Source: Eubacteriaceae bacterium (lineage in GTDB: Bacteria; Bacillota; Clostridia; Eubacteriales; Garciellaceae). Taken from it: 39,209 nt of DNA. Within the stretch, counting starts at the first letter, position 1, and the number at the start of each line of letters is the position of its first letter. Shown in pieces: positions 1 to 39,209 of this stretch. Where the stretch lies: contig DUPX01000126.1 of NCBI GenBank assembly GCA_012838085.1, positions 1 through 39,209 on the forward strand, given 5' to 3'. The notes beneath the pieces were generated by a model. That model was not told where the DNA came from, did not search any database, and saw only the letters and a program-made list of their open reading frames with translations. A program made the position numbers and the translations under genes.

Positions 1-67
1 AGTAGGCAATTATTGCTCATTAAATGCGTGAAATTACAACATATTGTGTCCGCGTAATCTCTTTCAG

Positions 68-1441
68 CTACATATTGCGCGTTATCAATACTACGCACTC
101 AACGTGCCCCGTATGGGGAAATAAGTCCACCGGCTGTATTTCCTTTACCGTAAATCCTCCCTTTTCTAAATAATTTAGGTCTCTGGCTAAGGTACTAGGT
201 TTGCAGGATACATACACCACTCTTTTTGGCTTCATTTGGATTATGGTATCTAATAGCTTTCTATCACAGCCTTTTCGAGGTGGGTCTACCACTACCACAT
301 CTGCCCTCTCTCCATTTTTGTATAATTGGGGTATTATTTCCTCTGTCTTTCCCACATAGAAATCTACATTATTTATTTTGTTAATTCGGGCATTTTCTTT
401 AGCATCCTTTATAGCTTCTTGTAAAATTTCTATTCCTATTACTTTTTTAGCTCTTTGGGCTAGAAATAAGGAGATAGTGCCTATTCCACAATAAGCATCA
501 TATACAACTTCATCTCCTTTTAGGTCTGCATATTCTAAAGCCTTCTCATATAGTATCTTTGTTTGAATAGGGTTTACCTGGTAAAATGATAGGGGAGAAA
601 TTTTAAACTTTATATCTCCTATGTAATCCTCTATATCCTTTTTCCCATAGATTAATTTATTTTCTCTTCCTAATATTACATTTGTTTTTTCTTTATTAAT
701 ATTAAGATATATACTCACTATTTCTGGTATTTCATAGGTAAGTCTTTTAACTAAATTATCAATATTGGGTATACTTTCACCATTTGCTACTAATATCACC
801 ATTATTTCCCCGGTAATAAATCCTACCCTGGTTACTAAATGTCTTAATAGTCCCTTATGTTTCTCCTCATCATATATGGATAAATTATATTTATCTATAT
901 ATGCCTTCACTATTGATGAGATTTTAGTATTTACCGGGTGTTGTATAAGACAGTTATGTTGAGGTACAATTCTATGACTTCTTTTTGCATAAAAACCTAA
1001 AGCAGCCTTTCCGTCCTCCATGCCTATGGGGAATTGTGCCTTATTTCTATAATTAAAGGGAGTATTCATCCCTATTGTCTGGTGAATTATTACATCTTTT
1101 ATTTTACCGATTCTTTCTATGCTATCCTTTACCAACTGAGTCTTATATTCTAATTGCTTTTGATAATCCATTCGTTGAATTTGGCATCCTCCACATTTAT
1201 GAGCAATAGTACAAGGTGGGCTTATTCTATAAGGAGAAGGCTGGATTATACTTTCTAATTTACCTATAGCATAATTAGCTTTCACATTAGTAATTCCAGC
1301 CTCTATATATTCCTCCGGTAAAGCACCATCAACAAAGATAGTAAAACCCTCTATCTTCCCTACTCCTTCACCACCACTACCTAATCCCTTTATTTGAATA
1401 TTATATTTTTCATTATTAACTACTGGTATATCCCTTTTCAT
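68..1441 (-). CDS. rlmCD: 23S rRNA (uracil-5-)-methyltransferase, RlmCD/RumA (TrmA) family
   Basis: This 457-residue protein should be a SAM-dependent enzyme that makes 5-methyluridine in 23S rRNA. An N-terminal TRAM-like domain (about residues 10-65) is followed by a Cys cluster (C77, C83, C86 and probably C164) expected to hold a [4Fe-4S] centre. The SAM site is DAYCGIGTISL (315-325), followed by VVDPPRKGC (384-392). The catalytic nucleophile is C413 in VSCKPSTLARD, and E448 in HVEC fits the general base. Length and motif order are normal for the family. The start is an ATG preceded by an AGAAGGGA ribosome site. In Firmicutes one such enzyme often methylates both U747 and U1939 (RlmCD), but bifunctionality cannot be read from the sequence. 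The gene stands alone, divergent from the two-component system. Confidence 0.93.
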   Translation of the reverse strand: MKRDIPVVNNEKYNIQIKGLGSGGEGVGKIEGFTIFVDGALPEEYIEAGITNVKANYAIGKLESIIQPSPYRISPPCTIAHKCGGCQIQRMDYQKQLEYKTQLVKDSIERIGKIKDVIIHQTIGMNTPFNYRNKAQFPIGMEDGKAALGFYAKRSHRIVPQHNCLIQHPVNTKISSIVKAYIDKYNLSIYDEEKHKGLLRHLVTRVGFITGEIMVILVANGESIPNIDNLVKRLTYEIPEIVSIYLNINKEKTNVILGRENKLIYGKKDIEDYIGDIKFKISPLSFYQVNPIQTKILYEKALEYADLKGDEVVYDAYCGIGTISLFLAQRAKKVIGIEILQEAIKDAKENARINKINNVDFYVGKTEEIIPQLYKNGERADVVVVDPPRKGCDRKLLDTIIQMKPKRVVYVSCKPSTLARDLNYLEKGGFTVKEIQPVDLFPHTGHVECVVLITRNM

Positions 1442-1502
1442 CTCTGATGGTCCCTTCTAAGAATGTTCTCTTTTGATTTTAACAAATATATCTGAAATAT
1501 AA

Positions 1503-1575
1503 AAGGTGCCTCCGACGGTTTCTATGCAACCTGAACACTTTCCTTAAATCGGCAGGGGATACTCCCCTTCCAACT
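1503..1575. other. Unassigned structured GC-richer element between rlmCD and the two-component system
   Basis: This stretch is clearly richer in GC than its AT-rich surroundings and contains several complementary segments. CCTCCGA (1509-1515) can pair with TCGG-c-AGG (1549-1556) and enclose a small hairpin GGTT/AACC (1517-1520 with 1528-1531). A second hairpin, GGGG/CCCC (1555-1558 with 1564-1567), overlaps the 3' side of the outer stem, so the two are mutually exclusive. A T7 run follows at about 1578-1584 on the plus strand. On the minus strand the element ends in a shorter T run. It looks like a small RNA, leader or attenuator, but I do not recognise the family. The rest of 1442-1838 is AT-rich, with one orphan terminator. 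Confidence 0.35.
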
Positions 1576-1612
1576 CCTTTTTTTATTTAGTATAAAACTA
1601 GGACTTTCCTAC

Positions 1613-1645
1613 TAAAAAAAAGGTACACCTAACTTCAGATGTACC
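1613..1645 (-). terminator. Orphan intrinsic terminator, minus strand
   Basis: The arms GGTACA (1622-1627) and TGTACC (1640-1645) form a hairpin that an inner CT/AG can extend. On the minus strand it is followed directly by a run of eight T. No coding gene lies upstream of it on the minus strand before the divergent response regulator, so it would end an unannotated transcript. Confidence 0.5.
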
Positions 1646-1838
1646 AACAAGGTATAGAATCAGTTTACCTCAATCTTTAATATTATGACTATTACCAATT
1701 TTGACCATTATATACACAAAAGTTTAATTTTCTATTTTTAATACTTTGAGTGAATTCTAGTTTTGATTTGTCTATCTTTCAAATACAGTGTTAATAATAT
1801 ATAATAGAGTTATCAAAACTATAAAGGTGGTGGTTGTT

Positions 1839-2525
1839 TTGAATGAAAAAGTATTAGTTGTGGATGATGAACAATCTATATGTGAACTTATTAAGTTAGA
1901 TTTAGAATTTGAAGGATATATTGTGGAAACAGCATTTGATGGTCGAGAGGCATTGGAAAAGGTAGAAAGCTTTCAGCCCAATTTAATTATTTTGGATGTT
2001 ATGTTGCCTTATATAAGTGGATATGAATTATGTAAGAAATTTAATGAAAAGTATAATATCCCTATTATACTGCTAACTGCTAAGACGGATATCGTAGATA
2101 AGGTTTTAGGTCTTGAATTAGGTGCAGATGACTATATTACTAAACCCTTTGATAATCGGGAACTATTAGCAAGGGTGAGGGCTTTAATCCGTCGTTCCTC
2201 CCAAATTCCTACAGGGGAAAATAAGATAATCCAAAATGGTGACCTTGTAATCATTCCTAATGAAAGAAAGGTTTTAATAAATAATGAAGAAATTCATTTA
2301 ACTCCTAAAGAGTATGACCTATTATATCTCTTATCCCAAAATCCTGAACAAGTTTTCTCCAGGGAAACCCTTTTAGAAAAAATTTGGGGATATGATTATT
2401 TTGGTGATACCCGTACCGTGGATATGCATGTTCAGAGAGTAAGGAAAAAACTAGGGGATAATTCCTCTAATCCTAAGTATTTACAAACTATATTTGGTGT
2501 AGGTTATAAAATAAGGAAGGTATAG
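1839..2525 (+). CDS. Two-component response regulator, OmpR/PhoB family
   Basis: This 228-residue transcriptional regulator has a receiver domain (1-118) and a winged-helix DNA-binding domain (about 130-226). The receiver shows the acidic pair D9/D10, phospho-acceptor D53 in LIILDVML, T80 and K102 in ITKPF. The C-terminal domain has the OmpR signature around RTVDMHVQRVRKKLG. I chose the TTG at 1839 because an AAGGTGGTGG ribosome site lies a few bases upstream and the receiver fold begins at once (NEKVLVVDDE). An in-frame GTG at 1788 would add 17 unlikely residues. The histidine kinase follows after two bases, so they form an operon. It resembles PhoP/WalR-type regulators, but the target genes are not evident here. 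Confidence 0.92.
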   Translation: MNEKVLVVDDEQSICELIKLDLEFEGYIVETAFDGREALEKVESFQPNLIILDVMLPYISGYELCKKFNEKYNIPIILLTAKTDIVDKVLGLELGADDYITKPFDNRELLARVRALIRRSSQIPTGENKIIQNGDLVIIPNERKVLINNEEIHLTPKEYDLLYLLSQNPEQVFSRETLLEKIWGYDYFGDTRTVDMHVQRVRKKLGDNSSNPKYLQTIFGVGYKIRKV

Positions 2526-2527
2526 CT

Positions 2528-4291
2528 ATGAAGCTTTCTATTCAAAATAAAATCATCCTTTCTAATATTTTAGTAATAGTCTTAGCCCTAGTTATTATAG
2601 CTACCATTGTGATTCAGGGTATGCTATTTTTCAATGTGGAGCAGGTGGAAAGGCGTTTAATAAATAGTAGTAATGATAGTAATCTTTTTATACAACAATT
2701 TATATTATCCCAGCAAAATGGAAATCAGACTAATATTGATATTTTTAAAGATAATGCTACCTTTCTTGCAGAAGAACTGGCAAAATTTATTTCCAGAACA
2801 CAGCTATATGACCAATCAGCAAAGCTTCTTGCTGATTCTTCCACATCAGATATTCTAACTTCTGAAGAGATTAGGGATGAAGTGGAGATTGCAATAAATC
2901 AAGGGGAAAAGGCATATGTTATTACCAAGTTAGAGGAAGGAAGATTTATTTATTTTGCTTCTCCTATTATAATAGAAAATCAGCAATTGGGAGTCTTATC
3001 TTTTTTGTATTCCCTTGAAGATGTTGATGCCCTTATCAATAAAAGTGTTGTTCTTTTTATAATTGTAGGAATACTGGGCTTATTTATACTGTATTTTATT
3101 AGTTTTTATCTATCTAAGCTAATATTAAAACCTGTCTATAGTCTTGTGACCACTTCTAAAGAAATTTCCGAGGGTAATTATGATAAACACATTGACTATG
3201 TTTCTAGCGATGAGATAGGGGAGTTAACCCTTAGCTTTAATCAAATGGTTATAAATATTAAGGAAAAGGTTCACGAAGCCCAATCAGAAAAACAAAAACT
3301 AGAATCTGTCCTTTCTTCTATTGAGGATGGGGTTATTGCTGTGGATAATGATAGAAATATTTTAGCAATTAATGAACCCGCTAAAAAAATATTTAATATT
3401 ATGGGTAAAATAGATTTAAATAAGGATATTTTTGCCCATGAATTTATGGAGGAACTCTTTTTAGATATTGTAAAAGAGAAAAATGGTATTTATAAAGAAG
3501 TAATAATGGATAATAAATATTTACTTATCTATACAAATATAATCTTGGTAGATAATATTGAAATTGGCTATATTTTTGTAATTCGAGATATATCAAAGAT
3601 TAGAGAGCTAGAGGAAAAACAAAGACAATTTATATCCAGTGTTTCCCACGAATTGCGGACTCCCCTTACTACCATTATCGGCTATAGTGATTTGTTAGAA
3701 CGTAGGGGGCTTTCAAATGCTGAACTGGTGGAAAAAAGCATTACCTCCATTAAAAAGGAAGGGGAACGTTTACTTCGTCTAGTGGATGATTTGTTAGGTC
3801 TTTCAAAGACTAATACTATGGAATTTGAATTAATTAAATCCCAATTTGATATCACTCAATTATTAGAAGATGTGGTAAGTCAAATGAGGCTAAAAGGGAA
3901 AAGGTACAACAATGAAATTCAATTTACCTCCACAGAATTACCTAAAATTAATGGAGATTATGATAGATTAAAGCAAGTGCTAATAAATGTCATGGATAAT
4001 GCTATCAAATATTCCTTTCCTAGGGATATTATTCAAGTATATACAGAAAGTACTGGTAACTATGTAGAAATATTTGTCCGAGATTTTGGGGCAGGTATTG
4101 GAAAAAATGATTTAGATAGAGTATTCGAGCCCTTTTATCAGGTGGACAAGGTACGTTCCACAAATCTTGGTGGCAGTGGTCTAGGTCTTGCTATAGCTAA
4201 GGATATTGTTGATAATCACGGTGGTTCCATTACTATTGAGAGTCAAATTAATGAAGGTACTCTGGTAATTATTAAACTTCCTGTTTCATAA
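2528..4291 (+). CDS. Membrane sensor histidine kinase (HAMP-PAS-HisKA-HATPase)
   Basis: This 587-residue kinase is the partner of the upstream regulator. Visible parts in order are TM1 (about 9-31), an extracellular sensor region of about 140 residues, TM2 (about 174-197), a HAMP linker (about 198-250), a PAS-like domain (about 255-355), and the HisKA helix pair with phospho-acceptor H374 in SHELRTPLTTI. The ATPase domain follows, with N box NVMDNAIKYS, G1 DFGAGIG, F box FEPFYQ and G2 GGSGLGLAIAKDIV. All catalytic motifs are intact. The architecture matches the PhoR/WalK class. The ATG follows an AAGGAAGG site and lies two bases after the regulator's stop, which indicates translational coupling. 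The extracellular domain is too divergent for me to name its signal. Confidence 0.93.
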   Translation: MKLSIQNKIILSNILVIVLALVIIATIVIQGMLFFNVEQVERRLINSSNDSNLFIQQFILSQQNGNQTNIDIFKDNATFLAEELAKFISRTQLYDQSAKLLADSSTSDILTSEEIRDEVEIAINQGEKAYVITKLEEGRFIYFASPIIIENQQLGVLSFLYSLEDVDALINKSVVLFIIVGILGLFILYFISFYLSKLILKPVYSLVTTSKEISEGNYDKHIDYVSSDEIGELTLSFNQMVINIKEKVHEAQSEKQKLESVLSSIEDGVIAVDNDRNILAINEPAKKIFNIMGKIDLNKDIFAHEFMEELFLDIVKEKNGIYKEVIMDNKYLLIYTNIILVDNIEIGYIFVIRDISKIRELEEKQRQFISSVSHELRTPLTTIIGYSDLLERRGLSNAELVEKSITSIKKEGERLLRLVDDLLGLSKTNTMEFELIKSQFDITQLLEDVVSQMRLKGKRYNNEIQFTSTELPKINGDYDRLKQVLINVMDNAIKYSFPRDIIQVYTESTGNYVEIFVRDFGAGIGKNDLDRVFEPFYQVDKVRSTNLGGSGLGLAIAKDIVDNHGGSITIESQINEGTLVIIKLPVS

Positions 4292-4338
4292 CCTTTACAA
4301 AATTTTAACATCCTGAGCTATGTATGGCTGTGGCTTTT

Positions 4339-4347
4339 TGTTATAAT
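4339..4347 (+). promoter_or_regulatory. Candidate extended -10 promoter for the lipoprotein gene
   Basis: TG-T-TATAAT is a perfect extended -10 element with no convincing -35. The predicted start would leave only about 17 bases before the TTG codon, so the ribosome site would sit almost at the 5' end. This suggests the lipoprotein can be transcribed apart from the kinase. Confidence 0.4.
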
Positions 4348-4370
4348 GACCAAAGGAAGGAGGAGAGCTG

Positions 4371-5483
4371 TTGACTAAGATAACCTATAAAGTTTTGCTT
4401 ATTATTGTTTTAGCTCTTTTTTGTATTGGGTGTTCAAATTTTTTCGTAAAAGATAATAAACCTAAGACTATTCAAGATAATAGTGTTCAAAATAATAAAG
4501 AAATGAGCTCTTTAAGTGATGTAAAAGATTTTAAAAGTATTACTCAAGGAATAATAGGAGATATTAGTTCCCAAGGGGAAAATATTGTCCTATTAAGAGA
4601 AGATGATATAGATATAGATTCACAGGAAAAAGAGGAAGATACAACTTATAATTTATCCCTTTATAATCTTAAAGAGGAAAAGATTTATAATATTATTTCT
4701 TCTCCAATAAATTTATTTTTAAATCGATTGGATGCCACAGAAGAAGGGGTTTATTTTTTAGAAAATAAAGAGGAATCCCTTTTTCAATTATATTGGTTTA
4801 GTATTAATGACAATAAAAAAGTTCGTATTTCTTCTACAGAACATCAAGTAAACCCTAGTTTTTATGTGAAGTCTAATAATGAAGTTTATTATGGAACTAA
4901 AGATGGAAAGATTATAAGGGCTAATGAAAGAAATATTCTAAGAATTATTGATATTGGTTCTGATTATAATATTTTTCAAATATATTTTTTTGAGAATAGA
5001 GATTTAATATTATTTTCCGCATATAAAGACCAAGTGTTAAGTTTGTATTCTATGAATTCTAGAGGAGAAGATTTTAAGGAAGTTTTGTCTAACATTAATG
5101 GTAGCTTTAATGTATCAAAAAAAGAGGATAAAGTATTATATACCGCTCCCATTACTGACAGCAATAAATCTATTCTTTGGTTATTTGAACTGGATGAGGA
5201 AGATAAAGATATAAAGTTATTAGAAGGATATCCCCAAAGGGCAGTGTTTTCTCCTAAAGGAGATAGAATTGCCTACTTAGATAAGCCGGATTCAAACAGT
5301 GATCTTCTGAATATTTGGGTTTTATATTTAGAAAACCAAGAAAAGAAACAGATTGGTTCAAATTTAAAAATTACCAGTGAATTGTTTTGGCATCCTAAAG
5401 AAAATAGATTATTCTTTTCAGCCTATGAATCTAGGGATAATAAACTCCAATCTCAGGTTTATTCTTTAGATTTTGAAGACTAG
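4371..5483 (+). CDS. Secreted lipoprotein with TolB/PD40-like propeller repeats
   Basis: This 370-residue protein has a hydrophobic signal (about 7-20) and a lipobox-like CIGC with the lipidated Cys at 21, so it should be anchored outside the cytoplasmic membrane. The remainder is beta-rich. Near the C-terminus, repeats such as VFSPKGDRIAYLD and LFWHPKENRLFFSAY look like PD40/TolB-type propeller blades. The start is a TTG with a very strong AAGGAGGAG site. It lies 79 bases after the histidine kinase on the same strand and could be an accessory sensor or a target of the system, though this is inference from position. No catalytic residues are evident. The -3 position of the lipobox is Cys rather than the usual Leu/Val/Ile. 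Confidence 0.75.
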   Translation: MTKITYKVLLIIVLALFCIGCSNFFVKDNKPKTIQDNSVQNNKEMSSLSDVKDFKSITQGIIGDISSQGENIVLLREDDIDIDSQEKEEDTTYNLSLYNLKEEKIYNIISSPINLFLNRLDATEEGVYFLENKEESLFQLYWFSINDNKKVRISSTEHQVNPSFYVKSNNEVYYGTKDGKIIRANERNILRIIDIGSDYNIFQIYFFENRDLILFSAYKDQVLSLYSMNSRGEDFKEVLSNINGSFNVSKKEDKVLYTAPITDSNKSILWLFELDEEDKDIKLLEGYPQRAVFSPKGDRIAYLDKPDSNSDLLNIWVLYLENQEKKQIGSNLKITSELFWHPKENRLFFSAYESRDNKLQSQVYSLDFED

Positions 5484-5537
5484 TTGAATTATAAATTTAT
5501 AAAAGCTCTTCTCTACATTATATAAGATATTATTTAA

Positions 5538-5560
5538 GGGGGATTTCCATGAAATCCCCC
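5538..5560. terminator. Bidirectional intrinsic terminator between the lipoprotein gene and pyk
   Basis: A perfect 10-bp stem, GGGGGATTTC/GAAATCCCCC, with a 3-base loop lies between two convergent genes. A short TTTAT tract follows on the plus strand and an AAATA tract precedes it, so it can serve both genes. The U tracts are modest. Confidence 0.75.
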
Positions 5561-5617
5561 TTTATAGTTTAGTAAGAAAATCCTGTTTTTATGTTAAATT
5601 AAAAAATGGACGCTATT

Positions 5618-7366
5618 TTATAACACTTTAACTATTCCATCATAGACAATACCTCTGTCGGTTTCTATGGTTATCTCTTGATGATCCTTTAATATATCCA
5701 TTGCATTCTCAGCTGCTACCACCGTAGGAATGCCCTTTCTTGCCGCTATATTTGCAGTGTGGGAACTTAATCCTTTTTCTTCTACAATAATACCAGATGC
5801 CCTTTCAAAAAGAGGAATAAAATCTTCATCTGTGTTTTTTGCTACAAGAATATACCCATCTCTAAATTTATCAAATTGGCTTTTATCCTTTATTAAACTT
5901 ACTTTTCCAGTGACCGATTCTCTACCAATTCCCTTACCATAAAGCAGGACCTTTCCAATAGTTTGAACTTTTATCATATTTGTTGTACCTTCTATTCCCA
6001 CAGGAACACCTGCCGTTATTACCACCAGTTCTCCACTATTTACCAGCTTTTTATCTAAAGCTTTTTTAATGGTAATATCAAATATTTCATCGGTGTTTTT
6101 AAATTCATTGATAAGTACAGGGTAGACTCCCCAGACCAATAGCAGTGAATTTGCTACTTTATAATTAGGAGTAAAAGCTATAATCTGAGCAGAAGGCCTA
6201 AACTTTGAGACCATCCTTGCTGTATGGCCAGAGGAAGTAGCAGTAAATATTGCTGACACCCCTAATACATCGGCGGTTCTACAGGTGGCCTGACTTATTG
6301 CATTAGTTACTGAAATTCTTCTTTCTACAAATTTCTGTATTATTTCTTTATACTCTAATGATTCTTCTGTAGTCTTTGCGATTTTTACCATAGTTTTAAC
6401 TGCTTGGATAGGGTATTTCCCCGAGGCCGTTTCCCCTGAAAGCATAATAGCATCAGTTCCATCAAAAACTGCATTTGCCACATCTGTAACTTCTGCCCTT
6501 GTTGGTCTAGGATTTCTAATCATGGAATCTAACATTTGGGTGGCTGTAATTACCGGTTTACCGCTTTCATTACATTTTCTTATAATTGTCTTTTGAATTA
6601 GGGGTACTTCCTCCGGAGGAATTTCTACCCCCAGGTCTCCCCTGGCTATCATTATCCCATCAGATACCTTAATTATCTTATCAATATTATTTACTCCCTC
6701 TTGGTTTTCAATTTTAGATATAATATGGATATGCCCTCCATTGTTTTCTTCTAATACCTTTCGTATATCTAAAACATCTTGAGGCTTTCGTACAAAGGAG
6801 GCTGCTATAAAATCTATATCTTCTTGAATGCCAAAAATAATATCTTCTTGATCCTTTTTAGTTATAGCTGGCAAATTTATATTTAAATTTGGACAATTTA
6901 TACTTTTATTATTTGTTAACTCTCCTCCGTTTTCCACAATACAAGTAATATCTTCTTGGTCAATCTTCTCTACCCTTAACTTTATTAATCCATCATCTAT
7001 TAATATTATATCACCTGGGTTTAATTCATCAGGAAATGATTTATAGGTCACTGCCACCTGATCCTCATTTCCCTTAATGTCCCTAGTAGTTATAATAAAC
7101 CTTTGGCCTTCCTCTAATAATGCCTTTCCTGTTGAAAATTCTTTTATCCTAATCTCTGGACCCTTTGTATCCAAAAGTATTGCTACAGGAATTTCTAATT
7201 CCTTAGAAACTTCCCTTAACAAAGTTATTTTGTTTTTATGTTCTGAATAATTCCCATGGGAAAAATTAAGTCTCGCCACATTCATTCCGTTTTTTAGTAA
7301 GTCCTTTAAGACCTCCCTAGATTCGGAAGCTGGGCCTATAGTACATACTATCTTTGTTCTTTTCAT
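5618..7366 (-). CDS. pyk: Pyruvate kinase with C-terminal PEP-utiliser-type domain
   Basis: This 582-residue enzyme transfers phosphate from phosphoenolpyruvate to ADP to make pyruvate and ATP, the last step of glycolysis. The N-terminal barrel starts MKRTKIVCTIGP and includes NVARLNFSHG and DTKGPEIR. The catalytic segment contains ISKIENQEGV, MIARGDLGVE and TATQMLDSM. The allosteric C domain follows to about 470. The last ~100 residues form an extra mobile domain with GLSSHTANIAARKGIPTVV, as in Bacillus and Geobacillus enzymes. The start is the ATG after GGAGGTGG at about 7370-7380. An upstream in-frame ATG at 7444 has no good ribosome site. It lies downstream of dnaE and a small gene but behind a terminator, so it is probably a separate transcript. 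A TATAAT lies just upstream of its ribosome site. Confidence 0.96.
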   Translation of the reverse strand: MKRTKIVCTIGPASESREVLKDLLKNGMNVARLNFSHGNYSEHKNKITLLREVSKELEIPVAILLDTKGPEIRIKEFSTGKALLEEGQRFIITTRDIKGNEDQVAVTYKSFPDELNPGDIILIDDGLIKLRVEKIDQEDITCIVENGGELTNNKSINCPNLNINLPAITKKDQEDIIFGIQEDIDFIAASFVRKPQDVLDIRKVLEENNGGHIHIISKIENQEGVNNIDKIIKVSDGIMIARGDLGVEIPPEEVPLIQKTIIRKCNESGKPVITATQMLDSMIRNPRPTRAEVTDVANAVFDGTDAIMLSGETASGKYPIQAVKTMVKIAKTTEESLEYKEIIQKFVERRISVTNAISQATCRTADVLGVSAIFTATSSGHTARMVSKFRPSAQIIAFTPNYKVANSLLLVWGVYPVLINEFKNTDEIFDITIKKALDKKLVNSGELVVITAGVPVGIEGTTNMIKVQTIGKVLLYGKGIGRESVTGKVSLIKDKSQFDKFRDGYILVAKNTDEDFIPLFERASGIIVEEKGLSSHTANIAARKGIPTVVAAENAMDILKDHQEITIETDRGIVYDGIVKVL

Positions 7367-7471
7367 ACTTCCACCTCCAATATTATAATAATTTCCTTGG
7401 ATAAATTTACAATGGGTGGGTAGCAAACCAACTCCACCTCTCATAATTCTTCTATTATTTAAAATAAAAAT

Positions 7472-7491
7472 AATAAGGGCTAACCCTTATT
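7472..7491 (-). terminator. Intrinsic terminator after the 64-residue gene
   Basis: The arms AATAAGGG and CCCTTATT form an 8-bp perfect hairpin with a CTAA loop. On the minus strand it is followed by a T-rich tract (the plus-strand A-rich run at 7460-7471). It separates the small gene from pyk. Confidence 0.7.
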
Positions 7492-7508
7492 TGTCTTTGT
7501 AAAAATTA

Positions 7509-7703
7509 TTAAGATAGTCCTAATGCAGCGATTAAATTAGAAGCCTCTTCCGCTTCTCCTTCAGGTACCAAGATTTGAAAAAAACCATCTTCATCATTTT
7601 TATTTATAGGCTGAATCTTTACCAAAAATCCATCCTGAAATAATTTTTCATTTATTTCATTTGCTCTATCTTCACTTTGTACTATGTGAATTACTGTCCA
7701 CAT
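7509..7703 (-). CDS. Small DUF2007-like protein (64 residues)
   Basis: This 64-residue soluble protein begins MWTVIHIVQSEDRANEIN and contains LVKIQPIN and ILVPEGEAEEASNLI. The pattern of an N-terminal strand, helix, strand and C-terminal helix resembles DUF2007 (putative signal-transducing) proteins and small clostridial proteins often found beside dnaE, pfkA and pyk. The biochemical role is unknown. The ATG has a strong AAAAGGAGG site. It has its own promoter-like sequence upstream and a terminator downstream, so it may be a monocistron in spite of its place between dnaE and pyk. No Cys clusters, membrane segments or catalytic motifs are visible. Confidence 0.75.
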   Translation of the reverse strand: MWTVIHIVQSEDRANEINEKLFQDGFLVKIQPINKNDEDGFFQILVPEGEAEEASNLIAALGLS

Positions 7704-7739
7704 ATTTGTAGCCTCCTTTTAATGTTTCCTCTATTCTAC

Positions 7740-7768
7740 ATTTTAGTTTATTTAAGGACAAACTTCAA
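7740..7768 (-). promoter_or_regulatory. Sigma-A type promoter for the 64-residue gene
   Basis: On the minus strand, TTGAAG (7763-7768) and TAAAAT (7740-7745) are separated by exactly 17 bases. The match is good at both boxes and the position suits the small gene starting at 7703. Confidence 0.6.
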
Positions 7769-7795
7769 TAGAATTTGACATGGCAAATGAACCTA

Positions 7796-10700
7796 TTAAC
7801 AAATTTTTATACAGTCTTCTCCAAGTATATCCTTTAGAATATCCATTAATTCTTTGCTAGCATTTACCCACAACCCTCTATCTGCTATAGTTTTCAGCCT
7901 ATTTGATTCAAAGTATACAATCACTGGTGTATTTCCCTTATGTTCTCTTAATATAGGTCTTATCTTCTCAAATATTGAGTTGGCTATACCTATGGGAATT
8001 TTAATATATAGTTTCTCTGTCTTTATATTTACCAATGGGGATATTCTATTTGATATTATTACTGGTTCCTCTTCTTCTTTTGTATTTAATCTTCCCTCTA
8101 TTAAAACTATTTTATCCATCTCTATTAGATGGGAAAAATTTTCATATACAGGGGGAAAAGCAATAATTTCCATAGTTCCAAATAGGTCTTCTAATAAAAT
8201 AAATGCCATCATATTATTGTTTTTCGTTAATTTTCTTTGTATCTTAGTAATCATTCCTCCTACTATAACCTTTTGCCCATCATATAATGGGGTATTACCT
8301 TTCCCTTCACTGTATTCATTGATTTTAACACTGGTTATTGATACCTTTTGTCTTAATATGTCCTCATATTCTGAAAGGGGATGACCAGTTATATAAAATC
8401 CTACCATTTCCTTTTCCATAGAAAGTTTTATCTTATTTTCATACTCGGGAATATCAGGCAAAATATCCAACTTAACATTTTCCTTTTCATCCTCTCCCAT
8501 AGTTTCAAATAGAGATAGCTGTCCCTTTAAATTTTTTCTTCTGTCTTGGATAATGCCATCTATTATTTTATCATACACTGCCATTAGTTGGGCTCTGTAT
8601 ATATCAAAGGAATCAAAGGCGCCACATTTTATTAGGCCTTCTAAAGCTCTTTTATTTAGGTCTTTAAAGTCTAGCTTTTCACAGAAGTCCATAAAGGAAA
8701 TAAATTTCCCTTTTTTCTCCCTTGCCTCTATTATAGATTTTATTGCATTTATTCCTACATTTTTTACTGCAGCCAGTCCAAAACGGATTTTACCATCTAC
8801 TACTGTAAAATTTATAAAGCTTTCATTTACATCTGGTGGCAATATGGTAATGCCCATACTTCGACAATTTTGTATATATTGTGCCACCTTATTATTATTT
8901 CCCATGACACTGGTTAATAGTGCAGCCATAAACTCTGCAGGATAATGTGCCTTTAGCCAAGCTGTTTGATATGCAATTACTGCATAGGCCGCCGCATGGG
9001 ACTTATTAAAGGCATAGTTTGCAAAGTCAATCATTTGATCAAATATTTTATTTGCGATTTCCTTGGATACTCCCTTTCTTATGGCCCCTTCAACAATGAT
9101 ATTCCCTTCATTATCGTCCTCACCATATATAAATACCTTTCTTTCTCTTTCCATTATATCCATCTTTTTCTTAGACATGGCCCTTCGAACCATATCACTT
9201 CTAGCCATAGAATATCCTGCTACATCCCTCACAATTTGCATAACCTGTTCTTGATAGATTATACAGCCATAGGTTACATTTAAAATTGGTTCCAAAACCT
9301 TATGGAGATATTGAATCTTTGTGGGGTTTTTCTTATTTGTTACATAGGTAGGTATTTGTTCCATAGGGCCTGGTCTATAAAGGGCTACCCCTGCCACAAT
9401 ATCCTCAAAGGAGTCAGGTTTCAATTCCTTCATAAATTGTTGCATCCCACTACTTTCCAACTGGAAAATTCCTAGTGTATCCCCATCACTAATTAAATTA
9501 AAAGTTTTTTTATCGTCAAAGGTGATATTATCTATATCGATATCTATATTTTTACTAAGTTTTATATTTTCTATTGTATCCCTTATAACTGTTAGAGTTC
9601 TTAGGCCTAAAAAGTCCATCTTTAGTAGGCCTAGTTCTTCAAGTATTCCCATAGGATATTGGGTGGTAATACAATCATTGTGCATATATAAGGGAACATG
9701 TTCTACTACTGGCCTATTAGAAATAACCACCCCTGCAGCATGGGTGGAGGCATGTCTTGGCAAGCCTTCAACAGATTTTGCTATCTCTATTAGAGAATTT
9801 ACCTCCTCTTCTTCTTGATGAATCTTCGCCAGCTCACTATTTACCTCTAAAGCCTTTTCTATTGTCATCCCTATTTCCATAGGTACTTGTTTTGCTATAA
9901 AGTCTACCTTCCCATAAGGTATATTAAGGGCCCTGCCCACATCCCGAATAGCCGCCCTAGCCGCCATAGTACCAAAGGTAATTATCTGTGCTACCCGGTC
10001 CTCTCCGTATTTTCCAATAACATATTCTATAACTTCCCCTCGACGTTCATAACAAAAATCTATATCAATATCCGGCATACTAATACGATCAGGATTTAAA
10101 AATCTTTCAAAGATTAGATTGTATTTCAATGGATCTATTGTTGTAATATCTAGAGCATAGGACACAAGGCTTCCAGCAGCACTTCCCCTACCTGGTCCAA
10201 CCATAATTTTATTGTCCTTGGCATATTTAATAAAATCCCATACTATGAGAAAATAGTCTTCATATCCCATTTGATTTATTATAGTTAATTCATGGTTTAA
10301 CCTTTCTAATATATTGTCTTCTAATATAGGGTATTTCTTTTTCAACCCCTCAATACATAGCTTCTTTAAAAAGCTAGTACTAATTTCATTATTTGGAACA
10401 TCATATTTTGGTAGGTGAGTCTTATTAAATTCTATATCTACATTGCATTGGCTAGCAATTTTTTTAGTGTTTTCTATTGCTTCTGGTACCTGTCCAAAGA
10501 GGCCTTCCATTTCCTCTGGGGATTTTAAATAAAACTCCTCCCCTGGAAATTTCATTCTATCCTCTTCCTCCACATTTGTTCCTGTTTGGATGCATAGTAA
10601 AATATCGTGGGCGATGGCATCTTCCTTTTTTATATAGTGAACATCATTGGTAGCCACCAGGGGAACATCCATTTCCTTAGCTATAGATATTAATTGGTGG

Positions 10701-11260
10701 TTTAATTCTATTTGTTCTGCCAACCCATGATTTTGCAATTCTAAATAAAAATTTTCTTTACCAAATATTTCTTGATATTCTACGATTAATTCCTGGGCTA
10801 GTTTTTTGTTGTTATTTAATATTGCTTGGGGTATTTCTCCGGCTATACAAGCACTTAAGCAGATGATACCTTCACTATATTTGGCTAATAGCTCTCTATC
10901 CACTCGAGGCTTATAATAAAATCCTCGTATATAGCCTTGGGATACTATTACTTTTAAATTGTCATATCCTTTTTGATTTTTTGCCAATAGGACAAGGTGG
11001 CTTTGGTTCTGGTCTATACCGGGTTCTTTATCTTCCAGCCTTCTACTGGCAATATAAACTTCACAACCTAATATAGGTTTAATACCTTGAGCCTTTGCCT
11101 CTTTATAAAAATCAATAACCCCAAACATTGCTCCATGGTCTGTAATGGCTATACTGTCCATATTTAATTCTTTTGTTCTCTTTATTAAGTTTTTTATTCT
11201 GCTGGAACCGTCTAATAGACTGTACTCGGTATGAACATGTAAATGTGTAAAGTTTCCCAT
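7796..11260 (-). CDS. dnaE: DNA polymerase III alpha subunit
   Basis: This 1154-residue replicative C-family polymerase has an N-terminal PHP domain (HLHVHTEYSLLDG at about 7-19, ITDHGAMFG at 39-47). The palm has the phosphate-binding GPGRGSAAGS (355-364) and the catalytic acidic motif PDIDIDF (396-402), matching the two Asp of E. coli DnaE. Fingers with YQEQVMQI and the FNKSHAAAYA segment follow, then a helix-hairpin-helix region and an OB-fold near residues 990-1080. Length is normal for DnaE without a proofreading domain. The ATG follows AGGAGG with whiA's stop just upstream (11-base gap), so it is co-transcribed with whiA. Low-GC Firmicutes usually also carry PolC, which is not in this window. 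Confidence 0.97.
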   Translation of the reverse strand: MGNFTHLHVHTEYSLLDGSSRIKNLIKRTKELNMDSIAITDHGAMFGVIDFYKEAKAQGIKPILGCEVYIASRRLEDKEPGIDQNQSHLVLLAKNQKGYDNLKVIVSQGYIRGFYYKPRVDRELLAKYSEGIICLSACIAGEIPQAILNNNKKLAQELIVEYQEIFGKENFYLELQNHGLAEQIELNHQLISIAKEMDVPLVATNDVHYIKKEDAIAHDILLCIQTGTNVEEEDRMKFPGEEFYLKSPEEMEGLFGQVPEAIENTKKIASQCNVDIEFNKTHLPKYDVPNNEISTSFLKKLCIEGLKKKYPILEDNILERLNHELTIINQMGYEDYFLIVWDFIKYAKDNKIMVGPGRGSAAGSLVSYALDITTIDPLKYNLIFERFLNPDRISMPDIDIDFCYERRGEVIEYVIGKYGEDRVAQIITFGTMAARAAIRDVGRALNIPYGKVDFIAKQVPMEIGMTIEKALEVNSELAKIHQEEEEVNSLIEIAKSVEGLPRHASTHAAGVVISNRPVVEHVPLYMHNDCITTQYPMGILEELGLLKMDFLGLRTLTVIRDTIENIKLSKNIDIDIDNITFDDKKTFNLISDGDTLGIFQLESSGMQQFMKELKPDSFEDIVAGVALYRPGPMEQIPTYVTNKKNPTKIQYLHKVLEPILNVTYGCIIYQEQVMQIVRDVAGYSMARSDMVRRAMSKKKMDIMERERKVFIYGEDDNEGNIIVEGAIRKGVSKEIANKIFDQMIDFANYAFNKSHAAAYAVIAYQTAWLKAHYPAEFMAALLTSVMGNNNKVAQYIQNCRSMGITILPPDVNESFINFTVVDGKIRFGLAAVKNVGINAIKSIIEAREKKGKFISFMDFCEKLDFKDLNKRALEGLIKCGAFDSFDIYRAQLMAVYDKIIDGIIQDRRKNLKGQLSLFETMGEDEKENVKLDILPDIPEYENKIKLSMEKEMVGFYITGHPLSEYEDILRQKVSITSVKINEYSEGKGNTPLYDGQKVIVGGMITKIQRKLTKNNNMMAFILLEDLFGTMEIIAFPPVYENFSHLIEMDKIVLIEGRLNTKEEEEPVIISNRISPLVNIKTEKLYIKIPIGIANSIFEKIRPILREHKGNTPVIVYFESNRLKTIADRGLWVNASKELMDILKDILGEDCIKIC

Positions 11261-11271
11261 GGGGTTTCCTC

Positions 11272-12243
11272 CTATCGGTCGCCTCTATTATCTTTTATCT
11301 TTAGATCTTCTGCTATCTTATCTATTTTTCTTAATCTATGGTTAATTCCTGACTTGCCTATTGGGGGAATTAGCATCTTTCCTAATTCCTTTAGACTGGC
11401 CTCCTGATAATTAAGTCTTAATTCTGCAACCTCCCTAAGATTAGGTGGTAATTTAGATAAACCCATATTATCCTTTATATATTTTATATTCTCTATTTGT
11501 CTAAGGGCCGCATTCACTGTTTTACTTAGATTTGCAGTTTCACAATTTACAATACGGTTTACATTATTTCGCATATCCTTAAAAATTCTTATGTTTTCTA
11601 ATTCAAATAGAGCATTGTGGGCCTGTATAATATTTAGAATAGTAACTATTTGTTCCCCTTCCTTTAAATAAACAACAAAGTTATTTTTCCTTTGTACTAC
11701 TTTTGCGGAAAGGCCAAAGCTATTTATTAGCTTGCATAGTTCATAAGAGTATTTTTCATTAAAGGTGACAAATTCTAAATGATAGGTCTTTTCTGGATCT
11801 GATATGGAGCCCCCTCCCAAGAAGGCCCCCCTTAAATATGCCCTTTTACACTTTTCTTCTTCTATAAGTTTTTTAGGTATTTCATAATTTATTTCTTTAA
11901 CATTGCTTTCCGGGTTTTGCTTTATTATACCTGTCTGAAGAAGTATATCCTCTGCCCCTAAGGCAGAAGAAACAACAATGGAATATATATTATTCTTTTT
12001 TAATTGGGCATTTTTCTTCACTGATAATTCTGTCTGGGTACCAAATTTAATCTTTAATAAGCTAAATACTCTCCTAGCTATAGCTGGATTTTCTGTTGTA
12101 ATTTTAAAACCTATATTGGATTTTCCACTGAAGAATATAGTGCCACCCATGTGAATTAAAGCAGATAGTTCTGCTAAGGCAGCTTTATTATTACCTATTG
12201 GAATTCTAGAAATTTCGTTCTTTGTTCTAGTTGAAAAGGTCAT
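11272..12243 (-). CDS. whiA: WhiA family DNA-binding protein
   Basis: This 323-residue protein has the WhiA layout: an N-terminal LAGLIDADG-like fold (MTFSTRTKNEISRI onward, with CKRAYLRGAFLGGGSISDP near the middle) and a C-terminal helix-turn-helix (about 265-320, EVAELRLNYQEASLKELG and GKSGINHRLRKI). WhiA affects sporulation in Streptomyces and division or chromosome segregation in Bacillus, where its biochemical role is less clear. I prefer the ATG at 12243. An in-frame GTG four codons earlier overlaps the AAGTGGTG ribosome-like site. The usual Firmicute order is rapZ-yvcK-whiA, but here a serine operon in opposite orientation separates whiA from yvcK. A promoter is visible upstream. Confidence 0.94.
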   Translation of the reverse strand: MTFSTRTKNEISRIPIGNNKAALAELSALIHMGGTIFFSGKSNIGFKITTENPAIARRVFSLLKIKFGTQTELSVKKNAQLKKNNIYSIVVSSALGAEDILLQTGIIKQNPESNVKEINYEIPKKLIEEEKCKRAYLRGAFLGGGSISDPEKTYHLEFVTFNEKYSYELCKLINSFGLSAKVVQRKNNFVVYLKEGEQIVTILNIIQAHNALFELENIRIFKDMRNNVNRIVNCETANLSKTVNAALRQIENIKYIKDNMGLSKLPPNLREVAELRLNYQEASLKELGKMLIPPIGKSGINHRLRKIDKIAEDLKIKDNRGDR

Positions 12244-12273
12244 TTTTTTCACCACTTTTGATGCTTTTACTAT

Positions 12274-12301
12274 ATTGTATCCTATACATAAATTAAATCA
12301 A
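12274..12301 (-). promoter_or_regulatory. Sigma-A type promoter for whiA-dnaE
   Basis: On the minus strand, TTGATT (12296-12301) and TACAAT (12274-12279) have a 16-base spacer and lie about 30 bases upstream of the whiA ATG. It diverges from the candidate serine-operon promoter about 30 bases away. Confidence 0.55.
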
Positions 12302-12331
12302 ATCAATTTTAAAAAATCTCTACCTAAACCC

Positions 12332-12360
12332 TTGACTATTTTTAGAATAGATGATAAGTT
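12332..12360 (+). promoter_or_regulatory. Candidate promoter of the T-box serine operon
   Basis: TTGACT (12332-12337) is a good -35 box. The -10 is weaker, with TAAGTT at 12355-12360 (17-base spacer) as the best-spaced match. Transcription from here would start just before the T-box Stem I region. Confidence 0.4.
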
Positions 12361-12374
12361 TTATATTAATATTA

Positions 12375-12634
12375 TAAAGACTGTGAAGGAAAGTTTTGTT
12401 AAGGATTGTTTTTTAGAGAGTCAGTGGCTGGTGTAAACTGATAGACGTCTTATCAAAATAGCGTTCTGGAGTTATTAAGCTGAAATAGTAGTAGGTTTAA
12501 TCGGGTAAGTCCGTTATGATTTGTAGATAGTGTTTCACTACCTACCGAGGCTATTATTGTGAAATAATAGTGAATTAGGGTGGTATCGCGAAGGAGTCCT
12601 TTCGCCCCGAATTATTGGGGTGGAAGGTTTTTTT
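12375..12634 (+). promoter_or_regulatory. T-box riboswitch, probably serine tRNA specific
   Basis: The leader has the T-box hallmarks in order: AGAGAG (12415-12420), the Stem I apical segment GTGGCTGGTGTAAAC, a specifier region, the T-box sequence AGGGTGGTATCGCG (12577-12590) and a terminator. The terminator pairs CCTTTCGCCCC with GGGGTGGAAGG and ends in a T7 run (12598-12634). The T-box overlaps the 5' side of the competing antiterminator as expected. Visual alignment to other leaders that end Stem I with CTGGAGTT places the specifier at AGC (12460-12462), a serine codon. This agrees with the downstream serine biosynthesis genes. Uncharged tRNA-Ser should favour read-through. The exact specifier frame is inferred; the T-box itself is secure. 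Confidence 0.92.
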
Positions 12635-12674
12635 ATTTAGCAATTATGTTTTATATCTTAAAGGAGGAATTATA

Positions 12675-13841
12675 ATGTTTAATGAGTATCAACATTTGAG
12701 AATACCCGGGCCAACGCCTATTTCTCCCGAGGTAGAAAGGGAAATGAGTAAAACAATTCTTGGCCATAGAAGTAAGGATTTTTCAGATATATTTAAAGAT
12801 ACCTGCGAGAAAGCTAAAGGTATTTTTAAGACTAAGGAGGATGTCTTTATAATTGCAGCCAGTGGTACAGGGGCATTGGAAATGGCTGTAGCAAATATTG
12901 TAGAACCTGATGATAAGGTATTAGTCATTCAAACAGGAGTTTTTGGAGAGCGATTTGCCAAAATCAATGCTGCCTTTAGGGCTAATGTAATAGTTGACAA
13001 ATATGAATTAGGGGAGGTAGCAAACCCCCAAAGAATTAAAAAAATATTATCAGAAAATCCTGATATCAAGGCTGTTTTTCTTACCCATTGTGAAACTTCC
13101 ACAACGGTAGTAAACCCAATAAAAGAAATAGGGGAAATTGTAAAAGACACCCCCGCAATACTTATAGTGGACAGTGTTTCTGGATTGGTGGGTATGGACT
13201 TGAATATGGATGATTGGAGAATTGATATTGTGGTAACAGCTTCCCATAAAGCTTTGGGATTAGCCCCTGGACTTGCCCTTATCTCTGTTAGCCAAAAGGC
13301 ATGGGCAATAATAGAAGACCACAAGGGACCAAAGTTTTATTTTGATTTAATCTCCTATAGAAAGAACATGAAAAACAATACTACCCCCTTTACTGGCCCT
13401 GTTACATTGGTATTTGGTTTATCCAAATCTTTGGACAAGATAAATAATGAAGGGTTGGATAATGTCTTTAGAAGGCATATGCTAATTAAAAATATGTTAA
13501 GAGCTGCCGTTAGGGCCATTGGATTAGATTTATTTATAGAAGATGATAATAGTGCTTCCGCTACTGTAACTGGCATAAAGGGAAATTTTCAGATAGATGT
13601 TAATGAACTTATTAGTGTCTTAAAGGAGGACTATAAAATTATAATTGCAGGGGGCCAAGGGGATCTTAAAGGCAAGATATTTAGAATAGGTCATATGGGT
13701 TATATTCATCCCTTAGATATTTTAACAACTATTAGTGGTTTGGAGATGGCCCTTAAACAATTAGGTTACCCTGTAGAACTTGGAGCAGGCATAAGAGCAG
13801 CAGAGGAGGTTTGGTGTGATGAAAAGGGTATTAGTAAGTGA
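12675..13841 (+). CDS. Class V aminotransferase (serine-pyruvate/alanine-glyoxylate type), likely phosphoserine aminotransferase
   Basis: This 388-residue PLP enzyme of the class V aminotransferase fold has SGTGA (63-67) for the cofactor phosphate, D166 in IVDSVSG, and K192 in VVTASHKALGLAPG as the Schiff-base lysine. The sequence resembles alanine-glyoxylate/serine-pyruvate aminotransferases more than classic SerC. It sits directly before serA (23-base overlap) behind a T-box with a probable serine specifier. I therefore infer that it converts 3-phosphohydroxypyruvate and glutamate to phosphoserine, as related class V enzymes do in methanogens. The start is the ATG after a perfect AAGGAGG. 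An upstream in-frame TTG at 12615 lies inside the T-box terminator and is not credible. Confidence 0.85.
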   Translation: MFNEYQHLRIPGPTPISPEVEREMSKTILGHRSKDFSDIFKDTCEKAKGIFKTKEDVFIIAASGTGALEMAVANIVEPDDKVLVIQTGVFGERFAKINAAFRANVIVDKYELGEVANPQRIKKILSENPDIKAVFLTHCETSTTVVNPIKEIGEIVKDTPAILIVDSVSGLVGMDLNMDDWRIDIVVTASHKALGLAPGLALISVSQKAWAIIEDHKGPKFYFDLISYRKNMKNNTTPFTGPVTLVFGLSKSLDKINNEGLDNVFRRHMLIKNMLRAAVRAIGLDLFIEDDNSASATVTGIKGNFQIDVNELISVLKEDYKIIIAGGQGDLKGKIFRIGHMGYIHPLDILTTISGLEMALKQLGYPVELGAGIRAAEEVWCDEKGISK

Positions 13842-15405
13842 TAATATATCAAAAACAGGATTAAAATGTTTATTAGATGCTGAAGATGTAGAGGTAGATA
13901 TTAAGACAGATTTAAGTCCCGATGAACTTAAATCTATAATAGGAAACTATCATGGATTACTGGTAAGAAGTCAAACAAAGGTAACAAAGGAGATTATTAC
14001 TGCGGCTAAAAACTTATTGGTTATCGGCAGGGCAGGTGTAGGTATTGACAATATTGATTTAAAAACTGCTACCGAGCATGGTATAGCAGTGATAAATGCC
14101 CCAGATGGAAACACCATATCCACAACAGAGCTTAGCTTTGCAATGCTAATGTCTTTGGCAAGATGGCTTCCCCAGGCTCATGGGGATTTAAAAATGGGTC
14201 AATGGAATAGAAAAAAATATGTAGGTGTGGAGTTAAATAATAAGGTGCTAGGCATTATAGGTATTGGCCGCATTGGCAGTGGAATGGCCAAAAGGGCAAA
14301 AGCCTTTAATATGAATGTTATTGCCTATGACCCCTTTATTACTGAGGAGCAGGCGAAAAAGCTTGGAATTAGAATTGGCACCTTAGAAGAAGTTATTCAG
14401 CAATCAGACTTTATAACTATCCATACTCCCCTTACTAAGGAAACAAAATATTTGTTAGATGATGATGAATTTAATCAGATGAAAAAGGGAGTCAGAATAA
14501 TTAATTGTGCCAGGGGAGGTATTATTAGAGAGGAAGCCCTGATTAGAGCATTAGATGAGGGTATTGTTGAGGGAGCTGCCCTTGATGTATTTGAAAATGA
14601 ACCTCCTGTAGATAGCCCCATAATAAAGCATCCTAGGATTATCACTACACCCCATTTAGGTGCTTCCACTAAAGAGGCCCAATTAAATGTTGCTGTAGAT
14701 GTGGCTCAGGAAATATATAATTACTTATCTGGAGTACCCTTTAAGAATGCAATTAATATGCCCTCACTGCCTCCAGATATTCTAAATCATATAAGACCTT
14801 TTATTGTGTTGGCAGAAAAATTAGGAGCCTTTATTTCAAATATAATCAATGGTGCTATTCAAAAAATTGAGATTACCTATTCTGGTGATATTGCAGAACA
14901 GGAAATTGATTATCTAACCAGAAATATTATTAAAGGAATTTTACGCCCCCATATGGGCATTAGTGAAATTAATGATGTTAATGCAGAAATCATGGCAAAG
15001 AGAAGAAATATAGAAGTAAGGGATATCCGTTCCTCTAAAACCCATGGTTTTACTAATCTAATAACTGTAAGACTGACTACTAATGAGGAAGAAAAATATA
15101 TATCTGGCACCCTATTAAATGGGTATGGTCCAAGGTTTGTAAACTTTAATGGTTCCACCATTGATGTTATTCCTGAAGGGCATTTAATTATAACTGACCA
15201 TATTGATAGACCTGGAATAATTGGAAAATTTGGCACCATACTGGGAAATAGTAATATTAATATTGGAAATATGCAGGTAGGCCGAAATAAACTTAAAGGC
15301 ACCGCTATTGGTATCTTTGGAGTGGACAAGGAAGTGGATGATAGTTTACTAGATGAGCTAGCTAAGGTGGAAAATGTAATTAATACCTATTATATGGAAT
15401 TATAA
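13819..15405 (+). CDS. serA: D-3-phosphoglycerate dehydrogenase (long form with ACT domain)
   Basis: This 528-residue enzyme oxidises 3-phosphoglycerate to 3-phosphohydroxypyruvate, the first step of serine synthesis. The NAD fold shows GIGRIGSG (148-155). Catalytic residues are R232 in NCARGG, E261 in FENEPP and H279 in TTPHLGAST. Beyond the catalytic core is an allosteric substrate-binding-like region (about 315-450) and a C-terminal ACT domain (HLIITDHIDRPGIIGKFG), which suggests feedback by serine. The ATG at 13819 is about nine bases after GAGGAGG. The adjacent GTG at 13816 is possible. It overlaps the aminotransferase by 23 bases, so the two are translationally coupled. No phosphoserine phosphatase gene lies nearby. 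The operon converges on yvcK. Confidence 0.95.
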   Translation: MKRVLVSDNISKTGLKCLLDAEDVEVDIKTDLSPDELKSIIGNYHGLLVRSQTKVTKEIITAAKNLLVIGRAGVGIDNIDLKTATEHGIAVINAPDGNTISTTELSFAMLMSLARWLPQAHGDLKMGQWNRKKYVGVELNNKVLGIIGIGRIGSGMAKRAKAFNMNVIAYDPFITEEQAKKLGIRIGTLEEVIQQSDFITIHTPLTKETKYLLDDDEFNQMKKGVRIINCARGGIIREEALIRALDEGIVEGAALDVFENEPPVDSPIIKHPRIITTPHLGASTKEAQLNVAVDVAQEIYNYLSGVPFKNAINMPSLPPDILNHIRPFIVLAEKLGAFISNIINGAIQKIEITYSGDIAEQEIDYLTRNIIKGILRPHMGISEINDVNAEIMAKRRNIEVRDIRSSKTHGFTNLITVRLTTNEEEKYISGTLLNGYGPRFVNFNGSTIDVIPEGHLIITDHIDRPGIIGKFGTILGNSNINIGNMQVGRNKLKGTAIGIFGVDKEVDDSLLDELAKVENVINTYYMEL

Positions 15406-15470
15406 TTTAATGGGTTGATATTGCTCTTCTGGACTATTAAAATACAGCTATATTTTATCAATGATAATAT

Positions 15471-15496
15471 TTGGGCGGACAGAGATGTCCGCCCAA
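15471..15496. terminator. Strong hairpin between convergent serA and yvcK
   Basis: A perfect 11-bp stem, TTGGGCGGACA/TGTCCGCCCAA, with a GAGA tetraloop is the only GC-rich patch between the two stop codons. It sits where a bidirectional terminator is expected, but neither side carries a real T run, so termination may be inefficient or may work as an RNA end-protecting hairpin. Confidence 0.55.
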
Positions 15497-15502
15497 GAAT
15501 TA

Positions 15503-16564
15503 TTAGGAATTATCTTTATATATTCTCAGTAATTGCATTAAATGATTGTAATCCATATTTCTTGTTATATCTTTAGACAGTTTTTCCTCAGCTATTAATT
15601 TAAATATTGAATAGGCTAGTTTATCCCCATCATGTCTAACATAATTTTTTTTAACTTCTACATAGTCATCAATTATAAATTTATAAGGGCAATCAGAGTC
15701 TTCTCCTTCACAGGGCACCAGATTTGCCCCTTCCATTCTGTATTTATCCACTAGATAGTCTGGAATCTTGCCATTATTGGAAATAATATAATCAATGATA
15801 GGATTTTTCTCTTCATTAGTATGATTGAGAATGGCTTCCACATGGTCCATTATTGTATAGTTATCTGTCTCTCCTGGCTGGGTCATTATATTAGTTATAT
15901 ATATCTTAATAGCATTAGAGGCACATATTCCCTCCACCAATCCCTCTACTAAAAGATTGGGGATAATACTTGTATAAAGACTGCCTGGACCTAAGATAAT
16001 GGCATCTGCTTCTTCTATTGCCTCTAGAGCAAACTCTAAAGGGGCAACTTTTGGAGGATGGATGGAAACTCTTTTAATGTGGGTTTTCTTTTCTAATGCA
16101 ACCTTAGGAATTTGAGATTCCCCTGATACTAATTCTCCACTTTCTAATTCTGCAATCAAGGTTATATCCTCTAATGTTACCGGCAATACCGTACCCTTTA
16201 CCTTTAAAACATCACTGATTTTTCTAATGGCCTCTTCAAAATTCCCGGTTATCTCATTCATTGCTGCAATTAATAAATTACCAAAATTTTGTCCCTTAAG
16301 GGTACCCTCTTCAAATCGATATTGAAGAAGTTGCTCCATTATGGGTTCAGTATCTGCTAAGGCAAGGATACAGCTTCTAATATCCCCGGGAGGCAACATT
16401 CCTAAATCTTCCCTTAACTTGCCGGAGCTCCCTCCATCATCGGCAACGGTTATAATGGCAGTAATATTTGAGGTGTACTTCTTTAGCCCCCTTAATATAA
16501 CAGAGGTGCCCGTCCCACCACCTATTACTACTATTTTAGGTCCCCTTTTTAAATATTTAGCCAT
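15503..16564 (-). CDS. yvcK: YvcK/CofD-like gluconeogenesis factor (UPF0052)
   Basis: This 353-residue protein of the YvcK/MgfK family shows the UDP-sugar or nucleotide binding N-terminus [11 protein letters not shown] (11-21) and VADDGGSSG (40-48), then [16 protein letters not shown] further on. Bacillus YvcK is needed for growth on gluconeogenic carbon sources, binds UDP-sugars and influences cell shape through PBP1. Length is typical. The start is the ATG at 16564, overlapping the end of rapZ by eight bases in an ATGGCTAA arrangement, so translation is coupled. A longer reading to 16594 would add ten Lys/Arg-rich residues and lacks a ribosome site. It is the last gene of the hprK-murB-rapZ-yvcK run. 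Confidence 0.94.
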
Positions 16565-17435
16565 TTTCTTTCGCCTTTCTATCTTTATTAACATCTCTAT
16601 GATTTATAGCTACCCAATGACCCTTCTCCTTTAAACTTTCATATAAATGGTTGGATATTGTAACTGAACGATGCTGACCGCCTGTACAGCCTATTCCAAT
16701 TACCAGCTGATATTTACCTTCTTTAATATAAAAAGGAATTAAAAAATCAATCATATCTTCTAACTTATTAATGAATTCCATTGTTTCTGGAAAACCCAAC
16801 ACATATTCTTTAACTTCTTTATCCTTCCCTGATTGGGGTCGTAAATGTTCGATATAAAAAGGATTTGGCAAAAATCGCACATCAAAAATAAGATCTCCTT
16901 CCAAAGGTATCCCATGTTTAAAGCCAAAGGATAATATATTGATAAGCATTTTGCCTTGTTTTTCCTTATCCCTATATACCTTAACTATTTCTTCTTTTAA
17001 CTCCTTAGGTTTTAATCCTGAAGTATCAATAATATTGTCTGCCATTTCCTTAATAGTTTTTAATTTATTTCTTTCCTCTTTGATACCTTCAGATACTAAA
17101 CTAGAAGGTGCCAAGGGATGCTTTCTTCTGGTCTCTTTAAATCGCTTGATCAACACTTGGTCACTAGCATCTAAAAATAATATCTCATAGGAGTATTCCC
17201 CCATATTTAAGTCCTTAAGCTCTTCTATAAGATCATAAAAGAATATTCCCCCCCTAATATCTATAACTATGGCCACCTTATCCATTTTACCTTGGGATTG
17301 GATACATAGATCTACAAATTTTTGTATAAGCTTAGGTGGTAGGTTGTCTATACAATAATAATCTAAATCTTCAAATGCCTTAATGGCCTGACTCTTTCCC
17401 GCTCCTGATAATCCTGTAATTATTACAAAGCGCAT
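16557..17435 (-). CDS. rapZ: RapZ/YvcJ family P-loop nucleotide-binding protein
   Basis: This 292-residue protein has Walker A GLSGAGKS (8-15) at the N-terminus and the conserved C-terminal domain with [13 protein letters not shown] near residue 250. In E. coli, RapZ binds glucosamine-6-phosphate and regulates GlmS through small RNAs. In Bacillus the homologue YvcJ hydrolyses GTP and is linked to competence. The C-terminal domain also contains FGFKHGIP and [10 protein letters not shown], both characteristic of the family. The ATG follows AAAGGAGA. It lies 19 bases after murB and overlaps yvcK, consistent with one operon. Which of the known roles applies in this organism cannot be read here. 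Confidence 0.94.
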
Positions 17436-17454
17436 TTTTTTCTCCTTTCGATGG

Positions 17455-18366
17455 CTATTCTTCCCCTATAATTTTTACTTCTGTTTCCAGGTCTACCCCA
17501 AATTTATCCTTTACCTTTTTTTGAATATAACGAATTAGGGTGATTATTTCTTCTGCAGTGGCATCTCCTTTATTTATGACAAAACCACAGTGAAGATCAG
17601 AAACCTGGGCTCTCCCCATAGAAAATCCTCTTAGCCCTGCATCCTGAATTAATTTGCCTGCAAAATAACCGTGGGGCCTTCTGAAGGTGCTTCCTGCACT
17701 GGGCCATTCCAGTGGTTGTTTTGTTTTTCTTCTATAGTCTAAATCCTCAATTTTTGTCTTTATATCTTGATAGTTCCCCTTTGTAAAATTCATAGTGGCA
17801 GAAAGGGCAATTATATCCTTTCCCTGGATTGCACTTGTTCTATATCCTAATTTCATTTCTTCCCCTACTAATTGGGAAATATTTCCTTCATTATCTATTA
17901 CCTCAATACTTTCTAGGACATCCTTCATTTCTCCCCCATAGGCACCTGCATTCATAGTCACAGCACCACCGAGGCTACCGGGAATGCCACTGGCGAATTC
18001 AAATCCAGATAATTCATTTCGTAGCAAAACCTTTGAAAGTCTTGACAATAATATTCCCGTCTGGGCCTTTACCCTTTCTCCTTTTATTTCTATATTACTC
18101 ATATTTTTCCCTATCTTTATTACACACCCTCGAATGCCTTTATCCCTAACCAATAAATTACTTCCATTTCCCATTATGTAAAAAGGAATTCTCACTGTTT
18201 TAATTAATTTTAAAATATTTTTTATTTCATCTGCATTTTTAGGTAGAACCATTATATCAACGGGACCACCCACCTTAAAAGATGTATGGTTTTTCATTGG
18301 TTCATTTAGTAATATTTGATTAGCATCAAGTATTTTAAGGAATTCATTATATATTTTATTTTCCAC
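17455..18366 (-). CDS. murB: UDP-N-acetylenolpyruvoylglucosamine reductase
   Basis: This 303-residue FAD enzyme reduces UDP-GlcNAc-enolpyruvate to UDP-MurNAc with NADPH in the cytoplasmic stage of peptidoglycan synthesis. FAD-binding segments are MGNGSNLLV (65-73) and [20 protein letters not shown] (126-145). Catalytic residues fit R176 in GYRTS, S226 in SAGSTFRRP and E296 near the C-terminus. It is the shorter type II form found in Firmicutes. The start is GTG with AGGAAGTG upstream, since no ATG fits. It follows hprK by about 80 bases, with a TATAAT but no good -35 in the gap, and leads into rapZ. Confidence 0.96.
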
Positions 18367-18445
18367 TTAATTCACTTCCTAAAGGTATTATTAATTCTAT
18401 TATTAATCTATTATATAAAAACCATAACAAAAGTAGTATTTTTAT

Positions 18446-19375
18446 TTAGAAATCTTCATTTAATAATGGATTATCCTTTAATCTTTCTAAAAATTCATTG
18501 GCAGGATTGTATCCCATTACCTTTTCTCGAAAATTTCTAGCTGCAGTTTCTATAATTATAGAAAGATTCCTACCTGGACTGACAGGGATGGTAACCTTTG
18601 GAATGGAAACCTCAATTATTTCTGAGTACTGGGTATCTAATCCCAATCTTTCATAATGCTTATTTTCTTCCCATCTCTCTAGTTCTATAACCATATTAAT
18701 ATCTACATGGTTTTTTACTGCTCCCACCCCATATAGAGACTTTACATCTAATATTCCTATTCCCCTTATTTCTATAAAATGCCTTAATATCTCTGGTGCA
18801 GAACCAATTAATCTTTCCCCTTCTATCTGTTTTATTTCTACTAGGTCATCAGCAATTAAACGATGACCCCTATTAACTAACTCTAGTGCAATTTCACTTT
18901 TCCCCACCCCACTGGTACCAGAAATAAAAATACCTATTCCATAAACTTCCACCAATGTACCGTGAATTCTAATAGTGGGAGCAAGTTTATCATCTAAATA
19001 ACTTATTAATTTATTCATCATTGTGGTAGTGTGAAGGGAAGTTCTTAATATAGTTCTATTATGCTTTTTTGCACTTTCCAATAATTCATCAAAGACTTCA
19101 AGATTCCATGCAATTATTAAGCATGGAAAGTAATAAGAAAAGAAAGCATCTAACTTTTCCTTCCTTTTATCCTTTGACAGGGAAGCTAGGTAACTCCATT
19201 CTGCCTTTCCTATGATTTGCACCCTATCCTGATCAAAATATTCATAATATCCATATAATTGCAGACCTGGACGATTGATATCACTATTTGTTATATCTAA
19301 AATAGGATTATCACCTTCAAATATTATTTCTAAGTTTAAGTCGGAACTGATTTCTTTCACCGTTATATTTGACAC
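18446..19375 (-). CDS. hprK: HPr kinase/phosphorylase
   Basis: This 309-residue bifunctional enzyme phosphorylates and dephosphorylates HPr on Ser46 and is the sensor for carbon catabolite repression in Firmicutes. The N-terminal domain covers about 1-128. The catalytic domain has the P-loop GTSGVGKS (153-160), DD at 176-177, and the family signature EIRGIGILDVKSLYGVGAV (about 202-220). The start is GTG at 19375, with GGAGGG formed by the last codons of the upstream HAD gene and a 2-base gap, so coupling is likely. It heads the conserved murB-rapZ-yvcK series, which links sugar sensing with wall precursor supply. Confidence 0.96.
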   Translation of the reverse strand: MSNITVKEISSDLNLEIIFEGDNPILDITNSDINRPGLQLYGYYEYFDQDRVQIIGKAEWSYLASLSKDKRKEKLDAFFSYYFPCLIIAWNLEVFDELLESAKKHNRTILRTSLHTTTMMNKLISYLDDKLAPTIRIHGTLVEVYGIGIFISGTSGVGKSEIALELVNRGHRLIADDLVEIKQIEGERLIGSAPEILRHFIEIRGIGILDVKSLYGVGAVKNHVDINMVIELERWEENKHYERLGLDTQYSEIIEVSIPKVTIPVSPGRNLSIIIETAARNFREKVMGYNPANEFLERLKDNPLLNEDF

Positions 19376-19377
19376 AT

Positions 19378-20178
19378 CTATCCCTCCAAAATAAATCTTT
19401 CTATTACTTCAGCAACCCCATTATCTATATTTGATTTGGATATATAATCTGCTCTGCTTTTTATCTCGTCATAGGCATTATCTACTGCCACCCCTAGTCC
19501 GGCATATTCAATCATCGAAATATCATTATAGCTATCACCAATAGCTATTACCTCATGAGAGCTTATACCTATATTTTTAGCTAAGGCTTCAAGGGCAATG
19601 CCTTTAGAGGTATTACTATTAATAACTTCTAAGAAAAAAGGTTTGGAAATATGATAGTTAAGCTTTCCCTTAAGGCTTTCCATTATCTTTTCCTCCATTT
19701 TTCTCACTTTTTCTGGTTCATTATAAAATAATATCTTAGTAGCCCCTTTCAGTGCTATTGACTGTAAATCACTTCTTAAATTAGCCTCCATAGATGATAT
19801 CCTAGTATATCTATCCGTCCGCTCATTTATCTCATTTACATATAACTTATTATCCGCAAATACTAATACAGTAGGGCTAAATTCCTCAACTAGTTCCAAT
19901 ATATCCATACCATATTCTGGTTCAATTGTCTCATGATATAGAATATCCATAGTTTTCCCCTCTATTACCATGGCTCCATTATAAGTGATGAAGGGAACAT
20001 CTAACCCTAGTTCTCTAACATAGGGGAGGCAACTTTGAAGAGGCCTTCCCGTTGCTATAGTTACAATAACTCCTTTCTCTTCAGCCTTTTTTATTGCCAG
20101 TTTATTTTCCTGACTTATTTTATAGTCTGACCCTAATAGAGAATCATCTAAGTCTATTGCTACCAATTTATATTTCAT
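19378..20178 (-). CDS. Cof-type HAD phosphatase
   Basis: This 266-residue haloacid dehalogenase-superfamily protein of the Cof/YidA subfamily has motif I AIDLDDSLL (D9 and D11), motif II as IATGRP, a C2 cap domain in the middle (about 85-190) and motif IV IGDSYNDISMIEYAG. Such enzymes dephosphorylate sugar phosphates, nucleotides or flavin-type substrates, and the specific substrate cannot be told. The ATG follows GGGGGG at about 8 bases. Its last codons hold the ribosome site for hprK, so the two are expressed together. The 122-base gap upstream separates it from the Dlt-like operon without a clear terminator, so read-through is possible. Confidence 0.92.
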   Translation of the reverse strand: MKYKLVAIDLDDSLLGSDYKISQENKLAIKKAEEKGVIVTIATGRPLQSCLPYVRELGLDVPFITYNGAMVIEGKTMDILYHETIEPEYGMDILELVEEFSPTVLVFADNKLYVNEINERTDRYTRISSMEANLRSDLQSIALKGATKILFYNEPEKVRKMEEKIMESLKGKLNYHISKPFFLEVINSNTSKGIALEALAKNIGISSHEVIAIGDSYNDISMIEYAGLGVAVDNAYDEIKSRADYISKSNIDNGVAEVIERFILEG

Positions 20179-20300
20179 ATTTTCCCCCCATTTCTGATAT
20201 TTACTATTGTAGTATATATTTAGTCAAAAGAAAAGAATCTAACAGGTAACAGACACTATAAGATGGTCCATTCCCATAGATTCTCTAAATAATTTAATTC

Positions 20301-20807
20301 TTATTGTTCAGTTTTAGCCATATATTCTATTGATACTACTTCATCATCCTCTATTAGTATTAATAGCTTTGAATTTCCCATTTCATAGGTATATAGTCCA
20401 TGTTCCTCAGTATAATTATCCCCATATGCTTGTAGCACCTCATCTAAGCTGGAAAATAAGTATATTCCTTCCTTTGTGGAAATACTATCATCAAGAAATA
20501 TAATAGAGGAAACATGGTCTATCCCGTCTATTTCATGGGTATGGAGTTCAAAAGGTCCATAGGTATATATCTTATCCATTCCTTGAAATGCACAACTTTC
20601 TGCTTCAAAATAATCCACTTCCTCACCTAGCCCCTCTAATATCTGGCTAGCTTCATCATACATCCTGATTGTAATACCATTATAGACAAATTCAAACCCT
20701 TTACTTTGCTGTTCTTCTCCATTGTTTACCGGCCCTGCGGTATTCTCTCCATTACTACAGCCCACAAATAATAATACTATTACTAAAAGCATAATTATCT
20801 TTTTCAT
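20301..20807 (-). CDS. Small lipoprotein of unknown function, last gene of the Dlt-like operon
   Basis: This 168-residue protein has a signal peptide (1-16) ending FVGC, with lipidation expected at C17. The mature part is acidic with alternating strands and helices and no motif I recognise. It contains phrases such as TIRMYDEASQILEGLGEEVDYFEAESCAF that recall small clostridial lipoproteins of two short repeats. I chose the ATG after GGTGAT. A TTG at 20825 is also in frame and would overlap the upstream stop codon. It is tightly linked to the SGNH gene, so it probably belongs to the envelope-modification system, though nothing in the sequence shows how. Confidence 0.7.
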   Translation of the reverse strand: MKKIIMLLVIVLLFVGCSNGENTAGPVNNGEEQQSKGFEFVYNGITIRMYDEASQILEGLGEEVDYFEAESCAFQGMDKIYTYGPFELHTHEIDGIDHVSSIIFLDDSISTKEGIYLFSSLDEVLQAYGDNYTEEHGLYTYEMGNSKLLILIEDDEVVSIEYMAKTEQ

Positions 20808-20821
20808 TTTATCACCTTTTT

Positions 20822-21898
20822 TCAATTGTTTTGTTTATCCCCAAAAATACTTTTTAGATAGCCAAACTCTTCTAGTTCTTTAACCTGCTCTTCTTTCATA
20901 GAATAATAAAAGTCCACTTTTTTTCCCCATTGTTTTTTTAATTCTTTATCCTGTCTTCTATCTTTTAAATTAAAGTGTTCCTTTAAATATCCTCCAAAAT
21001 GACGGGCTAGTTTTTCTGCTCCATATACATTTAAGTGAAGTCCACCATCATAAGTATCCTCATTAAAATCAATACCTACCTCATCAATTAATTCTAGATA
21101 ATTAATGTATTTTAAATCCTTGGCCTTAGCATATTCCCTTATTTGTTCATCCCACTCATCATACCAATAGGGGTATAAGCTAGGTGCCTTAACCAATACA
21201 AGATCTATATCATTTTTCTTTGTTAACTCTACCATCTTATCTAAATAATAATAGGCCCTCTCCCCAAATTCATAGTTGGGTAATTTTTTCCCCTTAGGTA
21301 TATTCCCTGCTGGCTTAATATCTGCTCTCATATAATATCCATTATGAAACATATCCTTCTTTTTAAAAATATATTTAAAATCCTCACTTTTTAGCTCATT
21401 CCACCTAGAGTGATATCTTAATAAAGGAAATATATATTCAATAAGATTTTCTTCCTCCGTCATTGATGCCATTATAGATTTTATTTTTGTTAAGGAAAAT
21501 TTCATACCATCTAAGGACATTCGATTATATGCTTCCTTTTGTGGTTCATTGTACATCATGGCTAGAACATTAAATACTACTATTTCAGGTTTTTCATATT
21601 TTAATGTTTCCTCTAATAGATAATAGGACTGCCAAATTAATTGTTGGGCACTACCCCTTATATAGCTGGTAATACCATATTCTTCCCAGAGGGTTATTGG
21701 AGAAAAGTTTTCATATACCTCACAGTCTCCTATAAAGATTACATCATTATTCTTTTCCACCTTATAATAATCTTCCACTAATGAACCTTCTAGGGTACCA
21801 AAAACATGCTTAGGCATAAGTAGTTTTTGTAAGAAAAAGAGGTTGGCCAATAATAAGCATCCCACTAATAAGCTGATTGCTAATCTTTTCTTTTTCAT
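20822..21898 (-). CDS. SGNH-like extracellular acyltransferase candidate with Cys in the nucleophile position
   Basis: This 358-residue protein has one N-terminal membrane segment (about 7-27) with the remainder expected outside the cell. Block I of the SGNH fold is VIFIGDCEVYENF, with C59 where the GDS or GSS motif normally has its nucleophilic Ser. The C-terminal acid/base block is DGGLHLNVYGAEKLA (D284, H288). It lies ten bases after the MBOAT gene and takes the place of DltD in Dlt operons or AlgJ/AlgX in alginate acetylation. I infer that it takes the acyl group from the MBOAT and passes it to an envelope polymer. From memory, GDCEVYENFSP and the following segment recur in many clostridial proteins beside MBOATs, so the Cys is probably a family trait. 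The start is an ATG after a GGGGGGAA site. Confidence 0.8.
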   Translation of the reverse strand: MKKKRLAISLLVGCLLLANLFFLQKLLMPKHVFGTLEGSLVEDYYKVEKNNDVIFIGDCEVYENFSPITLWEEYGITSYIRGSAQQLIWQSYYLLEETLKYEKPEIVVFNVLAMMYNEPQKEAYNRMSLDGMKFSLTKIKSIMASMTEEENLIEYIFPLLRYHSRWNELKSEDFKYIFKKKDMFHNGYYMRADIKPAGNIPKGKKLPNYEFGERAYYYLDKMVELTKKNDIDLVLVKAPSLYPYWYDEWDEQIREYAKAKDLKYINYLELIDEVGIDFNEDTYDGGLHLNVYGAEKLARHFGGYLKEHFNLKDRRQDKELKKQWGKKVDFYYSMKEEQVKELEEFGYLKSIFGDKQNN

Positions 21899-21907
21899 AA
21901 TTCCCCC

Positions 21908-23485
21908 CTAAAACTGATTATATATAAATTGGTTTGCATCATAGCCTATCCCATAAGCACCAAAGATTAGGATGGCAATAATTAATGCGTAGTTTAATGC
22001 ATAACCAACTACCATATTACTTTCTGCAATTTTCCCTCTAACACTTCCTGTTCTCTGTACTAGGCTTACTATTAGCAGTACAACAAATCCTAACAATAAA
22101 ATAAAATAATCACTTAAACTTAATCCTAAGTTTGCCAGACTTCCATTAAAAAGCATATGGATATTGGGTTTTGTAAATATTGTCCCAAACATTCTTAAGG
22201 TCATTGGGACATCTCTATATAAATCAAATAGCCGTATAGCACTCATTAGTAAAGTGGTACGGATTATTTGAAAAAGCCTAAAGCCAAAGGTTCCCCCCAC
22301 TTTAAATTTATTGTGAAACCAGTTATAGAAGGGTTTGCATTCAAGGGAAATAATTATTACAATCCCATTAGTTAGACCCCAGGCAATAAAATTCCAATTT
22401 GCCCCATGCCATAAACCTGTTGTAAACCAGACTATCAAAGTTGTTAGATATACAGGAAGTTTCTTACCAAAATTATTTCCAAATTTATTTCTTGAAAATT
22501 TAGCAAAATTTAACATGGGTTTCCATACTGAAAGGGGATAAAATAAATAATCTTTAAACCAAGTCCCCATGGTTATATGCCATCTTCTCCAAAATTCTGT
22601 AATAGACTTTGAAAAATAAGGCCTTTCAAAGTTTTCCCTAACCTTTATACCTAAAACCTCTGATATACCTATAGTAATATCTATTCCTCCAGTAAAATCA
22701 GCATATAATTGATAGGTGTAAAATAACATTCCCAAAAATACAAAAATGCCTTGATAAGCCTCTGGATCCCTTATTATAGTGTTAACAGCTACTAGCATCC
22801 TATCAGCGATAACCAATTTTTTAAAGAAACCCCACATAATTCTTTGAAGGCCAAAATTAAGGTTTTTTCTATCAAAACTATGTTCTGTAAATAGGGTTTC
22901 TGATAAATCATCAAATCTGCTAATTGGTCCCTGAATCAATTGGGGAAAATATGATACAAATAATGCAAATTTAAATATATTTTTTTCTGGAGGATATTTT
23001 CCCCTATACACATCAATTATATAGCTCATGGTCTTAAAGGTATAAAAGGAAATCCCCATAGGTAATGCTATATTCCAAAAAGTAAGTCGTTTTGAACTAC
23101 CTATTAGCTCTAATATCCCATTAATATTTTCTATTGTGAAATTTGTATATTTAGCGATGACTAATAGACCAAAGTTTAGTAACAGACATACTAATAACCA
23201 CTTCCATAACCTAGATTTCATAAATGCCCTATAGGACTTTTTTTCCTCCCTAGACAATGAAGCTTTATGGTCAGCTAAATAATTGGAGTGTATATTATGA
23301 AGTTCTCCAATCTTAATTCCTATAAAATAGGTTGTTATTGTGGTAAATAGTATATAAAATAAAAATTTAATACTCATAAGACTATAAAATAAATAGCTAG
23401 CTGCTAATAACAATACCCATTGAAGCCCCTTAGGAATTGTATAATACAATATAAATATTATAAAACTATAAGATGTAAAAAGCAT
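21908..23485 (-). CDS. MBOAT family O-acyltransferase (DltB/AlgI-like) with C-terminal FIYNQF
   Basis: This 525-residue polytopic membrane protein carries the MBOAT core: FYTFKTMSYIIDVYRGK (about 147-163), ITEFWRRWHITMGTWF (295-310) and FTTGLWHGANWNFIAWG with the invariant H360. It should move an acyl group from the cytoplasmic carrier protein across the membrane. A final membrane segment (about 494-513) is followed by a short tail ending FIYNQF (520-525, Tyr 522). This resembles the C-terminal hexapeptide acyl-shuttle motif, described on the DltX microprotein and fused to the MBOAT in other systems, whose Tyr carries the acyl group. No separate DltX-like gene is visible. It follows the carrier gene by 12 bases and precedes the SGNH gene by 9. 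Confidence 0.93.
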   Translation of the reverse strand: MLFTSYSFIIFILYYTIPKGLQWVLLLAASYLFYSLMSIKFLFYILFTTITTYFIGIKIGELHNIHSNYLADHKASLSREEKKSYRAFMKSRLWKWLLVCLLLNFGLLVIAKYTNFTIENINGILELIGSSKRLTFWNIALPMGISFYTFKTMSYIIDVYRGKYPPEKNIFKFALFVSYFPQLIQGPISRFDDLSETLFTEHSFDRKNLNFGLQRIMWGFFKKLVIADRMLVAVNTIIRDPEAYQGIFVFLGMLFYTYQLYADFTGGIDITIGISEVLGIKVRENFERPYFSKSITEFWRRWHITMGTWFKDYLFYPLSVWKPMLNFAKFSRNKFGNNFGKKLPVYLTTLIVWFTTGLWHGANWNFIAWGLTNGIVIIISLECKPFYNWFHNKFKVGGTFGFRLFQIIRTTLLMSAIRLFDLYRDVPMTLRMFGTIFTKPNIHMLFNGSLANLGLSLSDYFILLLGFVVLLIVSLVQRTGSVRGKIAESNMVVGYALNYALIIAILIFGAYGIGYDANQFIYNQF

Positions 23486-23497
23486 TATTGCCTCCTA

Positions 23498-23725
23498 TTA
23501 ATAGTCAGATAATCGCTCTATCATTGCATATAAAGCCTTTGCTGAGTTAAAGTTTTCTGGTATTATCTCCTCAGCAGGTATGGCTATATCAAATTCCTCA
23601 TTAATTTCAGTAACTAATGTAATAATATCAAAGCTGTCCAACACCTTGTCGTCCACCAATCTTTCATGTGTTTCAAAGTCTATATCCTCATGTAATTCTT
23701 GTAGAATCTCTAATAAAGTCTCCAT
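23498..23725 (-). CDS. Acyl/aminoacyl carrier protein (DltC-like)
   Basis: This 75-residue acidic helical protein has the phosphopantetheine site LDSFDIITLV, with Ser 31 in DSFD. The length and the sequence EINEEFDIAIPAEEI match D-alanyl carrier proteins and other small carriers. It should accept an activated acyl or aminoacyl group from the adjacent ligase as a thioester and present it to the MBOAT. The ATG follows a strong GGAGGATAAAG site. It lies 19 bases after the ligase gene and 12 before the MBOAT gene. It could also be called a generic acyl carrier protein, but its position between ligase and MBOAT makes a DltC-like role more likely than fatty acid synthesis. Confidence 0.9.
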   Translation of the reverse strand: METLLEILQELHEDIDFETHERLVDDKVLDSFDIITLVTEINEEFDIAIPAEEIIPENFNSAKALYAMIERLSDY

Positions 23726-23744
23726 CTTTATCCTCCTTTGATTG

Positions 23745-25247
23745 TTAAATAATATTCTTTAAATATACTCTATCTATTTTCCCATTTGATGTTAGAGGAA
23801 TGCTTTCTAACTTTTTAATTTTATTTGGTACCATATGCCTTGGTAAAGACTTTTTTAAGCCCTCTAATACTTCCCTTTTGCTTATATCTCCAGCATAAAA
23901 TAAAATTATTTGTCCTTTCTCATGATTATATAGTGTGGCAGCACCATTAACACCCTTTAACATATTTACATGACTGTCAATCTCTCCTAACTCAATTCGA
24001 TGGCCCATGTGTTTAACTTGGTGATCCTTTCGGGATACAAATACAAGTTCCCCCCACTCATTGTATTTTCCTATATCCCCTGTCCGATATATTAGTTCAG
24101 GATAGGCATTGTTTAGAGGGTTTTGAACAAATACTTCCCTTGTTTTTTCAAAATCCTTATAATAGCCTAATGTAAGGGACGTCCCCCTTATGCATATTTC
24201 TCCCTGTTCACCCTTCTTACAAAGTTTATTCTCATCATTTAACAATAAAATTTCAGTGTTTTTAAAGGGTTGTCCAATAGGTAAAACATCCTCCTCTTGA
24301 AAATCACGATTAACCCTATAAAAACAACACATACCTGTGGTTTCAGTTGGTCCATATAAGTTTATAAATTTTGCATTAGGCAATGCCTTTCGCCATAGAT
24401 TAAATTGTTTTATGGGAAAAACCTCACTTCCAAAGGCTATAGTATGGAGATATTCCGGTATAGATTTATCCAATACCTTAAAAGCGGAAATCATTGTTAG
24501 AGCAGTAACCACCCAACATATAGTGTTAATCTTATATTTATTTAAAAAATCCACTAATTTAATGGGAAAGGAAAATAAACTTTTGGGAATTATATAGGTG
24601 GTTGCACCCAATTTTAGAGTAGAATATATTTCCTTTAAACTGGCATCTAGATATAAGGGTGTCTGATTGCCAAAGATGGTGTCCTGGTCCACCTCTAAAA
24701 TCTCTGTCAAATTATCTATATAATCTATCACTGAACGATGGTTAGCAATTACTCCCTTAGGAATACCCGTTGAACCAGAAGTAAATACAATATATATTGG
24801 GTCGGTATCTATAGATTGAGATCTAATTTTTTCTAAAGCCTTTTCATTAATTTGTGTCTTAACTATCTTCTCAAATAGAAAAATCTCCCCTTGAAAATCA
24901 AAGGTCTGAGCAATTTCCTCGGTAGTATTATCACAAATTATTAATTTGGGATTTAGTTTTTCCAATATTAGTTTTATTCTATATTCTGGCATTTCTTCAT
25001 CAATTGGAACATAATAGTTGCCTCCATAGACAGTGCCTTGAAAAGCAACTATTGTTTCGGGACTCTTTTTCATAAATATAATAATAGGTTCTTTATAAAA
25101 ACCCTTATTATGTAGAAATGTACCTATTGCCCTTCCCTGGTCATAGACTTCTTTAAAAGTTATAGTATGATCACCATCACCAAAGGCAATTTTATTAGGG
25201 AATAGCTCCACTATATTTTCCAAATATTCCAGTATATTAATTTGCAT
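23745..25247 (-). CDS. DltA-like amino acid adenylating ligase
   Basis: This 500-residue ANL-superfamily enzyme activates a carboxylate with ATP and loads it on the carrier protein. It shows the P-loop TSGSTGIPKG (156-165), YGPTE (298-302), TGDIGKYNEWGELVFVSRKD (389-408), RIELGEID (417-424) and catalytic K490 in SNGKIDR. Length and layout match DltA. D201 in YLDASLKEIY aligns with the Asp that holds the substrate amine in DltA and peptide synthetase A domains, so an amino acid substrate is likely. In DltA a Cys in FCGE selects D-Ala; here the matching stretch reads FGSE (272-275). Substrate identity is therefore open. The ATG follows AAGGAGG, 15 bases after the transglutaminase-like gene. Confidence 0.88.
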   Translation of the reverse strand: MQINILEYLENIVELFPNKIAFGDGDHTITFKEVYDQGRAIGTFLHNKGFYKEPIIIFMKKSPETIVAFQGTVYGGNYYVPIDEEMPEYRIKLILEKLNPKLIICDNTTEEIAQTFDFQGEIFLFEKIVKTQINEKALEKIRSQSIDTDPIYIVFTSGSTGIPKGVIANHRSVIDYIDNLTEILEVDQDTIFGNQTPLYLDASLKEIYSTLKLGATTYIIPKSLFSFPIKLVDFLNKYKINTICWVVTALTMISAFKVLDKSIPEYLHTIAFGSEVFPIKQFNLWRKALPNAKFINLYGPTETTGMCCFYRVNRDFQEEDVLPIGQPFKNTEILLLNDENKLCKKGEQGEICIRGTSLTLGYYKDFEKTREVFVQNPLNNAYPELIYRTGDIGKYNEWGELVFVSRKDHQVKHMGHRIELGEIDSHVNMLKGVNGAATLYNHEKGQIILFYAGDISKREVLEGLKKSLPRHMVPNKIKKLESIPLTSNGKIDRVYLKNII

Positions 25248-25262
25248 TGGTTCCTCCTTATA

Positions 25263-26114
25263 CTAGTTTTCTGGTGAGGAAGGGGCCCTGTCCCTATCCC
25301 ATACATGACTATTTTTGTGTTTTTTAGAATACTTACTCAATTGTTCATCGGTAAACATAAAGATCTCTGTTTTATCACCCTTGCGGGGGGTAGCATCTAT
25401 ATGGTACCATTTACCATCTATCTTCATCATACTCCAAAAATGGGTACCAGTGGTCTTTACGATATCCACATTAAGAATATTTGCTCCATCCAATAAGGCT
25501 TTTACAGTGGCAAAATATATATAACAATCCCCATTTCTCTTCTTTATTCCTCGAATAGCTGCCTTTATTGGGTCGGATTTATCTGAATCATTCACATAAC
25601 CAATCTTATATCTAGCCCATTTATATATTGCCTTAGCTTTTTCTTTTTCTGACATATCTTCCTTTAATATAGATTCTAAAACTTGATTTACTAATTCCTC
25701 TAATTCTTTTTCCTCTGAACTTTTTTCTGGAATTTCCTCTGGTTTTTCCTTTACTACAATCCTTTTAGTAATATCTGTCCTATTTCCAGCAGTATCTACA
25801 GCACTATATACTACTTCATATACACCAGGTTTTTTTATATTTACCTTACTGCTGTCTACAATTAACTCTATATCTTCATCAACATTATCACTGACTACAA
25901 CACCCTTTTTGTAAGAAATACTTTCCCCCTCAATTATTTCTTGATTTACAGCCCCTTCAATAATTGGAGCTTCCTTATCCAACATAATAACAATCTTATC
26001 TAAAACCACTGGGTAAGCTTTAATTCCTCCTATTACCAACAAAATAAAAATAACAAGAAACATTATTCGTCCGGTTCTTAAACCCTTTTTATTTCTCTTT
26101 CCTTTTCTAGTCAT
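25263..26114 (-). CDS. Membrane-anchored Ig-like and transglutaminase-like protein
   Basis: This 283-residue protein has a basic N-terminus, one membrane segment (about 16-36) and a large external part. Residues about 48-123 look like a DUF5011/HYR-type Ig-like domain (EAPIIEG, GVVVSDNVDED, GVYEVVYSAVDTAGN). Residues about 140-270 form a transglutaminase-like domain with a Cys-His-Asp triad: C197 in NGDCYIY, H225 in GTHFWSMM and D240 in WYHIDATP. Such external transglutaminase-like proteins can act on proteins or wall peptides; a function here is not shown. It is the first gene of the Dlt-like operon, with an AGAGGGG site before its ATG. Its position suggests a role on the same envelope substrate. 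Confidence 0.85.
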   Translation of the reverse strand: MTRKGKRNKKGLRTGRIMFLVIFILLVIGGIKAYPVVLDKIVIMLDKEAPIIEGAVNQEIIEGESISYKKGVVVSDNVDEDIELIVDSSKVNIKKPGVYEVVYSAVDTAGNRTDITKRIVVKEKPEEIPEKSSEEKELEELVNQVLESILKEDMSEKEKAKAIYKWARYKIGYVNDSDKSDPIKAAIRGIKKRNGDCYIYFATVKALLDGANILNVDIVKTTGTHFWSMMKIDGKWYHIDATPRKGDKTEIFMFTDEQLSKYSKKHKNSHVWDRDRAPSSPEN

Positions 26115-26240
26115 TTTTTACCCCTCTTTGTTAATTATTCCCAATTTTCTATGGCTATAGCCTTTTTATTCCTATTTTACATTAGTTATTACTATATACA
26201 ATATCAATGGAGACATATTCATAAAGCGAGTTAGCCCCTT

Positions 26241-26246
26241 ATTATA
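26241..26246 (-). promoter_or_regulatory. Candidate -10 box for the Dlt-like operon
   Basis: A perfect TATAAT lies on the minus strand about 125 bases upstream of the transglutaminase-like gene, with only a weak -35 (TTATGT at 17 bases). No uvrC terminator is seen between it and the uvrC stop at 26300, so read-through from uvrC remains possible. Confidence 0.3.
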
Positions 26247-26299
26247 TATACCTTTAAAGTAAGACATAAGTTTTTTGCATTTAATAAATTATAGTAAAT

Positions 26300-28162
26300 C
26301 TAGCTATTAAAATAATCATATACACTTTTTGCCACTCTTTCATTCATTGACTCTACTCTTTTTAATTCTTCTAGGCTGGCTTTTTTTATTCCTTCCAACC
26401 CCCTGAAATGTCTTAATAATGCGTTTTTTCTCGTGGCGCCAATGCCTGGAATCTCATCTAAAATAGAAGAAAAGGAGCTTTTGCCCCTTAATTTCTGATG
26501 ATAGGCTAAGGCAAATCTATGGGATTCATCTTGAATTCGGGTTATCATTTGAAAAAGCTGATTATCCTTGTCCATTATTAATTCCCTTCCTTTGTAATAT
26601 ATCCCTCTGGTGTTATGTCGGTTATCCTTTACCATGCCACAAATAGGTATATCCAAAGACCATCTATCCAAAACCCGCTGAGCCACCTGGGTATGACCCT
26701 GTCCCCCATCAATCATCAGAATATCCGGCAATTTAGAAAACTTTCCCTTATCTATGGGTATTCCCTTTTCCCTTAGATTTTCCCTTTCCTCAATACCCCT
26801 TTTAAATCTTCTTAGGAGTATTTCTTCCATACTGGCATAATCATCAGGCCCCTCCACCCATTTTATTTTAAATCTTCTATAATCGCTTTTTTTAGGTTTA
26901 CCGTCTTCAAAGACTATCATAGAGCCTACACTATCTGTACCTTGAATATTAGATATATCGAAAGCTTCTATTCTATGAGGTGTTTCTGATAACTCCAGTA
27001 AGTCCTTTAACTGGTAAAGGGCCTTATACCTCCTATCCCTATCCCTTTTTATTCTTCCACTATATTGTTCTAAGCTTAACAAGGCATTTTTCTCCACCAT
27101 CTTCACTAGCTTTCTCTTTTCTCCCCTAATGGGTTTTCTGATATATACCTTGTTTCCCCTTTTATCACTTAACCATTGGCTAATTATCTCTATATCCTCT
27201 ATATCTTCCTGTAATAATATTTCCTTAGGAATAAAGGAGTTATTATCATAAAATTGTTTTACAAATTGGGTTAAAAATTCTGCTTTTTCTATATCCATAA
27301 TATCATTTAATATAAAATTCTCTCTACCTATGAGCTTGCCTCCACGAACAAAGAATACTTGAGCACATACTCCCACATCATCCATGGCAATAGCTATTAT
27401 ATCCTGATCCCCTTGGGAATTAGATATTACTTTTTGCCTTTCTGCTATTATATGGAGGGAATTTATTTGATCCCGCAAGTCTGCAGCCTTTTCAAATTCC
27501 ATACCTTTAGCTGCTATCTTCATCTCTTGTTCTAGCTTTTCCACTAATTTATCCTGTTTCCCCTTAAGAATTTGTATTATCTCTTCTATCATCCTTCCAT
27601 AATCTTCCACATCTACCTTCCCGGTACAGGGACCTAAACATTGTCGGATATGATAGTTTAAACAGGGCCTATCCACACTGCCATCTTTTCTAACCTTTTT
27701 ATTACATGTTCTTATAGGAAATACCTTTTTTATTGCTTCCATAGTTTTTTTTACAGCAAAAACTGAAGTATAAGGACCAAAATATTCTGAACCATCTTTT
27801 ATAATCCTTCTGGTCATTAACACCCTAGGATATGTCTCATGTAGAGTAACCTTTATATAAGGGTAGCTCTTATCATCCTTTAAAAGCACATTATACCTAG
27901 GCCTATGCTTTTTTATCAGATTACATTCTAATATCAATGCCTCTAATTCAGAATCGGTGACTATATATTCAAAATCTTGTATTTGTTGTACCATAGAGGA
28001 TACCTTTATAGAGTGATTTTTCGAGGATTGAAAATATTGTCTTACCCTATTTCTTAAAGAAATAGCTTTCCCCACATAAATTATTTCTTCTTGGGAGTTT
28101 TTCATTATATATACCCCTGGCTTTTCAGGGAGATTTTTTAGCTTTTCTTTTAAATTAAGCAA
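26300..28162 (-). CDS. uvrC: Excinuclease ABC subunit C
   Basis: This 620-residue nuclease subunit makes both incisions around UvrB-marked DNA damage. It has the GIY-YIG domain at the N-terminus (LPEKPGVYIMK, IYVGKAISLRNRVRQYF), then a Cys-containing linker (CLNYHIRQCLGPCTG), a UVR motif (KGMEFEKAADLRDQI), an RNase H-like second nuclease domain (RIEAFDISNIQGTDSVGSMI, ILMIDGGQGH) and C-terminal helix-hairpin-helix motifs (IPGIGATRKNALLRHF). Length is standard. I chose TTG at 28162, about 8 bases after AGGCGG. The in-frame GTG at 28171 overlaps that ribosome site. It is separated from uvrA by a small plus-strand gene. Confidence 0.96.
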   Translation of the reverse strand: MLNLKEKLKNLPEKPGVYIMKNSQEEIIYVGKAISLRNRVRQYFQSSKNHSIKVSSMVQQIQDFEYIVTDSELEALILECNLIKKHRPRYNVLLKDDKSYPYIKVTLHETYPRVLMTRRIIKDGSEYFGPYTSVFAVKKTMEAIKKVFPIRTCNKKVRKDGSVDRPCLNYHIRQCLGPCTGKVDVEDYGRMIEEIIQILKGKQDKLVEKLEQEMKIAAKGMEFEKAADLRDQINSLHIIAERQKVISNSQGDQDIIAIAMDDVGVCAQVFFVRGGKLIGRENFILNDIMDIEKAEFLTQFVKQFYDNNSFIPKEILLQEDIEDIEIISQWLSDKRGNKVYIRKPIRGEKRKLVKMVEKNALLSLEQYSGRIKRDRDRRYKALYQLKDLLELSETPHRIEAFDISNIQGTDSVGSMIVFEDGKPKKSDYRRFKIKWVEGPDDYASMEEILLRRFKRGIEERENLREKGIPIDKGKFSKLPDILMIDGGQGHTQVAQRVLDRWSLDIPICGMVKDNRHNTRGIYYKGRELIMDKDNQLFQMITRIQDESHRFALAYHQKLRGKSSFSSILDEIPGIGATRKNALLRHFRGLEGIKKASLEELKRVESMNERVAKSVYDYFNS

Positions 28163-28208
28163 CTTTTTCACCGCCTAATAAATGTAATTTTGTAATTTTT
28201 AATTAAAT

Positions 28209-28217
28209 TGTTATAAT
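28209..28217 (+). promoter_or_regulatory. Extended -10 promoter for the 83-residue gene
   Basis: TG-T-TATAAT lies about 85 bases upstream of the small plus-strand gene, within the uvrC leader region. The -35 is poor, which is usual for extended -10 promoters. Confidence 0.45.
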
Positions 28218-28300
28218 ATATGATAATTGTTGAATGAATTTATTAATAAAGTGTATATATAGTATAACTTAACGACATTTATATGAAAAGAGGGGATAAA

Positions 28301-28552
28301 ATGAAAATACGCAGGAAAAATGATAACATAGTTATTTCAAACAATAACTATGAAGTATATATACAGAAAAAAATTTTTGGTGGTTATTATCTTAAAAAGT
28401 TTGTTAAGAATTCACCCTTTGAGATGATAGAAATGAGGGAGATTAGGGTAGATATTTCTGAAGATGATGCTATAGAAATCGCTAAGGAACTGCTGGAAAA
28501 GGTCTATAAATCTAAAAAAGGCTTTAATGATATTGGAATATTACCAACCTAA
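28301..28552 (+). CDS. Small uncharacterised protein (83 residues)
   Basis: I do not recognise this 83-residue protein. It is basic at the N-terminus (MKIRRKND), has a beta-rich middle (NYEVYIQKKIFGGYYLKKF), an EMREIRVDISEDDAIEIAKELLEKVY strand-helix segment and no membrane span or Cys. The ATG at 28301 follows AGAGGGGAT. An ATG at 28283 in the same frame has no ribosome site. It is a real gene by codon use, promoter, ribosome site and terminator, and is the only plus-strand gene in the right half of the window. The start region contains a perfect 10-bp inverted repeat (28327-28352). Confidence 0.7.
   Translation: MKIRRKNDNIVISNNNYEVYIQKKIFGGYYLKKFVKNSPFEMIEMREIRVDISEDDAIEIAKELLEKVYKSKKGFNDIGILPT
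28327..28352. repeat. Perfect 10-bp inverted repeat inside the 83-residue gene
   Basis: CATAGTTATT (28327-28336) and AATAACTATG (28343-28352) are perfect complements with a 6-base spacer. They cover codons about 9-18 of the small gene, soon after its start, where a hairpin could affect translation or a dimeric repressor could bind. Confidence 0.6.
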
Positions 28553-28554
28553 AA

Positions 28555-28584
28555 AATACGCTGGAGACATTTCCAGCGTATTTT
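28555..28584. terminator. Bidirectional intrinsic terminator between the 83-residue gene and uvrA
   Basis: TACGCTGGA (28557-28565) and TCCAGCGTA (28572-28580) form a 9-bp stem flanked by AAAAAA on the left and TTTTT on the right. It therefore works on both strands for two convergent genes. The uvrA stop codon lies within the right-hand T run. Confidence 0.85.
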
Positions 28585-31409
28585 TAATTTTCTTTAAAAT
28601 ATCTTTTTAAAAACTGACCTGTATAAGAATCCTCATAGTCTGCTATCTCCTCTGGAGTCCCTTGGGCAATTATCATTCCCCCTCGATGGCCTCCTTCCGG
28701 TCCTAAATCTATTATATGGTCCGCCCTTTTAATAATGTCTAAATTGTGTTCTATTATAATAATACTATTTCCACCTTCTGCTAGACGATCTAGTAGCCCT
28801 GTAAGCTTGTGAACATCTGCAAAATGCAAACCTGTTGTAGGTTCATCTAAAATATATAAAGTCTTCCCGGTATTTCTTTTGCTTAATTCACTTGCTAGTT
28901 TAATTCTTTGGGCTTCTCCCCCAGATAATTGGGTGGAGGGTTGTCCTAAGGTTATATAGGATAATCCCACATCATATAAAGTTTGAAGCTTTTGTTTTAT
29001 CTTTGGAATATTTTCAAAGAAATCTAAGGCCTCCTCCACAGTCATATCCAATATATCAGAAATGTTCTTCCCCTTATACTTTATTTCTAATGTTTCCCGA
29101 TTATATCTTTTTCCTTTACAGACTTCACAGGGCACATATACATCTGATAAAAACTGCATTTCAATCTTGATTATACCATCCCCATTACAGGCCTCACATC
29201 TGCCCCCTTTTACATTAAAGCTAAATCTACCCTTTTTATATCCTCTGGCCTTGGCCTCAGGGGTTAGAGCGTAAATATCCCTTATATGATCAAAAGTCCC
29301 TGTATAAGTGGCTGGGTTTGATCGGGGTGTTCTCCCTATAGGAGATTGATCAATATTTATTATCTTATCAATATTCTCTATTCCTTTTATTTCCCGATGT
29401 TTTCCCGGTCTTGTTCTAGAATGATTGATTTTTTGTGCTATTCCCTTATAAAGAATTTCATTGACTAAGGTACTTTTGCCAGAGCCAGAAACTCCTGTGA
29501 CGCAGGTAAACACTCCCAGAGGTATTTTAACATCTATATTTTTTAAATTATTTTCCCTAGCCCCTAGTATTTCAAGATATTTCCCATTTGGTTTTCTACG
29601 AGCTTTAGGTAAGGGAATTACCTTTTCCCCACTTAAATATTGACCAGTAATAGATTTTTTATTATTAATAATATCTTGGGCAGTCCCTTCAGCTACTATA
29701 TAGCCTCCATGGTTTCCTGCACCAGGTCCTACATCTATTATATGATCTGCAACCATCATAGTTTCTTCATCATGTTCTACTACTAATAAGGTATTCCCTA
29801 AATCAGTGAGTTCCCTAAGGGCTTTAAGTAGCCTGCCATTATCCCTTTGATGTAAGCCGATACTAGGTTCATCTAAAATATATATAACCCCTACTAAACC
29901 AGATCCAATTTGGGTTGCTAACCGAATACGTTGGGCCTCTCCCCCTGATAGGGATCCAGATGCCCGAGAAAGGGTAAGGTAGTCAAGACCTACATCTATT
30001 AAGAACTTCAATCTTGCTTGGAGTTCCTTTAAGACCTGATCCGCTATGGTTCTATCCTTCTCACTAAGAACTAGGGAATTTATAAATTCTAAGGATTCAT
30101 GAATGGCTAAATCTGATACTTCAGCAATATTTTTACCATTTATTGTTACTGCTAAGCTTTCCTTACTTAATCTCTTTCCATTGCAGGTGGGACAGGGATC
30201 CATAGCCATATATTTCTGTATTTCTGCTCGCATATAGCTGGAATAGGTTTCCCTATACCTTCTTTCTAAATTATTTATAATTCCTTCGTATACAATATCG
30301 TATTCTGCCTTTCTTCCCTCTTTAACATATTTTACCTTAATTTTTTTCCCTTTAGTGCCGTATAGTATGGTATTTACCACCTTTTTATCAAGGTCCTTAA
30401 TGGGGGTGGTAAGGCTAAAATCATAGTGGATAGCCAAGGCTCTTAACATACTATAGTACCAAGAGTCTTCCTTCATCTTACTCCAGGGTGCTAAGCCCCC
30501 TTCTGCTATAGATTTTGACGGATCAGGAATAACTAGATTTGGGGCTATTGTTAAAAGGGTACCTAATCCATCACAAGTGGGGCACTTCCCAAAGGGACTA
30601 TTAAAGGAAAAACTTCTAGGGGCTAACTCCCCTAAGCTAATGCCGCATTCAATACAGGCATTTTTTTCGCTGAACAATAATTCCCTGTCTCCAATAACAT
30701 CAACTAACAGTATTCCATCAGTTAAGTCCATTATTGTTTCTATGGAATCTGTCAGCCTTTTACTTATTCCATCTTTAATGATTATTCTATCTACAACAAT
30801 TTCTATATTATGTCTTTTGTTTTTTTCTAGGGAAATTTCATCATTAAGGTCTACCACTTCTCCATCTATTCTTGCCCTTATAAAGCCACTTTTTCTTGCC
30901 TGTTCAAGGATTTTTTCATGTTCTCCCTTTCGCCCTCTAACTATGGGGGCCAGTAGTTGAATCCTAGTTCCCTCTTCTAATTCAAGTATCTGATCCACCA
31001 TTTGATCAACAGTCTGTTGGGTTATCTCCTTGCCACAATTAGGGCAATGGGGAATACCTATTCTAGCATAAAGTAGTCTCAGATAATCATGTATTTCTGT
31101 TATGGTACCCACAGTTGAACGAGGATTTTTGCTGGTGGTCTTTTGATCAATGGAGATTGCAGGGGACAATCCTTCAATATAATCCACATCTGGTTTATCC
31201 ATTTGACCTAAAAATTGTCGGGCATAAGCAGATAGGGATTCCACATATCGCCTTTGCCCTTCTGCATAAAGGGTATCAAAGGCCAAGGAAGACTTCCCTG
31301 AACCACTAAGACCGGTTATTACAATAAATTTATCCCGAGGGATTTCTAAATGAAAATTCTTTAAATTATGTTCTCTAGCACCATGTATTATAATTTTGTC
31401 CTTTGCCAT
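28584..31409 (-). CDS. uvrA: Excinuclease ABC subunit A
   Basis: This 941-residue dimeric ABC ATPase finds DNA damage and loads UvrB. The first ATPase has Walker [13 protein letters not shown] near 30-41 and signature [18 protein letters not shown]. The second has [12 protein letters not shown] and [18 protein letters not shown] with DEPTTGLH. Zinc-finger cysteines are visible in [29 protein letters not shown] and CEVCKGKR. The start is the ATG at 31409 after a GGAGGAAAA site. A longer in-frame reading to 31472 adds 21 residues without a ribosome site. It follows uvrB by 46 bases and should be co-transcribed from the LexA-linked uvrB promoter. Confidence 0.97.
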
Positions 31410-31455
31410 TTTTTCCTCCACTTTTTTATAAAAGGAATTTCTCTTGAGAATGCCC

Positions 31456-33441
31456 TTATAGATTGGAATCATCCTTTAATTGCTGAATTTTATCTCTAAG
31501 TTCTGCAGCTCTTTCAAATTGAAGATCTAAGGCTGCTTCCTTCATTTCCTTCTCCAATTTTGACAGCAATTCCTTTAGGTCTTCCCTTTCCATCCTATCT
31601 ATAGATTTATCAATACCATATTTTTCTTCCTCATCCACTACCTTAGTGGCTTCAATCACATCACTTATTTCCTTCTTTACACTTTTAGGTGTTATGCCAT
31701 GGACTTTATTGAACTCTTTCTGCAGTAGTCTTCTTCTATTGGTTTCATTAATGGCCACCTCCATAGAGTGGGTAATCTTATTTCCATACATAATTACCTT
31801 ACCATCAATATTTCGGGCAGCTCGACCTATGGTTTGAATTAAAGATGTTTCTGATCTTAAAAAGCCTTCCTTGTCTGCATCTAGAATGGCAACTAAGCCT
31901 ACCTCTGGTAAATCTAAGCCTTCTCTTAATAAATTAATTCCAACAAGTACATCAAATGCACCTAATCTTAGATCCCTTATTATTTCCATCCTTTCCAAAG
32001 TTTCTACATCTGAATGGAGGTATCTTACTGAAATACCCACCTCTTTAAAATAATTAGTTAAATCCTCAGCCATCTTCTTTGTAAGGGTAGTAATCAATAC
32101 CCTCTGATTTTTTTTGATTTTATCATTAATTTCACCAATTAAATCATCTATTTGACCCTTTATAGGCCGAACCTGTATTTCAGGGTCTATAAGGCCAGTA
32201 GGACGAATAATCTGCTCCACCACCTGTTGGCTTTTTTCCTTTTCATAAGAACCAGGTGTGGCGGAGGTAAATATTATTTGATGTATTTTCCCTTCAAATT
32301 CTTCAAAGGTCAATGGCCTGTTGTCAAAGGCTGAAGGCAGACGGAAACCATAGTCCACTAAGGACCTTTTCCTAGAATAATCTCCAGCATACATACCCCG
32401 TACCTGGGGAATAGTTACATGGGACTCATCAGCAATGATTAAAAAATCATCAGGAAAATAATCGATCAATGTGAAGGGGGCACTTCCCTTTGGTCTACCG
32501 CTTATATGTCTGGAATAATTTTCTACACCATTGCAATAACCCATTTCCCTTAGCATTTCTATATCAAAGTTGGTACGCTGCATTATCCTCTGGGCCTCTA
32601 ATAATTTTCCCTGGGATAACAAGTGTTGATGCCATTCCTCTAATTCCTCTTCTATACTTTTAATGGCCATTTCTAATTTATCATGGGAAGTTGCATAGTG
32701 GGAAGCAGGAAAAACTGATATATGACTTCGTATACCTATTATCTCCCCAGTTAAGACATCTATTTCTGTAATCCTTTCTATTTCATCTCCAAAAAACTCT
32801 ACCCTAACCGCCCTCTCTGAGGAAGAAGCAGGGAATATTTCCAATACATCCCCTCTAACCCTAAAGGTACCACGGATAAAATTAATATCATTTCTGGAAT
32901 ATTGTATATCCACAAGCTTTTTTATTACCTCATCTCTATCCTTTACCATTCCTGGTCTTAAAGATACAACTAGGTTTTTATAATCTATTGGGTCCCCCAA
33001 ACCATATATACAGGAAACACTAGCAACAATTATAACATCCTTCCTCTCAAATAAGGCTGCAGTAGCCGAGTGCCTTAGCTTGTCTATCTCCTCATTTACC
33101 GAAGCATCCTTTTCAATATAGGTATCAGAACTTGGTACATAGGCCTCTGGTTGATAATAGTCATAATAACTTACAAAATACTCTACCGCATTATTAGGAA
33201 AGAACATCTTAAACTCACTGGCTAATTGGGCTGCAAGTGTTTTATTATGAGCCATGACCAGTGTAGGTTTTTGTACCGCCTCTATCACCTTTGCCATGGT
33301 ATAGGTCTTACCTGAGCCAGTAACCCCCAATAGGGTTTGATATCTTTTATTTTCTATTATACCTTTAGTTAAAGCTTTGATAGCCTTAGGTTGGTCCCCT
33401 CTAGGCTCAAAGTCGGAAATTACTTGAAATCTCAATTTCAT
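31456..33441 (-). CDS. uvrB: Excinuclease ABC subunit B
   Basis: This 661-residue DNA helicase-like subunit verifies damage and recruits UvrC. It shows Walker A GVTGSGKT (39-46), the tyrosine-rich beta-hairpin [20 protein letters not shown]-like IADESHVT, helicase motif [11 protein letters not shown], and a C-terminal UVR motif ([18 protein letters not shown]) that binds UvrC. The N-terminus [17 protein letters not shown] lines up with Bacillus UvrB, which supports the ATG at 33441. However, AGGCGG lies only two bases from that ATG and eight from an in-frame TTG at 33435, so the start is not settled. It heads uvrBA and has a LexA-type box upstream. Confidence 0.97.
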
Positions 33442-33464
33442 CACCGCCTAATCTATACCAAAAT

Positions 33465-33473
33465 ATTATAACA
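33465..33473 (-). promoter_or_regulatory. Extended -10 promoter of uvrBA
   Basis: On the minus strand, TG-T-TATAAT (TATAAT at 33465-33470) lies about 25 bases upstream of the uvrB ATG. The -35 is weak. The LexA-like box lies about 35 bases further upstream. Confidence 0.5.
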
Positions 33474-33504
33474 TAGCTAATATAGTTTACATAATTCTAT
33501 AATA

Positions 33505-33518
33505 AAAACATATGTTCG
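33505..33518 (-). promoter_or_regulatory. LexA (SOS/DinR) operator upstream of uvrB
   Basis: The minus strand reads CGAACATATGTTTT. This matches the Bacillus/Clostridium LexA consensus CGAAC-N4-GTTCG except in the last two bases. Its position upstream of uvrB, a classic SOS gene in Firmicutes, makes it credible even though the second half-site is imperfect. Confidence 0.75.
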
Positions 33519-33581
33519 CCTTATGATTATACTCCTTTAAATTTTACCTGTCAAAAAAATAAACATATCTCCTAAAATAGT

Positions 33582-33614
33582 AAAAGCTTCTTCCTCTTAT
33601 AAGAAAAAGCTTTT
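33582..33614 (-). terminator. Probable terminator after the MinJ-like gene
   Basis: AAAAGCTT (33582-33589) and AAGCTTTT (33607-33614) pair as an 8-bp stem that overlaps the stop codon of the MinJ-like gene, with partial pairing of the CTT/AAG interior. The T run on the minus-strand side is poor; it is better on the plus-strand side. Confidence 0.45.
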
Positions 33615-34851
33615 ATTTCTTTATATATTTTTCCCATAGTCTGGTGAGAATTCCATCCCTTTCTTCCATTACATAAGAAATATCTGAATACTGGGGCAAG
33701 ACTATAATACCTAATGTTCTTAATCCATAGGGGTAAACCTTTAATTCCTTTGTATACCGTTCTCCCTGGTATGTTTCCCCTTCTACCCATACAAAGGTGA
33801 AATATTGATTTAAAACACCTTTTATATCTTCCGAGTTATTAATAGGAATATTATTAATAGAATATATTATATCTCCTCTATTTATTCCAATCTTTTCGGA
33901 AGCTGAGCCTTCTAAAACTTCTAGTACCCTAATACCCTTTTCCGGTAAGGTTAATATGGGGATACCATATTCTTCCTTTTTTCTTCCATGAAGGATTAAA
34001 AGTTCATGACCAATAGGGGCAAATAGGGCTGCTCCCCATTGAAGAAATGATACTCTAGAGGATACTATTGATAGGGCTAGAAGAATTAAACTATATCCTC
34101 CTAGTTTTAGAGCAGATTCCCTAGCCTTAGCCTTTGGCAACTGGGTAAAGACTACATCACCATATCCAAGGGCGGCAACTATGGAAATCATTATAAAGGT
34201 AATCCCGTCTAAATCGTTAACTCCAGTAGGTTTTATAATAGGCCACCAATCAGGCATTTGAATTAATGTCTCAGTATTAACTTGATTTTGAAAGATTATG
34301 GTCATAATTACTATTGGTATGGGCCAAAATCTTTGTAAGCTATATCCTCCTATATGTTTTCCATTACCCTTATCTATAATAATGGGCAGGCTATTATAGT
34401 CCCCATTGGTATATATTAAAAAGCTCTCTACAAGGTGAAGTACCGCCACTAGTGCCATTAGACCAGAAACATCAATTTTAGGGAATCCAAATATAAGACT
34501 AAATACTGAAATTATCCCCCCAGCATATGAAAAGCAAAGGTATCGGGATTTTATTAAAAATAATATTATTGCAATGGGCCATAGATATATTAATCCTTCC
34601 TGCCTAATGGAAACACCTATTAATATCATCAAAATACTTCCAACTAATCCACCTAAAAATCCATAGAGGGTGGCATTTATTATTTTATCTATAAGGCTAC
34701 CCTTTTCCATCCCCAATATTTTTAGCTCTGCCTTTACTTGCCTTTTATATTGGGTAGAAATAATATATAACACCAACCAAAATAAAGGGTGGAAGATAAT
34801 TTGCAATAAGGATAATATACCCATCCAAAGGGCCTGTAAAATGGGATTCAT
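33613..34851 (-). CDS. MinJ-like multi-pass membrane protein with C-terminal PDZ domain
   Basis: This 412-residue protein has about eight hydrophobic segments spread over residues 1-265 and a C-terminal PDZ domain (about 280-370: GIRVLEVLEGSASEKIGINRGDIIYSINNIPI). The layout, and the position directly after ctpB and downstream of ftsEX, match Bacillus MinJ (YvjD). MinJ bridges DivIVA to MinD and helps place division near the poles. The ATG follows AGGAGG and lies 11 bases after the ctpB stop, so the two genes form an operon. Sequence identity to MinJ cannot be measured here, and a role in Min placement is inferred from domain order and neighbours. Confidence 0.78.
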   Translation of the reverse strand: MNPILQALWMGILSLLQIIFHPLFWLVLYIISTQYKRQVKAELKILGMEKGSLIDKIINATLYGFLGGLVGSILMILIGVSIRQEGLIYLWPIAIILFLIKSRYLCFSYAGGIISVFSLIFGFPKIDVSGLMALVAVLHLVESFLIYTNGDYNSLPIIIDKGNGKHIGGYSLQRFWPIPIVIMTIIFQNQVNTETLIQMPDWWPIIKPTGVNDLDGITFIMISIVAALGYGDVVFTQLPKAKARESALKLGGYSLILLALSIVSSRVSFLQWGAALFAPIGHELLILHGRKKEEYGIPILTLPEKGIRVLEVLEGSASEKIGINRGDIIYSINNIPINNSEDIKGVLNQYFTFVWVEGETYQGERYTKELKVYPYGLRTLGIIVLPQYSDISYVMEERDGILTRLWEKYIKK

Positions 34852-34862
34852 TATTATCCTCC

Positions 34863-36074
34863 TTAATCATTGGTTATTTTAGATTTTAATACTTCTAAGG
34901 CCTTTAAAAATTGAAGGTCCTCCTCTAACTCCAACTTAGGCCGCTCAAGTAATTCTTTGGGCATTTCTACCCTTATATCTGGTTCAATCCCTACTCCATG
35001 AATATTTATACCATTAGGGGTAAAGTATTCTGAAGAGGTATACTTAATTCCTGAACCATCTGAAAGATCTTCAACATTTTGTACTAGACCCTTCCCAAAA
35101 GTTTTTGTGCCTACTAGGGTACCTGACTTACTATCCTTAACAGCACCAGCTAATATCTCTGATGCACTTGCACTTCCCTCATCTACTAATAAGACTAGGG
35201 GAATATCTATTTTATTCTTGCCATCAGAATAGCTTTCTTTTCTATTTTTATTCCTGTCCTCTGTGTATACTATAATCTGTTCTCCTAATATTCTATCAGC
35301 TACCTTTATCACTTCATTTAGCAATCCCCCAGGATTACTTCTAAGGTCAATTATCAAACCATTTATTCCTTTTGACTCAATTGAATTTAAATGATTATTA
35401 AAATCTTTTGAAGTATTCCTATCAAACATACTTATTCTAATATAACCATATTCATTATCAATGATTTCACTCTTTACAGTTTTGATCTTTATAATTTCCC
35501 TTATAATATCTTTTTCTATATAATCACTTATACCCTCTCTAATAATGGTTAATCTTACTTTAGTCCCTGGTTCTCCCTTAATTTTTGCTACAACTTCACT
35601 TAAACTTTTATTAACTATATCTTCACCATTAACCTTTATAACCTTGTCTCCACTTTTTAATCCAACCCTTTCACCAGGGGTATCTTCAATAGGTGCGATA
35701 ATGGTGACAAACCCTTCATCATCTAAAGTTATTTGAATTCCAATTCCTCCAAAGGAACCCTCAGTTTCATCTACAAAGCTATCATATTCACTGGGGGTCA
35801 TATAAATTGTATAGGGGTCTCCAATAGAATCAAACATACCCTTTATAGAACCCTCCATTAATTTATCCTCTTCCAGAGGCAGATAATAATTTTTCTGTAA
35901 AAAGTCTTTAAGCATTATAAGTTTTTTCACATTAATTGCAGTATTTGGGCTATCGGTAGTTAGTAGCACCTTATTTCCAAAAGCTAATGATAGTGTATTA
36001 GAAAATAAAAAAGTAGCTATATTACTAACTATCAAAAGAATAATAACAAATAACCATGCTAATCTTTTTTTCAA
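34863..36074 (-). CDS. ctpB: S41 carboxy-terminal processing protease (CtpB-like)
   Basis: This 403-residue secreted protease has one N-terminal membrane segment or signal anchor (about 5-32), a PDZ domain (about 108-180: GGIGIQITLDDEGFVTI and GLKSGDKVIKVNGEDI) and the S41 catalytic domain. S303 in DEGSASASEI and K328 in TFGKG, 25 residues apart, are the Ser-Lys dyad, with Q332 supporting it as in Bacillus CtpB. CtpB cleaves SpoIVFA in Bacillus sporulation, and other CtpA/CtpB enzymes trim wall hydrolases. The start is TTG at 36074, about 8 bases after GAGGTGG. A good promoter lies upstream, and a terminator separates it from the M23 gene. Confidence 0.93.
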   Translation of the reverse strand: MKKRLAWLFVIILLIVSNIATFLFSNTLSLAFGNKVLLTTDSPNTAINVKKLIMLKDFLQKNYYLPLEEDKLMEGSIKGMFDSIGDPYTIYMTPSEYDSFVDETEGSFGGIGIQITLDDEGFVTIIAPIEDTPGERVGLKSGDKVIKVNGEDIVNKSLSEVVAKIKGEPGTKVRLTIIREGISDYIEKDIIREIIKIKTVKSEIIDNEYGYIRISMFDRNTSKDFNNHLNSIESKGINGLIIDLRSNPGGLLNEVIKVADRILGEQIIVYTEDRNKNRKESYSDGKNKIDIPLVLLVDEGSASASEILAGAVKDSKSGTLVGTKTFGKGLVQNVEDLSDGSGIKYTSSEYFTPNGINIHGVGIEPDIRVEMPKELLERPKLELEEDLQFLKALEVLKSKITND

Positions 36075-36140
36075 TTATTTCCACCTCATTAATGTATGCT
36101 GTATTCTCTAACATAATTATATGCCAATAATTTATCTTTT

Positions 36141-36168
36141 ATTATATCACTAGAGAAGGTATTTACAA
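36141..36168 (-). promoter_or_regulatory. Promoter for ctpB-minJ
   Basis: On the minus strand TTGTAA (36163-36168), a 16-base spacer and a perfect extended -10 TG-A-TATAAT (TATAAT at 36141-36146) lie about 70 bases before the ctpB TTG. Together with the terminator just upstream, this makes ctpB-minJ a separate unit. Confidence 0.65.
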
Positions 36169-36189
36169 AAACACCTTATTCTATGGCAA

Positions 36190-36222
36190 ATAATAAAAAG
36201 AGCCAGCACCTAAGCTGACTCT
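36190..36222 (-). terminator. Intrinsic terminator after the M23 peptidase gene
   Basis: AGAGCCAGC (36199-36207) and GCTGACTCT (36214-36222) form a 9-bp stem with one mismatch. On the minus strand it is followed by a T-rich tract (the plus-strand AATAATAAAAA at 36189-36199). It ends the ftsE-ftsX-M23 transcript. Confidence 0.8.
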
Positions 36223-36236
36223 ATATGTATTTTATA

Positions 36237-37382
36237 TTATTTTTTTAGATAAGGAATTGGATTGGTGTGGTTTCCATTTTTCCTCACTTCAAAGTGTAAA
36301 TGAGGACCGGTAGAAGCCCCTGTAGAACCTACTAATGCAACAGTTTGGCCTCGCTTGACACTTTGACCTGCACTAACCTTTAAACTGCTATGGTGGGCAG
36401 ATAAGGTAGAAAGTCCTCCTCCGATATCAATAATCACAGTATAACCATATCCTCCTAGATATCCCGCATAGGTTACTACCCCATCGGCAGAGGCAACAAC
36501 AGGAGTGCCTCTGCCAGCACCTATATCTATTCCTGTATGCATTTTATATACATGTTGGATAGGATGAAGTCTCATCCCATAGGGGGAAGTGATTCTAGTA
36601 TGCCCTGGTACTGGCCATAATAACTGACCCCCTGTATATGGACCTGAACCGCCGGAATTGTTCTTATTAGCTGCCGCCTGGATGATTTTCTTAACCTTTG
36701 CCGCATCCTCCTCCAAGTGCTTCATTTCTTTTTCAAAGGCAGCAATTTCGTTATCTATTTTCCTAATCTTATTTTCTCTGGATACCTGTAAAGATTTAAC
36801 TTCCTTTGCCTTTCTTTCAAGTTTGTTTTTCAATGTGAGAATTCTTTCTTGTTCCTTCTCAATCTCTAATTTTTTATCCTCTACTTCCCGCTTTTTTTCT
36901 TCTAAGGTATTCAATAATTCATAATCATATTCCATTATAGTTTTTATCATTTCAATACGACTGATAAAATCTGAGAAACTTTCCGCTTCTAATAAAACCT
37001 CTAAATACCCTATATTCCCGTTTTTGTACATTACCCTTATTCGCTCACTAAGGGTCATATTCTGATTTTCCATGGCCTCTTCAGCTTTGGCTAATTCATC
37101 TTTTGCCTTATCTAAAGCTCTATTTGTAGAGTCTAAGTCTGTTTTTATTTTTTCTAGATTATTATTAGCTTCTTCTAATTGTTGCTCTATTTTTTCCAGC
37201 TCTTTTTTTGTCTCCTGCTTTTCTTCCTTAGATTCTTTTATTTTTCCTTGGACGGATTTTATATTTTTGTTTAGATTATTTAGTTTGTCCTGTTCCTTAT
37301 TAATATCTGCCATAGCTATACTAGGTAATACCAGGCCTATTATTATAATTATTATTAAGATTTTGGATATAAATTTTTTCAT
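36237..37382 (-). CDS. Secreted coiled-coil M23 peptidoglycan endopeptidase
   Basis: This 381-residue protein has a signal peptide (about 1-25, cleavage near AMADIN), a long coiled coil rich in Lys/Glu (about 28-235) and a C-terminal M23/LytM domain (about 250-381). The metal and catalytic residues look intact: MHTGIDIG, LSAHHS and GPHLHFEV (H361, H363). It should cut peptide cross-links in peptidoglycan. The coiled coil plus M23 layout, 25 bases after ftsX, matches hydrolases or activators controlled by FtsEX, such as EnvC in E. coli, with CwlO and PcsB as functional analogues. Unlike EnvC, its own active site appears complete. The start is an ATG after GGGGGAAA. Confidence 0.92.
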   Translation of the reverse strand: MKKFISKILIIIIIIGLVLPSIAMADINKEQDKLNNLNKNIKSVQGKIKESKEEKQETKKELEKIEQQLEEANNNLEKIKTDLDSTNRALDKAKDELAKAEEAMENQNMTLSERIRVMYKNGNIGYLEVLLEAESFSDFISRIEMIKTIMEYDYELLNTLEEKKREVEDKKLEIEKEQERILTLKNKLERKAKEVKSLQVSRENKIRKIDNEIAAFEKEMKHLEEDAAKVKKIIQAAANKNNSGGSGPYTGGQLLWPVPGHTRITSPYGMRLHPIQHVYKMHTGIDIGAGRGTPVVASADGVVTYAGYLGGYGYTVIIDIGGGLSTLSAHHSSLKVSAGQSVKRGQTVALVGSTGASTGPHLHFEVRKNGNHTNPIPYLKK

Positions 37383-37407
37383 ACAGAATTTCCCCCTTTC
37401 TCTTTTC

Positions 37408-38304
37408 TTATACCTTTAAAAATTTTCTCATGGATAGGATGCTACCAATTACACCTATAGATAAACCTCCAATTACAAAATACCACTTAATCTGATTAAT
37501 CATTTGGCCCGCAGGCACCAATGAATTTGATATTATAGATAAAGCGGTGTGCTGAGCCATACCCGTAAAGTAATAATAAGAATATCCTAAAATTAGTAGG
37601 GCCAATAATGCACCTATAAGGCCTAGAATAGCACCTTCTATTAAAAATGGCCAACGAACATACCAATTTGTAGCACCCACATATTTCATTATACTTATTT
37701 CCTTTTTTCGACCATAAACAGTTAATTTTATAGTATTGGAAATAATAAAAATAGAAATAATAGCTAAAATCACTGTCACTATTAATGTTAAAGATCTAAT
37801 AAAACGGGTAGACTTAAGAACCTTGTCCACAATTTCTTCCCCGTATTTCACTTCTTCAACACCTTTAATTCTTTCAATTGACTTTGCTATTTCACCTGCC
37901 TGGCTAGGGTCCTTAATAGTTAGTATAAAGGAGTTTTGCAGGGGATTATTTTCCTCTAATCCGGATATTAAATCCTTCCGTTCTCCAATTTGTTGAGAAA
38001 ACTTTTCTAAAGCCTCCTCTTTTGATTCATAGATAATAGTGCCAATCATTTCATTTGATTCTAATTGTTCCTTTATTTCAATAATTTCTTCATATTCTAC
38101 GTCCAGTTCCAAAAATGCCTTTAATTCTATTTTATCTTCTACAAAACTAGCAATATATTGGACATTAACCATAAATATTAATACAAGTCCTATAATCAAT
38201 AAAACTGCTACTACCGAACTTACCGAAGCTACACTCATCCAGGAATTTCGCCAAATATTATGTATAGCATCCCGTGAAAAATTTCGAAAGGTATTAATCT
38301 TCAT
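37408..38304 (-). CDS. ftsX: Cell division ABC transporter permease FtsX
   Basis: This 298-residue membrane subunit of FtsEX has the FtsX layout: a short cytoplasmic N-terminus, TM1 (about 24-48), an extracellular loop of about 120 residues and three further TM segments (about 170-195, 215-243 and 268-290). The complex does not transport a substrate but passes ATP-driven movement to wall hydrolases outside. I chose the ATG at 38304, which overlaps ftsE by 11 bases and has GGGTGG 8 bases upstream; an in-frame GTG at 38316 is less likely. The extracellular loop would contact the coiled-coil hydrolase encoded next. Confidence 0.94.
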   Translation of the reverse strand: MKINTFRNFSRDAIHNIWRNSWMSVASVSSVVAVLLIIGLVLIFMVNVQYIASFVEDKIELKAFLELDVEYEEIIEIKEQLESNEMIGTIIYESKEEALEKFSQQIGERKDLISGLEENNPLQNSFILTIKDPSQAGEIAKSIERIKGVEEVKYGEEIVDKVLKSTRFIRSLTLIVTVILAIISIFIISNTIKLTVYGRKKEISIMKYVGATNWYVRWPFLIEGAILGLIGALLALLILGYSYYYFTGMAQHTALSIISNSLVPAGQMINQIKWYFVIGGLSIGVIGSILSMRKFLKV

Positions 38305-38980
38305 AGTTATAACCACCCTTCTGCTGATCTGAAATTATTTCTCCATTACTTAATGTGATTACTCTTTTTTGAGCATCATCTACAATTTCCCTAGCATGGG
38401 TAGCCATTATTATTGTTGTTCCTCTATAATTTATATCATTTAATTTTTCCATTATATCCTTAGAGGTATTAGGATCTAAATTACCTGTAGGTTCGTCACA
38501 TATTAAAAGTTGTGGATTATTTACAATTGCCCTGGCCAAGGACACTCTTTGTTGTTCTCCACCAGATAATTGATGAGGGTAATGTTCTGCTCTCTCACTC
38601 AAACCTACCATGGCCAATACCATTGGCACCTGTCGCCTTATTTGCTTTGGGTGTTGCTCTATAATTTCCATAGCAAAGGCTACATTTTCATAAACAGTTT
38701 TATTAGGCAATAATCTAAAGTCCTGAAAAACCACTCCCATATTTCTTCTAAGATAGGGAATTTCTTTTTGTTTAAGGTGGGTAATCTCTCTATTATCTAA
38801 GATTATCCTGCCACTGGTGGCATTTTCCTCCTTCAATAATAGCTTTATTAAGGTGGATTTACCTGCCCCGCTGGCACCTACTATGAAAACAAACTCCCCT
38901 CTTTCTACATTAAAATTTATATTATTTAACGCCCTATGACCATTCTTATAATCCTTGCAAATATCTACCAATTGAAGCAT
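38294..38980 (-). CDS. ftsE: Cell division ATP-binding protein FtsE
   Basis: This 228-residue ABC ATPase is the cytoplasmic partner of FtsX. It shows Walker A GASGAGKST, Q-loop VFQDFRLLPNKTVYENVAFA (typical of FtsE), signature LSGGEQQRVSLARA, and Walker B LLICDEPTGNLDP followed by ATHAREIV. I chose the second ATG (MLQLVDI), since the first ATG at 38989 directly abuts the AGGAG ribosome site while the second lies about 8 bases after it. Its C-terminal codons overlap the start of ftsX. It is the first gene of the ftsE-ftsX-M23 operon and has a promoter in the last 150 bases of the window. Confidence 0.96.
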   Translation of the reverse strand: MLQLVDICKDYKNGHRALNNINFNVERGEFVFIVGASGAGKSTLIKLLLKEENATSGRIILDNREITHLKQKEIPYLRRNMGVVFQDFRLLPNKTVYENVAFAMEIIEQHPKQIRRQVPMVLAMVGLSERAEHYPHQLSGGEQQRVSLARAIVNNPQLLICDEPTGNLDPNTSKDIMEKLNDINYRGTTIIMATHAREIVDDAQKRVITLSNGEIISDQQKGGYNYED

Positions 38981-39047
38981 AAAATCCATCTCCTATGTCT
39001 GTCAGCAATTTAAACTTGTAAAAAATATGTATCTATTATTAAAAATT

Positions 39048-39077
39048 ATTATAACAAACTTTCAACAATCAACACAA
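39048..39077 (-). promoter_or_regulatory. Promoter of the ftsEX operon
   Basis: On the minus strand, TTGTGT (39072-39077), an 18-base spacer and a perfect extended -10 TG-T-TATAAT (TATAAT at 39048-39053) lie about 70 bases upstream of ftsE. The remaining sequence to the window edge is AT-rich with no gene that I can support. Confidence 0.6.
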
Positions 39078-39209
39078 TGTTTAATTTTTCCAAAGTATAT
39101 TACGATTTATATTTATTTTCTAGATTATTCGATAAAATCCTTTATTTTATTTTAATTATTTGTATTTCATTTAATTTAATTGTCTTTTACTAACTTTTAA
39201 TAGATAATA

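Follow-up and report, generated by a model that had tools for sequence, protein, structure and literature searches.

The window, the whole stretch of 39,209 nucleotides analysed here, carries a compact gene unit on its minus strand. Domains were assigned to its six open reading frames (ORFs) by Pfam and NCBIfam searches, and we refer to the genes by the letters given here, in order of transcription:

20301..26114, minus strand: operon of six co-directional ORFs, neighbouring ORFs lying 9-19 bp apart or overlapping by 4 bp
25263..26114, minus strand: TG, a membrane-anchored Ig-like and transglutaminase-like protein (Pfam)
23745..25247, minus strand: A, a stand-alone amino-acid adenylation ligase (TIGR01733 over cut-off)
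23498..23725, minus strand: C, a carrier protein (PP-binding over cut-off)
21908..23485, minus strand: B, an MBOAT (MBOAT over cut-off)
20822..21898, minus strand: S, a predicted membrane-anchored SGNH-fold transferase (AlphaFold2 model and Foldseek)
20301..20825, minus strand: L, a lipoprotein (weak lipobox match)

The initial annotation had described six tightly packed minus-strand genes across this interval, and all of the ORFs are found there. Its gene identities (Ig/transglutaminase, ligase, carrier, MBOAT and SGNH) agree with the Pfam and NCBIfam matches, the SGNH assignment coming through a structure model. It did not contain the three features on which much of what follows turns, namely a cysteine at the SGNH nucleophile position, a fused FIYNQF motif and the racemase of most relatives. 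The boundaries remain where it had set them, with uvrC upstream (186 bp gap), followed further out by uvrA and uvrB, and a HAD-type hydrolase downstream (123 bp gap), followed by an HprK-like gene and then MurB, RapZ and CofD. All of these genes lie outside the unit; uvrC, the hydrolase and the HprK-like gene were identified by eye. Promoter and terminator scans returned matches at chance level only. The source genome (1.70 Mb, 131 contigs, 98% complete) contains a single A-domain match (AMP-binding_C) and a single MBOAT, both in the operon. Elsewhere in the window, a 370-aa ORF (4371-5483) directly 3′ of a two-component regulator/kinase pair has no Pfam match at E 0.001.

The ligase A scores 214 bits against AMP-binding and 321.6 bits against TIGR01733 (cut-off 317.4). 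Against the DltA models TIGR01734 and PRK04813 it reaches 269 and 280 bits, about half of their cut-offs of 560 and 476, while the canonical DltA of Gottfriedia endophytica scores 696 bits. Mapped by GrsA numbering, the ten pocket positions of A (residues 201, 202, 205, 244, 271, 273, 297, 305, 306 and 490) read DAKCAGLGMK. Among the 87 A proteins whose code could be read, 77 share this code, for which we know of no exact match. Its third position (GrsA-239; Lys205 in A) is lysine in 81 of these proteins and arginine in 6. In the same alignment the canonical Gottfriedia DltA reads DLMTLCTVAK, differing at 8 of 10 positions and carrying methionine at the third, a comparison of codes that would argue against D-Ala as the substrate. 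Acid-specific adenylation domains with basic pocket residues are known, and the lysine at GrsA-239 is presumably a carboxylate contact. Because this conserved basic residue occurs together with an aspartate-type racemase (see below), A probably activates an acidic D-amino acid, with D-Asp or D-Glu the likeliest. A further weak match to the A profile (L115, code TGMVHGNGPK) was set aside as an unrelated acyl-CoA-ligase-like protein. The carrier C has a predicted phosphopantetheine site at Ser31 in LDSFD (23633-23635), and the DS of this motif is invariant (91/91).

The MBOAT protein keeps both conserved histidines, and its residues 143-380 are homologous to the catalytic region of DltB (8jem/6bug). 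At its C terminus lies FIYNQF, with Tyr522 encoded at 21920-21922; the F, Y and F of this FxYxxF motif are present in all 107 complete B homologs. In PatA and in the DltX shuttle, FxYxxF has been shown to carry the acyl group on its tyrosine, and in non-Dlt MBOAT/SGNH pathways the motif is fused to the MBOAT and there is no carrier protein (PMC12148441). The system described here combines a carrier protein with the fused motif. Gottfriedia contains both arrangements: its canonical operon encodes a separate DltX ending in FIYNDF and a motif-free DltB ending in FSGHLFK, and its second system, the one studied here, has an MBOAT with the fused motif.

S is recognised by fold. It scores 21.1 bits against Lipase_GDSL_2, below the cut-off of 32.9, and gives no match to the DltD family PF04914 at E values up to 1, while the canonical Gottfriedia DltD, used as a control, scores 391 bits and has GSS at the nucleophile. 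A sequence search of the PDB gave nothing useful. The AlphaFold2 model of S (pLDDT 89.4), which begins with an N-terminal helix of residues 2-27, retrieves SGNH hydrolases in Foldseek, among which DltD (6pfx), a full-length match, ranks first by TM-score over the query. At the SGNH nucleophile position S carries Cys59 (21722-21724), with Asp284 and His288 completing the site. Cysteine occupies this position in 109 of 109 S orthologs, in which the Asp and His are also conserved. The alignment, the tree and the model together make Cys59 very likely to be the nucleophile. A disulfide role was considered for Cys59 and, in this protein, rejected: the other common cysteine (226, A1 alignment) is threonine in S from the window, and Cys59 is kept regardless.

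Cysteine-type S proteins form one side of a branch with 99/99 support, and the paralogs outside carry serine. Because the cysteine type is a single clade, the switch counts as one evolutionary event and not as many independent ones. Serine-type paralogs, including those at L078, L080 and L090 that lie with A, C and B, have neither TG nor L, whereas cysteine-type loci without A and C nearby still keep both; the switch thus follows TG and L and not the ligase. In the available text of an SGNH review, serine is the sole nucleophile described (PMC9487903), and our literature searches, covering open-licence papers, found no clade of SGNH proteins with a cysteine nucleophile.

In TG, both Bact_surface_Ig-like and Transglut_core exceed their cut-offs (Transglut_core 28.6 bits against 23), and an N-terminal transmembrane segment was identified by eye. 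A search of the PDB with TG returned Ig-domain matches and noise only. Its catalytic-type residues are encoded as follows:

25524-25526, minus strand: C197 of the TG triad
25440-25442, minus strand: H225 of the TG triad
25395-25397, minus strand: D240 of the TG triad

Virtually all of the roughly 101 homologs keep these three residues, and many loci have two or three copies of the gene. L probably starts at an internal ATG at 20807 rather than at the TTG at 20825. It carries a lipobox cysteine (Cys23) and matches no family in the domain searches apart from the weak lipobox hit. Its model (pLDDT 86.9) is a two-lobed alpha/beta fold with weak likeness to DUF4309 YjgB and to YfeY. Lipobox region aside, Cys78, in a surface loop (SCAFQG), is the residue of L that is kept in every sequence (101/101). 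We provisionally suppose that handover to L, TG or an amine requires S to carry a thioester in place of the usual ester.

We then asked how widely the set is kept, a check proposed in the initial annotation. Searching S against 391 genomes of the class, with its own locus counted among the matches, gave orthologs in 48 (identity 45-70%); the same set surrounds S at the 43 loci inspected, many of which have one more gene inserted between TG and A. A scan of a named genome collection gave 80 loci, 54 of them with enough sequence on both flanks. At these 54, B and C are always present, TG and L are found in 53 each, A in 52 and a racemase in 48. When the remaining neighbours were clustered, the top family, an ABC-type ATPase, reached 12 of about 124 loci. 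Gene order varies while content is kept, for example A-C-B-TG-racemase-S-L and TG-racemase-A-B-L-C-S. In two genomes the set is split into TG-racemase-C-B-S-L and a distant TG-A-L, and L is fused onto S at L065, L067 and L068. The co-occurrence of all six families is thereby borne out, and TG and L, which the initial annotation had counted in as the first and last genes, are true members, retained through rearrangement, splitting and S-L fusion. The distant TG-A-L mini-operons (L180:1371-5097 and L181:5754-9564) lack C, B and S, and the main operon in those genomes lacks A.

Named matches fall in Lachnospiraceae, including Blautia, and in Paenibacillus, Cohnella and Gottfriedia. By S, the nearest relatives include an unclassified Clostridiales MAG and Alkalibacter mobilis, and among the three genomes of the same family no homologs were found outside the window's own genome. 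One operon (L119) lies on a contig labelled Anaerolineaceae (Chloroflexota), yet in the tree of S it branches within the Clostridiales, which suggests transfer or a binning error. Searches of open-licence papers found no earlier description of the gene set.

The seventh member, the additional gene seen at many loci and missing from the operon in the window, is an Asp/Glu-type racemase (PF01177). All five racemases tested pass the TIGR00035 asp_race cut-off, and three of the five, including the homolog in the window's genome, pass that for the CuyB cysteate racemase. This homolog lies away from the operon, is 30-41% identical to operon racemases and exceeds both cut-offs. TIGR00035-type racemases are varied, and several different amino acids can serve as substrates of the family. 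Pocket-code variants of A occur both with and without a racemase at the locus.

Some loci depart from the standard set on the donor side. Three genomes of one genus (L071:5111-8922, L069 and L075) carry S-L-TG-TG beside polyprenyl-phosphate-type glycosyltransferases, with GT87 and GT2 (PgfS-like) genes directly 5′ of S and no A, C or B nearby; a search of these genomes for A found none. Their nearest B homolog lies at another site, where its neighbours are an FkbH domain protein, an ACP and a ThrH phosphatase. This cluster (L176:4741-9384, L177 and L178; FkbH-ACP-glyoxalase-MBOAT-ThrH, the MBOAT homologous to B) looks like a carrier-fed system for transfer of a glyceryl or related group, and FkbH proteins load glyceryl groups on carrier proteins. 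Because of the loci without A, C and B and the FkbH-ACP pair beside the B homolog, the donor module appears exchangeable, with S, L and TG seemingly the constant core. Likewise, since some cysteine-type loci lack A and C, and three genomes have FkbH-ACP instead, the acyl group would vary among loci. At L179 (4950-8171), an A protein 44% identical to that of the window lies beside a lysA/TIGR03099-like PLP decarboxylase and a carrier, with the decarboxylase gene placed between A and C; its substrate likely differs. Two operons adjoin peptidase genes, an L,D-transpeptidase and D-Ala-D-Ala carboxypeptidase fusion at L067 (10492-12324) and an M15-type D-Ala-D-Ala peptidase at L072 (4124-6271), neighbours that hint at peptidoglycan involvement.

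The system shares with Dlt (dltXABCD) an adenylating ligase, a small carrier, an MBOAT, a membrane-anchored SGNH protein and the FxYxxF tyrosine shuttle. It differs in its order, TG-(racemase)-A-C-B-S-L, in having the shuttle fused to the MBOAT where Dlt has a separate DltX, in the cysteine of S where DltD has serine, in the lack of a DltD family match in S, in a pocket code of A unlike that of DltA, and in the added racemase, TG and L. With PatA/PatB O-acetylation it shares an MBOAT with a fused C-terminal FxYxxF and an extracellular SGNH enzyme; that system uses acyl-CoA and no carrier (PMC12148441), whereas a ligase, a carrier and a cysteine at the nucleophile position are present here. The serine-type A-C-B-S loci of the same class (L078, L080 and L090) share the ligase, carrier, SGNH protein and MBOAT with the shuttle motif or a close variant, but have a serine nucleophile and no TG, L or Asp-type racemase. 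Tested feature by feature, the system has the catalytic His and FxYxxF in B and an SGNH-fold partner, as expected of MBOAT-SGNH systems, and lacks their serine nucleophile; of the Dlt features, it lacks a DltA equivalog, a DltD with serine, and a separate DltX with a motif-free DltB. By these sequence features it is best classed as a variant of MBOAT-SGNH envelope acylation and not as a member of Dlt. Since Gottfriedia endophytica has a canonical dlt operon alongside the studied one in a single genome, the latter is not merely its Dlt. The earlier proposal of a system related to, yet distinct from, dltABCD therefore stands.

We propose a carrier-fed MBOAT-SGNH system that transfers an acidic D-amino acid via a thioester onto an envelope acceptor, with TG and L acting on the acceptor side, a reading to which we give a probability of about 60%. 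A racemase, operon-borne in most relatives and encoded elsewhere in this genome, would make the acidic D-amino acid, likeliest D-Asp or D-Glu; A would adenylate it and load it on C at Ser31; and B would move the aminoacyl group across the membrane to its own Tyr522. Extracellular S would then receive the group on Cys59 as a thioester, assisted by His288 and Asp284, and hand it to the envelope acceptor, while TG and L, each with an invariant cysteine, would receive, position or further process the activated group. The first three steps follow by homology; which amino acid and which acceptor take part, and what TG and L do, we infer, the role of TG being a guess. Counted against the reading is the reliance of the window's operon, without a racemase of its own, on a homolog elsewhere in the genome. 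A more speculative extension, which we regard as unlikely, is a cysteine relay from the tyrosine of B to Cys59 of S, to the cysteines of L and TG and then to an amine. Such a relay, extracellular, ATP-free and loosely reminiscent of a ubiquitin-type thioester cascade, would attach an acidic D-amino acid by amide or isopeptide linkage to peptidoglycan or to a protein of the cell surface.

The same machinery might instead activate a different amino acid or a hydroxy acid, with a racemase of broad specificity, an alternative with a minor but real share of the probability. The variety of the racemase family, the unmatched pocket code and the varying donor modules (FkbH and ACP by B homologs, the decarboxylase between A and C) fit it, but the basic residue at 239 is always kept, and cysteate, the CuyB substrate, is likewise an acidic analogue of Asp. 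It is improbable that the operon is an ordinary though divergent Dlt system, which would load D-Ala and esterify it to (lipo)teichoic acid with TG and L as accessories. The activation-carrier-MBOAT-SGNH logic is the same, the DltA models are among the highest-scoring families for A, DltD is the leading fold match to S, and the genome has one sulfatase/LtaS-family protein. Against this stand the half-cut-off scores and deviating pocket of A, the cysteine of S and its lack of a DltD match, the fused shuttle in place of DltX, the Asp-type racemase of the operons, the coexisting dlt of Gottfriedia and the result that no TagB/F-type gene was found in the window's genome. Slightly more doubtful still is a central role for TG, in which it would cross-link surface proteins or polymers with the installed aminoacyl group as amine substrate. 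The kept C-H-D residues, the multiplied gene copies and the persistence of TG with S and L at loci without A, C or B nearby would suit such a role; however, many transglutaminase-fold proteins of bacteria are proteases or hydrolases, so that the fold alone is no proof of cross-linking, and no acceptor protein is encoded nearby. That TG and L are unrelated genes next to a Dlt-like core can be dismissed, for accidental adjacency of two genes, possible in general, is excluded by their 53/54 conservation, their retention across rearranged and split loci and the S-L fusions.

The preferred reading, transfer of an acidic D-amino acid through a cysteine-type SGNH protein, concerns a widespread envelope-modification system, found in 48 of 391 sampled genomes of the class. 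The set, of seven genes with six in the window, is common to many gut and soil Firmicutes and includes two companion surface proteins, TG and L, that are not part of the classic Dlt pathway. It makes an exception to two working rules, that an MBOAT fed by a carrier depends on DltX as a separate protein and that the nucleophile of SGNH transferases is serine. Because the cysteine switch is linked to TG and L, it offers a direct way to test the function of both families. If the reading is true, the group added by the modification would be acidic or zwitterionic and would not bring the positive charge of D-Ala, and its purpose would therefore be unlike that of Dlt.
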